From Streptomyces roseirectus (GTDB lineage: Bacteria > Actinomycetota > Actinomycetes > Streptomycetales > Streptomycetaceae), in assembly GCF_014489635.1 (NCBI RefSeq), contig NZ_CP060828.1, positions 9,536,001 to 9,600,000 on the forward strand: a stretch of DNA of 64,000 nt. Direction: 5' to 3'. Below are positions 1 through 64,000 of the stretch, piece by piece. Position numbers and translations under genes: made by a program. The notes beneath the pieces were generated by a model that worked only from the letters and a program-made list of their open reading frames with translations, was not told where the DNA came from and did no database searches. Positions within the stretch are counted from its first letter, which is position 1, and every line of letters begins with the position of its first letter.

Positions 1-92
1 CCCGCCTCGCCGCTGCGGCGCACCCGCCCCGCCCGCCTGAACGCGTCGGCGATCCGCTCCGCCAGAGTCCTGTGGCCGTCCTTGTCACGCAT
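1..92 (-). CDS. hypothetical protein, N-terminal fragment cut by window edge
   Basis: The reverse strand has an ATG at 92 preceded by a good ribosome binding site (AGGGAGG, about 6 nt upstream). It opens a basic N-terminus, MRDKDGHRTLAERIADAF, that runs off the left edge of the window. Only about 30 residues are visible, rich in Arg and Ala, so no family can be assigned. The start and ribosome binding site are seen directly; everything else is unknown. Confidence 0.55.
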   Translation of the reverse strand, partial: MRDKDGHRTLAERIADAFRRAGRVRRSGEA

Positions 93-212
93 GACGTTCC
101 TCCCTACGTGTGTCTTGTCACTCCCGGGTTCCCCGTCCGGCGCAGGTGCATCATCCGGCCGGTTCCAGGTACTCCGGTGACAGGCCACCGTTCACGAACA
201 GGAGGTAGAGAA

Positions 213-686
213 GTGAACGACCCCGGCAGCGCGGACGACGTCCACCAGCCCGGCGGCGACAACGAGGAGCAGGAGGACGCGGCGCCGCTGGACCTCCAGG
301 ACGCCGTCGACGAACGCGCCTACGACGACCTCCTCGACGAGGGGTACTCGCCGCCGGAGAAACCCCTCGGCGTCAACCGCAGGGGCACCACCGCGCGGGA
401 ACAGCGCGAGGGCGAGCCCTTGGAGGAACGACTGCGGCAGGAGACGCCGGACCCGGGGCCCGAGCCCGGTGACGGCGTCGGGGATCTGCCCGGCGGGGAG
501 GGCGAGCCGCGCGACGACGAGACGGGTGACCGCCGTGCCGGTCGGCTGGTCGCCCCCGACGAGGGCGTACGGACGGACACGACGCCCGAACTCCTCGCCG
601 ACGACAAGGGTGTTGACGGCGGCGCGGCGGGCGCGGAGGAGGCGGCGGTGCACATCGTGCCGGGCGAGGACGAGGGCGAGCGGTGA
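213..686 (+). CDS. DUF5709 family protein
   Basis: A 157-residue, very acidic, Gly/Asp/Glu-rich protein without membrane segments or signal peptide. The GTG start at 213 is chosen because AGGAGG lies 7 nt upstream; the open frame continues upstream but without a better start. The pattern of YDDLLDEGYSPPEKPLGV near the N-terminus, then REGEPLEERL, GDLPGGEGEP and GRLVAPDEG, is the signature of the DUF5709 family of small actinobacterial proteins. The length fits the family and no biochemical function is known. It faces the large glycosidase gene across a shared terminator-like hairpin and is probably a single-gene unit. Confidence 0.85.
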   Translation: MNDPGSADDVHQPGGDNEEQEDAAPLDLQDAVDERAYDDLLDEGYSPPEKPLGVNRRGTTAREQREGEPLEERLRQETPDPGPEPGDGVGDLPGGEGEPRDDETGDRRAGRLVAPDEGVRTDTTPELLADDKGVDGGAAGAEEAAVHIVPGEDEGER

Positions 687-691
687 AGGGG

Positions 692-727
692 TCCGGCCCG
701 GTCGCCGGGGGAGGCGGCCGGGCCGGA
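692..727. terminator. bidirectional hairpin between convergent genes
   Basis: Fifteen-nt arms at 692-706 and 713-727 are complementary apart from one G-T wobble, with a 6-nt loop. The hairpin sits between the stop of the DUF5709 gene (686) and the stop of the glycosidase gene on the other strand (745). There is no T-run, as is usual for Streptomyces terminators. Confidence 0.6.
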
Positions 728-744
728 GTCGGTCAGCTTCTGGC

Positions 745-3700
745 TCAGCGCACCTCCCGTGCGTACGGCGCCACGACGATCCGGTCGATCAGCGGCGCGA
801 ACCGGGAGCGCAGCAGCACCCCGGGGAACGTGTCCGACGCGTAGGACGTCCCGTCGAAGTTGGGCAGCTCCTCCGAGCGGAACGACACCGTGTTCGCGCC
901 CTTCTTCAGCTGCACCGGCACGGTCAGCTCCCAGAAGTTGTCCTGGTGGAAGCTGTGGGGGAAGTTCACCCGCCGGGGAGCGGCGCCGTTGACGGAGAGG
1001 TCGGCGTGGCGGGCCAGGGGGTCGGGGTTGTAGTGGGTGGCCGGTGACTGCTCGGGGTTGGAGTAGCGGATGCGCAGCGCGTACAGCCCGGCCCGGTCGG
1101 CGTCGACGGTGAACGTCGCCGTGTTGGTGTTGCCGGGGTCGCCGCCGACCCCGGTGATCGCCGTCCCGCCGGTCGCGAGCGGCAGCGTCGTGAGGCTCGC
1201 CGACCCCGCGAGGACGGCGTCGCCCGCCTCGTAGGTGCGCGCCGGGAGCCGGCCCGCGGTCGGTGTGACCGCGAGGCGGTCGACCAGCGCCGGGTTCGAA
1301 CTCCCCGTCAGGGTCACCTTGTTGACGCCGCCGGAGAGGGAGACGGCGACCTGGCGCTTGCCGGGGCCGAGCGTGAGGACGTCGTTGCCGTTGACGGACA
1401 GCCGCGCGCCCGCGCCGCCGACGGCGTCGACCGTGAGAGTGGCCTCGCGGTCGGCGGGGGAGTACACCCAGAACGTAGCCGTCTGCCCCCGCCCGACCCG
1501 CGCGCCGCCGGCCCCGGTGAGCGCGGGCCCGTACACGGGACGCGCCCCGCCGCCGAGCCACGCCAGCTCACCCTCGTACACCCGGGTGCCGGCCGACGGG
1601 GACGGCAGGGACAGCGTGACGCGGTCCACGAGCGCGTCGCCCTTGGTCGCGCGCGTGCCGTCGAGGCTCTTCGCGGCGAGCGTGAGGGTGTGCCGGCCCT
1701 TGGTGAGGCGGACCTTGGCGTCGGTGTGGTCCCAGACGACCCACTTGTAGCCGAGCGGCAGGTACAGCTCCTGCTCGGCGGCTCCGTCCACGCGCAGGAA
1801 CACGTTGGTGGGGCCCTGTTCGCTCACCTTGTCGTACGTGTTGAGGGAGTTGGCGAAGACGCTGAGGTCGTAGGTGCCGTCCTCGGGCACGTCGACGGTG
1901 AAGTCGAGCGTGACGTCGGAGCCGGTGCGCAGGCCGCCGACGTCGTAACTGCCGGAGGTGTAGAACCTCGACACGTCGCGCGGGGAGCCCTCGGGCCCGT
2001 TCTTGGAGTACCCGGACCCGGTGTGCGCGGCGTCCTCGGCCTCGTAGGAACCCTGCCACCGCACGGGCGCCGCCTGCGCGTTGAGGGCCTTGCCGGCCGG
2101 GCTGAGGACGATCTCGTACGCCGAGGACTCCTTCAGCGCGGGCAGCGTGCCGTCACCGAAGTCGACGGTGACCGTGCCGTCGGCCGCGACCTTCAGGTTC
2201 TTCTCGGTGATCAGCTTGGGACCGGAGTTGTCGCCGATCTGCCCGCTCCACTCGATCTCCCGCACCCAGGCGTGGACTTGAGAGCCGAACACCTTCTTCG
2301 GGACGCCGGAGAACGTGATGTTCCCCTTGCCGGCGGACCCGCCGAAGATCAGCCGCGCCTGCTTCTTCGCCTCGTCGAGCGTGGCCACGCCCTGCATCGT
2401 GTAGTTCTGGCCCGGGAACGGCGGCGTCACGGAGACGGTGTGCCCGCTCATCGAGGCGTACGAATTGAGCAGCCACCACTGCCCGTTGCCCCGGTTGGAC
2501 TGCACGGCCGAGTCGGAGAGGTTGCCGTCGATGTTCCAGTACGCGATGTCGGCGTCCACCTTGGACTCCTCGATCGCGGACACCCACTGGATCATCTGGC
2601 CCGGCACCGAGGTGTGGTAGTTGAACGCGTACTCGTTGATGTTGACCGGCAGCGGCCCGATACCCAGTTCCTTCTCCCAGGCGCGGTACTTGGCGACGCT
2701 CTGCCGCACCGCCTCCGGGTGGCTCAGCTCGTGCCAGGTGATGACGTCGGGCATCGTCTTGGCGGCCTTCGCGTGCGTGAGGAAGCCCTTCACCTGCTCG
2801 TACAGGATGCTGGTGTTGGGGCCCGCGATCCGCGCGTCCGGAATCCGGCTCTTGATGAGCTTGTACGCGGAGTCCCACGCGGCGAAGTAGGCGGCCGGGT
2901 CGTCCAGCCAGCTGACCTTGTCGTAGCTCCACTCGCCGGTTCCGTACATGTTGCCCTCGGGCTCGTTGAACGGCACGAAGACGATGTTGTCCCGGTACTC
3001 CTCGGGCAGCCGCAGGACCTGGTCGACCTGCTTGGCCATCTTCTCCTCGTACAGCTTCACCTTCTCGGCGGGCGTGCTGCCGGGCCACTGGTAGGGGAAG
3101 CCGCGGTGGATGTCGGTCATGTAGATGTAGACGTCGCCGTCGGTGGAGTCCGCGAGCGGCTTGACGACCTCCAGTGCGTCGGCGCCCGGGTGCTGCGGCC
3201 CGTCCTGCGCCTTGGTCGAGACCGTCCGCAGCCCCATGCCCTCGATCAGGTTGTTCGTCGGGACGTCGGGCCCGTACACCCCGTACAGCGTGCCCGACGC
3301 GCCGCCGTGGAACGCGCCCGTGTTTGTGGCGAGGTCGACGGTGAGCTGCCCCTCGCGCACGACGGTGACGCTCGCCGACACCGCCTGCCCGGCGGACCGT
3401 CCGGCGACGGTGAACGTGCCGGGCTTCGCGTACTTGTCGGCCGGGACGGCGTCCCAGGTGACCGGCACGTCGCGGTCGTAGCCGTCGGAGAAGGAGGCGC
3501 GGATGACGGCGGGCAACGGCGGGGGCGTGCCGGTCGCCGTGCGGAGGTCGAAGGCGGTCTGCGAGAGGCGCTGGAGCGTGGGCGGCGCGGTGATCCGGCC
3601 GGCCACCTGCTCGGCGGTGAGGGCGGTGTGCCAGACGGCGAAGTCGTCGATCGCGCCCTTGAACAGGGGGTCCTGGAACCAGGACTTGCCGATGTGGCCC

Positions 3701-4365
3701 GAGGTCGTCGCCGAGGCGCCCACCAGGTCCTTCGCCTTGATGCCCGTCTCGGCGGAGGAGACGGCGACGCCGTCGAGGTAGGTGGTGATGCGGCGCGCTC
3801 CGGTGTCGAGGGTGACGGTGACGGTCCGCCACTGCTCGGCGGGCAGCGGCGCGTACCCGGACACCTGCGCCTCCGCGCCCCCGCCGCCCAGGCTGACGGC
3901 CGTGCGCAGGACGCTGCCGTTGGAGGGGGTCGTGAACAGGTACGTCGTGGTGTCGGTGCCCAGGTCGAAGATGCGCTGCCAGCTCGACGCGTCGGTGCCC
4001 CACCTCACGCGGGCCGAGACGGTCAGGTCGGCGGCGTCGCCCACGACCTCGCGGGGCAGCCGGACGTAGGCGCCCGTCGAGGTGGGCGCGCCGCCGGGCA
4101 GGGCGAGGGCCTTGCCGCCGGTGGCGCCCGCGACCGACTGGGCGGTCTGCGGGTTCACCAGGGTCGCGGTCAGGTTGTTGCCCGAGGTGTCGGTGATGCG
4201 GCCGGAGGCGGGGTCGTCCTGGTCGAAGGTGTAGTGCGCGACGGGCGCGGGCGCGTCGGCCGCCTGCGCGGGGACGGCGGGAGTGGCCAGCAGGCCCGCG
4301 CCGAGGGCGAGCGCCACGGCGGCCGGGGCGCGGCGCCGGGCTGATCTCTCATCGGGGGATGGCAT
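745..4365 (-). CDS. secreted multidomain clan GH-A glycoside hydrolase with LamG and CBM6/35-like modules
   Basis: A secreted 1206-residue enzyme. A Sec signal peptide covers about residues 1-36 (hydrophobic AAVALALGAGLLATPAVPAQA). A LamG/concanavalin-like module spans about 38-265, followed by an Ig-like linker around 280-340. A (beta/alpha)8 glycosidase domain spans about 345-690, with FVPFNEPEG (candidate acid/base Glu468) and VNINEYAF (candidate nucleophile Glu578), the clan GH-A arrangement closest by eye to GH39-type enzymes. Two or three jelly-roll carbohydrate-binding modules (CBM6/35-like, starting YEAEDA, YEGELA and YEAGDA) follow to the C-terminus. ATG 4365 is preferred over the upstream GTG at 4395 because GAGG precedes it and the signal peptide then has normal length. 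It is divergent from the LacI regulator and ABC importer, and its promoter carries operator boxes, so it likely releases the sugar the importer takes up. The substrate cannot be read from sequence. Confidence 0.85.
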   Translation of the reverse strand: MPSPDERSARRRAPAAVALALGAGLLATPAVPAQAADAPAPVAHYTFDQDDPASGRITDTSGNNLTATLVNPQTAQSVAGATGGKALALPGGAPTSTGAYVRLPREVVGDAADLTVSARVRWGTDASSWQRIFDLGTDTTTYLFTTPSNGSVLRTAVSLGGGGAEAQVSGYAPLPAEQWRTVTVTLDTGARRITTYLDGVAVSSAETGIKAKDLVGASATTSGHIGKSWFQDPLFKGAIDDFAVWHTALTAEQVAGRITAPPTLQRLSQTAFDLRTATGTPPPLPAVIRASFSDGYDRDVPVTWDAVPADKYAKPGTFTVAGRSAGQAVSASVTVVREGQLTVDLATNTGAFHGGASGTLYGVYGPDVPTNNLIEGMGLRTVSTKAQDGPQHPGADALEVVKPLADSTDGDVYIYMTDIHRGFPYQWPGSTPAEKVKLYEEKMAKQVDQVLRLPEEYRDNIVFVPFNEPEGNMYGTGEWSYDKVSWLDDPAAYFAAWDSAYKLIKSRIPDARIAGPNTSILYEQVKGFLTHAKAAKTMPDVITWHELSHPEAVRQSVAKYRAWEKELGIGPLPVNINEYAFNYHTSVPGQMIQWVSAIEESKVDADIAYWNIDGNLSDSAVQSNRGNGQWWLLNSYASMSGHTVSVTPPFPGQNYTMQGVATLDEAKKQARLIFGGSAGKGNITFSGVPKKVFGSQVHAWVREIEWSGQIGDNSGPKLITEKNLKVAADGTVTVDFGDGTLPALKESSAYEIVLSPAGKALNAQAAPVRWQGSYEAEDAAHTGSGYSKNGPEGSPRDVSRFYTSGSYDVGGLRTGSDVTLDFTVDVPEDGTYDLSVFANSLNTYDKVSEQGPTNVFLRVDGAAEQELYLPLGYKWVVWDHTDAKVRLTKGRHTLTLAAKSLDGTRATKGDALVDRVTLSLPSPSAGTRVYEGELAWLGGGARPVYGPALTGAGGARVGRGQTATFWVYSPADREATLTVDAVGGAGARLSVNGNDVLTLGPGKRQVAVSLSGGVNKVTLTGSSNPALVDRLAVTPTAGRLPARTYEAGDAVLAGSASLTTLPLATGGTAITGVGGDPGNTNTATFTVDADRAGLYALRIRYSNPEQSPATHYNPDPLARHADLSVNGAAPRRVNFPHSFHQDNFWELTVPVQLKKGANTVSFRSEELPNFDGTSYASDTFPGVLLRSRFAPLIDRIVVAPYAREVR

Positions 4366-4400
4366 GGATCGCGTCCTCAATCCTTGGGTCGGCATGCGTC

Positions 4401-4410
4401 GAACCGGTTC
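4401..4410. promoter_or_regulatory. LacI-type operator box 1 (GAACCGGTTC)
   Basis: Perfect 10-bp palindrome within TCGAACCGGTTCGA, 36 nt upstream of the glycosidase start and downstream of its predicted transcription start, a position suited to a roadblock. It is one of four identical boxes in this intergenic region. Confidence 0.75.
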
Positions 4411-4462
4411 GATCGAGCGGGGGAGAAGCGGTGCCCGGGAGCGGGGGAGGGATCAGTTCATC

Positions 4463-4472
4463 GAACCGGTTC
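4463..4472. promoter_or_regulatory. LacI-type operator box 2 (GAACCGGTTC)
   Basis: Perfect palindrome. It overlaps the position expected for transcription start of the leftward promoter (-10 at 4476-4481), so binding here would directly block glycosidase transcription. Centre-to-centre distance to box 1 is 62 bp. Confidence 0.8.
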
Positions 4473-4475
4473 GGG

Positions 4476-4504
4476 AAGCTAGCACCGGCCGGAGCGCCCG
4501 GCAA
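4476..4504 (-). promoter_or_regulatory. promoter of the secreted glycosidase
   Basis: On the reverse strand TTGCCG (4504-4499), a 17-bp spacer and TAGCTT (4481-4476) give a good match to the vegetative sigma consensus of Streptomyces. The expected start, about 7 nt downstream, falls inside operator box 2. Confidence 0.65.
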
Positions 4505-4554
4505 TCCCCCCGACACAGGCCGTTTTCGGCGGGAAGGAAGTCCCGCCAGGGGTG

Positions 4555-4583
4555 TTGACACACGTTCAGGTGCTTCCTACCTT
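4555..4583 (+). promoter_or_regulatory. promoter of the LacI regulator and sugar transporter operon
   Basis: A perfect TTGACA -35 (4555-4560), a 17-bp spacer and TACCTT -10 (4578-4583). The expected start near 4590 lies just before operator box 3, which predicts autoregulation. Confidence 0.75.
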
Positions 4584-4593
4584 CACTTCACGC

Positions 4594-4603
4594 GAACCGG
4601 TTC
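4594..4603. promoter_or_regulatory. LacI-type operator box 3 (GAACCGGTTC)
   Basis: Perfect palindrome at the transcription start region of the rightward promoter, 29 bp centre-to-centre from box 4. Confidence 0.8.
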
Positions 4604-4622
4604 GACGATCGGCCCGCTGAGA

Positions 4623-4632
4623 GAACCGGTTC
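4623..4632. promoter_or_regulatory. LacI-type operator box 4 (GAACCGGTTC)
   Basis: Perfect palindrome just upstream of the ribosome binding site of the LacI gene. Boxes 3 and 4 could hold one dimer each or a tetramer. Confidence 0.75.
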
Positions 4633-4646
4633 GACGAAGGAGTCCC

Positions 4647-5666
4647 GTGAACATCGGTGAGATCGCCCGGCGGGCCGGTGTCTCCCGGAGCACCGTCTCC
4701 TACGCCCTCAGCGGCAAGCGCCCCGTCTCCGACGACACCCGGCGCAAGATCCAGCACGTCATCGACGAACTCGGCTACCGCCCCAACGCCAGCGCCCGCG
4801 CCCTCGCCAACGGCCGCACCTCCACCATCGGCCTGGTCTTCCCGCCCGCCGGCCCCCACTACACCGGCATGCAACTCGACTTCATCGGCAGCGTCGTCGA
4901 AGCGGCCGCCGCCCACGACTACGACGTCCTGCTCTCCCCGAGCGGCGTCGACAGCGACCGCTCCTTCCAGCGCCTGCTCGGGGAACGCCGCGTCGACGGC
5001 GCGATCCTCATGGAGATCCGCCTCCAGGACGACCGGGTCGAGCACCTGGCCGCCCTCGACTTCCCCGCCGTCACCATCGGCCGCGTCGCCCGCCCCGAGA
5101 CCACCTGGTGGGTCGGGCTCGACCACACCGCGCTCGCCGCCGCCTGCGTCCACCACCTCGCCGACCTCGGCCACCGCCGCATCGCCCTCCTCAACCGCCC
5201 CGCACCACTCCTGCGCGCCGGCTACGAGTCCGCGCACCGGGGCCTCGACGGCTTCACCAAGGCCGCCGCCGAACGCGGGCTGACCGTCCGCGCCCACTGC
5301 TGCGGCGACGACGCGGCCTCGGGCCAGGCGTGCGTGGAGCGGATCCTGTACGACGACCCCGCGACGACCGCCCTCGTCACCCTCAACGAGGCCGCGCTCG
5401 GCGGCGTGTACCGGGCACTCGCCCAGGCCGGCCGGCACGTCCCCCGCGACTTCTCCGTCACCGGCGTCGTCGCCGCCCGCTGGGCCGAGACGGTCACACC
5501 ACAGCTCACCGCCGCCGACGTACCCGCCGAGGAGATGGGACGGCGCGCCGTCGACCTGCTGGTGGAACGCCTCGACAAGCCGGACGCCCCGCCCCGCCAC
5601 CACCTCCTGACGCCGCCGATCTCCCTGCGGGCCAGCACCGGGCCCGGCACACCGGCGAAGCCCTAG
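4647..5666 (+). CDS. LacI/GalR-family transcriptional regulator
   Basis: A 339-residue sugar-responsive repressor. The N-terminal LacI helix-turn-helix starts at residue 2 (NIGEIARRAGVSRSTVSYAL), followed by the hinge LGYRPNASARALA, and then a periplasmic-binding-protein-like effector domain from about residue 60 (TIGLVFPP) to the C-terminus. GTG 4647 is chosen because AAGGAG lies 5 nt upstream and the HTH then begins immediately, as in the family. The frame is open far upstream but that part overlaps the operators. It is the first gene before the ABC importer and is divergent from the glycosidase. The four GAACCGGTTC palindromes beside it are its likely binding sites, so it probably represses both operons until the imported oligosaccharide binds. 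The effector is unknown. Confidence 0.93.
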   Translation: MNIGEIARRAGVSRSTVSYALSGKRPVSDDTRRKIQHVIDELGYRPNASARALANGRTSTIGLVFPPAGPHYTGMQLDFIGSVVEAAAAHDYDVLLSPSGVDSDRSFQRLLGERRVDGAILMEIRLQDDRVEHLAALDFPAVTIGRVARPETTWWVGLDHTALAAACVHHLADLGHRRIALLNRPAPLLRAGYESAHRGLDGFTKAAAERGLTVRAHCCGDDAASGQACVERILYDDPATTALVTLNEAALGGVYRALAQAGRHVPRDFSVTGVVAARWAETVTPQLTAADVPAEEMGRRAVDLLVERLDKPDAPPRHHLLTPPISLRASTGPGTPAKP

Positions 5667-5722
5667 CCGCACGGGCCAGCACTCAGGCACACCAACGGAT
5701 ATTCACCAAAGGACCCCTCGCG

Positions 5723-6970
5723 ATGAACAGTTCCGCCAGACAACGCCGTCTGACCGCCGCCACCTTGACCGCCCTCGCCGTCGCCGTGAGCGCGACCGCC
5801 TGCTCCTCCGGCTCGGACAGCGCCGGCGGCAAGGACTCCGACGGCGGCACCTACACCGTCTGGGACCCCTACCCCCAGTTCGCGAAGGACTCGGCGTGGG
5901 TGAAGCTCCTCGACCGGTGCGGCACCGAGGCCGGGGTGAAGGTCAAGCGGACCGGCTTCGACACCAGCGACCTCGCCAACAAGACGCTCCTCGCCGCCCA
6001 GCAGGGCAACTCCCCGGACGTCCTCGTCGTCGACAACCCCGTCGTCTCCACCCTCGCCGAGGCCGGCGTCCTCACCACGACCGCCGAGAACAAGCTCGAC
6101 ACCTCGCAGGCCGACCCCAACCTCCTCGCGGCCGGCCAGTCCGGCGGCAAGACGTACGGCACCCCGATCGGCGCCAACACCCTCGCCCTCTACTACAACA
6201 AGACGGTCCTGAAGGCGGCCGGCGTCGACGTCGCCACGATCAAGGACTGGGCTTCCCTGACCGCCGCCCTCGACAAGGTCAAGAAGGCCGGCAAGAAGGG
6301 CATCACCTTCTCCGCGATCGGCACCGAGGAGGGCAGCTTCCAATTCCTGCCCTGGTTCTGGGGATCGGGCGCCCAGCTCACCCAACTCGACTCCGCGCAG
6401 GCAGAGTCGGCGCTCACCCTCTGGAAGGGCTGGCTGAAGAACGGCTACGCCCCCAACTCCGTCCTCAACAACACCCAGACGACCAGCTGGCAGGAGTTCG
6501 CCACCGGCGACTACGCCTTCGCCGAGAACGGCACCTGGCAGCTCGCGAACGCGGAGAAGGCCGGCTTCGAGTACGGCGTCCTGCCCATCCCCGGCGCAAG
6601 CAGCGCCTCCGCGCCCGCCCCGACCGGCGGCGAGTTCGTCACCCTCCCCGTCCAGGACGACACCGGCCGCTACGCCACCTCCCAGAAGCTCGCGGCCTGC
6701 CTCACCAGCGAACAGGGCCTGTACGACACGGACTCCGCGCTCTCCTACGTCGCCCCCACCGCCGCCGTCCAGGCCAAGCAGGTCGCCGCGAACGCCGCGC
6801 TGAAACCCTGGGTGGAGGCCGTCAAGTCGGCGAAGGGGCGCACCAGTGACGACCTCGGCACCACGTACCCGAAGATCTCCGAGCAGTTGTGGAAGGCGGT
6901 GCAGTCCGCGCTGAGCGGATCCAAGTCGCCCAAGGACGCGCTGAAGTCGGCGCAGGGCGCGGTCAAGTGA
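5723..6970 (+). CDS. ABC sugar transporter substrate-binding lipoprotein
   Basis: A 415-residue family 1 extracellular solute-binding protein. The signal peptide ends in a lipobox with Cys27 (SATAC), so it should be a lipid-anchored receptor outside the membrane. The mature part has the maltose-binding-protein type fold: DVLVVDNPVVSTLAEAGVL near residue 100, then YGTPIGANTLALYYNKTVLK, then GDYAFAENGTWQL. ATG 5723 has AAAGGA 9 nt upstream. The stop overlaps the GTG start of the first permease, so translation is coupled. It delivers an oligosaccharide to the two permeases that follow. No ATPase gene is present, as usual in Streptomyces, where a shared MsiK-type ATPase serves many importers. Confidence 0.92.
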   Translation: MNSSARQRRLTAATLTALAVAVSATACSSGSDSAGGKDSDGGTYTVWDPYPQFAKDSAWVKLLDRCGTEAGVKVKRTGFDTSDLANKTLLAAQQGNSPDVLVVDNPVVSTLAEAGVLTTTAENKLDTSQADPNLLAAGQSGGKTYGTPIGANTLALYYNKTVLKAAGVDVATIKDWASLTAALDKVKKAGKKGITFSAIGTEEGSFQFLPWFWGSGAQLTQLDSAQAESALTLWKGWLKNGYAPNSVLNNTQTTSWQEFATGDYAFAENGTWQLANAEKAGFEYGVLPIPGASSASAPAPTGGEFVTLPVQDDTGRYATSQKLAACLTSEQGLYDTDSALSYVAPTAAVQAKQVAANAALKPWVEAVKSAKGRTSDDLGTTYPKISEQLWKAVQSALSGSKSPKDALKSAQGAVK

Positions 6971-7905
6971 CGCAGCAAGCCGTCGCGTTGACGAAACCGA
7001 GGGAGCTTCCGGCGAGCCGCCGTCCGCGCTCCACCCAGTGGGCGGCCTGGGCGTTCCTCACCCCGGTCACCCTCTACCTCGCCCTCTTCTACGCCTACCC
7101 CCTGTACCGCAACCTCGATCTGAGCCTGCGCCACTACACCGTCCGCTCCTTCGTGCGGGGCGACGCGCCCTTCACCGGCCTCGACAACTACCGCACCGTC
7201 CTCGACGACCCGACGTTCGCCCCCGCGCTCGTCCACACCGCCCTGTTCACCGGGGTCTGCCTGGTCTTCCAGTACGCCATCGGGCTCGCCCTCGCGGTCT
7301 TCTTCAACCAGCACTTCCGGCTCTCCGCGACGCTGCGCGCCCTGTTCCTCGTCCCCTGGCTGCTGCCGCTGATCGTGTCCGCGTCCACCTGGTCGTGGAT
7401 GCTCAACAGCGACTCCGGGATCGTGAACGCCGCGCTGAAGGCCGTCGGGCTCGGCTCGGTGAACTGGCTGACCTCGCCGTCCTGGTCGCTGGTCTCGGTG
7501 ATCATCGCGAACATCTGGATCGGCGTGCCGTTCAACCTCGTCGTCCTCCACAGCGGGCTCCAGTCCATCCCGGCGAGCCTGTACGAGGCGGCCTCGCTGG
7601 ACGGGGCGAACGCCTGGCAGCGGTTCTGGTCGGTCACCTTCCCGCTGCTGCGGCCGGTGTCCGCGATCACCCTGCTCCTCGGGCTCGTCTACACGCTGAA
7701 GGTGTTCGACATCATCTGGATCATGACGAAGGGGGGCCCGGCCGACTCGTCGACGACGTTCGCGACCTGGTCCTACCAGCTCGGGTTCGGCAACCTCCTG
7801 CCCGCGTTCGGGCCCGGCGCGGCCGTCGGGAACCTCCTGGTCGCCGCCGCGCTCGTGTTCGGGTTCGTGTATCTGCGGGTGCAGCGGAAGCAGGCGACGG
7901 CATGA
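6967..7905 (+). CDS. ABC sugar transporter permease, MalF type
   Basis: A 312-residue inner-membrane subunit with about six transmembrane helices, the first around residues 28-50 (WAFLTPVTLYLALFYAYPLY). The EAA loop that contacts the ATPase is visible as YEAASLDGANAWQRFWSVTFP near residue 215. GTG 6967 overlaps the stop of the binding-protein gene (GTGA), and the gene ends in an ATGA overlap with the second permease, so all three are co-translated. It forms the translocation pore with the next gene. Confidence 0.93.
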   Translation: MTQQAVALTKPRELPASRRPRSTQWAAWAFLTPVTLYLALFYAYPLYRNLDLSLRHYTVRSFVRGDAPFTGLDNYRTVLDDPTFAPALVHTALFTGVCLVFQYAIGLALAVFFNQHFRLSATLRALFLVPWLLPLIVSASTWSWMLNSDSGIVNAALKAVGLGSVNWLTSPSWSLVSVIIANIWIGVPFNLVVLHSGLQSIPASLYEAASLDGANAWQRFWSVTFPLLRPVSAITLLLGLVYTLKVFDIIWIMTKGGPADSSTTFATWSYQLGFGNLLPAFGPGAAVGNLLVAAALVFGFVYLRVQRKQATA

Positions 7906-8711
7906 GGAACGGCTGGAAGACCGGCATCGGAGTGCTGCTGACCGGGATCATGCTCTTCCCGGTCTACTGGATGGTCAACGTCTCGTTCACCCGCGACCAG
8001 GACATGCGCAAGAGCCCACCGGACCTCTTCCCGACGCACGGCACGCTCGCCGGGTACCGGACCGTCCTCGACGACCAGCTGCCCTACCTCGGCACCAGCC
8101 TCGTCATCGGGCTCGGGACCGTCGTCCTCACCGTCGCGCTGTCCGCGCCCGCCGGATACGCGCTGGCGAAACTCCGCCCGCGCGGCGGAGGCGTGCTGAG
8201 CTTCGTACTGCTCGCCGCGCAGATGATCCCCGGAATCATCATGGCGATGGGGTTCTACGCGATCTACCTCCAGCTCGGGGTGCTCCAGTCCGTGCCGGGG
8301 CTGATCGTCGCGGACTCGACGCTCGCCGTGCCGTTCGGCGTGCTCATCTTCACCGCGTTCATGTCCGGGATCCCCGGCGAACTGCTCCAGGCCGCGCGGA
8401 CCGACGGCGCGGGCACACTGCGGACGTTCTGGTCGATCGTCCTGCCGATGAGCCGCAACGCCGTCGTCACCGTGTCGCTGTTCGCCTTCCTGTGGTCCTG
8501 GTCCGACTTCGTGTTCGCCAGCACCCTCGTCAACGGCGGGGCCCACGAGCCGATCACGCTCGGGATCTACCACTACATCGGCAACAACAACCAGGAGTGG
8601 AACGCCGTGATGGCCACCGCGGTCGTCGCCTCCCTGCCCGCCACGGTGATCCTCGTCCTCGCCCAGCGCTACGTCGCCGCGGGCGTCACCGCAGGCGCGG
8701 TCAAGGACTGA
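7902..8711 (+). CDS. ABC sugar transporter permease, MalG type
   Basis: A 269-residue second permease with six predicted helices. Its EAA-like loop is LLQAARTDGAGTLRTFWSIVLP near residues 163-184. It starts at ATG 7902 inside the preceding gene (ATGA overlap). Length and motif order match carbohydrate importer family MalG proteins. With the upstream lipoprotein and MalF-type permease it makes a complete importer apart from the ATPase. Confidence 0.93.
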   Translation: MRNGWKTGIGVLLTGIMLFPVYWMVNVSFTRDQDMRKSPPDLFPTHGTLAGYRTVLDDQLPYLGTSLVIGLGTVVLTVALSAPAGYALAKLRPRGGGVLSFVLLAAQMIPGIIMAMGFYAIYLQLGVLQSVPGLIVADSTLAVPFGVLIFTAFMSGIPGELLQAARTDGAGTLRTFWSIVLPMSRNAVVTVSLFAFLWSWSDFVFASTLVNGGAHEPITLGIYHYIGNNNQEWNAVMATAVVASLPATVILVLAQRYVAAGVTAGAVKD

Positions 8712-8755
8712 ACTCCCCTCCGCCCGACCCCAGTTCCAGAAACGAGTCGCCCCCC

Positions 8756-10480
8756 ATGACCGCTCTCCCCTCCGGTCCCGCGTTCTCCGTCCACGACATC
8801 CCCTTCAGCCACTCCGGGTCCTGGTTCGACATCTCGCCCGTCGTCGCGGAGAAGACCTACGCCGACGACCTCCACCTCGTCTCGCACCAGAACGGCATGC
8901 ACGGCGTCCTGCGCCTCGTCCCCCTCGACCCGGTGACCGGCGCCCGCGCCGAGACTCGCGTCGAGGCCGTCCCCGGCCTGCTGACCTGGACCGCGGGCAC
9001 CGGACGCGCCGACCTCGCCTACGAGACCCCGGACACCCTGCGGCTGCGCGGCAGCGGTCTGGACGTCGCCGTCCTCGCCGCCGCGCCGACCCTGACGCCG
9101 TTCAGCGGCACCTACTTCTTCCACGACCCGGCCTCGAACGCCCACGTCTTCACCTCCTACGAGACCGGACGCCGCTACCGCGTCACCGTCCTGACCGGCA
9201 CCGTCACCGACGTCACCGGCGACCAGGCACTCGGCGGCGCCGAACGGGGCGTCGCGGTCACCGGGGACTGGGAGATCGCCGTCGAGGAGATCGACACCGC
9301 GCGCGAACCGTACGCGCCGGGACCGGAGTTCGACGCGGTCGTGGAGCACGCGCGGGCGCAGTTCGCGGAGTTCGCCGACGCCGTCGCACCGTGGCGGTCG
9401 GCCGCGACACCGGCCGCCGAACTCGCCGCGTACGTCCTGTGGTCGGCGACCGTGCGGCCGACCGGGCTGGTCAAGCGGCCCGGCGTCCTCATGTCCAAGC
9501 ACTGGATGGACAAGGTGTGGAGCTGGGACCACTGCTTCAACGCCCTCGCCCTCGCGCCCGGTCGCCCCTCGCTCGCCTACGACCAGTTCGCGCTGCCCTT
9601 CGACCACCAGGACGCCGCCGGCGCGCTGCCCGACTCCGTCACCCACTCCGAGGTCCTGCGCAACTTCGTCAAACCCCCCATCCACGGCTGGGCCTTCGGC
9701 CACCTGCGCCGCCGCCTGCCCGACCCGCTCCCGCGCGCCGAACTCACCGAAGCCTACGAGCGGTTGACCCGCTGGACCGACTTCTGGCTCACCGCCCGCC
9801 GCGCCCCCGGCGCCGACCTCCCGCACTACGAGCACGGCAACGACAGCGGCTGGGACAACGCGACGACCTTCGACCCCGAACGCGTCGTCGTCACCGCCGA
9901 CCTGTCGGCCTTCCTGGTCCTGCAACTCCACGAACTCGCCCGCCTCGCCGAGGAGTTGGACAGACCGGACGAGACGGCCCACTGGACCGCGCTGGCCTCC
10001 CGGACCCAGGCCGCCCTTCTGGACCAGCTCTGGCACGGCGACCGCTTCGTCACCAAGTCCGCCTCCACGCACGCCACATGGACCAGCGACAGCCTCCTCG
10101 ACCTCATGCCCATAGTCCTCGGCGAACACCTCCCCACCGACATCGCCGCCACCCTCGCCGACCGCGTCAAGTCCCACCTCACCCCCCACGGCCTCGCCAC
10201 CGAACTCACCGCCTCCCCCCACTACCTCCCCGACGGCTACTGGCGCGGCCCCATCTGGGCCCCCGCCACCATCCTCGTCGAGGACGGCCTGCGCCGCGCC
10301 GGCCACCACCGCCTCGCCGACGACATCTCCACCCGCTTCCGCACCCTGTGCGAAACCCACGGCTTCGCCGAGAACTTCGACGCCCTCACCGGAACGGGCC
10401 TGCGCGACCGCGCCTACACCTGGACGGCGTCGGCCTACCTGCTGCTGGCGGAGGCACACACCCGGCGCGGCGCGAGCTGA
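8756..10480 (+). CDS. GH63/GH37-like (alpha/alpha)6 glycoside hydrolase, cytosolic
   Basis: A 574-residue protein with no signal peptide, so it should act inside the cell on imported sugar. The N-terminal beta-sandwich (about 1-215) resembles the supersandwich of GH63-type enzymes. The rest is an (alpha/alpha)6 toroid with family landmarks: KVWSWDHCFN near 260, HGNDSGWDNA near 362 (candidate general acid Asp), GYWRGPIWAP near 500 and ENFDALTG near 540 (candidate base Glu). It begins 44 nt after the permease stop and shares the operon, which makes an intracellular oligosaccharide hydrolase the natural reading. Known relatives cut alpha-linked glucosides or mannosylglycerate. The linkage here is not determined. 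Confidence 0.82.
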   Translation: MTALPSGPAFSVHDIPFSHSGSWFDISPVVAEKTYADDLHLVSHQNGMHGVLRLVPLDPVTGARAETRVEAVPGLLTWTAGTGRADLAYETPDTLRLRGSGLDVAVLAAAPTLTPFSGTYFFHDPASNAHVFTSYETGRRYRVTVLTGTVTDVTGDQALGGAERGVAVTGDWEIAVEEIDTAREPYAPGPEFDAVVEHARAQFAEFADAVAPWRSAATPAAELAAYVLWSATVRPTGLVKRPGVLMSKHWMDKVWSWDHCFNALALAPGRPSLAYDQFALPFDHQDAAGALPDSVTHSEVLRNFVKPPIHGWAFGHLRRRLPDPLPRAELTEAYERLTRWTDFWLTARRAPGADLPHYEHGNDSGWDNATTFDPERVVVTADLSAFLVLQLHELARLAEELDRPDETAHWTALASRTQAALLDQLWHGDRFVTKSASTHATWTSDSLLDLMPIVLGEHLPTDIAATLADRVKSHLTPHGLATELTASPHYLPDGYWRGPIWAPATILVEDGLRRAGHHRLADDISTRFRTLCETHGFAENFDALTGTGLRDRAYTWTASAYLLLAEAHTRRGAS

Positions 10481-10492
10481 CCGGCGACCCGC

Positions 10493-10521
10493 TTGTGACC
10501 GGTCCCCCTCTCTGATACCTG
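10493..10521 (+). promoter_or_regulatory. candidate promoter of the ArsR-like regulator
   Basis: TTGTGA (10493-10498), a 17-bp spacer and TACCTG (10516-10521), 37 nt before the GTG start. Plausible but not strong. Confidence 0.4.
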
Positions 10522-10557
10522 ATGCATGCCCGGCACGCGCGCAGAGAGGGAACCCCG

Positions 10558-11532
10558 GTGCCCTTACGGATCCACCTCACCCAGGACGACCTCCTGCGCG
10601 TGTCCCTCGCCCCGGGCCCCGCGCTGCTCACCGAGACCGTCACCAGCCTGCGCGTCCTCCAGCAGCGCAGACCGGGACCGGCACTCGGCCCGTGGCAGCG
10701 CTGGGCCCGCCACCGCATCCCGCGCTCGGCGCACGCCCTGCGCGCACTCGTCCCCGCCGGCAGGGCGATCCCCGACTTCCTCACCCCGCACGGCCACGCC
10801 GACCTCGACGAGGGCCTGGACGCGCTCCTCCACACGCCGCGCACCGTCCTGCGGGCCGACCTGGAGGACTTCGTCCAGCTCTCCGGCGCCCGGCTGCCCG
10901 CCTGGGCCGACGACCTCGCCTCCGGCTCCCCGCGCACCCTGGACGCGGTGGCCCGCGCCCTACGGGACTGGCACGAGGCGGTGATCGCCCCCATGAGCGG
11001 CCACCTGCACGGCCGGATCGAGGGCACCCGCTCGACGGCGGCCCGCACCCTGCTCGCCGAAGGGCTCGACGCGCTGCTCTCCGGGCTCCATCCCACGATC
11101 ACCTGGAAACCACCGGTGCTGGAACTCGCCAGCGCCCACCACGACTTCGACATCCCTCTGAAGGGACGCGGACTGCACCTGGTGCCGTCCGTGTTCTGCG
11201 GACGCGGGGCCGCCCTCAACCTCGTCGACGACCAGCCGGCCGTCGTCTTCTACCCCGCCGCCCCCGACCCCCTGTGGACCCCGGACCACCGGCCCGGACC
11301 GGACGCCCTGGGTGCCCTCCTCGGTCCCACCCGCGCCGCCGTGTTGCGGGCCGTCGTCGCCGGACACGGCCTCACCACCGGTGAACTCGCCCGCCGCGCG
11401 GGCATCTCGGCGGCCACGGTCTCCCACCACACGACCCTGCTGCGCGACGCGGGCCTCATCACCACCCACCGCGTCGGCCCGCACGCCCACCACGTCCCCA
11501 CCCCGCTCGGCACGCGCCTCGTGGACGGCTGA
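10558..11532 (+). CDS. ArsR/HTH_20-type winged-helix regulator with DUF5937-like N-terminus
   Basis: A 324-residue DNA-binding protein. The large N-terminal region (about 1-245) resembles the DUF5937-type domain found in actinobacterial ArsR relatives. The C-terminal 75 residues form a winged helix: RAAVLRAVVAGHGLTTGELARR, then AGISAATVSHHTTLLRDAGLI (recognition helix), then a basic wing. GTG 10558 is chosen because GAGAGGGA precedes it by about 5 nt. It stands alone and is convergent with the DUF1707 gene. The effector is unknown; no metal-binding Cys motif is visible, so metal sensing is not implied. Confidence 0.8.
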   Translation: MPLRIHLTQDDLLRVSLAPGPALLTETVTSLRVLQQRRPGPALGPWQRWARHRIPRSAHALRALVPAGRAIPDFLTPHGHADLDEGLDALLHTPRTVLRADLEDFVQLSGARLPAWADDLASGSPRTLDAVARALRDWHEAVIAPMSGHLHGRIEGTRSTAARTLLAEGLDALLSGLHPTITWKPPVLELASAHHDFDIPLKGRGLHLVPSVFCGRGAALNLVDDQPAVVFYPAAPDPLWTPDHRPGPDALGALLGPTRAAVLRAVVAGHGLTTGELARRAGISAATVSHHTTLLRDAGLITTHRVGPHAHHVPTPLGTRLVDG

Positions 11533-11600
11533 CCAGCACTCTTCGAGCACCGTCGACACGCGTGGGCCGAGGCGGGCGTGCCCTCCAGGATGGGGGAGTC

Positions 11601-11650
11601 CGCCGGGCCCGGAGACGCGCGGGGGACGTCAACTCCCTCCGGGCCCGGCG
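11601..11650. terminator. bidirectional hairpin, perfect 14-bp arms
   Basis: Arms at 11601-11614 and 11637-11650 are perfect reverse complements (14 bp), with a 22-nt loop. It lies between the stops of two convergent genes (11532 and 11670). Confidence 0.7.
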
Positions 11651-11669
11651 AACCCCGAGGGGCCTCGCG

Positions 11670-12275
11670 TCAGCGCCGGCGCAGCACCCACTGACCGAAC
11701 GACCTGCGGGCCGGGCGGATCAGCACCCGGCCGAAGCTCTTGTCGCCGGTGAGTTCGATGCGCAGGACGGCCGGGCCGGGGTGGTCGGGGGCGCGGCGGT
11801 GGCGGATCCTGGCGTGCTGGACGCGCAGGGAGTCGACGTCGACGTCGATGCCCGGCCTGGTGACGAGGGTGAGGGTCTTGCCGACCATCGCCAGGTCGAT
11901 GCGCAGAGTGTCCTGGGTGATGACGGCCTGGGTGAAGTCGAGGGTGACGTCGCACCACTGGGTGGCGAGGTCGAGGCGCCGGGGGACGATCCAGCGGCCG
12001 ACGCGCTCGACCCTGCTGAAGGACTGCTCGACGCGCAGGACGTCCTTGACCTCGGCGACGGACGTGCCGGTGACGGTGGAGACCGGCGGGAGGTCGGCGG
12101 TGAGGACGGCCAGCTCGCCCAGAGTCCGGGCGGACAGGGCCAGTTCGATGCGCTCGTCGAGTTCGGACGCCGTGAGCCGGCCGTCCCCGGCGGAGATCCG
12201 CAGCACGTCCACGACACGGTCCCGGTCCGCGTGCGAGGCGCGGAGGTTCGCGGTGGTCGGCAGCTTTTCCGGCAT
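11670..12275 (-). CDS. DUF1707 SHOCT-like domain protein
   Basis: A 201-residue cytosolic protein. The DUF1707 domain occupies about residues 10-65 (LRASHADRDRVVDVLRISAG, then RLTASELDERIELALSARTL). The remainder is a beta-rich domain like those following DUF1707 in actinobacteria. ATG 12275 has AGGGA about 8 nt upstream. The family is common next to membrane stress genes, but its biochemical role is not known. The palindrome ATCGCGAT at 12330-12337 upstream may be an operator. Downstream lies the shared 14-bp hairpin. Confidence 0.85.
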   Translation of the reverse strand: MPEKLPTTANLRASHADRDRVVDVLRISAGDGRLTASELDERIELALSARTLGELAVLTADLPPVSTVTGTSVAEVKDVLRVEQSFSRVERVGRWIVPRRLDLATQWCDVTLDFTQAVITQDTLRIDLAMVGKTLTLVTRPGIDVDVDSLRVQHARIRHRRAPDHPGPAVLRIELTGDKSFGRVLIRPARRSFGQWVLRRR

Positions 12276-12379
12276 CGTCACGTCCCTGTTCCGGTCTGGT
12301 GTGGCGCGAGGCTCACAGAGTAGCGCTATATCGCGATGGAGCGTCAGGGGAGTCCTTCGGCGGAGTGCCGGGGGAGCCC

Positions 12380-13453
12380 TTACGGAGTCCCGGGGGTGCT
12401 CTTCGACTCCCGCCACCACGCCGCCCCGACCGCGAGCAGCGCCCCGCCGACGGCGTACGCGGCCAGCACCCACAGCGCCCCGGACGTCGCGTGTCCCGAG
12501 AAGTACACGGTGTTGCGGACGACCGTCGTCCCCGCCCCCGGCGGCAGCGCCTGCCCGATCGCGCTCCAGAACGACGGCAGCAGCGGCGCCGGGTACACGC
12601 CGCCCGAACTCGGGTTGCCCAGCACGACGAACAGGAGGATCACCAGGCCCGTGCCGAGGAGCCCGAACAGGGTCTGGAGGCCGAGCGCGGTCGCCGCGGC
12701 GGCGAGGACGACGAGCGTGCCGATCCCGGTGAGCGCCCAGAAGTGCCCGCCGAGCGCGTCGAACCCGGGCCCGACGATCGCCGCCCCGGCCAGCCCCGAC
12801 ACCAGCGCGTACAGGACGAGCACGCCCAGCCGGATCAGCGTCCGGGAGCGGTTCGCGGGCCGCGAGCCCGCCGCCATGCCCATGATGGTCGCGGTCAGAT
12901 AACCGCCGATCACCCAGCCGAGGACGAGGTAGAACGACGTCATCCCGCGCCCGTCACCGGCGTTGGGGGAGCGGATGTCGGTGACGGTGATCTGCCGGTG
13001 CTGCGCCGCCTCGATCCGCTGCGCGATCTGCGTCGCCGTCTGCGAGACGGACGGCCCGCCGGCGGAGGCGACGAGCAGCGTGTCCCGCGTGCCGGTCGCG
13101 TCGAAGAGGAACGCGGCGTCGGACGCGCGCGTGAGGACCCGGCGGCGCGCGGCGTCGGCGTCCGCCACGGCCTCGGCCCGCACCGGGTCGCCGTCGAGGC
13201 CGTTGAGCTGGGCGACGATCTTCGCGGAGACCTGCTGCGGGGCGGCGACCGCGACGGGGATGCGGTGGGGGGTGGGGGAGTGGAAGGCGCCGATGTACGA
13301 CGCGATGAAGGCGAGTTGCACCAGGAGTCCGCCGATGACGAGGCCGAACGCGCGCAGGGTCACGGCGTCCTTGAACTCGGCGGCGAAACCGGTCGGCGCG
13401 GGGGTGGACGGAGTGGGGGGAATGCCCTGGGAGGGGCCGTTGTCCGTGTTCAC
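12380..13453 (-). CDS. ABC-2/DUF3533-like integral membrane protein
   Basis: A 357-residue membrane protein. After about 30 cytosolic residues comes one helix (AFGLVIGGLLVQLAFIASYI), then a roughly 120-residue extracytoplasmic domain, then about five or six helices from residue 175 to the end. This layout matches YhgE/DUF3533-type proteins related to ABC-2 permeases. GTG 13453 is the likely start because translation from the earlier GTG at 13606 would add a basic Arg-rich stretch; no strong ribosome binding site is seen. No ATPase gene is adjacent, so an export role is only suggested by family. It lies 41 nt downstream of the NmrA gene on the same strand. Confidence 0.7.
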   Translation of the reverse strand: MNTDNGPSQGIPPTPSTPAPTGFAAEFKDAVTLRAFGLVIGGLLVQLAFIASYIGAFHSPTPHRIPVAVAAPQQVSAKIVAQLNGLDGDPVRAEAVADADAARRRVLTRASDAAFLFDATGTRDTLLVASAGGPSVSQTATQIAQRIEAAQHRQITVTDIRSPNAGDGRGMTSFYLVLGWVIGGYLTATIMGMAAGSRPANRSRTLIRLGVLVLYALVSGLAGAAIVGPGFDALGGHFWALTGIGTLVVLAAAATALGLQTLFGLLGTGLVILLFVVLGNPSSGGVYPAPLLPSFWSAIGQALPPGAGTTVVRNTVYFSGHATSGALWVLAAYAVGGALLAVGAAWWRESKSTPGTP

Positions 13454-13494
13454 GCGCGCATGATCGCACAGTCGGCTGAACCCGGAGAGCCGTG

Positions 13495-14418
13495 TCAGGC
13501 GGCGGGGCGCAGGTGGTTCCGTGCCCATTCCTCGAAGGACGTGACCGGGATGCCCAGATCCCTCGCGTACCGGGGGCGGCCCGGTTGCTCCGCCACGTTC
13601 AGCCACGCGTGGCTCGCGCCCATCGCCGGCATACCGGCGGCAAACGCCTCCTCCTCGGTCATGTCCGGCGCGGACAGCGGTGTGCCCAGCACGCGGGAGA
13701 GGACGTCGGCGATCCGCGTCATGGACAAGTGGTCGCCGGCCAGCTCCAGTTCGACCCCGTCGAACCGCTCCGGGTCGGTGAAGGCAGCGGCGGCGGCCCG
13801 GCCGATGTCGTCCGCCGCGATCAGGGACAGCCGGGTCTCGGGGCGCAGGACGCTCACCAGGCCGGCCTCGACGCCGCGCGGGAACAGGAACGCCATGGAC
13901 GGGAGGAAGTTCTCCATGAAGAAACCCGGCTTCAGCAGCGTCCAGTGGGCGAAGCCGGCCGCGCGGACCCGGTCCTGGAGCGCGCTCTTGGCGCCCAACG
14001 GGGCCTCCAGCAGGGGCCAGCGGCCTTCGGCCCAGCCGGGCGTCCCGGTGTGCGGGCCGACACCGGTGGCGGACGTGTGCACGAACTGCGCCACTCCGGC
14101 GGCCTTCGCGCCCTCGATGAGGTTGACGCCCTGGACCACCTCGCCGTCGTGGTCGAAGCCCTCGGGGGTGACGGCGGGCATCTGCACGGAGAAGACGGCG
14201 CGGGCGCCCTCGGCGGCCCGGACCACGGAATCGCGGTCCAGGAGGTCGCCGGTGACCAGTTCGGCACCGAGTGCCTTGACGGCTCGGGCCCGTTCGGTGG
14301 CCGGGTCGCGCACCAGGGCGCGGACGGGCACGCCCGCCGCGAGCAGCGCGCGGGCGGTGGCACCGCCCTGCCTGCCGGTGGCGCCGGTGACCAGAACGGG
14401 TGCGGAAGGTGCGGACAT
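13495..14418 (-). CDS. NmrA-family NAD(P)-binding protein
   Basis: A 307-residue atypical short-chain dehydrogenase. The nucleotide-binding motif VLVTGATGRQGGATARALL is near residue 6. The active-site region lacks the usual YxxxK, typical of NmrA-type redox sensors and isoflavone-reductase-like proteins. ATG 14418 is preceded by AGGGAG at 6 nt. It is divergent from the TetR gene, with two palindromic boxes between, so the TetR protein probably represses it. Whether it is an enzyme or a redox sensor is not decided by sequence. Confidence 0.85.
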   Translation of the reverse strand: MSAPSAPVLVTGATGRQGGATARALLAAGVPVRALVRDPATERARAVKALGAELVTGDLLDRDSVVRAAEGARAVFSVQMPAVTPEGFDHDGEVVQGVNLIEGAKAAGVAQFVHTSATGVGPHTGTPGWAEGRWPLLEAPLGAKSALQDRVRAAGFAHWTLLKPGFFMENFLPSMAFLFPRGVEAGLVSVLRPETRLSLIAADDIGRAAAAAFTDPERFDGVELELAGDHLSMTRIADVLSRVLGTPLSAPDMTEEEAFAAGMPAMGASHAWLNVAEQPGRPRYARDLGIPVTSFEEWARNHLRPAA

Positions 14419-14445
14419 GACGCTCCCTCGAGCTGCTCGTCGATA

Positions 14446-14466
14446 AAACGGCGGGGCCCGCCGTTT
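14446..14466. promoter_or_regulatory. TetR operator candidate, distal palindrome
   Basis: A perfect 10-bp inverted repeat (AAACGGCGGG and CCCGCCGTTT) around one central base, 28 nt upstream of the NmrA start. It shares the core GGCGGG-N-CCCGCC with the next box. Confidence 0.65.
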
Positions 14467-14483
14467 ATGCTCCGGTACGATAC

Positions 14484-14496
14484 GGCGGGCCCCGCC
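14484..14496. promoter_or_regulatory. TetR operator candidate, proximal palindrome
   Basis: GGCGGG-C-CCCGCC, centred 34 bp from the first palindrome and 26 nt before the TetR start. Flanking A/T bases (ATAC on the left, ACTTAT on the right) resemble those of the first box. Confidence 0.6.
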
Positions 14497-14521
14497 ACTT
14501 ATCAATCCCGGAGGTGACGCC

Positions 14522-15076
14522 ATGCCCGAGCACCAGCGTGCGGACGCCCGGCGCAACTACGCGCGCATCCTCGCCGTGGCCGGGGAAGAGGTCGCCGCCC
14601 ACGGCGCCGACGCCTCCCTGGAACAGATCGCCCGCACCGCCGGCGTCGGCTCGGCGACCGTGCGCCGCCACTTCCCCACCCGCCGCGCCCTGCTGGAGGC
14701 GGTCTCCCGGGAACGCATCGAGGCCCTGTGCGCCCGCGCCCACGCCCTGACCGGCCAGGACGACGGTCGTACTGCTCTCCTGGCATGGCTCGACGACGTC
14801 CTCGCCTACTCCGTCTCCGCCCGGGGACTCGCGGCCGCACTCGCCTACGACGGCCCGGTGCACGAGAACAGTTGCTCGGCCGCGCTCGAAGAGGCCGCCG
14901 AACCACTGCTGCGCCGCGCCGCACGGGACGGCGCACTGGCGGCGGACATCACCGTCTCCGACCTCATCACCCTGATCGTCGGCATCGTCCTGGCCACGGA
15001 GCACCACCCCGACCCCGCCACCCGGGCGAGCCGCCTGTTCCGGCTGGCCGTCACAGGACTGAGCCCGCAGAGCTGA
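14522..15076 (+). CDS. TetR/AcrR-family transcriptional regulator
   Basis: A 184-residue repressor. The N-terminal helix-turn-helix covers residues 10-55 (LEQIARTAGVGSATVRRHFP is the recognition part). The C-terminal helical ligand pocket resembles the SbtR-like group. ATG 14522 has a perfect GGAGGTG 6 nt upstream. It is divergent from the NmrA gene, and the two GGCGGG-N-CCCGCC palindromes between them suit autoregulation plus control of the NmrA gene. The ligand is not predictable. Confidence 0.92.
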   Translation: MPEHQRADARRNYARILAVAGEEVAAHGADASLEQIARTAGVGSATVRRHFPTRRALLEAVSRERIEALCARAHALTGQDDGRTALLAWLDDVLAYSVSARGLAAALAYDGPVHENSCSAALEEAAEPLLRRAARDGALAADITVSDLITLIVGIVLATEHHPDPATRASRLFRLAVTGLSPQS

Positions 15077-15087
15077 ACCAGCTCCCG

Positions 15088-15522
15088 TCACAGCTCCGGA
15101 TCCGGCGTGCCAGCGAACGACGACACGCAGTCCGGCGGAGTCCACGGCGAGGCGACGACATGCCCGTCCACGCTCAGCGCCGGATCGAGCGGCACCACGC
15201 GGACCCGGCGTGCCGCGAACCCGCTCAACTGCTCGGCGGTCAGCGGCGTCCAGGCCCCGTGCCCGCCGCCGATCTCGATGAGGACGGTGAGGACCGACCC
15301 GCCCGACCGCCCGGCGGGCCCCCGGCCGGCCCCGTGCGGGGCCGACGTGACCGCGTCCTGCCATGCCGGATCCTCCTCGCGCGTCGGCAGCCGCAGCGCG
15401 ACCCGGGCCAGCTCGGCCGGCCGCACCACCGCGAGGCCGGCCGCCGGATGCTCGAACTCGCCTAGGACCTGGCCGACGGGGTGGCCGCCGCCTGGGGCAC
15501 CCCCGAGATGGCCGCCCGGCAC
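15088..15522 (-). CDS. doubtful open frame, unrecognised
   Basis: An open frame of 144 codons on the reverse strand. Its first 25 codons lie antisense to the LLM pseudogene and look non-genic (Gly/Pro-rich). The rest, containing VLTVLIEIGGGHGAWTPL and RVRVVPLDPALSVDGHVV, has a more protein-like composition but fits no family I recognise. It may be the C-terminal remnant of a gene lost when the neighbouring LLM gene was truncated. Weak evidence overall. Confidence 0.2.
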   Translation of the reverse strand: MPGGHLGGAPGGGHPVGQVLGEFEHPAAGLAVVRPAELARVALRLPTREEDPAWQDAVTSAPHGAGRGPAGRSGGSVLTVLIEIGGGHGAWTPLTAEQLSGFAARRVRVVPLDPALSVDGHVVASPWTPPDCVSSFAGTPDPEL

Positions 15523-15822
15523 ATCGCACCGCGCACCGCGCCCGGCGCGCGCGTCGTGGCCCAGGCCGTCACCCTGCTGAGCCCCGACCCCGACTGCGCC
15601 CGCGCCGACCTGGCCCGGCAGCTCACCGCGGTCGGCCGGATGCCCGCCTACCGTGCCTGCCTGCGCCGCGCGGGACTCACCAACCCCGCCGACACCCTCG
15701 TCGTCGGGGACGGCACGACCGTCACCGACGCGGTCAAGCGCTACCAGGACGCCGGGGTGACCGACCTGATCGTCGTCCCCCTCAACGAGAGGCGCCGCAC
15801 GCTGGACCTGCTGACCGGGTAA
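15442..15822 (+). pseudogene. truncated LLM-class F420-dependent oxidoreductase with an in-frame stop
   Basis: The forward frame reads RMLELA, then a TAG stop at 15463-15465, then DLADGVAAAWGTPEMA. Intact relatives read PRMLxLAGxLADG here, so the stop replaces a glycine codon. The frame continues to 15822 with MPAYRACLRRAGLTNPAD and VVGDGTTVTDAVKRY, matching the C-terminal third of the F420-dependent LLM family. The N-terminal two thirds are absent. It is a decayed gene, unrelated by position to the LLM gene of the lanthipeptide operon. Confidence 0.75.
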
Positions 15823-15899
15823 GACGCCGACCCCCTTACGTCCGCCGACCCTCCTTACGTTTCAAGGGAGTTGAGGGAACCCCGGGTAGCATCCGGCTC

Positions 15900-16790
15900 G
15901 TGGTGTTCGATTCGGCGCGCTTCGATCTGCGGCCCTACACCGGGTTCGACATGGACCGGTACGTGCGGCGGACGTTCTGCAGTTGGCAGGACGTGGGCTG
16001 GCAGTCCCTGCTGGTCCAGCGGTTCGAGCACGTCCCGGTCGCCGAGGACATGGCCCTGCCCGGGACGGCGGACCTGCATCTGGTGCTGCCGGTGTCCGGG
16101 CGCGCGGAGATGGAGACCAGCGACGGCGGCGGCCGGGCCGTGCGCCATCGCTGGGTGCCGGGCCGGCTCCTGCTGGGGATCCCGCACCGGCCCGTCGTCC
16201 GGCGCTACCGGGGCGACGCGTCGATGCGCAGCGTGCAGGTGCACATCCCGGGCGACACCGTCGACTCGGTCGCCGCGCGGCTGGGCGGCGAGGTCGACTA
16301 CGAGGCCATGGCCGCCTCCCTCGCCGAGCCGGATCCCCTGCTGGCGGAGACCGTCCGGGCGGTCGGCGCCCCGGGCGGGGCGGGCGAGCTGTACGCCGAG
16401 TCCGCCGCCGCCTTCCTGACGACGCACCTCCTCACCCGGCACGGCCGGCTGCCCGCCGACCGGGACCCGGCGCGGGAGGACGCCCGGGTGCGCGCGACGG
16501 TGGCGATCATGCGGGACCGGCTCGCCGAACCGGTCACCCTCGCCGACCTCGCCGCCGAGGTGCACCTCTCGGTCTACCACCTGGTCCGGGTCTTCAAGGC
16601 CACGACCGGACAGACCCCGCACCGCTACCTCACCGGCCTGCGCATCGAGGAGGCGAAACGCCTCCTGCGCACCACCGCCCTCCCCCTGGACCGCATCGCC
16701 CACCGCTGCGGCTTCACCACCGCCGGCGCCCTGTCCACCGCCTTCCTCCGCCACACCGGGGCCCGCCCCTCGACCTACCGCAATTCCTGA
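15900..16790 (+). CDS. AraC-family transcriptional regulator
   Basis: A 296-residue regulator with an N-terminal cupin-like sensing region (about 1-180) and a C-terminal double helix-turn-helix (about 195-295: TLADLAAEVHLSVYHLVRVF, then TGQTPHRYL, then LDRIAHRCGFTTAGALSTAF). GTG 15900 or 15903 is the likely start; no clear ribosome binding site precedes either. The downstream 11-bp direct repeat spaced 21 bp, before the SRPBCC gene, is a plausible target. The ligand is unknown. Confidence 0.88.
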   Translation: MVFDSARFDLRPYTGFDMDRYVRRTFCSWQDVGWQSLLVQRFEHVPVAEDMALPGTADLHLVLPVSGRAEMETSDGGGRAVRHRWVPGRLLLGIPHRPVVRRYRGDASMRSVQVHIPGDTVDSVAARLGGEVDYEAMAASLAEPDPLLAETVRAVGAPGGAGELYAESAAAFLTTHLLTRHGRLPADRDPAREDARVRATVAIMRDRLAEPVTLADLAAEVHLSVYHLVRVFKATTGQTPHRYLTGLRIEEAKRLLRTTALPLDRIAHRCGFTTAGALSTAFLRHTGARPSTYRNS

Positions 16791-16808
16791 CCGGCACACC
16801 GCAATTCC
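16777..16808 (+). promoter_or_regulatory. AraC-type direct repeat, ACCGCAATTCC twice at 21-bp period
   Basis: Identical 11-mers at 16777-16787 and 16798-16808. The first overlaps the end of the AraC gene and the second lies in the space before the SRPBCC gene. AraC-family proteins commonly contact half-sites two helical turns apart. Confidence 0.55.
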
Positions 16809-16938
16809 GGGCATGGGACGGTCAACGGCCCGCGCGTTAGCGTTCATTGGCGGTGCGGGACTCCCGGAACGCCTCACGGGGCACGGCGCGAGCGTGCACC
16901 TCAGCCCGCCCGCCCGACCACGTGAGGAAGAACCGGAC

Positions 16939-17394
16939 ATGCAGTCGTACGACGTCACCGCCGAGACCACCGCCGCGCCCTCGGCCGTCTGGTCCCTGCT
17001 GCTCGACCCGCGCAGTTGGCCGGACTGGACACCGATCGACGCCCTGGACACCGAACAATCGGTCGGCCTGGACGCCGACGGCCGCGACGGCGTCGGCGCG
17101 GTCCGCGCGTTCCGCACCGGAAGGGTCCTCAGCAAGGAGCGGATCACCGCCCTGGAGCCCGAACGCCGGTTCGCCTACGAGGGCGTGGAGAACCCGTACC
17201 TGCGCGACTACCGGGCCGCGATCGAACTGCGAACCCTGCCCGGCGGCGGCACCGGGATCCGCTGGCACGGCACGTTCACCGCGCGCCGGGGGACCCGCCG
17301 GTTCCAGCAGTGGTACCTGCGCCGCTTCATGCGCACCATGGCGACCGGACTCGCCGAACACGCGGTCACACAGACCGGACGCCGCACCCCGTGA
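16939..17394 (+). CDS. SRPBCC-family (START/Bet v 1-like) protein
   Basis: A 151-residue small cytosolic protein with the helix-grip fold pattern. The first strand is QSYDVTAETTAAPSAVWSLL, then WPDWTPIDAL, then an alternating beta-sheet and a long C-terminal helix from FQQWYLRRFM. ATG 16939 has GAGGAAG upstream. Such polyketide cyclase/dehydrase-like proteins bind hydrophobic small molecules. It follows the AraC gene with the repeat site between, so it may be its target. It is convergent with the LLM gene, 12 nt apart. Confidence 0.85.
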   Translation: MQSYDVTAETTAAPSAVWSLLLDPRSWPDWTPIDALDTEQSVGLDADGRDGVGAVRAFRTGRVLSKERITALEPERRFAYEGVENPYLRDYRAAIELRTLPGGGTGIRWHGTFTARRGTRRFQQWYLRRFMRTMATGLAEHAVTQTGRRTP

Positions 17395-17406
17395 CGCTCG
17401 GGCAGA

Positions 17407-18381
17407 TCACGCCCTGTCGGCGGCCAGGACCTCGCGCAGGTCCTGGACGGCGGCGTCGACGCCTTCGGTGATCAGGACACCGGCGGGGTTGAGGACGACC
17501 TCGTCGACGCCGCAATCGCGGTACTCCTGGAGGGCCGACGCGATGTCCGAGGGGGTGCCGACCACGATCCCTCCCGAGCGGAGAAGACGTCGCGCTCCCT
17601 CGGCGGGGTCGTTCGGGTCGACGTCGATTCCGGCGCGCCGGAACATGTCGGCGTAGTGAGGGAGGGTCAGATTCGGCCAGGCTCCGGCGTGGGTGAGGCG
17701 TTCGAGGTTCCGGCCGGGTCGGCTGACGGCGAAGTGGATCATCGTCGCGATGCGGGGCCGTGCACGGCGGGCCTCCTCCGCGCCGGCCCGCAAGGCGGGG
17801 ACAAGGGCCTCGTGGACGTACCGCTGGGGTGTCATCAGGGTGATGGCGACGTCGGCGGCGCGTCCGGCGGTGTGGGCCATCGCGGGGCGCAGTACCCCGA
17901 GGCCGAATTCCACCGGAGGCGCCCGCAGCGGTTCCAGGGAGCCGTGCAGGGTGAAGGCGTCGCTGTCGTGGTGCACTGTCCTGCCTTCCAGGAGCGCACG
18001 GGCCGCGTGGAGGTACGCCTCCATCGCCGAACGGGGACTGCGGTAGGCACTGGGGAGCACCGCCCGCTGGAAAGAGGGGTACGAGGGCCCGTAGCCGGCC
18101 ACGAAGGGCGCCCCGGACAGAGCCGCGAGGGAACGGGCGTGCAGCGCCGCCTCGTAGGGGTGCCTGAGCGGTGTCACCGTCACACCCGTCCCCAGGGAGA
18201 TTCCCGGGAAGCGCACGGTGAGGGCCGCGAGGACCTGGTGGGTCTCCAGGGCTCCCATGGACTGTCCGACCCAGAGCCGGCGGGCATGGCCCTCGTGCAC
18301 GAGGGCGGCGAAGGCGGCGATGCGCCCGAGCCCCTTGGGCTGGACCGGGAAGAGGACGGAGGCGGTCGGCCGGTCGGCCAT
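17407..18381 (-). CDS. LLM-class flavin/F420-dependent oxidoreductase in lanthipeptide operon (LanJ-like candidate)
   Basis: A 324-residue luciferase-like (beta/alpha)8 enzyme. Visible family features are ISLGTGVTVTPLRHPYEAALHA near residue 65, AMAHTAGRAADVAITLMTPQRYV near 170, and the C-terminal GTPSDIASALQEYRDCGVDEVVLNP. ATG 18381 has GGAAG 5 nt upstream; a GTG 15 nt earlier is in frame but lies on that ribosome binding site. It is the third gene of lanL - lanA - LLM, separated from lanA by a 33-nt hairpin. LLM enzymes of the LanJC type are known to reduce dehydroalanine to D-alanine in other lanthipeptides. That role here is inference from position. FMN versus F420 cannot be decided by eye. 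Confidence 0.85.
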   Translation of the reverse strand: MADRPTASVLFPVQPKGLGRIAAFAALVHEGHARRLWVGQSMGALETHQVLAALTVRFPGISLGTGVTVTPLRHPYEAALHARSLAALSGAPFVAGYGPSYPSFQRAVLPSAYRSPRSAMEAYLHAARALLEGRTVHHDSDAFTLHGSLEPLRAPPVEFGLGVLRPAMAHTAGRAADVAITLMTPQRYVHEALVPALRAGAEEARRARPRIATMIHFAVSRPGRNLERLTHAGAWPNLTLPHYADMFRRAGIDVDPNDPAEGARRLLRSGGIVVGTPSDIASALQEYRDCGVDEVVLNPAGVLITEGVDAAVQDLREVLAADRA

Positions 18382-18427
18382 GACGTCTTCCTTCACGCTG
18401 AGGGGGCCGGACGGGGCCGAGCCGGAG

Positions 18428-18460
18428 GCCGTCGTCGCGGCAGGGTGCCGTGACGACGGC
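18428..18460 (-). terminator. attenuator-like hairpin between lanA and the LLM gene
   Basis: A 33-nt element: outer arms GCCGTCGTC/GACGACGGC (9 bp), one mismatch, inner arms CGGCA/TGCCG (5 bp), loop of 3. It lies 21 nt after the lanA stop and 46 nt before the LLM start. No T-run follows, so partial read-through is likely. Confidence 0.7.
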
Positions 18461-18481
18461 CCCGTTGTCCGGGTTCGCGTC

Positions 18482-18592
18482 TCACGCCGTCCAGGAGCAG
18501 GTCCAGGCGCAGCTGATCAGAGCGTCTTCGGACTCTTCGCCCGCTTCCAGGCTCTGCAGGGCGGTCACGTCGAGCGTGGTCTCCTCGTCCAT
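18482..18592 (-). CDS. lanA: class IV lanthipeptide precursor peptide, 36 residues
   Basis: A tiny gene read directly from the reverse strand: ATG at 18592, TGA at 18482-18484. A perfect AGGAGGTGA ribosome binding site overlaps the stop region of lanL, whose stop ends only 6 nt before this ATG. The product is 36 residues. The acidic leader contains LDVTALQSLEAGE (residues 7-19), with the amphipathic LxxLQxLE helix typical of class III/IV leaders. The C-terminal core is ALISCAWTCSWTA (residues 24-36), holding Ser27, Cys28, Thr31, Cys32, Ser33 and Thr35. That allows at most two thioether rings, leaving dehydrated residues as possible substrates for the downstream reductase. Leader cleavage site and ring pattern are unknown. 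Two Cys and two Trp in 11 residues is an unusual core. Confidence 0.88.
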   Translation of the reverse strand: MDEETTLDVTALQSLEAGEESEDALISCAWTCSWTA

Positions 18593-18598
18593 GGGGTC

Positions 18599-21424
18599 TC
18601 ACCTCCTCTCGGGACGTGCTGTGGCTGCCCGCACCGCCGGGTCCTGCTGCGCGGTGCGGAGATTGTGGTCCGGCAGCCACAGGCGTGGACCGCCGTGGAT
18701 CAGCCGGTGGAGGAAGGCCGCGACGCCGGCGAGGCCGGTGCCGAAGTCGGCCGCTGTGCCGGTTCCCGTCTCGTCCACGGGGAGCACCCGGCCGTCGCGC
18801 AGTACATGGCGGACCGCGATGCCCGTGGCGAGGTCCCGCGCCCAGGTCCGGTAACGGTCCTCGCCCGTGGCGTCGGCGAGATCGAGCAGGAACTCGCCGT
18901 CGCCCGACAAGCCGTGGCACTGGGACGGGCCGGTGTGCCAGCGCGATCGGTGGACCGCGACGGCGGCCCGGTGGACCAGGCCGCGGAGCCGGTCGTCGCC
19001 GTCCTCCCGCCACATGCGCAGCAGGAACGTCCCCACGCCGGAGGAGCCGCTGCACCAGTGGGTACGGAGCGCTCCGGGGCCTTCGCCCGCCGGCCAGCAG
19101 GCCGCGCCGTCCAGGTCGCGTGCCACGGACAGCAGCGTGTCGGCCGCTTTCCGCGCGGCCTCGGTGAAGGCGGCTTCGGCGGTCGCCCGCCCGGCGGCGA
19201 GGAGGAAGGTCCCGGCCCCGGCGACGCCGTGGGCGAAGCCGTAGTGGACCAGGCCCGCCAGACGGGACTCGAAGTCCGCGGGGATGGGCCACAGGAGCCG
19301 GCCGCCTCGGTGCTCGGCCGCCTCCACCACGGCTTCCGCGGCCTGCCGCGCCCGGTCGAGGAAGTCCTTGTCGCCGGTGACCTCCCAGAAGCGGAGCTGG
19401 GTCAGTCCGGCACCCGCGACGCCGTGGCAGACGTCCGGGTTGGGCCAGCGCAGGGGGACGGACCGGGCGAGGTCTTCGGCAAGGACGACGGTGTCGCTCT
19501 CGCCGAGTGCCCGGCCGGCGTCGAACAAGGCCCAGGCCGTTCCGGACCGGCCGAAGTACAGACCGGGCAGGATCCGTGGTTCGCGTGCCACGACGCCGCT
19601 GATCCAGTGGACGGTGTCCTGGACGGCATCGAGCAACGCCGGGTCCCGACTTTCCTCGTAGGCCCGTACGAGTGTGCCGAGGACGCCGGCGGCACCGTGC
19701 TGGAGGTTGCACGGATCGCTCGTCCGCCCGGAAGCGGTCGGTTTCCAGAGCCACGTCGCGCTGCCGGGGTCCCTCGTCGCGACCAGGTGGCCGAGGGTGT
19801 CGTCGAGCAGGCGCGCCAGCAGGCGACCGCTGGATTCGGCCGGGTGCGAGGCGCCCGGATCGGGAGGGGCGGACGCCAGGAGGACGTCGGGGGCCCGGGA
19901 GGGCGCGGGGACGGCCGCGACGGTCGCGGTGATCCGCCGTCGCACGTCGTCGATGCCGGGGCGCCGGCCGGGGTCTTCGTGCATCAGCGCCAGGGCGAGA
20001 GGGCCGAAGCGGCGCACAGCGGCGTTGTCCGGGGCGAGCCGGTCGAGCCAGTGGGCCAGGCGCTCCTGCCACGGCCGAGCCGTCGTCGTGTCGTCGGCGG
20101 CGAGTACGGGGTCCGCGCCGCTGATGACGTGGAAGAGGGTGGCGCCCAGGCCGTAGAGATCGGCGGCGGGCTGCGGCGCGGTCCCGATCGGGGGCGCGGC
20201 GACCTGTTCCGGCGCTCCGTAGCCGGGCGTGAATCCCCTGCTCACGGAACGCTCGCCGGGACGGACGAGCAGTTCGAGGTCGATCAGGCGGAGTGCGCCG
20301 TCCTCGGTGACCATGACGTTGGCGGGATGGAGGTCACGCAGGACGAGGCCCCGGTCGTGGACGAGGGCCACGATGCCGGCGAGTTCCGCCGCGATCCGTG
20401 CGACGTCCTCGGGCGTGACTCCCCAGGTCCCGTCCTCGGCCCAGCGCAGGGAGTCCGCCACCCATTGGCGCAGGGTGACGCCACGGATCTCCTCCTGGAC
20501 GAGGAAGAGGTCGCCCTGCTGCTCGAAGAGGTCGACGAACCGCGGGGTGACCCCCGACGGGTCGAACTGCCGGAGCATCTCGGCCTCGTGGCGGCGGGCG
20601 TCGCGGATGTCCCGCCCGAGGGCGGTGGCCTGGGTGTGCGGGCGCCCCTGCTTGACGATCACAAAGGCGCCGGTGGTCAGGTCCCGGGCGCGGTAGACGC
20701 CGCCGACGGAGCTCTGGCGCAGCGACTGCCGTACCTGGTACCGCCCGTTCAGAAGGACCACCGCGCTCGCCGGACCGCTCGCCCGGGATCCCGTGCCTCC
20801 TCCCGGCCGGAACGGGTCGCGTGGTGCCCAGCTCGGCGGGCTGAACCAGGCCCTGCGCTGGTCGAGGACCGGTGTCCCGTCCGGCGCGACGAGCATGGCC
20901 TCGTAACTGCCCTCGTTGCCGAGCACCGGCATGCCGTGGAAGACGCCGTACCGGTAGTGCACCAGGCTTCCCGGCCGGTACGCGCGGTCCGACAGGATGC
21001 CGGGACCGGGCAGGCCCTCGGTCGCCAGGTCGAGTTCCTCGGCCAGCACGCGCAGGGCGGCGTCACCGGCCTCGGGATAGACGGTGATGAACTTGCCGGC
21101 GCTCCCGCGATCGCAGGCGCGGGAGACGAGTTCCGTGACGCGGTCGAGGTCCCTGGCGAACTTGAAGTGACACCGGTGGCGTACGAGAACGTCGGCGGCG
21201 CGGGCGAGAACGAGTGGGGCGGAGAGGGGCGTCGCAGACAGGTGCAGCTTCCATCCCTGCACCCGGAACCGGTGCGCGGGAGGACGGACGTAGCACCAGA
21301 AGTCCCGCGTCTCCCACTGCCAGTCATGTGCCGCGCGGCGCTCCAGCACGGACCGCACGCAGTCCGGCAACAGCCTCTCGTCCGGGTGGCCCCGGTCCCT
21401 CCCCCGCTCACCGCTCCCGTCCAT
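18599..21424 (-). CDS. lanL: class IV-type lanthipeptide synthetase (lyase-kinase-cyclase)
   Basis: A 941-residue trifunctional enzyme that should phosphorylate, eliminate and cyclise Ser/Thr and Cys of the peptide encoded directly downstream. The N-terminal lyase region (about 1-215) includes FRVQGWKLHLSATPLSAP near 54-70 and RHRCHFKFARDL. A Ser/Thr-kinase-like domain (about 226-460) has GGVYRARD, an invariant-type Lys in VIVKQGRP (Lys258), the catalytic-loop motif LRDLHPANVMV (Asp364) and LIDLEL. A LanC-like cyclase occupies about 500-930. Its zinc ligands look complete, HWCSGSSG (Cys791) and QCHGLSG (Cys836, His837), which points to class IV LanL rather than class III LanKC. ATG 21424 has GGAGGGGG upstream. 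It is the first gene of the operon, with its own promoter-like sequence upstream. Confidence 0.9.
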   Translation of the reverse strand: MDGSGERGRDRGHPDERLLPDCVRSVLERRAAHDWQWETRDFWCYVRPPAHRFRVQGWKLHLSATPLSAPLVLARAADVLVRHRCHFKFARDLDRVTELVSRACDRGSAGKFITVYPEAGDAALRVLAEELDLATEGLPGPGILSDRAYRPGSLVHYRYGVFHGMPVLGNEGSYEAMLVAPDGTPVLDQRRAWFSPPSWAPRDPFRPGGGTGSRASGPASAVVLLNGRYQVRQSLRQSSVGGVYRARDLTTGAFVIVKQGRPHTQATALGRDIRDARRHEAEMLRQFDPSGVTPRFVDLFEQQGDLFLVQEEIRGVTLRQWVADSLRWAEDGTWGVTPEDVARIAAELAGIVALVHDRGLVLRDLHPANVMVTEDGALRLIDLELLVRPGERSVSRGFTPGYGAPEQVAAPPIGTAPQPAADLYGLGATLFHVISGADPVLAADDTTTARPWQERLAHWLDRLAPDNAAVRRFGPLALALMHEDPGRRPGIDDVRRRITATVAAVPAPSRAPDVLLASAPPDPGASHPAESSGRLLARLLDDTLGHLVATRDPGSATWLWKPTASGRTSDPCNLQHGAAGVLGTLVRAYEESRDPALLDAVQDTVHWISGVVAREPRILPGLYFGRSGTAWALFDAGRALGESDTVVLAEDLARSVPLRWPNPDVCHGVAGAGLTQLRFWEVTGDKDFLDRARQAAEAVVEAAEHRGGRLLWPIPADFESRLAGLVHYGFAHGVAGAGTFLLAAGRATAEAAFTEAARKAADTLLSVARDLDGAACWPAGEGPGALRTHWCSGSSGVGTFLLRMWREDGDDRLRGLVHRAAVAVHRSRWHTGPSQCHGLSGDGEFLLDLADATGEDRYRTWARDLATGIAVRHVLRDGRVLPVDETGTGTAADFGTGLAGVAAFLHRLIHGGPRLWLPDHNLRTAQQDPAVRAATARPERR

Positions 21425-21473
21425 CCCCGCCCCCTCCGCAGTCCCTCCGAAGTACGCCCCCGAAGACCCTTCG

Positions 21474-21513
21474 AAACTACTCTGCGTAATCGTTTCGTCA
21501 CAATCACACGAAA
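21474..21513 (-). promoter_or_regulatory. lanL promoter candidate with overlapping inverted repeat
   Basis: On the reverse strand TTGTGA (21503-21498), an 18-bp spacer and TAGTTT (21479-21474), about 50 nt before lanL. An inverted repeat, TTTCGT (21493-21498) and ACGAAA (21508-21513), covers the -35 and would suit a regulator. Confidence 0.45.
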
Positions 21514-21576
21514 GGGGGAACCTCGTCGGCGCTTCGGGGCCCCGCGCCCGGCCGGGCGGGACTTCCCGGACCGGCC

Positions 21577-22467
21577 CTAACCCAGGACGGCCGGCCTGAG
21601 CACGTCCTCGCACCACTCGGCGAAACCGGTGGGCGCCGCCTTGGGGGTGCTCGGCTCGCCGGCGCCGTAGAAGCCCTGGGCGTCGATGGCGTCCATCATG
21701 TCGGCGAGCCCGCGCGCCCATGCCTCGCTCGCCCCGAAACGCAGTGCCGTCGCCTTGTAGTCCGCGCTGCTGGTGCCCTGGACGCGCACCGGGCGGCCCA
21801 GTGCCTCGGAGACGACCTGGGCCATGCCTTCGGGGGAGAGGGCGTCGGGTCCGACGAGCGGGACGTCGTCCTGGCCGGTCCAGGTGCCGTCGAGGAGCAG
21901 CCGGGCCGCCGTGGTGGCGATGTCGCGGGTGGCGCAGGTGCGCAGGACGCGGTCGGTCGCCGCCGCCAGGTGGAACACGCCCGCGTCGCGGATCGAGGGG
22001 GCTTGGCCCAGCAGGTTCTCCATCAGGAACGGCGGGCACAGCGCCCGGTAGTGGACGCCGGTGGCCGCGATCGTGTCGTCCATGGCGAGCGACGCCGACA
22101 CCTGCCCGGCGTTCTTCGCCACGTCGCGCCCCAGGGTCGAGACAGCGACGACCCGCTCGACGCCCTGACGCGTGATCGCCTCGCACAGCGTCTCGGTGAA
22201 CCTGCCGAAATGGCCCTCCACGCTGTCGGCCCGGGGGTGCGGGGGCACCAGCCAGAACAGGGTGCCGGCGTCCGCGCACGCCTCCTCCACGACGGCGGAC
22301 TCGGCGTGCGACCCCTGCACGACCTCGACGCGCTCACGCACCTGGGGGGAGAGCCGGGCGGGGTCGCGGACGATCACCCGGATGCCCGCCGTGCGGTCCG
22401 GGGCGGCGAGGAGACGGTCGAGGACCTGCCGGCCGATCTGGCCGGTCGGGGTGGTGACGACGATCAT
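21577..22467 (-). CDS. NmrA-family NAD(P)-binding protein
   Basis: A 296-residue protein. The N-terminal motif MIVVTTPTGQIGRQVLDRLL departs slightly from GxxGxxG but keeps the NmrA pattern. There is no obvious catalytic Tyr/Lys pair. ATG 22467 has GGAG 8 nt upstream; a TTG 12 nt earlier is the alternative. It is divergent from a LysR gene with a palindromic LysR-type box between, so it is probably that regulator's target. It precedes lanL on the same strand with a 152-nt gap holding a separate promoter, so it is not clearly part of the lanthipeptide operon. Confidence 0.85.
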   Translation of the reverse strand: MIVVTTPTGQIGRQVLDRLLAAPDRTAGIRVIVRDPARLSPQVRERVEVVQGSHAESAVVEEACADAGTLFWLVPPHPRADSVEGHFGRFTETLCEAITRQGVERVVAVSTLGRDVAKNAGQVSASLAMDDTIAATGVHYRALCPPFLMENLLGQAPSIRDAGVFHLAAATDRVLRTCATRDIATTAARLLLDGTWTGQDDVPLVGPDALSPEGMAQVVSEALGRPVRVQGTSSADYKATALRFGASEAWARGLADMMDAIDAQGFYGAGEPSTPKAAPTGFAEWCEDVLRPAVLG

Positions 22468-22556
22468 GAACAACTCCAAGCAGAGATGCGGAAGGGGATG
22501 CCGTCGAGCCTGCTGCCCGGCCCGCCCGAACTGAAGGACCGATCCGCTCCCGCTTG

Positions 22557-22571
22557 TTACCCTCAGGGCAA
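22557..22571. promoter_or_regulatory. LysR-type box TTACCCT-C-AGGGCAA
   Basis: A 15-bp imperfect palindrome (one mismatch) of the T-N11-A type, 20 nt before the LysR start and in the shared space with the divergent NmrA gene. Confidence 0.6.
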
Positions 22572-22591
22572 TACCGACCGGAGGGGGGAGC

Positions 22592-23437
22592 GTGGATTCC
22601 CGCCTGCTGCGCTACTTCGTCGCCGTCGCCGAAGAACTCAACTTCGCCCGCGCCGCCGCACGGCTGAACATCTCCCCGCCACCCCTGTCCCGCGCGATCC
22701 GCCAGTTGGAGACGGAACTGGGCGTCACCCTCTTCGAGCGGACCACCCACACCGTGTCGCTCACCGGGGCCGGGACGGTACTCCTGGCCGAGGCCCGGAT
22801 CGCGCTCGACGCCCTGCAGGCCGCCGGACGACGGGCCCAGCGCGCCGCCGCCCCGCAGCCCAAGCTGGTGCTGGCCGTCAAGGCCGACGGCGACGCCGGA
22901 CTCCTGGAGGCGATCCTGGCGCGCTACGCGTCCGAGCCGGCCTCCGTACCCGTCGCCGTCCGGCTGTGCGGCTGGGACGAGCAGCCGCGCCTCCTGCGCC
23001 AGGGGGAAGCCGACGCCGCCCTGGTCCACGAGCCCTTCGACCGCACCGGCCTGGACACCGAGACGCTGGCCGCCGAACCCCGCGTGGTCGCCCTCGCCGC
23101 CACCCACCCCCTCGCCGCCCGGGACCGCCTCACCCTCGCCGACCTCGGCCTGCGCCCGGGGGAGCTGTACCGGTTCATCGACGAGGTCCGCCGCCAGAGC
23201 GGCGACCTCGCCCAACTCCTCGCCCTCGTCGGCCTCGGCCGCCTCACCCCGGTGCTGCCCGCCTCCGTCGCCGCCCGCTACCCGCGCCCGGGAGTCGTCT
23301 ACCGGCCGGTCACGGACGCCCCGCCCGCCGTCCTCGTCATCGCCTGGCCCCAGCAGTCCCGTTCGACGGCCACGGCCGCGCTCGTCCGCGCCGCCGGCTC
23401 CGTGGCCGAGGCGGCGCGGGAGCGGGACGGCACCTGA
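22592..23437 (+). CDS. LysR-family transcriptional regulator
   Basis: A 281-residue regulator. The N-terminal winged helix covers residues 1-60 (LLRYFVAVAEELNFARAAAR, then LNISPPPLSRAIRQLETELG). The co-inducer domain from about 90 is a little short for the family. GTG 22592 is preceded by GGAGGGGGGAG. It is divergent from the NmrA-like gene with a T-N11-A palindrome between, so it probably regulates that gene and itself. The co-inducer is unknown. Confidence 0.92.
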   Translation: MDSRLLRYFVAVAEELNFARAAARLNISPPPLSRAIRQLETELGVTLFERTTHTVSLTGAGTVLLAEARIALDALQAAGRRAQRAAAPQPKLVLAVKADGDAGLLEAILARYASEPASVPVAVRLCGWDEQPRLLRQGEADAALVHEPFDRTGLDTETLAAEPRVVALAATHPLAARDRLTLADLGLRPGELYRFIDEVRRQSGDLAQLLALVGLGRLTPVLPASVAARYPRPGVVYRPVTDAPPAVLVIAWPQQSRSTATAALVRAAGSVAEAARERDGT

Positions 23438-23524
23438 GGCCCGCCCGGACACGTCCGGGTGAACGGGCCCGCCCTGCGGTGTGTCCCCCGCCCGCACCCC
23501 CGCCCGCTTCCTAGGTTGCGGCAG

Positions 23525-24616
23525 GTGACCGACGTGTACCGCATCCTCGAAGAAGCCGCGGCGGCAGCCGAGTTGGACGACAGGGCGGCACTCGCCGCGC
23601 TCCTGGACCGCGCCGACGGCCTCACCGCCGACGACCCGCAGCTCCTCGACCACTTCCGGACCGCGCTGCGCGCCCGCCTGCGCCCGCCCGCCGACGAGGG
23701 CAACCTCTACCTGCGTGCCGACGGCGACGCCCAGATCGACCTGTTCGCCGTCCTCGCACGGCACCTCCCGCTGCTGAGGGCCGCGCACTACGCGAACGAC
23801 AGCCTGCTGCCGTTCCTCCACGGGCACGAGCGGGCGACGGTCCTCGCGCTCGGCATCGGCGAGGGCCGCCAGGAACGCGACCTGCTGGCGCGCGCGAGGC
23901 ACCTGCGCGAGCTGACCGTCGTCGGCGTGGACATCGCCGCAGGCAGCCTCGCCGCCGCCGAGTCGGCGCTGAAGGCGGGCGCCGCGGACACCACCGTCGA
24001 CTTCCACCCCGTCACCGCGGCGACCGAGGACCTGGACGACAACTTCTGGCAGACCCTGGCCCGGCTGCCCCGCCCCCTCCTGGTCACCGCCTCCTTCGCC
24101 CTGCACCACCTGCGGGACACCCCCGACGGCCACGACACCCGCGCCGCCCTCTTCCACCGCCTGCGCGCCCAGGACCCCGCCGCCGTCGCCCTGTGCGAAC
24201 CCGACGCCGACCACCACCGCTCCCCGCTGCCCGCACGCCTGGCGAGCGCCCGCCACCACTACGGCACCCTGTTCGCCGCGATCGACACCACCGCCGCCAC
24301 CCACGCCGAGAAAACCGCGATGAAACGCTTCTTCGGCCGGGAGATCCACAACGTGATCGGCGCCGGCGACGCGGACCGCTACGAACGCCACGAACCGCCC
24401 CACGCCTGGACCGCCCGCCTGACCGCGGCCGGCTTCCGCCCCCTCACCCCCGCCCGCCCCGACCCCCTCCCCGAACCCGGCTTCACCGCCACCGCCCACC
24501 CCACCCACCTCACCCTGGCCTTCAAGGACGTCCCCCTCGCCGCGGTGATCGTCGCCGTCCCCGACCGACCGCCCCACCCGAACCGACGGAGCGTCAGAAC
24601 CCCGCCGCCTGGGTAA
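23525..24616 (+). CDS. bacterial GRAS-domain protein (Rossmann methyltransferase-like)
   Basis: A 363-residue protein. The middle part has a class I methyltransferase-like Rossmann core: ATVLALGIGEGRQERDLL near residue 100, then VVGVDIAAGSLAAAESAL. The C-terminal half carries landmarks of the GRAS family known from plant SCARECROW/DELLA proteins: FFGREIHNVIGAGDADRYER near 263-282, matching plant FGREIxNVVAxEGxxRxER, followed by HAWTARLTAAGFRPL, matching WxxRxxxAGF. GTG 23525 is the likely start; an ATG 66 nt earlier is possible. Bacterial GRAS proteins are thought to be small-molecule methyltransferases or ligand binders. The function here is unknown. It lies 61 nt before the trypco2 gene. 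Confidence 0.75.
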   Translation: MTDVYRILEEAAAAAELDDRAALAALLDRADGLTADDPQLLDHFRTALRARLRPPADEGNLYLRADGDAQIDLFAVLARHLPLLRAAHYANDSLLPFLHGHERATVLALGIGEGRQERDLLARARHLRELTVVGVDIAAGSLAAAESALKAGAADTTVDFHPVTAATEDLDDNFWQTLARLPRPLLVTASFALHHLRDTPDGHDTRAALFHRLRAQDPAAVALCEPDADHHRSPLPARLASARHHYGTLFAAIDTTAATHAEKTAMKRFFGREIHNVIGAGDADRYERHEPPHAWTARLTAAGFRPLTPARPDPLPEPGFTATAHPTHLTLAFKDVPLAAVIVAVPDRPPHPNRRSVRTPPPG

Positions 24617-24677
24617 GACCCAGGACGGGCCTCCCGCGCCGGGGACACGTCGCGCGGGCGAACCGGAGGGGGACCGG

Positions 24678-25010
24678 ATGGGGCGGGATGAACAACGGCT
24701 GACGCTGACCGAGGCGATCGAGTCGCTGCGCACGGACCTGGAGGCGGCGCAGCGCCAAGGGGCGGGCCGGACACTGGGCTTCAGCGTCCAGGGCATCAGC
24801 GTCGAACTCGACGTCGAAGCCGAACGCACCAGCGACGCGGGGGGCGGCGTCTCCTGGTTCGTCGCCGCCAAGGCGGGCCGCTCCCGCACCCGGCGCACCG
24901 CCACCCGCCTCGTCCTCACCCTGAAACCGCGCGGCACCCTGACCGTCACCGACCCCGGCGGCCTCTCGCGCGGCACCCCGCCACCGCACACCGGCGACAC
25001 GGCACGGTGA
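24678..25010 (+). CDS. trypco2 (trypsin-co-occurring domain 2) protein
   Basis: A 110-residue small protein whose whole length fits the trypco2 domain: an N-terminal helix LTEAIESLRTDLEAAQRQGA, then beta strands LGFSVQGISVELDVEAER and SWFVAAKAG, ending LVLTLKP. ATG 24678 has GGAGGGGGA upstream. Its stop is 4 nt before the protease gene, fitting the domain's definition as a partner of trypsin-like proteases in NTPase-dependent conflict systems. It probably acts as adaptor or regulator of that protease; this is inference from family context. Confidence 0.85.
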   Translation: MGRDEQRLTLTEAIESLRTDLEAAQRQGAGRTLGFSVQGISVELDVEAERTSDAGGGVSWFVAAKAGRSRTRRTATRLVLTLKPRGTLTVTDPGGLSRGTPPPHTGDTAR

Positions 25011-25014
25011 CGGC

Positions 25015-27186
25015 ATGACCGGCACCCTCCCGCCCCCGTCACCGGACGGCGGCACCGCAGACGAGGACCACCCGGCCCCCACCACCCCGGACCGGCTCGT
25101 CGAGATCAGCGTCCGCGACGCCCACGGCCGGCAACTCGGCCACGGCTCCGGCTGGCTCCTCGACGACGACCTGGTCCTCACCGCAGCCCACGTCCCGGTT
25201 CCCGCCGAAGGGGACCCGCACGCCGTCGTCGAGGTCCGCCGCGGCAGCGCCCCGCCGTACGGGATCTGGCACCGCTGCGCCCTCGTGTGGAGCGGCCTCG
25301 CCGACGGCGCCGGCCTGGACGCCGCCCTCCTCGTGGTGACCGGCGCCGGCTGGCAGCCCCCCGACCCCCGCCACCGGCCCCGGCTCGACGGCGGCGGCAC
25401 CAGCATCGTCGACTTCGAGGTCTTCGGCTTCCCCGCCTTCCACCACACCGACCGCACCGCCTACGACGTCCACCAGTGCGGCGGCCGGCTGCGCCCCGCC
25501 AACCTGGGCCGCTCCGAGATCCGTGTGATCGAGGTCGCCGCCGAGGACGCCCCCGCGACCCCGGAGGACTGGCACGGCGTCTCCGGCGCCGCCGTCCTGA
25601 CCGACGACCAGCACACCCTCGTCGCCGTCGTGATCGGCGCCGACCTGGGCAGCCCCCGCCGCCTCAGGGTGCTGCCCGTCACCCGCCTCCTGCACGACGC
25701 CGGATTCCGCCGCGAGCGGCGCGAGCACCGCTACGGCGAACCCCACAACCGGCGCACCGTCCTCGCCGCCGTCCTGGCCCGGCTGACCCGCGCCGAACCC
25801 CTCGCCTCCACCGCCGCCTGCCGCGCCCTCGCGGACCGGCTGCTCCCCGGGGCCGCCGCCGACCCCGAGATGGCCGGCCTCGGCGGCCACGACCTCCTCA
25901 CCGCGCTCGTCGACCGCCTCGCCACCCGCGCCGGCGGCCTCACGGACCTCGCCGCCGACTACGCCCGCACCTGCGAGGACCAGCCCACCGCCGGTGAACT
26001 CGCCTTCCTCGCCGAGGAGTTCCACGCCCTCGACCTCCTCGGCGTCCCCCTCTGGTGCGGCCTGCGCGAAGCCCTGCGCCGCCTGGTCCACGCCGACCTG
26101 GGCGGCGTCCCCGTCCCCGCGCTGCACGCCCGCGCCGTCGAAGGCACCGACCACATCCCGCTGCCCGCGCACTGCGACGACCCCTGGAAAGCCTTCGTCC
26201 ACCTGGTGTGCGCCCGCGAGGACAGCCCCCGGCTCCCCGCCGCCCTGCGCTTCCTGGAACTCCTCGCCAGCGCCGTCGGCGGCACCACCTCCGCCACCGT
26301 ACGGGCCTGCAACCGCAGCTGGGCCCGCCGCCTCGACCTCGCCCGCGACACCCCGCGCGACGACGACGGCCCCGGCTACGCCCGCCAGGTCGACGAACTG
26401 CGCTCCCGGCTCGTCAGCACCCCCGTGCAGCGCACCACCTCCGCCCGCCTGCTGGTCGAACTGATCCCCGACCCGAACAGCGACCCCGACGGCTGGACGG
26501 TCTCGTTCTGCTTCCAGTGCCGCCCCCACACCGGCACCTGGCAGCGGCTGCCGATGCCGCTCGCCGAACGCGTCATCCACCTGAGCCGGCTGTTCGACCG
26601 CGTCGAGACGGCCTGCCGCACCCTCCACGACGTCCACGGCGTCCCCCACGACCGCATCGAGGTCGAGTACATCCTGCCCCTCGACCTCATCGACCACCCC
26701 GACAAACTGATCGGCCACGGCGCCCTGCCCCCGACCGCCGCCACCTTCCCGCTCGTCGTGCACAGCCTCGACCGCCTCCACAACAGCACCTGGCGCGCGG
26801 TGTGGCAGGACCAGTGGCGGCGCACCCGGCCCCACACCACGGGCCGCCTGCTCTTCCAGATCACCGCCCTCGACCACGCCGACCGCACCACCGCCGAACC
26901 CGTCGCCGGAGTCCTCCTCACCGAGAAACCCGGCTCCGCCACCGGCCGCCACGAGGTCAGCACCGCCCTGCGGCACGGCGTCCCGCTCGTCATGTGGCGC
27001 CACGACCCGCGCGCCCAGCCCGACTTCTCCGCCCTGTCCAGACGCATCATGACCGAGGGCCGCCTCGACCCGCGCCACCTGCGCCAGGACGACGGCGCCG
27101 GACAGGACGTGTGGAACCGCTACTTCGTCGTCATCTTCGACACCCCCGACAACCTGCCCGGCCTCGTCTACGGCGAGGCGTCGTGA
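25015..27186 (+). CDS. trypsin-like serine protease with VMAP-C-like effector-associated region
   Basis: A 723-residue cytosolic protein with no signal peptide. The N-terminal trypsin-fold domain (about 25-230) has a readable triad: His59 in LVLTAAHV, Asp102 in GAGLDAALLVV, Ser190 in DWHGVSGAAVL. The middle (about 245-420) is helical, resembling the effector-associated/VMAP middle regions. The C-terminal about 260 residues (from RLLVELIPDPN, through RIEVEYILPLDLI, to GVLLTEKPGSATG) matches the VMAP-C type seen in vWA-MoxR-associated conflict proteins. It starts 4 nt after trypco2 and ends 24 nt before the NB-ARC-TPR gene, one operon. It likely serves as a latent protease triggered by the NTPase partner; the target is unknown. 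Confidence 0.85.
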   Translation: MTGTLPPPSPDGGTADEDHPAPTTPDRLVEISVRDAHGRQLGHGSGWLLDDDLVLTAAHVPVPAEGDPHAVVEVRRGSAPPYGIWHRCALVWSGLADGAGLDAALLVVTGAGWQPPDPRHRPRLDGGGTSIVDFEVFGFPAFHHTDRTAYDVHQCGGRLRPANLGRSEIRVIEVAAEDAPATPEDWHGVSGAAVLTDDQHTLVAVVIGADLGSPRRLRVLPVTRLLHDAGFRRERREHRYGEPHNRRTVLAAVLARLTRAEPLASTAACRALADRLLPGAAADPEMAGLGGHDLLTALVDRLATRAGGLTDLAADYARTCEDQPTAGELAFLAEEFHALDLLGVPLWCGLREALRRLVHADLGGVPVPALHARAVEGTDHIPLPAHCDDPWKAFVHLVCAREDSPRLPAALRFLELLASAVGGTTSATVRACNRSWARRLDLARDTPRDDDGPGYARQVDELRSRLVSTPVQRTTSARLLVELIPDPNSDPDGWTVSFCFQCRPHTGTWQRLPMPLAERVIHLSRLFDRVETACRTLHDVHGVPHDRIEVEYILPLDLIDHPDKLIGHGALPPTAATFPLVVHSLDRLHNSTWRAVWQDQWRRTRPHTTGRLLFQITALDHADRTTAEPVAGVLLTEKPGSATGRHEVSTALRHGVPLVMWRHDPRAQPDFSALSRRIMTEGRLDPRHLRQDDGAGQDVWNRYFVVIFDTPDNLPGLVYGEAS

Positions 27187-27210
27187 ACGCGCGCCGATGG
27201 AGGAGGACCC

Positions 27211-29760
27211 ATGGCGGCGAGTGACCGGTCGCAGCGCGCCCCGCACGGCTCCTCCCCGGCGGTCTGGGAGAACGTGCCCCCGCGCAACCCCAACTTCATC
27301 GGCCGCGAGGCACTGCTCGCCGACCTCGCCGCCCGCCTCACCGACAGCCGCAGCCCCACCGCCGTCCTCCCCGAGGCGATGTACGGACTCGGCGGCATCG
27401 GCAAGTCCCAGCTCGCCATCGAGTACGTGTACCGGCACCAGGCCGACTACGACCTCGTCTGCTGGATCCCCAGCGAACGCACCCCCGGCATCGTCAACAC
27501 CCTCTCCCACTTAGCCGGCCGCCTCGGCGTCGGCGAGAGCGGCGACGCCGCCGCCACCGTCTCCCAGGCCCTCGACGCGCTGCGCCGCGGCATCCCCTAC
27601 ACGCGCTGGCTGCTCGTCTTCGACAACGCGGAGAACGCCCAGACCCTCGCCCCGTTCCTGCCCAATGCCCGCCACGGCGCCGTCCTCATCACTTCCCGCA
27701 ACCCCCAGTGGGAGGACATCGCAGGCTGCGTCGAGGTCGACGTGTTCTCCCGCGCCGAGAGCGTCGCCCTCCTCAACAAACGCGGCCCCGCCCTCACCCC
27801 CGAGGACGCCGACCTCCTCGCCGAGGCCCTGGGCGACCTGCCGCTCGCCATCGAACAGGCCGCCGCCTGGCGCGCCCAGACCGGCATGACCGCACGGGAA
27901 TACCTGCGCCTCTTCGACGAGAAACGCAGCGACCTCCTCTTCGAAGGCGCCCCCAACCTCTACCAGGAGTCCGTCGCCACCGCCTGGAACGTCTCCCTCG
28001 ACCGCATCGAGGAGACCAACCCCGAGGCCCTGCACCTCCTCCAGGTCTGCGCCTACCTCGCGCCCGAACCCATCCCGCGCTCCCTGTTCTCCGGCGCCCA
28101 CCGCGGCGCCATCACCCGCGAACTCGACGTCGCCCTCGCCGACCCCATGCGCCTGGGCCGCGCCGTCCGCGAGATCAAACGCTTCTCCCTGGCCCGTATC
28201 GACCCCCGCAACAACTCCCTCCAGATGCACCGCCTCGTCCAGCTCGTCCTCCTCCAGCGGATGACCCCGCACGAGCAGGAACGGATGCGCCTGGGCGCCC
28301 AGTCCCTGCTGGCCTCCGCCGACCCCCGCGACCCCGAGTCCAACGCCCAGTGGTACCGCTACTCCGAGCTGTACCCGCACGTCGTCGCCTCCGACGCCAT
28401 CCACTCCGCCGACCCCTGGGTGCGTGACCTCGTCCACAACACCGCCCGCTACCTCCAGCGGTTCGGCGACCACGACAGCGCCCTCGACTTCACCCGCGAG
28501 GCCCACCACGCCGCCACCGAACTCTTCGGCGCCGAGGACGAGAAGACCCTCCAACTCGCCTTCTGGCTCGGCTGGATCCTCTTCAGCATGGGCCGCTACC
28601 AGGAGGCCGCCGACATCAACCGGGCCACCCTCGACGTCCACGAACGCGCCCTGCCGCCCGGCCCCACCCGCGCCGCCCAGACCAACGAGAGCCACCTCGA
28701 CGCCATCGGCGCCGTCGCCGCCGACCTCCGTGTCAAGGGCGACTTCACGCAGGCCCTGGAACTGAGCCGGCGTGTCTTCGAGACGGCCACCGAGGCGTTC
28801 GGCGAGGACGACGCCTGCACCCTCAACGCCGCCCACAACCTCGGCGTCGCCCTGCGCCTCGTCGGTCGCTTCCAGGAGGCGTACGAACTCGACCGCACCA
28901 CCTGGGAACTGAAACAGACCCTGCTCGGCGCCGAACACGAACAGACCCTCCTCACCCGCGTCGGCCTCACCATCGACGAGCGTGAACTCGGCCTCTACCG
29001 GCACGCCCGCAACCGCCAGGAGGAGGTCGTCAGCCAGTACCTGCGCCACCTGCGCGAGGACAACGCGGCCGTCCTGCACGCCCGCCGCGTCCTGGCCGTC
29101 GCCCGCCGCAAGGCCGGCGACCACGAGGCCGCCCTCGAACTGTCCGAACAGGTCCTCGGCGTCATGGAGGAACGCTTCGGCCCCACCCACCCCGACACCA
29201 TCGCCGCCACCCTCGGCCTCTCCGTCGACCTGCGCTACACCGGCCGCCTGGAACGCGCCCGCGAACTCGCCGAGGCGTCCCTCGCCCACTACCGGCGCAT
29301 CTTCGGCGACCACCACCCCCACACCGTCTCCGCCCAGGCCAACCTCGCGATCACCTCCCGCCTGGACGACCTGTGCGAGACCGCCCACACCCTCGACCGC
29401 GCCGCCTACACGACCCTCCTGGCCGCCCTCGGCGAACGCCACCCCCTCACCCTGGTCGTCGCCACCAACCTCGCCAGCGACCTCGCCGCCCTCGGCCGCC
29501 ACGAGGAAGCCCTCGCCCTCGGCGCCCGCACCCACGCCCTGTCCGCTGGCCTCCTCGGCGAGGCCCACCCCTCCACCCTCAGCCTCGCCGCCAACCAGGC
29601 CCTCGACCTCACCGCCCTCGGCCGCCACGACGAGGCCGCCGCCCTCCACGACCAGGTCGTGCACGAGATGCGCGACCGCCTCGGCCCCGACCACCCCGCG
29701 ACCACGGCCCTCACCGACCGGGACCGCGCCAACTGCTTCATCGACCCGCTGCCCCTGTGA
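27211..29760 (+). CDS. fxsT: NB-ARC/TPR protein of the FxSxx-COOH system type
   Basis: An 849-residue STAND-type NTPase. The opening VPPRNPNFIGREALLADLA, then the P-loop GLGGIGKSQLA (residues 59-69), VCWIPSER, Walker B-like WLLVFDNAE and sensor VLITSRNPQW form the NB-ARC module (about 20-330). From about 430 to the end run at least eight TPR-like repeats (for example LAFWLGWILFSMGRYQEAAD, then HPDTIAATLGLSVDLRYTGR). This architecture and opening match the tetratricopeptide protein named for the FxSxx-COOH system. ATG 27211 has GGAGGAGGA upstream. Codon 101 is TTA, rare in this DNA and in Streptomyces read only by the bldA tRNA, so expression may be tied to development. It probably senses a signal and drives oligomerisation with the upstream protease. 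Confidence 0.88.
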   Translation: MAASDRSQRAPHGSSPAVWENVPPRNPNFIGREALLADLAARLTDSRSPTAVLPEAMYGLGGIGKSQLAIEYVYRHQADYDLVCWIPSERTPGIVNTLSHLAGRLGVGESGDAAATVSQALDALRRGIPYTRWLLVFDNAENAQTLAPFLPNARHGAVLITSRNPQWEDIAGCVEVDVFSRAESVALLNKRGPALTPEDADLLAEALGDLPLAIEQAAAWRAQTGMTAREYLRLFDEKRSDLLFEGAPNLYQESVATAWNVSLDRIEETNPEALHLLQVCAYLAPEPIPRSLFSGAHRGAITRELDVALADPMRLGRAVREIKRFSLARIDPRNNSLQMHRLVQLVLLQRMTPHEQERMRLGAQSLLASADPRDPESNAQWYRYSELYPHVVASDAIHSADPWVRDLVHNTARYLQRFGDHDSALDFTREAHHAATELFGAEDEKTLQLAFWLGWILFSMGRYQEAADINRATLDVHERALPPGPTRAAQTNESHLDAIGAVAADLRVKGDFTQALELSRRVFETATEAFGEDDACTLNAAHNLGVALRLVGRFQEAYELDRTTWELKQTLLGAEHEQTLLTRVGLTIDERELGLYRHARNRQEEVVSQYLRHLREDNAAVLHARRVLAVARRKAGDHEAALELSEQVLGVMEERFGPTHPDTIAATLGLSVDLRYTGRLERARELAEASLAHYRRIFGDHHPHTVSAQANLAITSRLDDLCETAHTLDRAAYTTLLAALGERHPLTLVVATNLASDLAALGRHEEALALGARTHALSAGLLGEAHPSTLSLAANQALDLTALGRHDEAAALHDQVVHEMRDRLGPDHPATTALTDRDRANCFIDPLPL

Positions 29761-29801
29761 CGGCGCCGGCGAAAAACCCCTGGAGGCCCGCCGCCGCCCC
29801 T

Positions 29802-29810
29802 TGTTACAGT
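29802..29810 (+). promoter_or_regulatory. extended -10 promoter directly before the ABC-F leader ORF
   Basis: TGT followed by TACAGT (29805-29810). The ATG of the leader ORF begins 7 nt after the -10, so the transcript probably starts at or next to that ATG and is leaderless. Confidence 0.55.
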
Positions 29811-29816
29811 CCCCGT

Positions 29817-29840
29817 ATGGCTTTCCTCTTCTTCGTCTGA
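29817..29840 (+). CDS. leader peptide MAFLFFV upstream of the ABC-F gene
   Basis: A 7-codon ORF with hydrophobic, Phe-rich product and a TGA stop at 29838-29840, 67 nt before the ABC-F start. A hairpin ACGGCG-N5-CGCCGT follows, so antibiotic-stalled ribosomes could change folding and open the ABC-F gene. Ribosome-mediated attenuation with short leader ORFs is established for several ABC-F and erm genes. The peptide itself is seen directly; the mechanism is inferred. Confidence 0.7.
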   Translation: MAFLFFV

Positions 29841-29907
29841 GTCCGGGCACGGCGCACGCCGCCGTCATCGCCGCCCGTCGACCCTTCGTACCCTCAGGGA
29901 AAGTCAC

Positions 29908-31542
29908 ATGCGCGACCGCGCGCTCACTGCCGTGGCCCAGTTGTCCGTCAAGGACGCCACCAAGTCCTACGGCACCCGCACCGTCCTCGATCAGGTCACC
30001 TTCACCGTCCGCCCCGGCGAGAAGGCCGCCGTCGTCGGGGAGAACGGGGCCGGGAAGTCCACCCTCCTGCGGCTGCTCGCCGGGGTGGAGACACCGGACG
30101 CCGGGGAGGTCACCGTCAGCTTCCCCGGCGGCACCGGACACCTCACCCAGACCCTCGACCTCGACCCGGCCGGCACCGTCCAGCACGCCGTCGACCGGGC
30201 CCTCGCCGAACTCCGTGACCTGGAACGCCGGCTGCGCCACGCCGAACAGACCCTCGGCGACGCGACGGACCAGCAACTCGCCGAGTACGGCGAGCTGTTG
30301 ACCGCGTACGAGGAACGCGGCGGCTACGACGCCGACGTCAGGGTCGACGCCGCGCTGCACGGACTCGGCCTTGCCCACCTCACCCGCGACCGCCCCCTCG
30401 CCACCCTGTCCGGCGGCGAACAGTCACGCCTCGCCCTCGCCTGCGTCCTGGCCGCCGCCCCCGAACTCCTCCTCCTCGACGAACCCACCAACCACCTCGA
30501 CGCGGCGGCCGTGCACTGGCTGGCGGAGCACCTGCGCGCCCACCGGGGCACCGTCGTCGCCGTCACCCACGACCGCGCCTTCCTCGAACGCGTCGCCACC
30601 ACCCTCCTCGAAGTCGACCGCGACACCCGCACCGTCCACCGCTACGGCGACGGCTGGAGCGGCTACCGCACCGCGAAGGCCGCCGCCCGCCGCGCCGCCG
30701 CCCAGCGGTACGCGGACTGGACCGCCGAGGTCGCCCACGCGCAGGAACTCCTCGACGCCGCGGGCCGACGCCTCGCCGGCACCGGCCGCGACCCGAAACA
30801 GGGCTTCGGCAAACACCGCCGCTCCCACGAGGCGAAACTCGGCGGCCAGGTGCGCGCCGTCCGCGAACGCCTGGCCCGCCTCCACCGCACCCCCGTGACA
30901 CCACCCCCACAGCCCCTGCGCTTCACCGCGACCCCGACGACGCCGGACGACGGCCCCGGCGCCGGCCCCCTCGCCACACTCGACGGCGTCCGGGTCGGCC
31001 GGCGGCTGCACCTGGACGGCGTCCTCACGATCGCGCCCGGACAGCGGCTCCTCGTCACGGGCGGCAACGGCGCGGGCAAGACGACCCTCCTGCGCGTCCT
31101 GGCCGGCGACCTGGAACCGGACGCGGGCACCGCGCACCGCCCCGCCCGCATCGGCTACCTCCCGCAGGAACTGCCCGCCCGCCCCGCACGGCACACCCTG
31201 CTCGCCGCGTTCGCCGAAGGCCGGCCCGGACCCGCCGACGAGCACACCGCCGCACTGCTGTCCCTGGGGCTGTTCCGCGAGGAGGACCTGGAGGTCCACG
31301 TCACGGACCTGTCCGCCGGGCAGCACCGACGGCTCCAGCTCGCCCGCCTGCTGACCCGGCCCGCCGACCTCCTCGTCCTCGACGAACCCACCAACCACAT
31401 CGCGCTCGACCTGGTCGAGGAGTTGCGGACCGCCCTCGCGGCGTACCCCGGAGCGGTGGTCATGGTCACGCACGACCAGCGCTTCCACGAAGGGCTCGAC
31501 GGGGAACGGCTGGAGCTGCGCGCCGGCCGCCGGAGCCCGTGA
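29908..31542 (+). CDS. ABC-F family ATPase, ribosome-protection type candidate
   Basis: A 544-residue protein with two ABC domains and no membrane segments. Domain 1 (about 10-230) has the P-loop VVGENGAGKST, signature LSGGEQSRLALA and Walker B LLLLDEPTNHLD. A linker of about 90 residues, Arg/Lys-rich (for example DPKQGFGKHRRSHEAKL), precedes domain 2 (about 355-540) with VTGGNGAGKTT, LSAGQHRRLQLA and LLVLDEPTNHI. This is the ABC-F layout; such proteins displace antibiotics from, or act at the E-site of, ribosomes. The upstream 7-codon ORF and the following phosphotransferase-like gene favour an antibiotic-resistance role over housekeeping. ATG 29908 gives the usual short N-terminus. Drug specificity is unknown. 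Confidence 0.9.
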   Translation: MRDRALTAVAQLSVKDATKSYGTRTVLDQVTFTVRPGEKAAVVGENGAGKSTLLRLLAGVETPDAGEVTVSFPGGTGHLTQTLDLDPAGTVQHAVDRALAELRDLERRLRHAEQTLGDATDQQLAEYGELLTAYEERGGYDADVRVDAALHGLGLAHLTRDRPLATLSGGEQSRLALACVLAAAPELLLLDEPTNHLDAAAVHWLAEHLRAHRGTVVAVTHDRAFLERVATTLLEVDRDTRTVHRYGDGWSGYRTAKAAARRAAAQRYADWTAEVAHAQELLDAAGRRLAGTGRDPKQGFGKHRRSHEAKLGGQVRAVRERLARLHRTPVTPPPQPLRFTATPTTPDDGPGAGPLATLDGVRVGRRLHLDGVLTIAPGQRLLVTGGNGAGKTTLLRVLAGDLEPDAGTAHRPARIGYLPQELPARPARHTLLAAFAEGRPGPADEHTAALLSLGLFREEDLEVHVTDLSAGQHRRLQLARLLTRPADLLVLDEPTNHIALDLVEELRTALAAYPGAVVMVTHDQRFHEGLDGERLELRAGRRSP

Positions 31543-31574
31543 CCCACCGACCAGCACCAGAAAAGAGGAACCCG

Positions 31575-32501
31575 ATGACCGCCCACCTGACCCCGAAGCA
31601 GCTCACCGACCGCACCTCCGCCGCCGTCCAGGCCGCCGTCGCCGCCGGACGCGCGCTCGGCCTGACCGTCACCGACCCCAGAGTGCTGCACGACCTGTTC
31701 TCCGTCGTCGTCCACCTGGCGCCCGCCCCGGTCGTGGCCCGCATCCCGACCGTCCTGCCCGAACCGCGCGACCCGGCCGCCCTGGAACGCCGCCAGCGCG
31801 ACGAACTGGACGTCGCCCAGTGGCTCGCCGACCAGGGCACCCCGGTGATCGCGCCCAGCCCGCTCGTCCCCCGCGAGCCCGTCACGCGCGACGGCTTCTC
31901 CATGACCCTGTGGACGTACGTCGACGAGGACCGCGCCAGGCAGCCCGACTACGTGGCGAACGCCGAGAGCACCGCCGCCCTCCACGCGGCCCTGCGCGCC
32001 TACCCGGGCCGCCTGGAGTTCCTGTCCGCCGCCGAACCCGACCACATCACCGACAGCCTCGCCCGCCTGGAGAAACACCCCGACCTGATCAGCGCCGCCG
32101 ACCTGGACCGGGCCCGCGCCGAATGGCAGGACCTCGAACCCCTCGTCCGCTCCCGCACGGCCTTCGAGGCCCGCTTCCCGGGCGCCGGCCTCCAGCCGCT
32201 CCACGGGGACTGCCCGCCCGCGAACATCTTCCCCGGCACCCGGGGAGACCTCTACGCCGACTTCGAACTGGTCACCCTGGGCCCCGTCGAATGGGACCTC
32301 GCCGGACTCGGCCCCGAGCACGCGGACGCCTACGACCGGGGCGCACGCCGGGCCGGCACCCGACCGCTCGACCGGGAGGCCCTGGCCTTCGTCAACGCCG
32401 TCGGCACGCTGCGGATCATCGCCACCCTCACCCTGGTCCCGCAACTGCCCCGGTTGAGCGACTACCTCACCCCGGTGATCGACCAGTGGCGGGCGGGATG
32501 A
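31575..32501 (+). CDS. aminoglycoside phosphotransferase-like (APH/choline kinase fold) protein
   Basis: A 308-residue kinase-fold protein. Brenner motif HGDCPPANI near residue 210 holds the catalytic Asp, and DFE around 223 takes the DFG-like position. The N-lobe shows VVARIPTV and the helix RRQRDELDVAQWLADQG. ATG 31575 has AGAGGA upstream, 32 nt after the ABC-F stop, so the two may form one resistance-type operon. Many such proteins in Streptomyces have unknown substrates. The 3' end overlaps the end of the convergent HExxH gene by 35 nt. Confidence 0.85.
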   Translation: MTAHLTPKQLTDRTSAAVQAAVAAGRALGLTVTDPRVLHDLFSVVVHLAPAPVVARIPTVLPEPRDPAALERRQRDELDVAQWLADQGTPVIAPSPLVPREPVTRDGFSMTLWTYVDEDRARQPDYVANAESTAALHAALRAYPGRLEFLSAAEPDHITDSLARLEKHPDLISAADLDRARAEWQDLEPLVRSRTAFEARFPGAGLQPLHGDCPPANIFPGTRGDLYADFELVTLGPVEWDLAGLGPEHADAYDRGARRAGTRPLDREALAFVNAVGTLRIIATLTLVPQLPRLSDYLTPVIDQWRAG

Positions 32502-34194
32502 CACAGGCGGCGGCCAGCTCCACGGGGTCCGTGCCGCCGCCGAGTTCCCGGTGCACCGCCAGCACGAACTCCGGGCGCTCCAGCAGGACCTGAGCCGCCG
32601 GATGCCCCTGTGCGTCCAGGGCGAGCCCCAGCCCCGACCACGCGTCGGGGTCGGGGCCGCGCAGGATCCGCGCCGTGAACGCGGCACGGGCCACGGCAGG
32701 GTCGCCGGTGACCAGGGCGACGTCCTCGGCACGGGCCCCCTCGACCGCCCCGGCGACCGTCCCCGGGTCCTCGCCCGCGAGCATCCGGCGCACCAGCACC
32801 GCACGCGTGTCCAGCCCGCGCGGCACAGGCGCCGGGACGACGGTGTCGCCGTCCGGCGCGGGCAGGGGCACCCCGGCCGTCGTCGCGTGGGCGCGGGCGG
32901 CGCGGGCGACCGAGTCGGCGGGCGGACGGACGTGCAACGCGCGCCAGGTGGCCCGGTGATCGGCGGCGGCCAGGGCGGCGCACCGCTCGATCCGCGCCGG
33001 GACCGGATCGGCGCGCCAGGCAGTCAGGCGCTCGGTCAGCGCGGCGACCAGATCACGGCCGAGCGGGGTGAGACGGGCCGCGTCCCGGACACCGGCGAGA
33101 GCGGACAGGGTCTGCTCGCGCCACAGGACGTACTCGAACCGCGCCAGGTCACCAGGGCGCCGCCGCCAGAACGCGGCGACCCCGGTGAACGCGTAGACGC
33201 CCTGGAGGAGACCCCCGAGCGGGCGGGGGTCGTCGCGCCAGGGGGCGTGGAAACGCTCGGCGCCGCCGTCCTCGTACAGGGTGAACAGGTGCATGAACGC
33301 GCTGAGCCGGTGGTGCTGGGACTCGTGGACCAGCGTGCACGCGAACTGCTCGGCGTCGTCGGGCTCGGAGGCGACCACCGCGCCGAACGCGTCGCCGGAG
33401 GACGCGCTGTGCGGCCGGTACGGCTCCGAGCGGGGCCGGGGGACCACGGAACGTAGGCCGGACGCGACGGCGCGCGCGGTCTCGGGATCGTCGGCCAGGA
33501 TCCGCCACGCCTCGGCGAAGAGGCCGCTCCAACGGCCGGCGGACCGGACCGGCCTGGGCGTGAGCCGGCCGCGCAGGCCCCGGTACGGGTCGAGGTCGTC
33601 GAACGCCACGACGCAGCCGTCCGCCCGCAGTTCCCGCAGCGCGTGCCAGCCCTCCGCGCCCACCCGCACGGACCCGACGCGCACCACGCCCGCCTCCGCG
33701 ACGACCTCGACGACGGGCTCCCCGGCCCGCGCGCCGCCGATCCCCGGCAGCACCGCCCACCCGTCGCGCACCGCGACCCGGCAGCGGAAGTCGAGCCCGG
33801 CGAGCACGGCGGCGGACGCGGCGACGGCGTGCAGATGACCGGCGTCCACCCACAGCGGGGTGTCACTCGCGACCGTCCCGCGCACCCGGCGCAGCGTGTG
33901 CGCTGCCCACGTCCCGACCGCCGGATACAGCAGCAGCCGCTCCACCTCGACGGGAGCGGCCCGCCACGCGCGCCGCAGCAGCTCCCAGCCGTCGGCGGGT
34001 GGGGGAAGCGGCGTGCCCGGCAGGGTGTCCGGCAGCGGGGCCATCGCGTCCGCGAGGGCCCGCACCAGCAGCAGCCGCCAGCTCCGCTCGCCCGCGAGGA
34101 GCGGCGCCACGGCGTCGGCGCCGCCCTCGCCCCGGAGCAGGGCGTCCAGGTCGGTCCGGGCCAGCCGGTGGGGAGGGGTGTCCAGAGAGGTCAC
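32467..34194 (-). CDS. HExxH-motif protein, aKG-HExxH-type peptide beta-hydroxylase family
   Basis: A 575-residue cytosolic protein. The key motif is VHESQHH at residues 289-295 (HExxH 290-294) within a helical core; LSAFMHLFTLYEDGGAERFH and FWRRRPGDLARFEYVLWREQ follow. This is the actinobacterial HEXXH-motif domain family now described as 2-oxoglutarate-dependent peptide beta-hydroxylases acting on RiPP precursors, not as proteases. GTG 34194 is the start; the ribosome binding site is weak. It begins 25 nt after the small FxsA-like gene, so the two form a precursor-plus-enzyme pair. No radical SAM enzyme is present nearby, unlike classic FxSxx loci. Hydroxylase activity is a family-based inference. 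Confidence 0.82.
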   Translation of the reverse strand: MTSLDTPPHRLARTDLDALLRGEGGADAVAPLLAGERSWRLLLVRALADAMAPLPDTLPGTPLPPPADGWELLRRAWRAAPVEVERLLLYPAVGTWAAHTLRRVRGTVASDTPLWVDAGHLHAVAASAAVLAGLDFRCRVAVRDGWAVLPGIGGARAGEPVVEVVAEAGVVRVGSVRVGAEGWHALRELRADGCVVAFDDLDPYRGLRGRLTPRPVRSAGRWSGLFAEAWRILADDPETARAVASGLRSVVPRPRSEPYRPHSASSGDAFGAVVASEPDDAEQFACTLVHESQHHRLSAFMHLFTLYEDGGAERFHAPWRDDPRPLGGLLQGVYAFTGVAAFWRRRPGDLARFEYVLWREQTLSALAGVRDAARLTPLGRDLVAALTERLTAWRADPVPARIERCAALAAADHRATWRALHVRPPADSVARAARAHATTAGVPLPAPDGDTVVPAPVPRGLDTRAVLVRRMLAGEDPGTVAGAVEGARAEDVALVTGDPAVARAAFTARILRGPDPDAWSGLGLALDAQGHPAAQVLLERPEFVLAVHRELGGGTDPVELAAACVIPPATGRSPG

Positions 34195-34219
34195 GTGGGA
34201 TTCCGGGTACGGGGGCGCG

Positions 34220-34408
34220 TCAGGCGGGGGCGCCGTCTTCGTCGCGCTGCGGGTTGTAGCCGCCCATGCTGCTCGCGGGGTCGTCGATCCGCCGCAGCAG
34301 GCGCCGCAGCGAGGCCGTCGCGACCGGCGTGTCCAGATTGAGGATGTCGTCCGGGCCGACGCCCCGGAGATCGGCCAGCTCCGCCTCGACGCTGTTCTGC
34401 TCGCTCAC
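34220..34408 (-). CDS. FxsA-like RiPP precursor with variant C-terminus, 62 residues
   Basis: A 62-residue acidic peptide with GTG start at 34408. Residues 9-42 (AELADLRGVGPDDILNLD, then SLRRLLRRI) resemble the leader-like helix of FxSxx-COOH proteins. Classic members then end in a short Phe-x-Ser-x-x tail. Here the tail is instead GGYNPQRDEDGAPA (residues 49-62), with Tyr51, Asn52, Asp56 and Asp58 as candidate modification sites. The gene directly precedes the HExxH hydroxylase gene. The ribosome binding site is weak and a -10-like TATTCT lies about 95 nt upstream (complement of 34503-34508). Precursor status is inferred from leader similarity and pairing. Confidence 0.75.
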   Translation of the reverse strand: MSEQNSVEAELADLRGVGPDDILNLDTPVATASLRRLLRRIDDPASSMGGYNPQRDEDGAPA

Positions 34409-34542
34409 ACCGCACCCATCCAGGGGGCCGGGCGGTGGTGCCGCCGCAGTCCGCGGGGGCCGGCCCGTGGCGGGCCGGGCAGTCCGGGCGGACCGCCGGG
34501 CAAGAATAGCGCGCAGGGGGTGGCGGCGGATGTGGATCGCCG

Positions 34543-34590
34543 GGGACGTCCGCGCGGCGGGGCGTCAGGGACGTCCGTGCGGCGGGGCGT
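34543..34590. repeat. two 23-bp direct repeats at 25-bp period
   Basis: Units at 34543-34565 and 34568-34590 begin GGGACGTCCG and differ at one base (C/T). They lie in the divergent space between the FxsA-like gene and the aldo/keto reductase gene, upstream of both. Confidence 0.7.
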
Positions 34591-34681
34591 TGAAAATTTC
34601 GGTGGTCCTTCGCCGCTGGTGGCCAGGTCACGGTGGCGCTACGGTCGTCGCAGACCGTCGAACCAGGGAGTCTGACCGCAC

Positions 34682-35653
34682 ATGCGCCACCGCGAACTCG
34701 GCCGTACCGGGCTGACCGTGTCCGAACTCGGCTACGGAGCCTGGGGGTTGGGCCAGGGCGCCTGGGTCGGCGCCGACGACGACTCCGGTGTCCGGGCCCT
34801 GCACCGGGCCCTCGACCTCGGTGTCACGTTCATCGACACCGCGCGCGCCTACGAACGCAGCGAGCGCGTCGTCGGACGGGCGCTGCGGGAGCTGCCCGGC
34901 GGCGGTGACGGGGTGGTCGTGGCGACGAAGGTCGGCCCCCGGGTGCCGGTGTCGCTGGCCACGAGCGGGCTCGACCCGATGGAGACGTTCCCCGGCTCGC
35001 ACCTGCGCGAGAGCCTGGAGACCAGCCTGCGCGAACTCGGCCGCGACCACGTCGACATCCTCCAACTGCACACCTGGGAGGACGAGTGGACCGGACGCGG
35101 TGACCTCCTGGAGACGGTGGCCGCCCTCAAGGAGGAGGGCAAGATCCGGTTCTTCGGCATCTCCGTGAAGGACCACCAGCCCGACAACGTCCTCGCCGTC
35201 CTGCGCACCGGCGTCCTCGACACCGTCCAGGTCATCTACAACGTCTTCGAACAGGCCCCCGCCGACGCCCTGTTGCCCGCCTGCGAGGAGCACGGCGTCG
35301 GCGTGATCGTCCGAGTCGCCCTCGACGAGGGCGCGTTGACCGGGGCGATCCGCGCGGGCGTCACGTTCCCCGAGGGCGACTGGCGCAACTGGTACTTCCG
35401 CGACGACCGTCCCGCCGAGGTCGAACGCCATGTCGACGCGCTGACAGCCGACTTGGGCATCGGCACCGACGAACTGCCGTCCGCCGCCCTGCGGTTCGCG
35501 CTCGCCGGGCAGGCGGTGTCGACGGTCATCGTCGGGATGCGCTCCCTGGCGAACGTGGAGCGCAACGCCGCGATCGTGGGCCAACCGCCGCTCACGGCCG
35601 AGGAGTTGGCGGTGCTGGCGAAGCACCGGTGGGTGAAGAACTACTACAGCTGA
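34682..35653 (+). CDS. aldo/keto reductase
   Basis: A 323-residue NADPH-dependent TIM-barrel oxidoreductase. Family residues are visible: FIDTARAYERSE near 51-62 (Asp and Tyr of the catalytic tetrad), VVATKVG near 84 (Lys), and VDILQLHTWEDEW near 125 (His). ATG 34682 has AGGGAG 11 nt upstream. The C-terminus IVGMRSLANVERN is the nucleotide-binding end typical of the family. It stands alone, divergent from the RiPP pair and convergent with the SUKH gene with only 3 nt between. The substrate is unknown. Confidence 0.92.
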   Translation: MRHRELGRTGLTVSELGYGAWGLGQGAWVGADDDSGVRALHRALDLGVTFIDTARAYERSERVVGRALRELPGGGDGVVVATKVGPRVPVSLATSGLDPMETFPGSHLRESLETSLRELGRDHVDILQLHTWEDEWTGRGDLLETVAALKEEGKIRFFGISVKDHQPDNVLAVLRTGVLDTVQVIYNVFEQAPADALLPACEEHGVGVIVRVALDEGALTGAIRAGVTFPEGDWRNWYFRDDRPAEVERHVDALTADLGIGTDELPSAALRFALAGQAVSTVIVGMRSLANVERNAAIVGQPPLTAEELAVLAKHRWVKNYYS

Positions 35654-35656
35654 CGG

Positions 35657-36232
35657 CTACCAGGTGAGGCGGCCGTCCTCGGTCCTGCCGTGGGCGCGCA
35701 GATCGTCCGCGAGGGCGTGGAAGTAGCCGGCCAGGGAGTCGTGGACGCCGAACCGGTTGAGGTCGCCGTCGCTCCAACTCCCCACCCTGCCGGTCGCGGT
35801 GTCGATGAAGTCGCCGTAGAGCCAGTCCGTCTCGACGGCGAACGGGATCCAGTCGGGGTGCCAGGTCAGGCAGAGGGGGTCCGGGTCGGGGGAGGGGGCC
35901 ATCGCCTCGTGCCCGGCGCGCGTGCGGGCGACCTGCACGATCTGCTCGACCGACAGGAGGTGCCGGCCGGACGGGAGGAAGGCGCCGCCCGGCGCGGTAC
36001 CGGCGGTGTCCGGTGCGGTGCGGGCGGCGTCCGCCATCTGGACGCCGTCGTTGGTCAGCAGCCACGTCCACAGCTCCTGCGGGAAGCGCACGCCGAGCGC
36101 CGACTCGGCGTCGCTGATCTCCTTCGGGTGGGCGGGGCCGCGCAGGGCCGCCGCGTTGTGCGGGGCGTGTTGGTCGAGCCAGCGGGTGACCCTGGCCCAG
36201 GCCCGGCGGACGTTCTCGGCCTCGGGGTTCAT
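35657..36232 (-). CDS. SMI1/KNR4 (SUKH) domain protein
   Basis: A 191-residue protein with the SUKH pattern: HPKEISDAESALGVRFPQEL near residue 35, then WTWLLTNDGVQM, then WIPFAVETDWLYGDFIDTAT and YFHALADDLRAHG. ATG 36232 overlaps the stop of the upstream gene by 4 nt (ATGA), so it is translationally coupled to it. SUKH proteins often act as immunity proteins to contact toxins or as general protein-binding modules. No toxin gene is adjacent, so immunity is not implied here. Confidence 0.85.
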   Translation of the reverse strand: MNPEAENVRRAWARVTRWLDQHAPHNAAALRGPAHPKEISDAESALGVRFPQELWTWLLTNDGVQMADAARTAPDTAGTAPGGAFLPSGRHLLSVEQIVQVARTRAGHEAMAPSPDPDPLCLTWHPDWIPFAVETDWLYGDFIDTATGRVGSWSDGDLNRFGVHDSLAGYFHALADDLRAHGRTEDGRLTW

Positions 36233-37944
36233 CGCGGGGCTCCGGCGGGTTCGGGGCGGTGGACGCCGCGCGGGCGGTAGCCGAGGGAGTCGGCGCGGCC
36301 CAGGAGATCGGCGAGGTACCAGACGATCGCGAGCCACATCTCGGTGCCCTGGAGGCCCGGTTCGGGGTTCGTCGGACCGAAGGCGAAGCCCTCGCCGTCA
36401 CGCCAGCGCGGCAGGATCAGCGCGAGCTGCCGCTCCGCCCAGACATGGACCTCCGGCAACCGGTGGGCGGACGTGCCGAGTTGACGGGTCGTCAGCCACA
36501 GGGGGTGGGCGACGTCCAGGACGTTGCACGCGTTGTCGCGGGCCGCGCCGAAGTGGCGGGGGTCCCGGGAGTGGTCCAGGACCGCGTCCACGACCCGCTC
36601 GGCGTGCGGGACCGGGAGGCCGAACTGGGCGAAGGAGCCCCGGGTGAGCCGGTAGTAGCCGTTCACGACCTGGAGGCGGCCGTCCGTGGGGGAGGGGGCG
36701 CCCCACATGCCGGTCCACGGGTCGGCGCGGGTCAGGAGCCAGCCGCACAGGGCCTCCAGCGTGCCCGGTCGCAGGCCGGTGTGGTCACGCCGGTTCCAGT
36801 GCGCGGCCGTCGCCCACGCGTCGATCCACGCGCCGGCCCCCCACGCCTCGTCCTTCCAGGTGAGCCCGTCGAGGCGCGCCGTGAGCTGACTCGCCGTCAT
36901 CTCCTGGACGCCGCGCACGGGTTGGGGGAAGGAAGCGCCGAGGAGGTCGAGGGCGTAGCCGACGGACAGGATGTGGTACAGCTCGGCGCCGCCGCCGACG
37001 AAGCCGTCCGCCTCGGGAGCGGTGACCGGGCCGCCGAGTTCGGGGACGAGGCCGGTGGCCGGGTCCTGGGCGCCGGCGAGACGCTTCACGTGCTCCTCGG
37101 GCGTCAACTGGTCCGGAACGCGCGCCAGGAGGAGGTCCGCGATTTCCACGGCGTCGCAGTGCGCGCGCAGGGTGGGTGCGGTGCCGGGGCGGTCGGTGTA
37201 GTGGTCGCCGTTCCAGCAGCGGGCGATGAGGTCGGGGGCCTGGGCGCGGACGGTGTCGGCGAAACGGGCGAGGGGGTCCGGGGGGATCGGCGTGGGGGTG
37301 GCCGGCGAGGAGGCGGGGGTGTACGCCGGGAGCTGTGTGCCGTCTCGCTGAACCCCGTCGACGGGCCCCTGCGACCGCGGCTCCCGGCGGTCCCTCAGCG
37401 GTCGTGCCGGGTTCCCCGCGGCCACCGTCCACGCGGGCAGGTCCTTCGTCACCACCGCGCCCGCCCCGATGACGCAGTGGTCGCCGACCGTGACCCCGTC
37501 CACCACGACCACGTGGGACCCGATCCACACGTCGTCGCCGATCGTGATGCCCCGGCTGGTCTGCGGCTGCCGGAACACCGGCCGGTCGGGGGCCATGGAG
37601 TGGTTGAAGCCCAGCAGCGAGGTGTGCGCGCCGATCCGCACGGCGTTCCCGAGCGTGACCTTGCCCCGCACCGTGGTGTACGGGTTGAGGGTGCAGTCGG
37701 AACCGGCGGTCACCTCTCCGGTGACGTAGGCGTGCGCGGCGATGTACGAGTCGTCCCCGAGCCGCAGCCAGTCGGGGAACACGGCCGCCGACTCGGCGAC
37801 GTAACACCGCTCGCCGATCCCGACGTCCCCGTCGATCCGGGCCTGCCGCTCGTGCTGCGCGGCCCGCTCCGCCTCGCCCGCCTCACCGGCGAACAGCCAT
37901 GGACAGTGATCGAACCGCCGTACCGTTTCGTGCTGTTGATCCAC
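36229..37944 (-). CDS. hexapeptide-repeat acyltransferase fused to an alpha-helical toroid-like domain
   Basis: A 571-residue protein. After about 30 residues comes a left-handed beta-helix (about 35-170) of hexapeptide repeats (IDGDVGIGERCYVAESAAVF, then ITIGDDVWIGSHVVV, VTVGDHCVIGAGAVV) ending NPARPLRDRR, as in maltose/galactoside O-acetyltransferases. A Pro-rich linker (about 185-205) leads to a 360-residue helical domain with repeated Trp/aromatic motifs (WKDEAWGAGAWIDAWATAAH, then GTEMWLAIVWYLADLLG), resembling alpha/alpha-toroid sugar-processing folds. I do not recognise a named family for the second half. GTG 37944 lies directly 7-8 nt below a -10 element, so the mRNA may be leaderless. 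The downstream SUKH gene is coupled. It probably acetylates a sugar or related metabolite. Confidence 0.75.
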   Translation of the reverse strand: MDQQHETVRRFDHCPWLFAGEAGEAERAAQHERQARIDGDVGIGERCYVAESAAVFPDWLRLGDDSYIAAHAYVTGEVTAGSDCTLNPYTTVRGKVTLGNAVRIGAHTSLLGFNHSMAPDRPVFRQPQTSRGITIGDDVWIGSHVVVVDGVTVGDHCVIGAGAVVTKDLPAWTVAAGNPARPLRDRREPRSQGPVDGVQRDGTQLPAYTPASSPATPTPIPPDPLARFADTVRAQAPDLIARCWNGDHYTDRPGTAPTLRAHCDAVEIADLLLARVPDQLTPEEHVKRLAGAQDPATGLVPELGGPVTAPEADGFVGGGAELYHILSVGYALDLLGASFPQPVRGVQEMTASQLTARLDGLTWKDEAWGAGAWIDAWATAAHWNRRDHTGLRPGTLEALCGWLLTRADPWTGMWGAPSPTDGRLQVVNGYYRLTRGSFAQFGLPVPHAERVVDAVLDHSRDPRHFGAARDNACNVLDVAHPLWLTTRQLGTSAHRLPEVHVWAERQLALILPRWRDGEGFAFGPTNPEPGLQGTEMWLAIVWYLADLLGRADSLGYRPRGVHRPEPAGAPR

Positions 37945-37951
37945 TCGGGGA

Positions 37952-37980
37952 ACGCTAGCCGGGCGGACGCACGCTGGAAA
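37952..37980 (-). promoter_or_regulatory. promoter giving a leaderless transcript for the acyltransferase fusion
   Basis: Reverse strand TTTCCA (37980-37975), a 17-bp spacer and TAGCGT (37957-37952). The start site expected 6-8 nt downstream coincides with the GTG at 37944, and no ribosome binding site is present. Confidence 0.5.
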
Positions 37981-38128
37981 GGGCCCGGGGCGGCGCCCTG
38001 GCCGGGTACCTCTCCCCGCCCGCCGTAGGGAATGCCGCCTTTTGACCATGAATTTAGTCTTTGTTAAACCCTGCTCTTCACTTGTCCTACACAGTGAGGA
38101 GCCGTGCTCCGGTCCCGGGAAGGTGGCG

Positions 38129-40963
38129 ATGACGACTGTGCGCGAAGGGGGCCTTCCCTCGCAGGTCACGGGCTTCGTGGGCCGGCGGCAGGCCCTGGCC
38201 GACGTCCGGCGCGGCCTGCGCACCGCGCGGCTGCTGACGCTCACCGGAGCGGGCGGCATCGGCAAGACCCGCCTCGCGCTGGCCGTCGCCGAGACGAGCG
38301 CGCGCGAGTTCCCGGACGGCGTGTGGGTCGCGCCGCTCGCCCCCACCCGGACGGACGCGGCGGTGCCCGGCGCGACCGCCACCGCCCTCGGCCTGCCCGA
38401 CCTCGGCGTGCGCCCGGCGCTGGAACAGCTCACCGAACACCTCGCTCACCGCCGCGCCCTGCTGGTCCTCGACAACTGCGAGCACGTCGTCGACGCCTGC
38501 GCCGAGCTGTCCCGCGCCCTCCTGCTCGCCTGCCCCGGCCTGCGGATCCTCGCGACGAGCCGCCGCACGCTCGACACCCCCGGCGAGACCGTCCACGCCG
38601 TGCCCGCGCTGCCGCCCGAGGAAGCGGCCGAACTGCTGCGCGTCCGCGCCGCCGAGAGCGGCGTCGGCCACCGCGTCCGCGAGGCCGCCGACGCCGAGGT
38701 CACACGGCTCTGCGCCGGCCTGGACGGGCTGCCGCTCGCCATCGAGCTGGCCGCGTCCCGACTGGACACGGTCAGCGTCGAGGAGATGACGGTCCGCCTG
38801 GCGGACCGCTCCGCCGGGCCTACCGCGCTGCCCGCTCTGCGCGCGGCCATCGACTGGAGCCACGGACTGTGCACCCCGGCCGAGCGGGCCCTGTGGAACC
38901 GCCTGTCGGTCTTCGCGGGCGGCTTCACCCTGGAGGCGGCCGAGGAGGTCTGCGGCGGCGACAGCGTCTCCCGCTGCGAGGTCGTCGACCTCCTCGACCG
39001 GCTCGTCTCCCAGTCCATCGTCCTCGTCGACGACGTCGACGGCACCTCCCGCTACCGCATGCTCGAAGCCCTCCGCGCCTACGGCCGCGAACACCTGAAC
39101 AACCTCGGCGAACGCGACGAACTCCTCCGCCGCCACCGCGCCTTCTACCTCACCCTCGCCCGCCGCACCACCAGCGACTGGTTCGGCCCCGGCCAGGAGG
39201 AGGCCCTGTCCCACCTGCGCGCGGAACACGCGAACATCCTGGCGGCCCTGGAGCGGCCGACGGGCCCCGAGACGCGGGGGGAACGCCCGGCGGACAGCGG
39301 AACGGCCGCGCGGCGACCGGCGGGCCCTGAGGCGGACGGGGTGTGGTCGGCGGATTGCGAGTCGGCCGGGCGGCGGCTGCGCTCCGGGGTGGCTGTGGCA
39401 CGGGCGGCGGGCTCTGGAGCGGCTGTTCGGGGGTCGGCGGGCCCTGAGGCGGACGGGGTGTGGTCGGCGGATTGCGAGTCGGCCGGGCGGCGGCTGGGCT
39501 CCGGGGTGGCCGTGGCACCGGCGGCGGACTCCGGGGCAGTCCAGGCGCGGACAGCGGGCGTCGAGGCGGCGACGCAGCTTCATCCGGCGGGCCCAGAGGT
39601 CGCCCAAGCGCACCCGGCGGACCCCGGGGCGGCCCAGGTGCGGCCGGTAGACCCCGAGGCGCCCCAGCCGCTACCGGTGGCCCCGGGAATGGACCCGCAG
39701 CACCACTCGGTGGACCCCGAGGTCACCCCAGCAGGCCCGGCGGATCCCGAAGCCGTCCCAACGGACCCGGCGGGCTCCTCTGGCGCCCAACCGCACCTGG
39801 CGGACACCCCGGCCGCGCCGACGGACCAGGCCGACCCCGAAGCCGCCCAGCCGCGCCCGGCCGACCCCTCCGCCCAAGCACGCCTCGCCCTCGCCGCGGC
39901 CCTCGGCTTCCACTGGTGCTGCAACGGCTTCGTGGGGGAAGGGCGTCGACGGCTCGACGAAGCCCTCGCCGACGCGCCCGAGCCCACCGAGGCGCGTGCA
40001 GCCGCTCTGTGGACCGCCGCCTGGGTGGCCCAGATGCAGGGTGACCTCGATACCGCGGACCGGCGTCTGGACGAGGCGGATGCGTTGGCCGTGCGGCTGG
40101 GGGGTCCGCTGCTGCGGGCGTACGTGCGGGGTGAGCGCGGCACGCTGGCGTTGTACCGGGGGCGCCCGCACGACGCCGTTCCGCTGTTCGAGAGCGCGGT
40201 GGCGGAGCAGTCGGCGTCGGAGGGGGAGCAGTCGGCGTTGCGGTGGCTGTTCCAGTTGTCCCTGGCGCACCTCTATCTCGGGGATCCCCGTTCGGCGGAG
40301 ACGGCCCGGCGTGCGATCGCCACGGCCGAGGCGCACGGTGAACGTCTGACGCGCGCGTACGCGTTGTGGGTTCTCGGGTACGACGCCTGGCTGCGCGGCA
40401 GCCCGGAGGAGAGCACGGCCCTCACGCGCGCGTGCCTGGAGATCCACCAGGGCTTCCACGACCACGCGGGCGTCGCCATGGCCCTGGAGGTGCTGGCGTG
40501 GGGCACCGCGGCCCTCGGCGACCACCCGCGCGCGGCCCGCCTCCTCGGCGCACTGCGCCCGCTGGCCTGGGAACTCGGCCCCACCGCCGCAGGCCAGTTC
40601 GCCGAGCCCCACGCCCGCTGCGAGACCGCCATCCTCGACGCCCTCGGCCCCGACGCCTACGCCGAAGCCCTCGCCGAGGGCGGCCGGTACGACACCCCCC
40701 GCCGCGCCGTCGCCCTCGCCCTCGGCGCCCCGGACACCGGCCGCGCGCCGGTCACCCTGACCCGCAAGGAACGCGAGGTCGCCGCCTGTGTCGCCCGGGG
40801 CCTGACCACCCACCAGATCTGCACCGCCCTGGGCCGCTCGCCCCGCACCGTCGACGGCCACCTCAACAGCGTCCTCACCAAGCTCGGCTTCATCCGCCCG
40901 AGCCAGATCGCGGCCTGGTGGACGGCGACGGACCAGGCACACGTGCCGGAGCCCGACGCGTGA
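38129..40963 (+). CDS. NB-ARC/TPR regulator with LuxR-type HTH and repeat-expanded linker
   Basis: A 944-residue regulator. The N-terminal NTPase (about 5-330) has the P-loop LTLTGAGGIGKTRLAL, Walker B RALLVLDNCEHVV and the sensor GLPLAIELAASRL. A low-complexity linker at about 385-580 is rich in Pro, Ala, Asp and Glu and contains a duplicated block (GPEADGVWSADCESAGRRL twice) plus degenerate xxPADPEAxQ units. A TPR region (about 585-860) and a C-terminal LuxR HTH (about 880-935: LTRKEREVAACVARGLTTHQ, then RSPRTVDGHLNSVLTKLGF) follow. ATG 38129 has GGAAGG upstream; earlier in-frame ATGs lack one. Its stop overlaps the start of a paralogue lacking the linker. Targets are unknown. Confidence 0.88.
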   Translation: MTTVREGGLPSQVTGFVGRRQALADVRRGLRTARLLTLTGAGGIGKTRLALAVAETSAREFPDGVWVAPLAPTRTDAAVPGATATALGLPDLGVRPALEQLTEHLAHRRALLVLDNCEHVVDACAELSRALLLACPGLRILATSRRTLDTPGETVHAVPALPPEEAAELLRVRAAESGVGHRVREAADAEVTRLCAGLDGLPLAIELAASRLDTVSVEEMTVRLADRSAGPTALPALRAAIDWSHGLCTPAERALWNRLSVFAGGFTLEAAEEVCGGDSVSRCEVVDLLDRLVSQSIVLVDDVDGTSRYRMLEALRAYGREHLNNLGERDELLRRHRAFYLTLARRTTSDWFGPGQEEALSHLRAEHANILAALERPTGPETRGERPADSGTAARRPAGPEADGVWSADCESAGRRLRSGVAVARAAGSGAAVRGSAGPEADGVWSADCESAGRRLGSGVAVAPAADSGAVQARTAGVEAATQLHPAGPEVAQAHPADPGAAQVRPVDPEAPQPLPVAPGMDPQHHSVDPEVTPAGPADPEAVPTDPAGSSGAQPHLADTPAAPTDQADPEAAQPRPADPSAQARLALAAALGFHWCCNGFVGEGRRRLDEALADAPEPTEARAAALWTAAWVAQMQGDLDTADRRLDEADALAVRLGGPLLRAYVRGERGTLALYRGRPHDAVPLFESAVAEQSASEGEQSALRWLFQLSLAHLYLGDPRSAETARRAIATAEAHGERLTRAYALWVLGYDAWLRGSPEESTALTRACLEIHQGFHDHAGVAMALEVLAWGTAALGDHPRAARLLGALRPLAWELGPTAAGQFAEPHARCETAILDALGPDAYAEALAEGGRYDTPRRAVALALGAPDTGRAPVTLTRKEREVAACVARGLTTHQICTALGRSPRTVDGHLNSVLTKLGFIRPSQIAAWWTATDQAHVPEPDA
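39319..39518 (+). repeat. tandem 117-bp-period duplication inside the NB-ARC/LuxR gene
   Basis: About 83 bp starting GGCGGGCCCTGA at 39319 recur at 39436 with only two mismatches (near 39380/39497 and 39394/39511). The 117-bp period equals 39 codons, so the frame is kept. More diverged proline-rich repeats continue to about 39870. Confidence 0.85.
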
Positions 40964-43197
40964 GCGCGCCCGTGGGCAACCTGCCCGCGACGCTGACCTC
41001 GTTCGTCGGCCGGCGCCGTGAGGTCGCCGAGATCCGCCGCCTGCTCACCGTCGGCCGGCTCGTGACGCTCACCGGCACGGGCGGCGTCGGCAAGACCCGC
41101 CTCGCCCTGGCCGCAGGCGAGGCGTGCGCGAAGGCGTTCCCGGACGGCGTGTGGCTCGTGGACCTGGCCCCGGTCCGCGACCCGGCGACCGTGGCGGCCA
41201 CGGCCGCGAGCGTCCTGCGCGCCCCCGACCGCCGCTCAGCCCCGGACCTCGACCGCCTCGCCGAACACCTGGCCCGGCAGCGGGCCCTGCTCGTGCTGGA
41301 CAACTGCGAACACGTCGTCGACGAGTCCGCCGAACTGGCCAAGGCCCTCCTGACGGCCTGCCCGGACCTGCGCGTCCTCGTGACCAGCCGCGAAACCCTC
41401 GCCGTCACCGGGGAGCACGTCTTCACCGTCCCACCGATGCCGGTCGCGGACGAGGCCGTGGACCTCCTGTGCGACCGCGCGACGGCGCTGAGGCCGGACT
41501 TCCGCCTCACGGACGCGAACCGGGCCGAGGCCGCCCGGCTGTGCGCCCTCCTCGACGGACTGCCGCTGGCCATCGAACTGGCCGCGTCCCGGCTGCGCAC
41601 CCTGTCCGTGACCCAGCTCGCGCACCGCCTGGCGGACCGCTTCGCCCTCCTCACCGGCGGCTGCCGCACCACGCACCCACGCCAGCGCACCCTGCTCGGC
41701 ATGATCGAGTGGAGCTACGAGCTGTGCGCCCCCGAGGAACGCACCCTGTGGAACCGCCTGTCGGTGTTCACCGGCGGCTTCACCCTGGACGCCGCCGAGG
41801 AGGTCTGCTCCGGCGACGGCCTCCCCGCACACCACGTGGTGGACCTCCTGGACCGCCTGGTGTCCCGGTCCGTCGTCCTCACCACCCAGGCCGAAGGCCC
41901 GCCCCGCTACCGGCTCCTGGAGACCATCCGCGAGTACGGCCGCCTGCGGCTGACCGAGACCGGCGAACACCCCCGAACCCTGCGCCGCCACCGCGACTTC
42001 TACCTGGACCGCGCCGAACACCTCGCCGCCCGCTGGTTCGGCCCCGGCCAGCAGGACGCCCTCGCCTGGCTGCGCGCCGAACACGCGGACCTCGTGACCG
42101 CCCTGGAGTGCCCCGCCGCCGACGACGACGGCGAGGGCGCGCTGCGCCTCGCCGTGGCCCTGCGCCACCACTGGTGCGCGGACGGCTTCCTGACCGAGGG
42201 CCACCGCCAGCTCGACCGCCTCCTCGCCCAGCACCCCCGCCCCACCCCCGTGCGCGTCGGAGCCCTGTGGTGCGCCGCCTGGGTGGCCCTCCTGCGCGGC
42301 GACCTCAACCGGGCCCAGGAACTCCTCGACACCGCGGAACAGGCCGGCGCCGACGACCCGTTCGTGACGGGGCTGCGCGGCTCCCTCGCCGCCTTCCGGG
42401 GCGACATGCGCGAGGCCGCCGTCCACTACGACGAGGCCCTGGCCGCGCACCGCCGCGACGGCGACGGCCCGCAGGCCCTGTTCTGGCTGTTCCAGAAGAG
42501 CGTCGTCCAGGTCCACCTCGGCGACCCCGCCGCCCTCGCCACCAGCACCCGGGCCGTGGAACTCGCGGAGGAGCACGGCGAGCACCTCTACCGCTCCTAC
42601 GCCCTGTGGGCGCTGGGTTTCGCGCGGTGGGCCCACGGCGACGAGGAGGGCGGCCTCGTCCACACCCGGGCCGCGCTGGAGATCCTGCGGGGCTTCAACG
42701 ACTACGCCGGGACCGTGATGTCGCTGGAGATCTTCGCCTGGATCACGGCGGCACGCGGCGAGCACGAACGCGCCGCCGTCCTGCTGGGCGCGGTCCGCGC
42801 GCTGTCGCGGGCGACGGGCGTCTGCGCGGCCTACGCCTTCGGCGGACTGCACGCCCGCTGCGAGGCGAGCATCGTGGCGGCCCTGGGCGACGCGGGCTAC
42901 GAGAAGGCCCTCGCGCAGGGCCTCGACCACGACACCCCCGCCCGCGCGATCGCCCTCGCCCTCGACGACGTCCCCGCCGCCGTCACGGGACCGGCCGCCG
43001 TCGACCCGCTGACCCGCCGCGAGCGGGAGGTCGCCGCGCTGGTCGCCGAGGGGCTGACCAACCGCCAGGTCGCCGGCGCCCTCGGCCTGTCGCCGCGCAC
43101 CGCCGACACGCACGTCGCGAAGATCCTCGCCAAGCTCGGGTTCGTCTGCCGGGCCCAGGTCGCGGCCTGGTGGACGGAGAACCGGACGTCCGCGTAG
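40960..43197 (+). CDS. NB-ARC/TPR regulator with LuxR-type HTH, paralogue of preceding gene
   Basis: A 745-residue protein with the same order as its neighbour but without the low-complexity linker: P-loop LTGTGGVGKTRLAL near residue 35, RALLVLDNCEHVVDES, GLPLAIELAASRL, then a TPR region from about 390 to 640, and a LuxR HTH at the end (RREREVAALVAEGLTNRQVA, then LSPRTADTHVAKILAKLGF). GTG 40960 overlaps the preceding stop (GTGA), so both are made together and may interact. Sequence similarity along the whole length shows a tandem duplication. Targets are unknown. Confidence 0.9.
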   Translation: MSAPVGNLPATLTSFVGRRREVAEIRRLLTVGRLVTLTGTGGVGKTRLALAAGEACAKAFPDGVWLVDLAPVRDPATVAATAASVLRAPDRRSAPDLDRLAEHLARQRALLVLDNCEHVVDESAELAKALLTACPDLRVLVTSRETLAVTGEHVFTVPPMPVADEAVDLLCDRATALRPDFRLTDANRAEAARLCALLDGLPLAIELAASRLRTLSVTQLAHRLADRFALLTGGCRTTHPRQRTLLGMIEWSYELCAPEERTLWNRLSVFTGGFTLDAAEEVCSGDGLPAHHVVDLLDRLVSRSVVLTTQAEGPPRYRLLETIREYGRLRLTETGEHPRTLRRHRDFYLDRAEHLAARWFGPGQQDALAWLRAEHADLVTALECPAADDDGEGALRLAVALRHHWCADGFLTEGHRQLDRLLAQHPRPTPVRVGALWCAAWVALLRGDLNRAQELLDTAEQAGADDPFVTGLRGSLAAFRGDMREAAVHYDEALAAHRRDGDGPQALFWLFQKSVVQVHLGDPAALATSTRAVELAEEHGEHLYRSYALWALGFARWAHGDEEGGLVHTRAALEILRGFNDYAGTVMSLEIFAWITAARGEHERAAVLLGAVRALSRATGVCAAYAFGGLHARCEASIVAALGDAGYEKALAQGLDHDTPARAIALALDDVPAAVTGPAAVDPLTRREREVAALVAEGLTNRQVAGALGLSPRTADTHVAKILAKLGFVCRAQVAAWWTENRTSA

Positions 43198-43222
43198 CGG
43201 GCGGGCCTGCCGTCGCGGCCGG

Positions 43223-43795
43223 TCAGCCGGGGAGGCGGGCGTCGAGCCGGCGGGCCACGCGCACGAGCCGTTCCGCGTCGTCCCGTCCGTCGGCGGGCCG
43301 GGCGAGGGTGAGGACCCAGACGCGGGAGCTGGCCCGCCACACCACGAGGGCGACCCGCTGCGGCGGCTGGAACACCTCGGCGGTCTCGCTGAACGCGGCC
43401 TGCCCCAGACCGGTGACCTCGGCGGACCGCACCACGCGCATCCCCGCCGACGCCGGATCCCCGGCCAGGCCGCGCGCGGCCGTGACCTCGGCGTCGTAGG
43501 AGCGGCTGGAGGAGCTGAGCGTCAGCAGCGACGTCCGGTCCGCCGAGGCGTAGCTGCACGAGTCGAGGGCGGCGCGCGGGGCGGGCACGGGGGCGGTCAG
43601 CACCTGGCGCGCGGTGGCCGCGTCGAGCACGTCGCACAAACGGGAGGCCGAGGGGGCCGTCACCCGGTCGGCGGCGCTCGGAGCCGCGCCGGCGCACGAG
43701 GCGAGCAGGCCGCACAGCACGGCGACGGCGGCGGGCAGCGCGGCATGGGAGAGAGGCGGGTACGCCGGTTCGCGAGGCCCCTGTGCGTGTGTCAT
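43223..43795 (-). CDS. DUF3558-like secreted lipoprotein
   Basis: A 190-residue protein with signal peptide and lipobox LLASC (Cys at about residue 34), so it is likely anchored outside the membrane. The mature part (LCDVLDAATARQVLTAPVPA, then LDSCSYA, then GLGQAAFSETAEVF) resembles the DUF3558 group of actinobacterial lipoproteins. ATG 43795 has GAGAGGA upstream. It is convergent with the LuxR-type gene and is followed at its 5' side by the IS200/IS605 remnant. Function unknown. Confidence 0.8.
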   Translation of the reverse strand: MTHAQGPREPAYPPLSHAALPAAVAVLCGLLASCAGAAPSAADRVTAPSASRLCDVLDAATARQVLTAPVPAPRAALDSCSYASADRTSLLTLSSSSRSYDAEVTAARGLAGDPASAGMRVVRSAEVTGLGQAAFSETAEVFQPPQRVALVVWRASSRVWVLTLARPADGRDDAERLVRVARRLDARLPG

Positions 43796-43866
43796 GTGTC
43801 CTCTCACTCTTGCTGTTCCGAGAGAGGAGCATCGCGCCGGGGGCCTCGCGTCGGCCATCGGTAGTT

Positions 43867-44151
43867 CTACCTTTGTACGACGGTCAGGGGCTCCCCGCCG
43901 CAGCTTCCGGCGAAGTAGGAGCTGGACCAGAAGTGGCCGCCCCACAGGTACCGGCGTACGTGGGTGTCGTACTCCTTGCGCGGAAGGCGGGCGGAGACGC
44001 CCTTGAGGGAGTTGACCAGTTGGGAGAGCTGGGCCTTCGGCGGGTGGTGCACGAGCAGGTGGACGTGGTCCTCCTCGCCGTTGAACTGCTTCAGCTCGGC
44101 CTCGAAGTCCGTGCAGACCTCGCGCATGATCTCTTCGCATCTGGTGGGCAT
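43867..44151 (-). pseudogene. tnpA: tnpA remnant (IS200/IS605 HUH transposase), truncated at both ends
   Basis: The readable part has 94 residues: TRCEEIMREVCTDFEAELKQ, HVHLLVHHPP (HUH motif) and GGHFWSSSYFAGSCGG. Family members have about 40 more residues before TRCEEIM, and a C-terminal helix with the catalytic Tyr after PLTVV. Here the frame ends PLTVVQR, so the Tyr is gone. It cannot be active as a transposase. Confidence 0.85.
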
Positions 44152-44187
44152 GGTGTGGTGACATGAACTCAATGGCAAAGTGTCCGC

Positions 44188-45534
44188 ATGGCTTCGGAAC
44201 TCGGTTTGGTGAAGCGGCAGTTCGGGCATCGTGCCCGGCTGGCGCTGTCCCCTGTCGAGGTCCGGATCATCGATGAGCAGGCGCATGCGGCCCGCACTCT
44301 GTGGAACTGCCTGCACTCCTGGTGGCGGATGATGCCGAAGAGTGACACGAAGCTGTATCTCGCCGATGTGGCGATCCGGCAGGCCCGCAAGGACCTCGAT
44401 CACCTCGCTGTCCTCCCGGCTCAGGCCGCGCAGGCCGTCTTGAAGACATACCACCGGGCGTGGGTGAACTGCTGGGAGGGCCGGGCTGAAGAGCCGAACT
44501 ACAAGGGTCGCTTCCGCTCTGTGATGTCTGTGGACATCCCGCAGGGCCGTGACCTGAACATCGTCCGCGTGCACCGTCGGTGGGGCATGGTCAGCATTCC
44601 CAAGGTCGGCCGGGTCCGCTTCCGCTGGACCAAAGACCTCCCGGTCGGGAAGCGGGCGGACAAGGAGAACCGGATCACCGGCGCCCGCCTCGTGAAGGAC
44701 GCTTTGGGCTGGCACATCGCCTTCCGCGTCCAGGTTTTGGAGGCCAAGCCCGATCCCCACCAGGGGCCGGAAGTCGGCATCGACGCCGGAGTGAACATCC
44801 CCCTCGCCCTCTCGGACGGGAATCACCAGGACCACGGGCGCCCGCCCCGCCTGCAGGACGGCACCGCCGACCGCGACAAGTGGCTGACGCCCAAGGAGAA
44901 GGCCAAGCTCCTCGAACTGGAGCGGCAGGCCGCGCATCAGAAGTCTTTCCGCAAGAAGGGGGAGAAGCCCTCCCGCCGCTTGCAGCACACCTACGACCAG
45001 ATCAAGCAGCTCCGAGCAACAGCCACGCGACGAGCCCTCGACTGGCAGCATCAGACCACCACCCACCTCGCCCGCACCTACAGCACGGTCGTGGTGGAAC
45101 AGCTCGACATCCTCGGCATGACCAAAGCCCCCGTGCCCAAGCCCAACCCCGCAGGCGCGGGCGCGTTCCTGCGCAACGGTGCCGCAGCGAAGGCCGGGCT
45201 CAACCGCTCCATCGCCCAGGAGGCATGGGGCCGGACCGTGACGATGCTGACGTACAAGACCGCCCGATACGGCGGCCGGCTCGTCAAGGTCCCCGCCCCG
45301 CACACCTCCCGGCGATGCTCCGCCTGCGGCGTCATCACTCCCGGCAGCCGGGAGAGCCAGGAGAAATTCGTGTGCAAGAACTCCGACTGCGGCTTCGTCG
45401 GCAATGCCGACTGGAACGCGGCCCGGAACGTCTTGCACCTGTACCGGACCGGCCACGTCATCGTGGAGGTCCCGGCCGCCGGAAGGCGCGGTCGCAGGGC
45501 GGGTAAAACCGTCAAACCCGTCGCCGCAAGGTAG
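44188..45534 (+). CDS. tnpB: TnpB RNA-guided nuclease of IS200/IS605 family
   Basis: A 448-residue protein. The RuvC-like catalytic triad is complete: Asp199 in EVGIDAGVN, Glu304 in VVVEQLDILGM and Asp408 in NADWNAARN. The zinc-ribbon cysteines are present (RRCSACG, then CKNSDCGF). The N-terminal wedge/REC region (1-190) has the usual RFxSVMSVDI and VPKVGRVRFRW-like beta strands (here SIPKVGRVRFRW). TnpB proteins cut DNA guided by an omega-RNA from the right end of the element. The C-terminal tail is Arg/Lys-rich. It looks intact although the partner tnpA is dead, so it could persist as a nuclease or be mobilised in trans. Confidence 0.92.
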   Translation: MASELGLVKRQFGHRARLALSPVEVRIIDEQAHAARTLWNCLHSWWRMMPKSDTKLYLADVAIRQARKDLDHLAVLPAQAAQAVLKTYHRAWVNCWEGRAEEPNYKGRFRSVMSVDIPQGRDLNIVRVHRRWGMVSIPKVGRVRFRWTKDLPVGKRADKENRITGARLVKDALGWHIAFRVQVLEAKPDPHQGPEVGIDAGVNIPLALSDGNHQDHGRPPRLQDGTADRDKWLTPKEKAKLLELERQAAHQKSFRKKGEKPSRRLQHTYDQIKQLRATATRRALDWQHQTTTHLARTYSTVVVEQLDILGMTKAPVPKPNPAGAGAFLRNGAAAKAGLNRSIAQEAWGRTVTMLTYKTARYGGRLVKVPAPHTSRRCSACGVITPGSRESQEKFVCKNSDCGFVGNADWNAARNVLHLYRTGHVIVEVPAAGRRGRRAGKTVKPVAAR

Positions 45535-45580
45535 ACAGGAATCCCCTTCCTGAGCCTGCGAAGGGAGGGGAGAACTTCAA
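45440..45580 (+). ncRNA. candidate omega-RNA (TnpB guide) at the right end
   Basis: By family rule the guide RNA spans the tnpB 3' end and the right-end hairpin (45543-45565), with the guide just beyond the element boundary, here running into the esterase 3' end. The 5' limit is only a guess. Confidence 0.35.
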
Positions 45581-46489
45581 TCAGGCGGAGCCGAACTGCG
45601 TGAAGAACTTCCACACTTCGGCCGGCAGCCAGGTCCGTGAGCCGCTGTCGCCGGGGGCGCCGTCCTGCGGGGCGGCGATGTGGCCCTCGTCGAACGCGGC
45701 CCAGGTGACCGGGTGTCCGGCGGAGCACCCGGCGTAGGTGGTCACGCGGTGGGAGAGGCTGCCCTGCGCGGGCTCGGGCGGGTTCTGCGCGGTGCAGCCG
45801 TTGGCGCGGACGAACCGGTCACGCAGCGACCGTCCGCCGGAGATGCCGAGGACGTTGTCCCGCAGCCCGTGCACCCCGAGGTAGGCGATCGGCTGGGTGC
45901 CGCCGACGCACCCGCTGAGCAGGCCCCCGCTCTGGACGGCGACCGCGCGGAAGACCGTCGCGCGGGAACAGGCCAGCGCGTACGACATGGCGGCGCCGTA
46001 GCTGAAGCCGAGGGCGAAGCGCTGCGTCGTGTCGACGCACAGCCCGTCCTCGATGCGCCGCAGCATCGCGTCGACGAAGGCGACGTCCTCCCCGCCGGAG
46101 TTCGCCCACCCGTTGTTCAGGCCCTGGGGCGCGACGAAGACGGCGCTGTTGTTCGCGAGCCGCTGGAGCCCGTAGTAGGCCCAGGTGCCCGTCTCGACCG
46201 TGCGGCCCGTGGAGACGTCGGTGGCGGTGCCGCCCAGCCAGTGGAACCCGAAGATCAGCCGGTAGGGCCGGTTGCGGTCGTAGCCGTCCGGGACCCGCAC
46301 GATGAAGCTCCGGTTCTTGCCGCCGCTCTGGATCGTGTACGTCCCGCTGCTCAGGGCGGGCGCCTTGCCGCACCCGGAGGTCGGGGCCGCCGGAGCCGGG
46401 GCACCCTCTTCGGCCAGCGCCGGGGCGCCGGTGCCGAACACGAGCAGCGCCGCCACGACGGCGGACCACAAGGACTTCTTCTTGACCAT
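45581..46489 (-). CDS. secreted CE1-like / PHB-depolymerase-type esterase
   Basis: A 302-residue secreted alpha/beta-hydrolase. The signal peptide covers about residues 1-27 (WSAVVAALLVFGTGAPALA). Core motifs are RLIFGFHWLGGT (oxyanion region), GFSYGAAMSYA (GxSxG nucleophile near residue 178) and EGHIAAPQ near 275 (catalytic His). This is the feruloyl/acetyl-xylan esterase and LpqC-like group. ATG 46489 has GGAG upstream. It lies 31 nt after the GH27 stop on the same strand, so both enzymes are probably secreted together to strip side chains from plant polysaccharide. Its stop codon abuts the transposon right end. Confidence 0.85.
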   Translation of the reverse strand: MVKKKSLWSAVVAALLVFGTGAPALAEEGAPAPAAPTSGCGKAPALSSGTYTIQSGGKNRSFIVRVPDGYDRNRPYRLIFGFHWLGGTATDVSTGRTVETGTWAYYGLQRLANNSAVFVAPQGLNNGWANSGGEDVAFVDAMLRRIEDGLCVDTTQRFALGFSYGAAMSYALACSRATVFRAVAVQSGGLLSGCVGGTQPIAYLGVHGLRDNVLGISGGRSLRDRFVRANGCTAQNPPEPAQGSLSHRVTTYAGCSAGHPVTWAAFDEGHIAAPQDGAPGDSGSRTWLPAEVWKFFTQFGSA

Positions 46490-46520
46490 CAGGAACTCCC
46501 CGGTCTCGGTCGGAACGTGG

Positions 46521-48152
46521 TCAGACGCGGGTCCATTTCTGTGAGGTGCGGCCGTCGCAGGTCCACAGGACCAGCGGCGTGCCCTCGGCGGTGCCGCTGC
46601 GGTCGGTGTCGAGGCACAGTCCGGAGTGGACGTTGCGCAGGGTGCCGTCGGAGGCGGCCGTCCACTTCTGGTTGTTCTGGCCGTTGCAGGACCAGGTGAT
46701 GACGCGCGTGCCGTTGGCGGTGCCCTGCTCGTAGGCGTCCAGGCACTTGTCGCCGAAGACACGGACCTCCCCGCCGGCCCAGCTGGTCCACAGCCGGTCG
46801 GCGGCCGTCTCGCAGGTCCGTATCTGGGCGTTCGCCCCGGCGGCGGTGGAGGAGCCGGCGACGCCCAGGCAGCGCGCGGACGCCGTGCCGCGCAGCCGCG
46901 CGGTGGTCGCCGCGAGCGGGGTGCCGCCGGTGACCTTGAAGACGGCGACGCCGCGTGCGGGAACGCTCGCCGAGATCGTCCCGGTCGTGCTGGAGGCGCC
47001 GCCGGTCCACAGGTCGGTGAGGGTGAACGACCCGCCGCTCAGGCCGACCTGGGCGGGCGTCGTGCTGATCGTCGCGGTCGCGGTGCCCCGGTTGAACAGG
47101 CCCACGGCCACCGAGCCGTCGGCCAGCGGCTTGGCGAACACCTCGGTGGCGCCGTCGTCGCGCACCCGGCGTCCGGCCGCGCCGAGGGAGTCCTGGTTCA
47201 CCGCGAGCAGACGGGGGTTGCGCAGGACCGCGCTGATGTCGGCGGACATCGTCCGGATGTCGTTGCCCGCCATGAGCGGGGCCGCCATCAGGGACCACAG
47301 GGCGAAGTGGGAGCGGGACTCGGTGAGGGAGAGTCCGGGGCGGCCGACGACCAGCATGTCGGGGTCGTTCCAGTGGCCGGGGCCCGACTGGGCGGCGAGC
47401 GGCGCGTTGATGTCGAGGACGTTCCCGACGCCCATCGGGTAGCTGTTGACGTTGCCGTTCTGCCAGATGTCGAGCAGGTCCTCGGTGGTGCGCCACAGGT
47501 CGGCGACCTGGCCCCAGTCGTACGTGGAGCCCGTGATGGCGTGGTAGCTGTTCGGGTTGATGCTGTAGACGATCGGGCGGCCGGTGGCGCGCAGGGCGTC
47601 CCGCATCAGCGAGAACCGGGCGACCTGCTCGTCCCGGGTGCCGCTGGAGGAACACCAGTCGTACTTCAGGTAGTCGACGCCCCAGGAGGCGAACGTCGCG
47701 GCGTCCTGGGCCTCGTGGCCCCTGCTGCCCGTCGAACCGGGGTAGGCGCCGCTGGTCTGCGCGCAGGTCCGGTCGCCGGGGACCTGGTAGATGCCGAACT
47801 TGAGGCCCCTGGCGTGGATGTAGTCGCCGAGGGCCTTCATCCCGCCGGGGAACTTGCCGGGGTCGCCGCGCAGGGCGCCGGACGCGTCGCGCTGGGGCGC
47901 GAACCAGCAGTCGTCGACCACGACGTACTGGTAACCGGCGTCGCGCATGCCGGAGTTGACCATCGCGTCGGCGGCCTCCTTGACGCGGGCCTCGGTGACG
48001 CCGCAGCCGAAGCTGTTCCAACTGTTCCAGCCCAGCGGCGGAGTCAGGGCTGGGCTGCCGGGGGCGGCCGACGCGGGGGGTTGGGCGACGGCCGTGACGC
48101 TCGCTGCCGTCAGTGCTGCTGCCGCGAGGAGGCGGAGTACTCGTCCGAGCAC
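46521..48152 (-). CDS. secreted GH27 alpha-galactosidase with C-terminal ricin-type CBM13
   Basis: A 543-residue enzyme. The signal peptide ends near residue 29 (PPASAAP). GH27 catalytic domain (about 32-400): TPPLGWNSWNSFGCG, YVVVDDCWF, the nucleophile Asp in DYLKYDWCSS near 168, and the acid/base Asp in HWNDPDMLVVG near 255. The C-terminal beta-trefoil (about 410-543) has repeated QxW motifs (NNQKWTA, TSQKWTRV). GTG 48152 is preferred over TTG 48155 because AAGGAG is then 6 nt upstream. It should remove terminal alpha-galactose (or beta-L-arabinopyranose) residues. It heads an operon with the downstream esterase and has a strong promoter. Confidence 0.92.
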   Translation of the reverse strand: MLGRVLRLLAAAALTAASVTAVAQPPASAAPGSPALTPPLGWNSWNSFGCGVTEARVKEAADAMVNSGMRDAGYQYVVVDDCWFAPQRDASGALRGDPGKFPGGMKALGDYIHARGLKFGIYQVPGDRTCAQTSGAYPGSTGSRGHEAQDAATFASWGVDYLKYDWCSSSGTRDEQVARFSLMRDALRATGRPIVYSINPNSYHAITGSTYDWGQVADLWRTTEDLLDIWQNGNVNSYPMGVGNVLDINAPLAAQSGPGHWNDPDMLVVGRPGLSLTESRSHFALWSLMAAPLMAGNDIRTMSADISAVLRNPRLLAVNQDSLGAAGRRVRDDGATEVFAKPLADGSVAVGLFNRGTATATISTTPAQVGLSGGSFTLTDLWTGGASSTTGTISASVPARGVAVFKVTGGTPLAATTARLRGTASARCLGVAGSSTAAGANAQIRTCETAADRLWTSWAGGEVRVFGDKCLDAYEQGTANGTRVITWSCNGQNNQKWTAASDGTLRNVHSGLCLDTDRSGTAEGTPLVLWTCDGRTSQKWTRV

Positions 48153-48230
48153 CAAGGGCTCCTTTCATGGCACGGAAGGGAAAAGCGGCTCGAAATTTCG
48201 GACGCCATTCGGAAACCGATGGCTTCACGG

Positions 48231-48258
48231 ATATTAGGGAGGCGATCAAACATGTCAA
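48231..48258 (-). promoter_or_regulatory. promoter of the GH27-esterase operon
   Basis: Reverse strand TTGACA (48258-48253), a 16-bp spacer and TAATAT (48236-48231), unusually close to the consensus for this DNA. It implies an untranslated leader of about 70 nt. Confidence 0.7.
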
Positions 48259-48403
48259 CACCTCCCACAGAAGCATCGGAAGATCCGGCCGTAGTGGAGC
48301 GATGAAAGCCCTTTAATCTCACCTTTCCGGCAAATAGTCGGCGATGACATGGGATCCATCTCTCCGAATGTTTCGAAGAGATGGACGACTCGTGCGGGCC
48401 CGG

Positions 48404-49636
48404 TCAGCGGAGCGCGGACGCCGGCTTGGTGGCCAGGTTCAACAGGTGCTCCAGCGGCCCGCGCCGGAAGAAACGCGACCACACCCCGGCGAACAGAACG
48501 GCACCAGCGATGAAGCAGAACAGCAGCCCGGCGCCCGCCGACTCGGGCGGGGTCGCCGCCTCGCCCGGCAGCGCGAGGATGACCAGGATGTGGCCCACAT
48601 AGAGAGTCAGCGACATCGTGCCGACGGCGATGACCGGCCCCGCCACCCGGCGCAGCCACGCCAGCCGCTCCAGCGCCACCGTCGCGCACAGCAGCACGGT
48701 GATCGCGATCCCCAGACTGCCGACGAGGTCGAACGTCGACCCGGTGTGCGGCTCGGCCGCCAGCAGCCCCCACGCGTCCGGCCCCCACAACTGAGAGCCG
48801 ACCGGCGAGTCGAAGGCCCCCTTCGCCGCCGCGAAATCGTCCTTCGCCGGCATCCTGCTCACGATCTCGCCCGCGCCCCCGGTCACCCGCAGCACCAGCC
48901 ACGAGACGCCGTACCCGAACGCGATCAGCGCCGCGCCGGTCACCGCGAGGCCGCGCCGCACCGCGCCCGACGCCAGATCGAGCCGGCCCACCGCCATACC
49001 GGTGACGACGAACGTCATCCAGGTGAGCGCCGGGTACAGCCCGGTGAGCGTCAGGTCCAGCACGCCCACGCCGGACAGGCGCGCGAGCGGGTCGTAGGAG
49101 TCGATGGCGCGCACAGTCGACTCGTCGAGCAACGCCCGCAGGGCGAACGCCAGTTGCGGGGTGACGACCGCGAGCGTGACGGCGATCGTCGCGAGGGCGC
49201 GGGCGGGCAGGCGCAGCAGCGGCAGGGCGAGCAGGAAGTACACGGCGTAGAAGTTGAGGATCCCCGCCCCGCCGAAGTTGGTCATGGCCAGCAGGCTGCC
49301 CACCACCAGCAGGACCCCGGCCCGGATCAGGATCCGCGCCCGCGCCTGCCTCCCGGCCAGCCCGGTCTTCGGCTGGAGACGCCCGGCGATCAGCGTCAGC
49401 GAGAACCCGGCGAGCATCGCGAACAACGCCGACGCCCGCCCGCTCGCCAGCTCAAGCACCCAGTCCCCGACGCCCCCGCCGGGCGTCGGCATCGGCCCCA
49501 CGTGCACGGCGAACATCCCGAACACGGCCAGCGCCCGCGCCAGGTCCACCCCGACCAACCGCCCCACCGGCACCCGGGGTTCGGAGCCGGGCGGTGCTGG
49601 TAACGGCGTCTTCTCGGTCTTCTCGATCTCGTTCAC
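48404..49636 (-). CDS. DUF418/heparan-glucosaminide acetyltransferase-like membrane protein
   Basis: A 410-residue polytopic membrane protein with about ten helices. It opens with a short cytosolic part, then GRLVGVDLARALAVFGMFAVHV, the first helix with the Arg and His positions typical of the HGSNAT/DUF1624-DUF418 superfamily. Later helices include MSLTLYVGHILVILAL near residue 360. GTG 49636 is the likely start (GAGG upstream); the frame is open further 5' without support. Relatives transfer acyl groups across the membrane to sugars. The substrate is unknown. It faces the YciI gene divergently. Confidence 0.82.
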   Translation of the reverse strand: MNEIEKTEKTPLPAPPGSEPRVPVGRLVGVDLARALAVFGMFAVHVGPMPTPGGGVGDWVLELASGRASALFAMLAGFSLTLIAGRLQPKTGLAGRQARARILIRAGVLLVVGSLLAMTNFGGAGILNFYAVYFLLALPLLRLPARALATIAVTLAVVTPQLAFALRALLDESTVRAIDSYDPLARLSGVGVLDLTLTGLYPALTWMTFVVTGMAVGRLDLASGAVRRGLAVTGAALIAFGYGVSWLVLRVTGGAGEIVSRMPAKDDFAAAKGAFDSPVGSQLWGPDAWGLLAAEPHTGSTFDLVGSLGIAITVLLCATVALERLAWLRRVAGPVIAVGTMSLTLYVGHILVILALPGEAATPPESAGAGLLFCFIAGAVLFAGVWSRFFRRGPLEHLLNLATKPASALR

Positions 49637-49829
49637 CGCCCCAACCTCGCCCGCCACCGCCCCCGCCGCCCATCCGCCGACCGGCGGAACCCACCCCGCC
49701 GGTCGGCGGAACACCCGCGGAAAACTCCGCCACCGATGTCGAGAAACAGTCAGCGGCTCCGTCCCCGAAGCGAAGGCAGAGGCGAAGGCGCCCACAATGG
49801 GGCCCGCCCGATGACGGAGGAGAACGACG

Positions 49830-50237
49830 ATGGCCAAGTACCTGCTGCTGAAGCACTACCGGGGCGCCCCCGCCTCGGTCAACGACGTCCCCATGAGCGA
49901 GTGGACGCCCGAGGAGGTCACCGCCCACATCCAGTACATGCGGGATTTCGCCGCCAAGCTGGAGAAGACCGGCGAGTTCGTCGGCGAGCAGGCCCTCGCC
50001 CCCGAAGGCACCTGGGTCCGCTACGACGGCGAAGGCCGCCCACCCGTCACCGACGGCCCCTTCGCCGAGACCAAGGACCTCATCGCCGGCTGGATGATCA
50101 TCGACGTCGCCAGTTACGACCGCGCCGTCGAACTGGCCGGCGAACTCTCGGCGGCCCCCGGCGCGGGCGGCCGGACCATCCACGAGTGGCTGGAACTACG
50201 CCCCTTCCTGACCGAGCCGCCCACCGCCACGCACTGA
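49830..50237 (+). CDS. YciI-family (YCII-related, DGPF domain) protein
   Basis: A 135-residue ferredoxin-like-fold protein. MAKYLLLKHYRG starts the first strand, and VTDGPFAETKDLIAGWMIID is the DGPF motif. ATG 49830 has GGAGGAG upstream. Members are often partners of ECF sigma factors or act as small dehydrochlorinase-like enzymes. No sigma factor is adjacent here, so function stays open. Confidence 0.9.
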   Translation: MAKYLLLKHYRGAPASVNDVPMSEWTPEEVTAHIQYMRDFAAKLEKTGEFVGEQALAPEGTWVRYDGEGRPPVTDGPFAETKDLIAGWMIIDVASYDRAVELAGELSAAPGAGGRTIHEWLELRPFLTEPPTATH

Positions 50238-50254
50238 CACCCACGCACCCGCTC

Positions 50255-50368
50255 CCTTGCCGACGACGGGAGGGGGCCGACCGCGCATGCGCCACGCCGG
50301 CCGCCCGCGTCGCGCGCTGCCCCCTGCCGGGTACCGCCGTCGGCACGGCGGCGAACACGTCGGCAAGG
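50255..50368. terminator. nested hairpins between convergent genes
   Basis: Perfect 11-bp arms CCTTGCCGACG (50255-50265) and CGTCGGCAAGG (50358-50368) enclose a second hairpin, CCGCCGT (50334-50340) and ACGGCGG (50345-50351). It lies between the YciI stop (50237) and the SARP stop (50451), a likely bidirectional terminator. Confidence 0.5.
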
Positions 50369-50450
50369 CCGGGGCCGTCCCGTTCTCCGGGGCCGCCGGG
50401 CTCGTCACCCGGTCCCCGGCCCGCCGCAACCGTGCCCGAGGCGCCCCGGC

Positions 50451-53294
50451 CTAAGCCCCGGCGCCGGTCCAGCCGTCCCGCTCGTCGTCGGCCCCGTAGC
50501 CCTCCTCGCCGTCGTCCTCGTCGTCGGCAGAACCGAGCCGGTCGAGACGGTGGCGGACGCGTTCGGCGGGGGCGGTGCGGTGCTGGGCCTCGTACATCGC
50601 GGCGGACTCCGTCCAGGCGGCGCGGGCCTGGGTGGGACGGCCGAGGGCGGCGTAGGCGAGGCCCAGGCGGTCGAGGGTGTCGGCGACCCAGGGGTCGGAG
50701 CCGGAGCGGCGGTAGCGGGTGACGGCGAGCCGGTAGTGGGCCACGGCCTCGGTGTGGCGGCCGGTGTGGTGGGCGATGTAGCCGAGGCTGTCGAGGATGT
50801 CGGCCTCGATGCTCTCGTGCCCCGAGGCGCGGGCGAGCGGCAGCGCGGCCTCGCAGTGGACGCGGGCCGGCCCGTACCGGCCGAGCCGGGCCTCGTACCA
50901 GCCGACCGCGTTGAGCGCGGCGGCCTTCGTCGCCGGCAGGTCCAGCTCGCGCAGCAGCCGCAGGGCGCGCCCGGAGTGCTCCAGTGCCTCGCGCAGCCGG
51001 TCCTGCTGTCCGTACGTCTGCGCGAGCGCGATGTGGACGCGGGCCTGGTTCGGGTGGTCGTCGGCCTGTTCGGCGAGGTCGAGGGCGCGGGCGAGGTGCG
51101 TGCGGGCCTCGTCGTGGAAACCGGCGTGGTTGGCGGCGTGCCCGAGGCGCCGGTGGACCCGCATGCGGACGTCCGGCGGATCGTCGTCGCCGAGGGCGGC
51201 GAGGGCGGCCCGCCACATCGCGACCCGGTCGTGGACGTGCCCCAGCAGGCCGTAGAACTGGTCCAGGCTCCAGGCGAACTGCCACACGAACCGCCGCCAG
51301 CCCCGCTCGGTCGCCAGGCGCTGCGCGGCCAGCAGGTTGGGCAGCTCACGGGTCAGCCAGCGCACCGCCTCCGCCTGGGTGGCCAGCGGCTGCGGCAGAC
51401 AGCCAGGGGCGGGGTCGCCGAGGACGGGCGGCATGTCGTCCAGCGGCATCAGCCGCAGGGCCGCGCACACGGTGTGCAGGTAGGACCCGGTCAGCCGGCG
51501 CAGCGCCGCCTCCCGGTCGCCGGGCGCGAGGTCCTGGCGGCCCCGGTCGGCGGCGTACAGGCGCACGAGGTCGTGCATCCGCCACCGTCCGGGCTCCTGC
51601 TCCTCCACGAGGTGCAGGTTCTCCAGCGCCCGCACCGCCGCCCGGGTCGCGGGTCGCGGCAGCCCGGCCAGCGAGGCGAGCGCGAACAGAGCGATGTCGG
51701 GGCCGGGAGCCAGCCCCAGCAGCGCGAACAGCCGCGCCTGCACGGGCGTGAGGGCGTCGTGCGACCACGAGAACACGGCCCGCACGTCCGTGGTGAGATC
51801 ACCGCCGGTGAACGCGTCGAGACTGCCGTGGCTCTCGCGCAGCTCCGCCGCGACGGCCGCCAGGGGAAAACCGGGGTGGGCCGCCGCGCGGGCCGTGGCG
51901 ACGGCCAGCGCCAGCGGGAGCCGTGCGCACCGGGCGACGATCTCCTCGACGGCGTCCGGCTCGGCCGCGACCCGGTCCGCGCCGAGCCGCCGGCCCAGCA
52001 GGGCGCGCGCCTCGGCCGGCGAGAGCAGGTCCAGGGCCAGCGGGTGGGCGCCCTCGGCGACGACGAGGCCCGCGAGCCGGTCCCGGCTGGTGACCACGGC
52101 CAGACAGCCGGGGGAGCCGGGCAGCAGCGGGCGGACCTGGTCGGCGTCCCGGGCGTTGTCCAGCACCACCAGCACCCGCCGCCCGGCGAGCAGACTCCGG
52201 TACAGGCTCGCCCGCGCCTGGAGGTCCGCCGGGACCCGCTGCGCCGGACAGCCCAGCGCGTCCAGGAAGTCCCGCACCGCCTGATCGGGCGTCACGGCCG
52301 CCCCGGACGGGTCGAAGCCGCGCAGGTTCACATACAACTGCCCGTCCGGGAAACGGTCCGCGACCCGGTGCGCCCAGTGCACCACCAGCGCCGTCTTGCC
52401 CACCCCCGCCGTCCCCGACACCGCCGAGACCACCACCGGCTGCCGCCCCGCCGTCGCCAGGATCCCGTCCAGCCGCGCCAGCTCCCGCGTCCGGCCGGTG
52501 AACCCCCGTACCTCCAACGGCAGTTGCGCCGGGACGGCCGCCTCGGCGGACAGCACCGGCTCACCCCGCAGGATCGCCTGGTGCACGCGCCGCACCTCGG
52601 CGCCCGGATCCGTGCCCAGCTCCTCGGCCAGCCGCTTCTGCAGGACGGCGAAACAGGCCAGCGCCTCCGGAGCCCGCCCCGCCGCCTGCAACGCCCGCAT
52701 CAGCGCCGCCGTCAGCGGCTCGACGAACGGATGCTCGGCGGCCAGCGCCGTCAGCTCCCCGATCACCCCGGCGTGCCGGCCCGTGCGGTACTCGGCCTCG
52801 GCCCACTCCAGCGCCGCCTCGACGCGCTCCTGACCCCAGCTCTCCCGGGTGCGCCGCACCCACGCCCCGGACAGCCCCGCCAGCGGCTCACCGCGCCACC
52901 ACCCGAGCGCCTGACGCAGCAGCACCGCCCGCTCGGCGGGCCCGCACTCCTGCTTGCGGGCCCGCTCCACCACCTGCCGGAACCGCAGGACGTCGACCCG
53001 GTCGGGCGGCACGTCGAGCAGGTACCCGCCCGGACCGCGCCGCAGCCTCGGCGCCGGGCCCGCCTCCGCCAGCGACCGGCGGATCCGCGCGACGTGCGCG
53101 TACAGCGACGGACGCGCCTGCGCGGGCACGTCCTCGCCCCACACCCGGTCGATCAGCGTCTCCACCGTCACCCAGCGACCGGCGTCCACCAGCAGCGCCG
53201 CCAGCACCGTGCGCCGCTTGGCCGGACCCAGCTCCACCAGCACACCGTCCGGGCCCCGTAACTCGACCGTGCCCAGCAGCAGGAATTCCGTCAC
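50451..53294 (-). CDS. AfsR/SARP-family regulator with NB-ARC and TPR domains
   Basis: A 947-residue multidomain activator. The N-terminal OmpR-like DNA-binding domain (about 1-95: LGPAKRRTVLAALLVDAGRW) precedes the BTAD domain (about 100-250: AEAEYRTGRHAGVIGELTAL). The NB-ARC ATPase (about 275-560) has the P-loop SGTAGVGKTALV, RRVLVVLDNARD and CLAVVTSRDRL. TPR repeats run from about 640 to 910, then an acidic tail. GTG 53294 or 53300 begins the product; no good ribosome binding site precedes either. Such proteins switch on secondary metabolism or differentiation. Two AACCTTG repeats 11 bp apart upstream could be its own binding site. No biosynthetic cluster is adjacent. Confidence 0.92.
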   Translation of the reverse strand: MTEFLLLGTVELRGPDGVLVELGPAKRRTVLAALLVDAGRWVTVETLIDRVWGEDVPAQARPSLYAHVARIRRSLAEAGPAPRLRRGPGGYLLDVPPDRVDVLRFRQVVERARKQECGPAERAVLLRQALGWWRGEPLAGLSGAWVRRTRESWGQERVEAALEWAEAEYRTGRHAGVIGELTALAAEHPFVEPLTAALMRALQAAGRAPEALACFAVLQKRLAEELGTDPGAEVRRVHQAILRGEPVLSAEAAVPAQLPLEVRGFTGRTRELARLDGILATAGRQPVVVSAVSGTAGVGKTALVVHWAHRVADRFPDGQLYVNLRGFDPSGAAVTPDQAVRDFLDALGCPAQRVPADLQARASLYRSLLAGRRVLVVLDNARDADQVRPLLPGSPGCLAVVTSRDRLAGLVVAEGAHPLALDLLSPAEARALLGRRLGADRVAAEPDAVEEIVARCARLPLALAVATARAAAHPGFPLAAVAAELRESHGSLDAFTGGDLTTDVRAVFSWSHDALTPVQARLFALLGLAPGPDIALFALASLAGLPRPATRAAVRALENLHLVEEQEPGRWRMHDLVRLYAADRGRQDLAPGDREAALRRLTGSYLHTVCAALRLMPLDDMPPVLGDPAPGCLPQPLATQAEAVRWLTRELPNLLAAQRLATERGWRRFVWQFAWSLDQFYGLLGHVHDRVAMWRAALAALGDDDPPDVRMRVHRRLGHAANHAGFHDEARTHLARALDLAEQADDHPNQARVHIALAQTYGQQDRLREALEHSGRALRLLRELDLPATKAAALNAVGWYEARLGRYGPARVHCEAALPLARASGHESIEADILDSLGYIAHHTGRHTEAVAHYRLAVTRYRRSGSDPWVADTLDRLGLAYAALGRPTQARAAWTESAAMYEAQHRTAPAERVRHRLDRLGSADDEDDGEEGYGADDERDGWTGAGA

Positions 53295-53361
53295 GCGCAC
53301 CCCGAACTCACCGTGCGGCGGCCCGCGCTTCTCGCCCGCCGACCCACGCCGACCAGTGAAG

Positions 53362-53379
53362 CAAGGTTTCGACAAGGTT
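53362..53379 (-). promoter_or_regulatory. SARP-type direct repeat AACCTTG twice at 11-bp period
   Basis: Complement of CAAGGTT at 53362-53368 and 53373-53379, 70-85 nt upstream of the SARP start. Heptameric repeats with 11-bp spacing are the known pattern for SARP binding. Confidence 0.5.
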
Positions 53380-53819
53380 CCTGCCCACATTCACGCCACA
53401 CCCTGGAAACGCGGGCCGGTGACCACGTGGGGAGCCACCGGTCCCGCCCGGACCGGACACCCGCCAACCCGATCAGGCTCCAGGCACAGCCCCCGCCTCC
53501 CCGCGGGCACCGCTTCCGGAGCCGGGTACGCAGGTCCGCATCCTGCCGCCGGCGTGCGGGGCCTTCCCGCACGCCGCCGGCACTCCGGTCGACAGAACCC
53601 CGGCAGCGCGGGGATCGGGCCGTTCGTCACTCCTCGTCGAGTGCGGCTGGGAGCCGAGCGAGAGGGTGCTCACGACGACGACCGTCCCCGCCGCCACCCA
53701 CAACTTCGCCCGGCGCTTCCACACGGACTCTGCGGCGGCGCAGCCCGCGCCGCCCTTGCGGCGGCCTCCACCCCTGCGCAGACTCGGGCTGACCGTCACC
53801 GAGGGGGGGAACCTTGGAG
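53380..53819. other. intergenic region between SARP and AraC genes
   Basis: About 440 nt without a gene I can support. Several frames are open because of base composition, but none has a ribosome binding site and family pattern. It should hold promoters for both divergent regulators. No clear repeat beyond the AACCTTG pair at its left edge was seen. Confidence 0.5.
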
Positions 53820-54803
53820 ATGTCCAACGCGCACCTGCCCGCACAGGACCGGTTCGCCTTCTGGGCCGACCTCGTGTCGACGCAGCTCGCACGGATGCGG
53901 CTCACCAGCCCGATCGCCTCACGCGACTTCGTCGCCCGCGCGTCACTGACCCAGGCGGGCCCGGTACGGGTGGCCTGGTTCCGCAGCCCGCCGGCCCACC
54001 TCTCCCGCACCTGGGCGGACGTCCGGGCCGACGACCCCGGCGTCTACCAACTGATGCTGGTCACCGGGGGAGCCCCGCTCTGGATCCAGCAGCGCCGACA
54101 GGACTCGGGGCTCCTGCACGGCGCGCTCACCCTGTTCGACCTGTCCGAGCCGTTTTGCGGCAGCGTCCCCGACCGGGGCCACGACACCGAGGTGATCATC
54201 GCCCAGATCCCCCACACCGCCCTCCCCCTCCCCGTGGACCGCGCCCGCCGCGCCCTCGCCCTCCCGTTCGCCGCGTCCGGCATCGGCGGCATCCTCGCCG
54301 ACCACATGACCTCGATCCGCACCCACGGCCCCGACTGCGACCCCCGGGACCTGGAACGCATGGGCCTCCTGACGGCCGACCTGGCGGGCGCGCTCATCGC
54401 CCGCCGCCTCGACGCCTACCCCCAACTCCCGCCCCAGACCCGCCAGGACGTCATGCGCGCCCGCATCCTCGCCTTCATCGACCTCAACCTCGCCGACCCC
54501 GACCTCGACCCCGCCGCGATCGCCGCGTTCCACCACCTCTCCCTGCGCACCCTGCACACCCTCTTCCACCGCCACGACGAAGGAACGGTCGCCGCCCTCA
54601 TCCGGCGCCGACGCCTGGAACGCTGCCGCACCGACCTCACCGACCCCCGCCTCGACACCCTCCCGGCCGCCGCGATCGGCGCCCGCTGGGGCCTCCACCA
54701 CCCCCAGGGCTTCAACAGAGCCTTCCGCGCGATGTTCGGCCTGCCCCCGGCCGAATACCGCCGCACCGCACGGAACGCCAACCAACCACGCACCGACCGG
54801 TAA
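53820..54803 (+). CDS. AraC-family regulator with AraC-like ligand-binding N-terminus
   Basis: A 327-residue regulator. The N-terminal domain (about 1-180: FAFWADLVSTQLARMRLTSP, then YQLMLVTGGAPLWIQQRRQD) matches the cupin-like domain of AraC_binding_2 proteins. The C-terminal HTH pair (about 220-320) has DLDPAAIAAFHHLSLRTLHT and GFNRAFRAMFGLPPAEYRR. ATG 53820 is preferred; the ribosome binding site GAGGGGGGA ends 9 nt upstream, and TTG 53814 is possible. It precedes the small secreted repeat protein on the same strand by 90 nt, a possible target. Confidence 0.9.
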   Translation: MSNAHLPAQDRFAFWADLVSTQLARMRLTSPIASRDFVARASLTQAGPVRVAWFRSPPAHLSRTWADVRADDPGVYQLMLVTGGAPLWIQQRRQDSGLLHGALTLFDLSEPFCGSVPDRGHDTEVIIAQIPHTALPLPVDRARRALALPFAASGIGGILADHMTSIRTHGPDCDPRDLERMGLLTADLAGALIARRLDAYPQLPPQTRQDVMRARILAFIDLNLADPDLDPAAIAAFHHLSLRTLHTLFHRHDEGTVAALIRRRRLERCRTDLTDPRLDTLPAAAIGARWGLHHPQGFNRAFRAMFGLPPAEYRRTARNANQPRTDR

Positions 54804-54893
54804 CCCCCGACCGGACCCCCACACCTACGGTGCGAAACACGAGCGCGCACCAGCCCGCACGCGCCCGTCGTTCCGTAACCACCTGGAGGGGAC

Positions 54894-55379
54894 ATGCAGA
54901 AAGCCGCCGCACGCCGATGGGCCATCGCCGCCGCGACCGCCGCGCTCAGCGCACTGCCGCTCGCCACGCCCGCGCAGGCCCGCGCGGACGTCTTCCACTT
55001 CGACGGTCAGAACAACGCGACCCGCCGCTGCATGGACGACAGCTTCGCGTACGGCCTGCGGGCGTTCGGCTGCAACCGGCTGGACTTCCAGCAGTTCCGG
55101 CACTCCGACGGGATCTGGGGCGGCGACCGCTACTACCACGAGCTGCGCAACAAGGTCACCGGCCGGTGCGTCGACGACAGCTTCGCCTACGGGCTGCGGG
55201 CCTTCGACTGCAACGGCCAGGCGTTCCAGCAGTGGGCGGTGAGCAGCGGCTCCGGCGGATCGACCTTCAAGAACCGGGCCACCGGCCGGTGCGTCGACGA
55301 CAGTTTCGCGTACGGCCTGCGCGCGTTCGACTGCAACGGCACCACCTTCCAGAAGTGGTGGGGAGTCCACGCGAACTGA
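54894..55379 (+). CDS. small secreted three-repeat lectin-like (mini beta-trefoil) protein
   Basis: A 161-residue secreted protein. The signal peptide covers about residues 1-30 (IAAATAALSALPLATPAQA). The mature part is three copies of one unit, best seen as GRCVDDSFAYGLRAFDCN followed by FQQW (Cys pairs 46/60, 92/106 and 133/147, always 14 apart). Two copies are nearly identical at protein and DNA level and the first is slightly diverged. Three Cys-bridged repeats with QxW-like ends suggest a single ricin-B-type beta-trefoil, shorter than usual. ATG 54894 has GGAGGGG upstream. Ligand and role unknown. Confidence 0.75.
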   Translation: MQKAAARRWAIAAATAALSALPLATPAQARADVFHFDGQNNATRRCMDDSFAYGLRAFGCNRLDFQQFRHSDGIWGGDRYYHELRNKVTGRCVDDSFAYGLRAFDCNGQAFQQWAVSSGSGGSTFKNRATGRCVDDSFAYGLRAFDCNGTTFQKWWGVHAN

Positions 55380-55466
55380 CCACGCCCGCAAGGACGTTGA
55401 GCCACCCGGTGCGGGCGTGGTCGTCGGCGGCGACGGCACGAGGGGAGTCGTCGCCGCCGAGCGCCG

Positions 55467-56390
55467 TCAGCCGGACGTGGAGCGCACCGCCGTCCCCGTA
55501 CGGCCGGCGGCGATGGTCTCGGCCCGTGGCCGCAGTCCCAGCACCAGTCCGCTCACCACCACCCCGATCCCCACCCACACGAACGCCCCCGGCACCCCGC
55601 CCCCCGACACGGCGCCCACGCCCGCCGCGGCCACCGGCGCGATGCCGGTGAGGAGTCCCGCCCGCCCCGAGCCGACGGCACGTACCGTCGAGTACCACAG
55701 GACGAAGGCGACGGCGGTCACCAGGACCGCCAGATACCCCGCGGCGGCCCAGTCGTCACCGGTCAACTCCCGCACGGCGAACGGGCCTTCGGTGACCATG
55801 CCGAGTACGGTCAGCATCGCCCCGCCCAGCCACGTCGCGTGGACGGACACCCCCCACGCGGAGTGCCGCCGCAGCACCGGCACGGCCAGCAGGGTGAACC
55901 CGGCCTCGCAGGCGAGGGTGACGAGGGCCCACCCGACCCCCACCGCGTCCGTACGCCCGGTCCCCTCGACGAGCACCGCGCCCGCCATGACGACCGGCGC
56001 GGCCACGAGCACCTGACGGCTGGGCCGGCGCCCTTCGAGGAGCGGCCCCACGACGCCGAGGACCAGCGGCACACAGGCCACCGCGACGGCGATCGCGGCG
56101 GGCTCGGCGTGTTTGACGCCCTGGACGACGGCGACGTTGAACAGGACGAGCCCGACGAGCGCGAGCCCGCTCAGCCAGAGCCATTCCCACCCCCGGGGCC
56201 GGACCAGCCGGACGCCGGCGAGGCGGGCCATGGCGAGGAGGATCGCCGTCGCCGCGAGATAGCGGACGGCCTGCGCGGTGAACAGCGGGGCATCGACGAG
56301 CGCCCGCGAGACAGTGACGCTGCTGCCCACCAGCGTCATGCCCACCACACCCGGAAGAAGCCGGGTGAACGAGGGGGAAGGGGTGTCCAT
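55467..56390 (-). CDS. EamA/DMT-family transporter
   Basis: A 307-residue membrane protein with ten helices in two EamA repeats: LLPGVVGMTLVGSSVTVSRALV at the start, and AAGYLAVLVTAVAFVLWYST in the second half. ATG 56390 is preferred; GTG 56399 is in frame. It is divergent from a MocR-type regulator with only 20 nt between starts, and an inverted repeat spans both starts. This is the usual MocR-plus-exporter arrangement. It probably exports or imports an amino-acid- or vitamin-like metabolite. Confidence 0.9.
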   Translation of the reverse strand: MDTPSPSFTRLLPGVVGMTLVGSSVTVSRALVDAPLFTAQAVRYLAATAILLAMARLAGVRLVRPRGWEWLWLSGLALVGLVLFNVAVVQGVKHAEPAAIAVAVACVPLVLGVVGPLLEGRRPSRQVLVAAPVVMAGAVLVEGTGRTDAVGVGWALVTLACEAGFTLLAVPVLRRHSAWGVSVHATWLGGAMLTVLGMVTEGPFAVRELTGDDWAAAGYLAVLVTAVAFVLWYSTVRAVGSGRAGLLTGIAPVAAAGVGAVSGGGVPGAFVWVGIGVVVSGLVLGLRPRAETIAAGRTGTAVRSTSG

Positions 56391-56423
56391 GGGGTCCACC
56401 GTGCCGCACTATGGATGCCATGG
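56387..56423. promoter_or_regulatory. MocR operator candidate, CCATGGnnnCCA inverted repeat
   Basis: CCATGG-GGT-CCA (56387-56398), a 13-bp spacer, then TGG-ATG-CCATGG (56412-56423). The arms are perfect in the fixed positions and centred exactly between the two divergent start codons. Confidence 0.6.
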
Positions 56424-57946
56424 GTAGGTCCAGGAAATCGCCGTCCGAGGGGTCCAAAAACGGCTCGGACTTCCTCCAGCTCGACATCAGCCGGGTCCCG
56501 CCCGGCAGCCGCACCGCCTGGCTCGCCGACACCCTCCGCGAGGCCATCGCCGACGGCCGCCTCCCCGTCGGCACCCGCCTGCCCGCGAGCCGCGTCCTGG
56601 CCGCGGACCTGCGGATCACCCGGGGCGTGGTCACCGAGGCGTACCGCAGGCTCGGCGAATCGGGCCAGATCGCGGGACGGGGCCGGCTCGGCACACTCGT
56701 GGTCGCCGCCCCCGCCCCGCCCGCCGACGCGAGCCCGGCCTCCCACCCCGCCCACGCTCCCTTCCCCGCCCAGGACCACAACGGCAGCGTCGACACCCTC
56801 CGCGCCCTCCCCTGCCGCATCGACCTCTCCCCGGGCGTCCCCGACCTCGCCGCCTTCCCCCGCACCGCCTGGCTCCGGGCCGAACGCGCCGTCCTCGCGA
56901 GCGCCGGCCCCGCCGACTTCGGCTACGGCGACCCGCGCGGCACTCCCGCCCTGCGCAGGGCCGTCGTCGGCTGGCTCGCCCGCAACCGCGGCATCCGCGC
57001 CCACCCGGACGAGGTGGTGATCGTCGCCGGCGTCGCCCAGGCCCTCAACCTGCTGGGCCAGCTCCTCAGGGCGGACGGCGTCCACCGCGTCGCCGTCGAG
57101 GACCCCGGCTCACTGGGCGCCCGCCAGCAGTGGGAGTACGCCGGCCACACCACCGTCCCCGTCCCCGTGGACGACGGCGGCCTGGACGTCGGTGTGCTGC
57201 GGGCCTGCGGCGCGCGGGCCGTGCTGCTGACGCCGGCCCACCAGTTCCCCACGGGCGTCGTCCTGGACGGGGAACGCCGGCGCGAACTGCTGGAGTGGGC
57301 GGCGGACGGCGGCCTGGTCATCGAGGACGACTACGACGCCGAGCACCGCTACGACCGCCCGCCGGTCCCGGCCCTGCGCTCCCTGATGCCCGAGGGCGTC
57401 TGCCACACGGGCAGCGTCTCCAAACTCCTCGCACCGGCCCTGCGCGTCGGCTGGCTCCTCGTCCCCCCGGCCCGCCACGCCGCCCTCGTCGACGCCAAGC
57501 GGTACGCCGACCTCGGCAACGGCGTCCTCACCCAGCTCGTGCTGGCCCGCCTGATGGACTCCGGCGACCTGGAACGCCACCTGCGCCACGTCCGCACCCG
57601 CCACCGCAGACGCCGCGACATGATGCTGCGCGCCATCGCCGCCCACCTGCCCGGCGCCCGCGTCCACGGCGCCGCCGCCGGCCTCCACCTGATGATCACC
57701 TTCGACGGCCCGGCCTCCGACGGTCCCGCTTTCGACGACACCGCCCTCGCCGCCGCCTCCCTGGCCCGGGGCGTCAAAACCCACCCCCTGTCCTGGCACC
57801 GCATGACCCCGGGTCCCCCCGGCCTCGTCCTCGGCTACGCGGCGGGCCCCGCTCACGAGATCGACGAGGGCATCGCCGTCATCGGCGCCTGCCTGCGGGA
57901 CCTGGGCAAGAGGCGGGCCGGCACGAAGCCGGGCCCGCCCCCATGA
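56411..57946 (+). CDS. MocR/PdxR-subfamily GntR regulator with aminotransferase-like domain
   Basis: A 511-residue protein. The GntR winged helix (about 25-95: AWLADTLREAIADGRLPVG, then RLPASRVLAADLRITRGVVT) is followed by a linker and a fold type I aminotransferase domain from about 130. The PLP-binding Lys is Lys338 in TGSVSKLLAPALRVGW, and IEDDYDAEHRYDR supplies the Asp/Tyr contacts, so PLP can bind. ATG 56411 is the first codon; no ribosome binding site is evident, so the transcript may be leaderless. It likely regulates the divergent EamA transporter gene. Confidence 0.92.
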   Translation: MDAMGRSRKSPSEGSKNGSDFLQLDISRVPPGSRTAWLADTLREAIADGRLPVGTRLPASRVLAADLRITRGVVTEAYRRLGESGQIAGRGRLGTLVVAAPAPPADASPASHPAHAPFPAQDHNGSVDTLRALPCRIDLSPGVPDLAAFPRTAWLRAERAVLASAGPADFGYGDPRGTPALRRAVVGWLARNRGIRAHPDEVVIVAGVAQALNLLGQLLRADGVHRVAVEDPGSLGARQQWEYAGHTTVPVPVDDGGLDVGVLRACGARAVLLTPAHQFPTGVVLDGERRRELLEWAADGGLVIEDDYDAEHRYDRPPVPALRSLMPEGVCHTGSVSKLLAPALRVGWLLVPPARHAALVDAKRYADLGNGVLTQLVLARLMDSGDLERHLRHVRTRHRRRRDMMLRAIAAHLPGARVHGAAAGLHLMITFDGPASDGPAFDDTALAAASLARGVKTHPLSWHRMTPGPPGLVLGYAAGPAHEIDEGIAVIGACLRDLGKRRAGTKPGPPP

Positions 57947-57997
57947 GCACCCGGGCCGGGACGGCGTCCGGATGTCCGGCGGCCGCCGGTGGCCGGC

Positions 57998-58888
57998 TCA
58001 GGCGCAGTCCGCGTCCGTGACGGGACGGTCCTTCGCGCGGCTCGTGCCGGCGGGGAGCCCGTTCTTGTCCAGCGCGTCGCCGGTCGCGGAGATCGTGTAG
58101 CCGGACGAGGTGATGCGGTTGCTGCCGTTGCCCCGCCAGCCGTTCTCGTCCTTGACCTCGTCCGGGGTGACGGTCGTGAACCTCTCGATGACGGCGATCG
58201 GGGTGGTGGTGACGGTACGCAGTCTCGGCACCCGCTCCAGGAAGGCCGCGGTGCGCGGCGGGACGTCGATCTTCTCCGTCTTGCTCCTGCTGACCTCCTG
58301 GCCGAAGGACCATTCGGTGGTCACCTCGGCGCCGCCGCCGAGTGAGAACACGTCCTTGATGACGCTGAGGTTGAAGTCGGCACTGACCGAGACGCTGTGG
58401 GTGACGCTGCTGGTGCTCGTCAGGCTGTGGGTGATCTCCTGACCGGTCTGGACCGCGTTGCCGCAGTTGACGATCAGATCGGAGGTGTCGGTGGGGGTGC
58501 CGAACGAGTCCTTCACATCGGTCGCGGGGTATTCGCAGTGCGCGGCGAGAAGGACGATCGGCGGTGAGCCCGGGGCGGTCTTCTCGGGGGTGCCGACGCC
58601 GTTCGACGGGTCAGGGCTGAGGGTGCCGGTGGCCGGGTCCATGAAGAAGTTGCCGACGTCCTGGAACGGCTTGTCCGAGGTCGGTCCCGGGCACAGGGTC
58701 GACATCAGCTTGTCGGTGTCGAAGCTCTCGGCACCCTTGAGCTGGAACGGCGTGGACGCCGGCGGGGGCACCAGGGCCGCCATCGCCGCGGGAACGGCGA
58801 TCACACCACCCGCGACCGCGAGCACCGAGCCAAGACCGATGGCGAGAGTCCTGGAACGCTTCTTGTTACGAGCATGTCCTTTAGACAT
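57998..58888 (-). CDS. secreted aerolysin/ETX-MTX2-like beta-pore-forming protein candidate
   Basis: A 296-residue exported protein. The signal peptide covers about residues 1-38 (LAIGLGSVLAVAGGVIAVPAAMAA). The second half has long Ser/Thr-rich amphipathic strands: THSLTSTSSVTHSVSVSADF, then VFSLGGGAEVTTEWSFGQEV, SRSKTEKIDVPPRTAAFLER and RTVTTTPIAVIERFTTV. This alternation, with a FxFG-like turn and a VPPxT motif after the hairpin strands, is the pattern of the aerolysin/ETX-MTX2 pore domain. Four Cys are present in the mature chain. ATG 58888 has GGAGGG upstream; ATG 58948 is less likely. It could be a toxin, an adhesin or a developmental protein. Confidence 0.65.
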   Translation of the reverse strand: MSKGHARNKKRSRTLAIGLGSVLAVAGGVIAVPAAMAALVPPPASTPFQLKGAESFDTDKLMSTLCPGPTSDKPFQDVGNFFMDPATGTLSPDPSNGVGTPEKTAPGSPPIVLLAAHCEYPATDVKDSFGTPTDTSDLIVNCGNAVQTGQEITHSLTSTSSVTHSVSVSADFNLSVIKDVFSLGGGAEVTTEWSFGQEVSRSKTEKIDVPPRTAAFLERVPRLRTVTTTPIAVIERFTTVTPDEVKDENGWRGNGSNRITSSGYTISATGDALDKNGLPAGTSRAKDRPVTDADCA

Positions 58889-59234
58889 GGGTGTGCCCTC
58901 CATAGGTGCGGAGCCGATTACCGGCCGCTTGTTCTTCCCCATTCTCACCAGGGGTTCCGACGTACCGACAGGGTCAAATATCCCTGTTCAAAAATTACGG
59001 AAAATACAGTCCGAGAATCCCTGGGTAAACGCCGATAAAGCCCTTCGCATGTGTACGTGCCTCAGCACGGATCCGTTCAAAGATCCGAGAGGGTCCAGGC
59101 AGAACCGGCCGCACATGAACGAAAACACGCCTCTTCCTACGTCATGTGACGCATTGACCCCAAAGCTCCGTCACGATTGCATGCTCATGGCCATCCGGTG
59201 GGGAGCCGGAGGCGAGACCTCTGTGGGGGGAACG
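58889..59234. other. A/T-richer intergenic region between divergent secreted proteins
   Basis: About 346 nt clearly richer in A and T than the neighbours, without a convincing gene. It holds an inverted repeat ACAGGG (58968-58973) and CCCTGT (58982-58987) near the expected leftward promoter, and CGTCA-TG-TGACG around 59141-59152 on the rightward side. Confidence 0.5.
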
Positions 59235-60296
59235 ATGAGCAGACGTGTGCGGGCGGTTCTGAGCGCGACGGCCGTGGCCTGCGCGATCACGGCGGCGTTA
59301 CCGGGAGCCGCCTCGGCGGACCCCGCGAGCACCCTCGCCGCCGGCGTCGAACGGATCAGCGTCGCGGCCGACGGCACCCAGGGCGACGGCGACTCCACCG
59401 GCGCCTCGATCACCCCGGACGGCCGGAGCGTCGTCTTCGCGTCGTCGGCGACGAACCTCACGCCCGAGGGCACGACGGACGGCGACCGCGTGTACGTCCG
59501 CGACCGGCGGACCGCGCTGACGAAGCAGATGGGCGCCTACGTCCCCGTCCAGGCCCCGGTGATCAGCGGTAACGGGGGATACGTCGCCTATCCGCTGCAG
59601 TGGTTCAACGACATACGCATCCGCCAGTACCAGGTGGCCACGGGAGCCACCGCGTCCGTCGACTGCTCGGCCCACAGCTGTGGCCAGCCCTCGCTGAACG
59701 GCGACGGCCGCTACGTCGCCCACGTCATCCGCTTCAAGCCCCCGCTGACCGGCCAGCGCGTCGAACTCCAGGGCTGGAGCGACAGGTTCACCGTCGCCGA
59801 CCTCCCGCACACGGCCCCGTCCCGCCCGTCCGTCAGCGGCGACGCCCGCACCGTCGCCTACCAGGACGGCCAGAACCAGGACGTCTACGTCTGGAACCGC
59901 ACCACCGGCACCACCACCGGCCCGCTCGAAGGCGCCGCCGTGGCGGCGACCCTCGTCCAGCTGAGCGACGACGGCACGAAGGTCGTCTACCTCTCGGGCC
60001 CCGACACCTACGTCCACGACATCCCCACCGCCACCTCCCGCCAGGTCCCGAACGTCCGTGGCCTCGCCATCGACCCCACCGGCCGCTACCTCCTCCACAC
60101 CCCCGACGGCACCTCCCTCGTCCTGCGCGACCTCCAGTCCGCCACCGAGGAGACCGTCACCACCCACCCCGCCACCGCCGGCCCCGACTCCGTCACCACC
60201 GGCGGCCGCGACGTCGTCTTCCACTCCCTCTCCGACGCCCTCGTCCCGGGCGACACCAACGGCAGGTCGGACGTCTTCATCCACCACTTCTACTGA
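59235..60296 (+). CDS. secreted TolB/WD40-like beta-propeller protein
   Basis: A 353-residue protein. The signal peptide covers about residues 1-29 (VLSATAVACAITAALPGAASA). It is built of beta-propeller blades with recurring ISxDGRxVxF cores: ASITPDGRSVVFASSATNLT, then SLNGDGRYVAHV, SVSGDARTVAYQ, LSDDGTKVVYLS and VTTGGRDVVFHSLSDALVPG. This is the PD40/TolB-type repeat of secreted actinobacterial proteins. ATG 59235 has GGGGGGA upstream. It is divergent from the aerolysin-like gene and its last 7 nt overlap the end of the convergent GH78 gene. Likely a binding scaffold; ligand unknown. Confidence 0.85.
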   Translation: MSRRVRAVLSATAVACAITAALPGAASADPASTLAAGVERISVAADGTQGDGDSTGASITPDGRSVVFASSATNLTPEGTTDGDRVYVRDRRTALTKQMGAYVPVQAPVISGNGGYVAYPLQWFNDIRIRQYQVATGATASVDCSAHSCGQPSLNGDGRYVAHVIRFKPPLTGQRVELQGWSDRFTVADLPHTAPSRPSVSGDARTVAYQDGQNQDVYVWNRTTGTTTGPLEGAAVAATLVQLSDDGTKVVYLSGPDTYVHDIPTATSRQVPNVRGLAIDPTGRYLLHTPDGTSLVLRDLQSATEETVTTHPATAGPDSVTTGGRDVVFHSLSDALVPGDTNGRSDVFIHHFY

Positions 60297-63200
60297 CCGG
60301 GCACCCCCTGGGCGATGAACGCGTAGCTCCCGGAGCCCACGCCGTACACCGACCGGCCGCGCTCCAGCCGGTCGAACCGGGCTCCGGCGGGCAAGCCCCG
60401 CACGGAGCCGGGCACCCACACCTCCGCGGTCGTGTTCGGCGGCACGGACACCCGCAGCCGGAACTCCCCCTCCCGCAGCGTCCATCGGGAGGACACCACC
60501 CCGTAGGGCGTGCGGTAGCTGCCCTCGGCGGAGGTGAGGTCGCCGACCGGGCGGGGGTCGATGACGAGGCGGCGGTAGGCGATGTCGTCGGGGGCCCGGC
60601 GGATGCCCGCGAGGCCGGTGTGGAACCACTCCTCGATCTGGAGCAGGATCATGTGATTGTCGGAGTAGCGGAGGTCCCAGGTCTCGGGGAGGGTGGTGAG
60701 CCCGCCGGGGTGGGCGGTGGTCGGCTGGAGGAAGTAGCCGTAGGACGGCCGGGTGTCCTCCTGGAGGACGTCCCACAGGACGTCGTCGCGCCCGGCCGCG
60801 TGCAGGGAGCGGACGATGGGCGCGAGCCCGATGGTGCCGCCCCCGAGGTGCGGACCGCCGCCCGCCGGCCGGTGGGCGCGGACGAGTTCGACGAGCGCGT
60901 CGAGCACGGAGGCGCGCTCGCTCTCGGGGACGAGCCCTTCGTCGAGGGCGAGCGCCTGCGCGGCCTGCGTCGCCCCGGCGGGCCCGGCGGAGCCCTGCGC
61001 GGTGTAGCGGCCCAGCGCGGGGTTGTAGAAGGCGTCGTGGAACGCGGCCCTGATCCGGTCGGCGAGGCTGCGGTACTCGGCCGCGTCCGCCGTCCGCCCG
61101 AGGAGTTCCGCCATGCGGGACATCCGGTCGGCGACCTGGTGGTAGCCCCAGGTCCCGGTGATCCGCCCCGACGTCGCCTCGCTGGAGAACCAGTCCGCGA
61201 GCGCGGCGTCCACGAGGTACGCGTCCGCGCCGGTGCCCGCCTTGCGCGTGCGGATGTAGGTGAGGAACGCCTGCATCTGGGGGTAGGTGCGGGCCATGGT
61301 CCGGGTGTCGCCGTACGTCTCGTACAGGTACCAGGGGACGAGGACGATGCCGTCGCCCCAGTTGATCTCGTCGCCGTAGCGGCCCGTGTAACCCCAGTCG
61401 TACACCGGCGTCTTGAGGGCCACGTTGCCGATGTTGTCGCCGGAGCGCGACTGGCCCTCCACCAGGTGCCGCTGCATGGTGCGCAGGTAGGCGCCGTAGC
61501 CGAAGATCCGGTGCAGGGCGCCGAAGGGCTGGAGGTAGTCGGCGGGGTAGGCGAGCTTCTCGCGCCCGGGACAGTCCGTGAACGTCGACATGAGGTTGCT
61601 CATGACCGAGTACCGCGCCATGCGGTGGACACGGTTGATGCGCGCGTTCGACGTCCGCACGTCGCCCGCGACGGGGACGTCCGCGTGGATCTGGAGACCG
61701 GTGACGGTGTCCGGACCGGGGGAGTAGCCCTCGGGCAGGCCGGTGACCTGGAGCCACTGCATGCCGAAGTAGTGGAACTGCGGCTGCCAGGTCTCGCCGC
61801 GCGCCGCGCCGTGGGCGGTGTAGGCGGCGAAGACGTCCGTGCCGCGCGCGGGCCCGCCGCCCATGACGGACGTCTGGTCGACGGTACCGTCCGCGTTCAG
61901 CGCCTCGGCGGGCCGCATCCGCACCGTCGTGCCGGCCGGCACCCGGTCGAGGGCGAGACGGGGCCAGCCGGCGAAGTTCTGCCCGAAGTCGAAGACCCAG
62001 ACGCCCGGCTGAGGCTGCGTCACACCGACGGGTCTGAGCCGGTCGACGACCCGCAGCGGCTCGGCGTTGCGCCACACCAGCTCGGTCGTCAGGTTCGGCG
62101 CCGGGGCGAACCCGGCGTCCGTCCAGCCCATCGCCGTCCCGTCCCGGCGCAGTGCCGTCGCGCCCAGGTCCGCGCCCGGCGCCGTCCAGCCGGGCTGCTC
62201 GCGCCGGGCGTCGTAGTCGGAGCCGGAGAACCAGTTGGCGGTGGTCGTCGGCCCGAGAGCCGTACGCCAGGAGCGGTCGCTGACGACCGTCTGCACCACC
62301 CCGTCGCCCCGCGTCACCTCCAGGCGGGCGATGAGCCGGGGAGAGACGGCGGCGCCCGCGCTGGGGTCGACACCGGCGAGGGAGTTCCCGGAGGCGGTGA
62401 CGGCGGCCCCGTCGGCGTGGTCGGCGGACAGCGCCGGCGTGAACGCGATCGAACCGGTGTCCAGCGCGGTGATCGTCCGCGACTCCAGCCGCACGCCCCC
62501 GTCCCCGGTGTCGATGTTGACAGTTCCCCCGACGTGGAAGTTCGCCGTGCTGCTCACCCGCACGGACACCGCCCCCCGCGCGGCGGCGCCCACCAGCGTG
62601 CCTGTTCCCTTGAACTGGCTCTGCCACCAGGAGTACGGCGCGGTGCGGCCGGTCGCGGCGTTGGTCACGGACCGCGTCACCAGCGCCGTCCCGTGGCCCA
62701 GTTCGACGCCGAGCGTGTTGGGCCCCGGCCGCACGAGACGGGTGACGTCGTACACCCGGTACTCCGTGGACAGCTGGTAGTTGGAGTTGCCGGGCGCCAG
62801 GACCTCGTCGGTGACCGGCGCGCCGTTGAGACGGGCCACGTGCAGGCCGACGCCGGACAAGTACAGCCGCGCCCGCACGACACGCCCGGCGATGCGGAAG
62901 GCGCGGGCGAACACCGGCAGCGGCTGCTCCAGCGCGCGCCCCGCGTACTCGATCCAGCGCGCGTCCCCCCAGTCGGCCCGCTGGAGCAGGCCCATCTCCC
63001 ACGACGCCGGACGGCTCCACGGCGTCACGTCCCCCGCGCCGCCCCAGACCCGCACCTGCCACACCACCACGTCGCGCGAGCCCAGCACGGGACCCCGCCA
63101 GGCGACGTCGGTCTGCGCGGCCGAGGCGACCTGGCCGCTGTCCCACAGCAGTCGGCCCGCCGCGAGGTCGCGCTCGGAGCGCGCCGCCCGGATCCGGTAC

Positions 63201-63448
63201 GCGCGCTGCGTCCACGCCCGTGGGGCGTTCACGACCCGCCAGCTCAGCCGGGGCGCGGGGTCGTCGACGCCGATCGGGTCGTCCGTGCGGCCGTTGATCC
63301 CCAGGTCGGTGGCCTGGGCCGGGCCGCCGTCCTCCGCCGCGTGGGCGCTGGGCGAGTGGACCACGGGCAGCGCCATTCCCGCCGCCGAGGCGGCCATCGT
63401 GCCGACCACGCGTCTGCGGGTCGGCGAACCGTTCAGCTCTTCTGGCAT
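60290..63448 (-). CDS. Tat-exported GH78 alpha-L-rhamnosidase
   Basis: A 1052-residue enzyme. The N-terminus carries a twin-arginine signal (PTRRRVVGTMAASAAGMALP). Domains: Ig-like and beta-sandwich modules (about 45-450, including EMGLLQRADWGDARWIEYAG), a further sandwich with FDFGQNFAGWPRLALDR, then the (alpha/alpha)6 catalytic domain (about 615-960) with the family motif TFTDCPGREKLAYPADYLQP, where the Asp and Glu are catalytic candidates. The C-terminal beta-sandwich includes YRRLVIDPRPVGDL. ATG 63448 has AGGAGA upstream. A perfect TGAAACGTTTCA operator lies 27 nt further up, next to a broken LacI gene. It should release terminal L-rhamnose from plant glycans or glycosides. Confidence 0.93.
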   Translation of the reverse strand: MPEELNGSPTRRRVVGTMAASAAGMALPVVHSPSAHAAEDGGPAQATDLGINGRTDDPIGVDDPAPRLSWRVVNAPRAWTQRAYRIRAARSERDLAAGRLLWDSGQVASAAQTDVAWRGPVLGSRDVVVWQVRVWGGAGDVTPWSRPASWEMGLLQRADWGDARWIEYAGRALEQPLPVFARAFRIAGRVVRARLYLSGVGLHVARLNGAPVTDEVLAPGNSNYQLSTEYRVYDVTRLVRPGPNTLGVELGHGTALVTRSVTNAATGRTAPYSWWQSQFKGTGTLVGAAARGAVSVRVSSTANFHVGGTVNIDTGDGGVRLESRTITALDTGSIAFTPALSADHADGAAVTASGNSLAGVDPSAGAAVSPRLIARLEVTRGDGVVQTVVSDRSWRTALGPTTTANWFSGSDYDARREQPGWTAPGADLGATALRRDGTAMGWTDAGFAPAPNLTTELVWRNAEPLRVVDRLRPVGVTQPQPGVWVFDFGQNFAGWPRLALDRVPAGTTVRMRPAEALNADGTVDQTSVMGGGPARGTDVFAAYTAHGAARGETWQPQFHYFGMQWLQVTGLPEGYSPGPDTVTGLQIHADVPVAGDVRTSNARINRVHRMARYSVMSNLMSTFTDCPGREKLAYPADYLQPFGALHRIFGYGAYLRTMQRHLVEGQSRSGDNIGNVALKTPVYDWGYTGRYGDEINWGDGIVLVPWYLYETYGDTRTMARTYPQMQAFLTYIRTRKAGTGADAYLVDAALADWFSSEATSGRITGTWGYHQVADRMSRMAELLGRTADAAEYRSLADRIRAAFHDAFYNPALGRYTAQGSAGPAGATQAAQALALDEGLVPESERASVLDALVELVRAHRPAGGGPHLGGGTIGLAPIVRSLHAAGRDDVLWDVLQEDTRPSYGYFLQPTTAHPGGLTTLPETWDLRYSDNHMILLQIEEWFHTGLAGIRRAPDDIAYRRLVIDPRPVGDLTSAEGSYRTPYGVVSSRWTLREGEFRLRVSVPPNTTAEVWVPGSVRGLPAGARFDRLERGRSVYGVGSGSYAFIAQGVPGQ

Positions 63449-63475
63449 GCGAAATCTCCTGACCCAGCGAGGGGG

Positions 63476-63487
63476 TGAAACGTTTCA
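63476..63487. promoter_or_regulatory. LacI-family operator TGAAACGTTTCA upstream of GH78
   Basis: A perfect 12-bp palindrome of the central-CG type used by LacI/GalR repressors, different from the GAACCGGTTC boxes at the left end of the window. Confidence 0.7.
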
Positions 63488-63622
63488 AACCGAAAGGTGA
63501 ACGACATTGCGGTACAGGGTGCGTTGGTGCGGCTCTCCGGTGGGGCACAGGCGGACGGGCGGCTCCGCGCCTGCGACGGGCATCGTTCTGAGCGACGTGC
63601 GGCAGACCCTAGGGTCGCCGTG

Positions 63623-64000
63623 GTGCCCCGTCAAGAACGCGCCGTCGGCCGCGAGTCGGGCCCGACCGCGATGTCCGCCCAGGTCGGTGCGGGTGTCCCA
63701 GTCCTCGGTGCCGAACTACTTCCACAAGCCCCACAAGCTCCCGGCGGCCCGCATGCCGCGCACCGGCGCGAGCCCGGTCGTCGGCTGCCTGGCGTTCGAA
63801 CTCGCCGGCGCCACCACACCCCGAGACCGCGACCGCCATCGAGCGGCGGGTCTCCGCCGAGGGCCTGTACCTGCTGACGGCCGACGACACCGGATCGCGC
63901 CGGCGCGAGCGCGAATACCTCCAGCTCTTCGCACAGCAGCGGGTCGCCGGGATCATCGTCTCGCCCGTCGGCGACGTCGAGGACGAGCTGCGCGGCCGCG
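63623..64000 (+). pseudogene. decayed LacI-family regulator, cut by window edge
   Basis: Three forward frames carry pieces of one LacI protein in order. Around 63685 is a remnant ending QVGAGV. In a second frame, about 63690-63815, is RVSQSSVPNYFHKPHKLPAA, then RTGASPVVGCLAFELAGATT. In a third frame, from about 63815, is ETATAIERRVSAEGLYLLTA, then YLQLFAQQRVAGIIVSPVGD, to the window end. So at least two frameshifts, plus a deletion of about 20 residues between helix-turn-helix and effector domain, are present. It is probably the former repressor of the divergent GH78 gene. Confidence 0.7.

Follow-up and report, generated by a model that had tools for sequence, protein, structure and literature searches.

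The window analysed here (the whole stretch of 64,000 nucleotides from Streptomyces roseirectus, lying in one 9.95-Mb contig) carries three consecutive genes on the minus strand: lanL, coding for a lanthionine synthetase, lanA, an ORF of 36 codons, and lanJ, coding for a luciferase-like LLM protein (Table 1). The lanA ORF runs from an ATG to a TGA, and exactly 6 nt separate its start from the lanL stop, a TGA at 18599-18601. AGGAGG is found at 18602-18607, 9 nt upstream of the lanA ATG; since the lanL stop forms the final three bases of AGGAGGTGA, the lanA ribosome site and the last bases of lanL overlap. ORF, ribosome site and 6-nt distance had been described in an earlier sequence-only reading and were confirmed directly on the sequence, and the neighbours named there, LanL and a luciferase-like LLM, were borne out by matches to NF038150 and PF00296. 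Downstream of lanA, lanJ is the next gene, 85 nt away as counted to the start of its ORF and 100 nt to its likely ATG.

Table 1 Features of the lanL-lanA-lanJ locus
Feature	Position in window	Strand	Basis or remark
lanJ, LanJC-type reductase (predicted), PF00296	17407..18396	-	likely start ATG at 18381, 324 aa
Strong G+C-rich hairpin between lanA and lanJ	18425..18463	-	no T-run after
lanA, class IV lanthipeptide precursor (predicted), 36 aa	18482..18592	-	MDEETTLDVTALQSLEAGEESEDALISCAWTCSWTA; homologues and alignment
Predicted core SCAWTCSWTA, residues 27-36	18485..18514	-	inferred from precursor comparisons
Leader motif LDVTALQSLE	18545..18574	-	alignment of 12 precursors
AGGAGGTGA, lanA ribosome site fused with lanL stop codon	18599..18607	-	read directly
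lanL, class IV lanthionine synthetase, 941 aa: lyase, kinase, LanC-like cyclase	18599..21424	-	NF038150, Pfam

The hairpin between lanA and lanJ is found at the same place in a second Streptomyces genome (G626, locus L123; z of -3.14 and -4.08). Scans for sigma-70 sites and terminators returned nothing, the hairpin itself not being terminator-like, and an Rfam scan of 17300-22700 gave no match. None of the 17 window proteins scanned gave a match to a transporter or protease family; in classes III and IV, the majority of characterised clusters are described as having no protease gene (PMC8960859). Elsewhere in the window, on the plus strand, a 385-aa protein (23459-24616) matches the GRAS domain (PF03514, E 4.8e-25) and has weak methyltransferase matches too. 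The GRAS family is best known from plant regulators. At 24678-29760, on the same strand, genes for a Trypco2 protein, a VMAP-M0/VMAP-C protein and an NB-ARC and TPR protein follow one another, presumably resembling a vWA-MoxR-associated conflict-type module.

LanL reached 1078.3 bits against NF038150 (cut-off 650), did not reach the cut-off set for the class III model, and has the Pfam domains RamC_N, Pkinase and LANC_like. In an alignment of 72 LanLs it keeps K258, D364, D382, C791, C836 and H837, i.e. the kinase lysine, two aspartates and the residues of the cyclase WC and CHG motifs, which we take to be catalytic and zinc residues. Retention of the zinc site by LanL is stated in PMC2843593. 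No other protein of the window's genome exceeds the LanL cut-off. These comparisons support the view of LanL as an intact class IV synthetase, with the 36-aa ORF as its predicted conserved partner. A class III labionin precursor was rejected: LanL scores as class IV, and the peptide, which has Ser at 14, 21, 27 and 33 and Cys at 28 and 32, contains no Ser-x2-Ser, hence no Ser-x2-Ser-x(2-5)-Cys, the labionin motif given in PMC8960859.

The 36-aa peptide matched no family in NCBIfam or Pfam. A phmmer search with it through 394 family genomes gave matches in seven, six besides its own, and in all six a LanL was present on the 10-20 kb stretch around the match. The precursors of these six genomes have the leader D/E-V-x-x-L-Q-x-L in common, with cores of the kind CTWTCSWTS; across 12 aligned precursors, leader positions D8, L12, Q13 and L15 are invariant. 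With a profile built from the 12, 24 of 392 genus genomes were matched, the weakest probably by chance. Among the 24 loci examined of the 30 given by this search, LanL occurred within the stretch in 10, and an LLM in two, namely the window and G626. A motif scan near 83 LanL loci gave no candidate in 17; the other 66 contained 76 distinct precursor-like ORFs on the same strand, with lengths of 27-73 aa and a median of 43. Small putative precursors with a lanA-type leader are thus normal near LanL. The lanA peptide had been called unusually short, a claim that does not hold, as seven of the 76 ORFs, the window's included, have 36 aa or fewer. It had also been called hidden, which is true of the ORF but usual for its class: 86% of class IV precursors lack annotation, according to PMC7268733.

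Because related peptides that share the leader and have Cys-x-x-Thr cores are encoded close to other LanLs, and because one further Streptomyces genome (G626) has the whole lanL-lanA-LLM unit, the ORF very probably encodes a lanthipeptide precursor. Its predicted role as substrate of the adjacent LanL, proposed earlier, gains support from the conserved leader, the core motif and the position kept in differing surroundings. Short ORFs are common in G+C-rich DNA (54 of at least 20 aa overlap a 6-kb stretch), and lanA might accordingly be an untranslated chance ORF; we consider this extremely improbable, as homologues near LanL in several genomes agree with it in leader, core and ribosome site.

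The Trp-rich core with two Cys, unfamiliar to the sequence-only reading, belongs to a broad set of class IV cores built of Cys-x-x-Thr modules. In 24 precursors of this type, Ser or Thr is found at +3 of 72 out of 72 Cys, whereas 2,000 trials of core shuffling averaged 24.7 and never exceeded 36; as the 24 were picked by hand for the pattern, the figure characterises the set but is no proof of how far it extends. Without selection, 20 of the 76 ORFs have Ser or Thr at +3 of every Cys. In five of the 24, no Ser or Thr occurs anywhere ahead of the first Cys, so the ring formed by that Cys must be Cys-first. Precursors of G058, G125, G192, G343 and Kutzneria sp. 744 (L046) resemble lanA in their leader motif, Cys-x-x-Ser/Thr modules and nearby LanL; they differ in that no lanJ was found and no Ser precedes the first Cys, and they have two to four modules and sometimes tandem precursor genes. 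In Kutzneria, six same-strand precursor genes lie in a row by one LanL (L046, 14483-15348), and three of the six encode four Cys-x-x-Ser/Thr modules. Five peptide strings from the Cys-x-x-Thr set were absent from the main texts of a searched literature of 5.39 million papers.

In G626, the three genes are present in the same order and on the same strand, lanJ again being next to lanA, with identities to the window of 65% for LanL, 72% for LanA (over residues 8-36) and 70% for LLM. The start of the aligned G626 protein, and the length of protein P0001, match the lanJ ATG at 18381. The G626 core, SCAWTCPGTA, keeps Ser27, Cys28, Ala29, Trp30, Thr31, Cys32, Thr35 and Ala36; Ser33 (Pro in G626) and Trp34 are not kept. 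When eight other window genes were used as queries in L123, one weak LysR match (27%) was obtained, several kb from the operon. The NmrA-like, LysR and SRPBCC/AraC/TetR genes were rejected as pathway members, since save for this LysR match they were not found in L123.

As for the remaining LanL loci, an LLM at LanJC level was found in none of the other 81, of which 78 span at least 1.5 kb downstream of LanL (three are under 1.5 kb downstream and six under 1.5 kb upstream); four had an LLM match of 26-27% identity more than 6 kb away. The nearest LanL (71%), from Streptomyces minutiscleroticus (L018), is accompanied by a similar leader and a quite different core, without lanJ, so this LanL clade can do without the gene. 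A FastTree tree joins L018 to the window first and G626 only afterwards (support 0.998), indicating that lanJ was either lost in L018 or moved. The L018 precursor (12794-12934) has the core CVDAMCPILTLGSDSCEVAAE, unrelated to that of the window.

The lanJ product matched PF00296 with 88.6 bits (cut-off 27.9). Against TIGR03564 it scored 107.6 bits, under the cut-off of 234.25, and because a class V-linked LLM likewise stays under it (134.0 bits), this failure does not separate LanJC from other proteins. In a search of 5.8 billion proteins, with 7,996 candidates scored, 20 NCBI proteins named F420-dependent peptide dehydroalanine reductase LxmJ were among the best 120 of 435 matches, with 51-56% identity over 95-98% of the query. 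Within 392 genomes, 83 matches to LLM were found in 74. Nineteen loci were typed, chosen from the 82 matches other than the window's and mostly the best-scoring: 14 contained LxmK, the class V kinase, one a LanB-like protein and one, the second LLM locus of the window's own genome, a daptide recognition protein, and three were unassigned. In further LLM loci, other genera included, LanL was absent and the neighbours were of class V-like or daptide type. Among the LLM loci examined for it (30 and two more of the 83 matches, plus all 22 and all 26 of two further searches, for which mostly about 1.5 kb per side was available), LanL stood next to LLM in the window and G626 only. The window's genome has a second LLM, 42% identical, beside a daptide recognition protein matching NF041823 (L142, 7374-9408; G000:C1, about 6.23 Mb), and several other LLM relatives also adjoin such a protein.

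A tree of 45 rows combined 21 proteins from the window and the loci with 24 of the 120 proteins listed, genomic context being assigned mainly for the former. In it, the LLMs of the window and G626 form a pair (100/100) within an 18-row group (100/98) that contains eight rows of class V context; other class V rows, including those named LxmJ, fall outside this group. Unless the root lies inside the 18-row group, class V enzymes thus surround the class IV pair. In structural comparisons of the AlphaFold model (pLDDT 96), the first 15 matches by Z were F420-dependent enzymes (31.7 to 28.0), with flavin enzymes following from 26.8 down, and the F420 synthesis gene cofD is present in the host genome. 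The assignment of the LLM protein to the lanthipeptide dehydroalanine-reductase group (LanJC, LxmJ-like) is supported by the sequence comparisons. The earlier label of LLM oxidoreductase was right as to family (PF00296), but missed the apparent LanJC-type character of the protein. The two class IV copies share three substitutions, W187L, H242N and L252F, at positions conserved in 57 of 58 other aligned LLMs; this may reflect a changed substrate or a changed function.

These substitutions, at positions more than 90% conserved in the aligned family, could also be expected if lanL and lanA form a real class IV pathway and LLM, instead of reducing the peptide, catalyses some unrelated redox reaction or is a mere bystander. 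So could the absence of LLM from the other 81 LanL loci, that of the nearest LanL included, the scores under the NCBIfam cut-offs, and the hairpin-containing gap between lanA and LLM. However, G626 shows the same order and strand, the other queried neighbours not being found there, and the relatives of LLM reside largely in class V-like clusters, among which it is nested in the tree. Moreover, the sequence of the precursor itself tracks the gene: Ser stands immediately before the first Cys in two of the 76 precursor-like ORFs, exactly the two with the reductase gene. If independent, such a coincidence would be expected once in 2,850; as both lanJ-linked operons are relatives, the link between Ser27 and lanJ is in effect one event. 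We regard a role of LLM outside peptide reduction as unlikely. The gene is probably part of the pathway, and its most likely task, judged from these relationships, would be the conversion of one LanA Ser to D-Ala.

From the Cys-x-x-Thr pattern, and from the Cys-first rings of the five precursors mentioned above and of venezuelin, in which three of four assigned rings are Cys-first (PMC2843593), rings Cys28-Thr31 and Cys32-Thr35 can be predicted. According to the proposed pathway, LanL would bind the D-V-T-A-L-Q leader, its kinase would phosphorylate Ser and Thr of the core, its lyase would eliminate phosphate to give Dha and Dhb, and its zinc cyclase would add Cys28 to Dhb31 and Cys32 to Dhb35. 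This would result in two consecutive four-residue methyllanthionine rings, Cys lying ahead of its partner in each. With F420H2, LanJ would then turn the Dha derived from Ser27 into D-Ala, immediately ahead of the first ring. For LxmJ, reduction is reported to work on Dha but not on Dhb (PMC8068269), a preference that fits a Ser-derived target, both Thr being used for rings. An unlinked protease and exporter would remove the leader and release the peptide, and the hairpin between lanA and lanJ may allow an excess of lanA over lanJ.

Other rings may be drawn. Ser27 and Ser33 are both possible donors, and class IV rings can overlap, as described for venezuelin (PMC2843593); Dha27 could form a lanthionine with Cys32 and Cys28 could join Dhb35 or Dhb31, leaving Dha33 to be reduced by LanJ. 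On the other hand, Ser33 is replaced by Pro in G626 and hence cannot be the LanJ site shared by both operons. Furthermore, six two-Cys precursors without lanJ have D, D, V, P, P or E before the first Cys and never Ser, with Thr at +3 of both Cys kept in all six. The alternative pattern remains a minor prospect in our estimation. We find it quite likely that lanL-lanA-lanJ constitutes a compact three-gene class IV operon of synthetase, substrate and predicted LanJC reductase, leading to the product with tandem Cys-first rings and D-Ala in place of Ser27.

On the origin of this operon we are more cautious, leaning slightly towards the view that a class IV pathway captured an F420H2-dependent LanJC from class V clusters and places a D-Ala beside a pair of Cys-first methyllanthionine rings. 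It would then be the first in class IV to introduce a secondary modification and to yield a D-amino acid, requiring three clustered genes only. Class IV has been called the least studied lanthipeptide class (PMC10676316), and no secondary modification was known in it as of 2020 according to Walker et al. (2020; PMC7268733); later work on LanJC-type enzymes, as represented by PMC8068269, PMC12291118 and PMC7794033, concerns class V. No report of a class IV pathway with LanJC was found in the literature searched, which is weak evidence of absence, key class IV papers lying outside the search. What the locus offers is a new combination of known enzyme families, and the chemistry predicted from it is precise. 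Should the reductase act as proposed, LanL would be joined with an installer of D-amino acids in a three-gene system, which would suggest movement of tailoring genes from one lanthipeptide class to another. The way in which LanL forms Cys-first rings could also be studied simply on the Cys-x-x-Thr set with its two to four modules.

Among the closest known systems is birimositide, for whose luciferase-like BrtJ-type enzyme the name LanJC and the conversion of Dha to D-Ala in a lanthipeptide were proposed (PMC7268733); BrtJ, likened here by description and not by sequence, acts in a class II LanM pathway, whereas the window pathway is class IV. The LxmJ/LanJC enzymes of class V (lexapeptide, cacaoidin Cao12, rosin RosJ and pristinin SprOR) share PF00296 with the window LLM, whose best NCBIfam match is the F420 MSMEG_4879 family, as for LxmJ and Cao12 (PMC8068269). 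They are linked to class V enzymes, whereas the window LLM is linked to LanL and differs from them at the three otherwise conserved positions. As for class IV, venezuelin (VenA/VenL), streptocollin and globisporin (SgbA/SgbL) combine a LanL synthetase with a small precursor, as does the window; the comparison of peptides was made with venezuelin. Venezuelin has assigned Cys-first rings and no reported clustered protease, and the window is alike in both respects, its rings being predicted and its lack of a protease applying to the 17 proteins scanned. The two differ in that venezuelin contains four overlapping rings, whereas the window encodes two tandem Cys-x-x-Thr modules together with a LanJC-type gene in the same operon.
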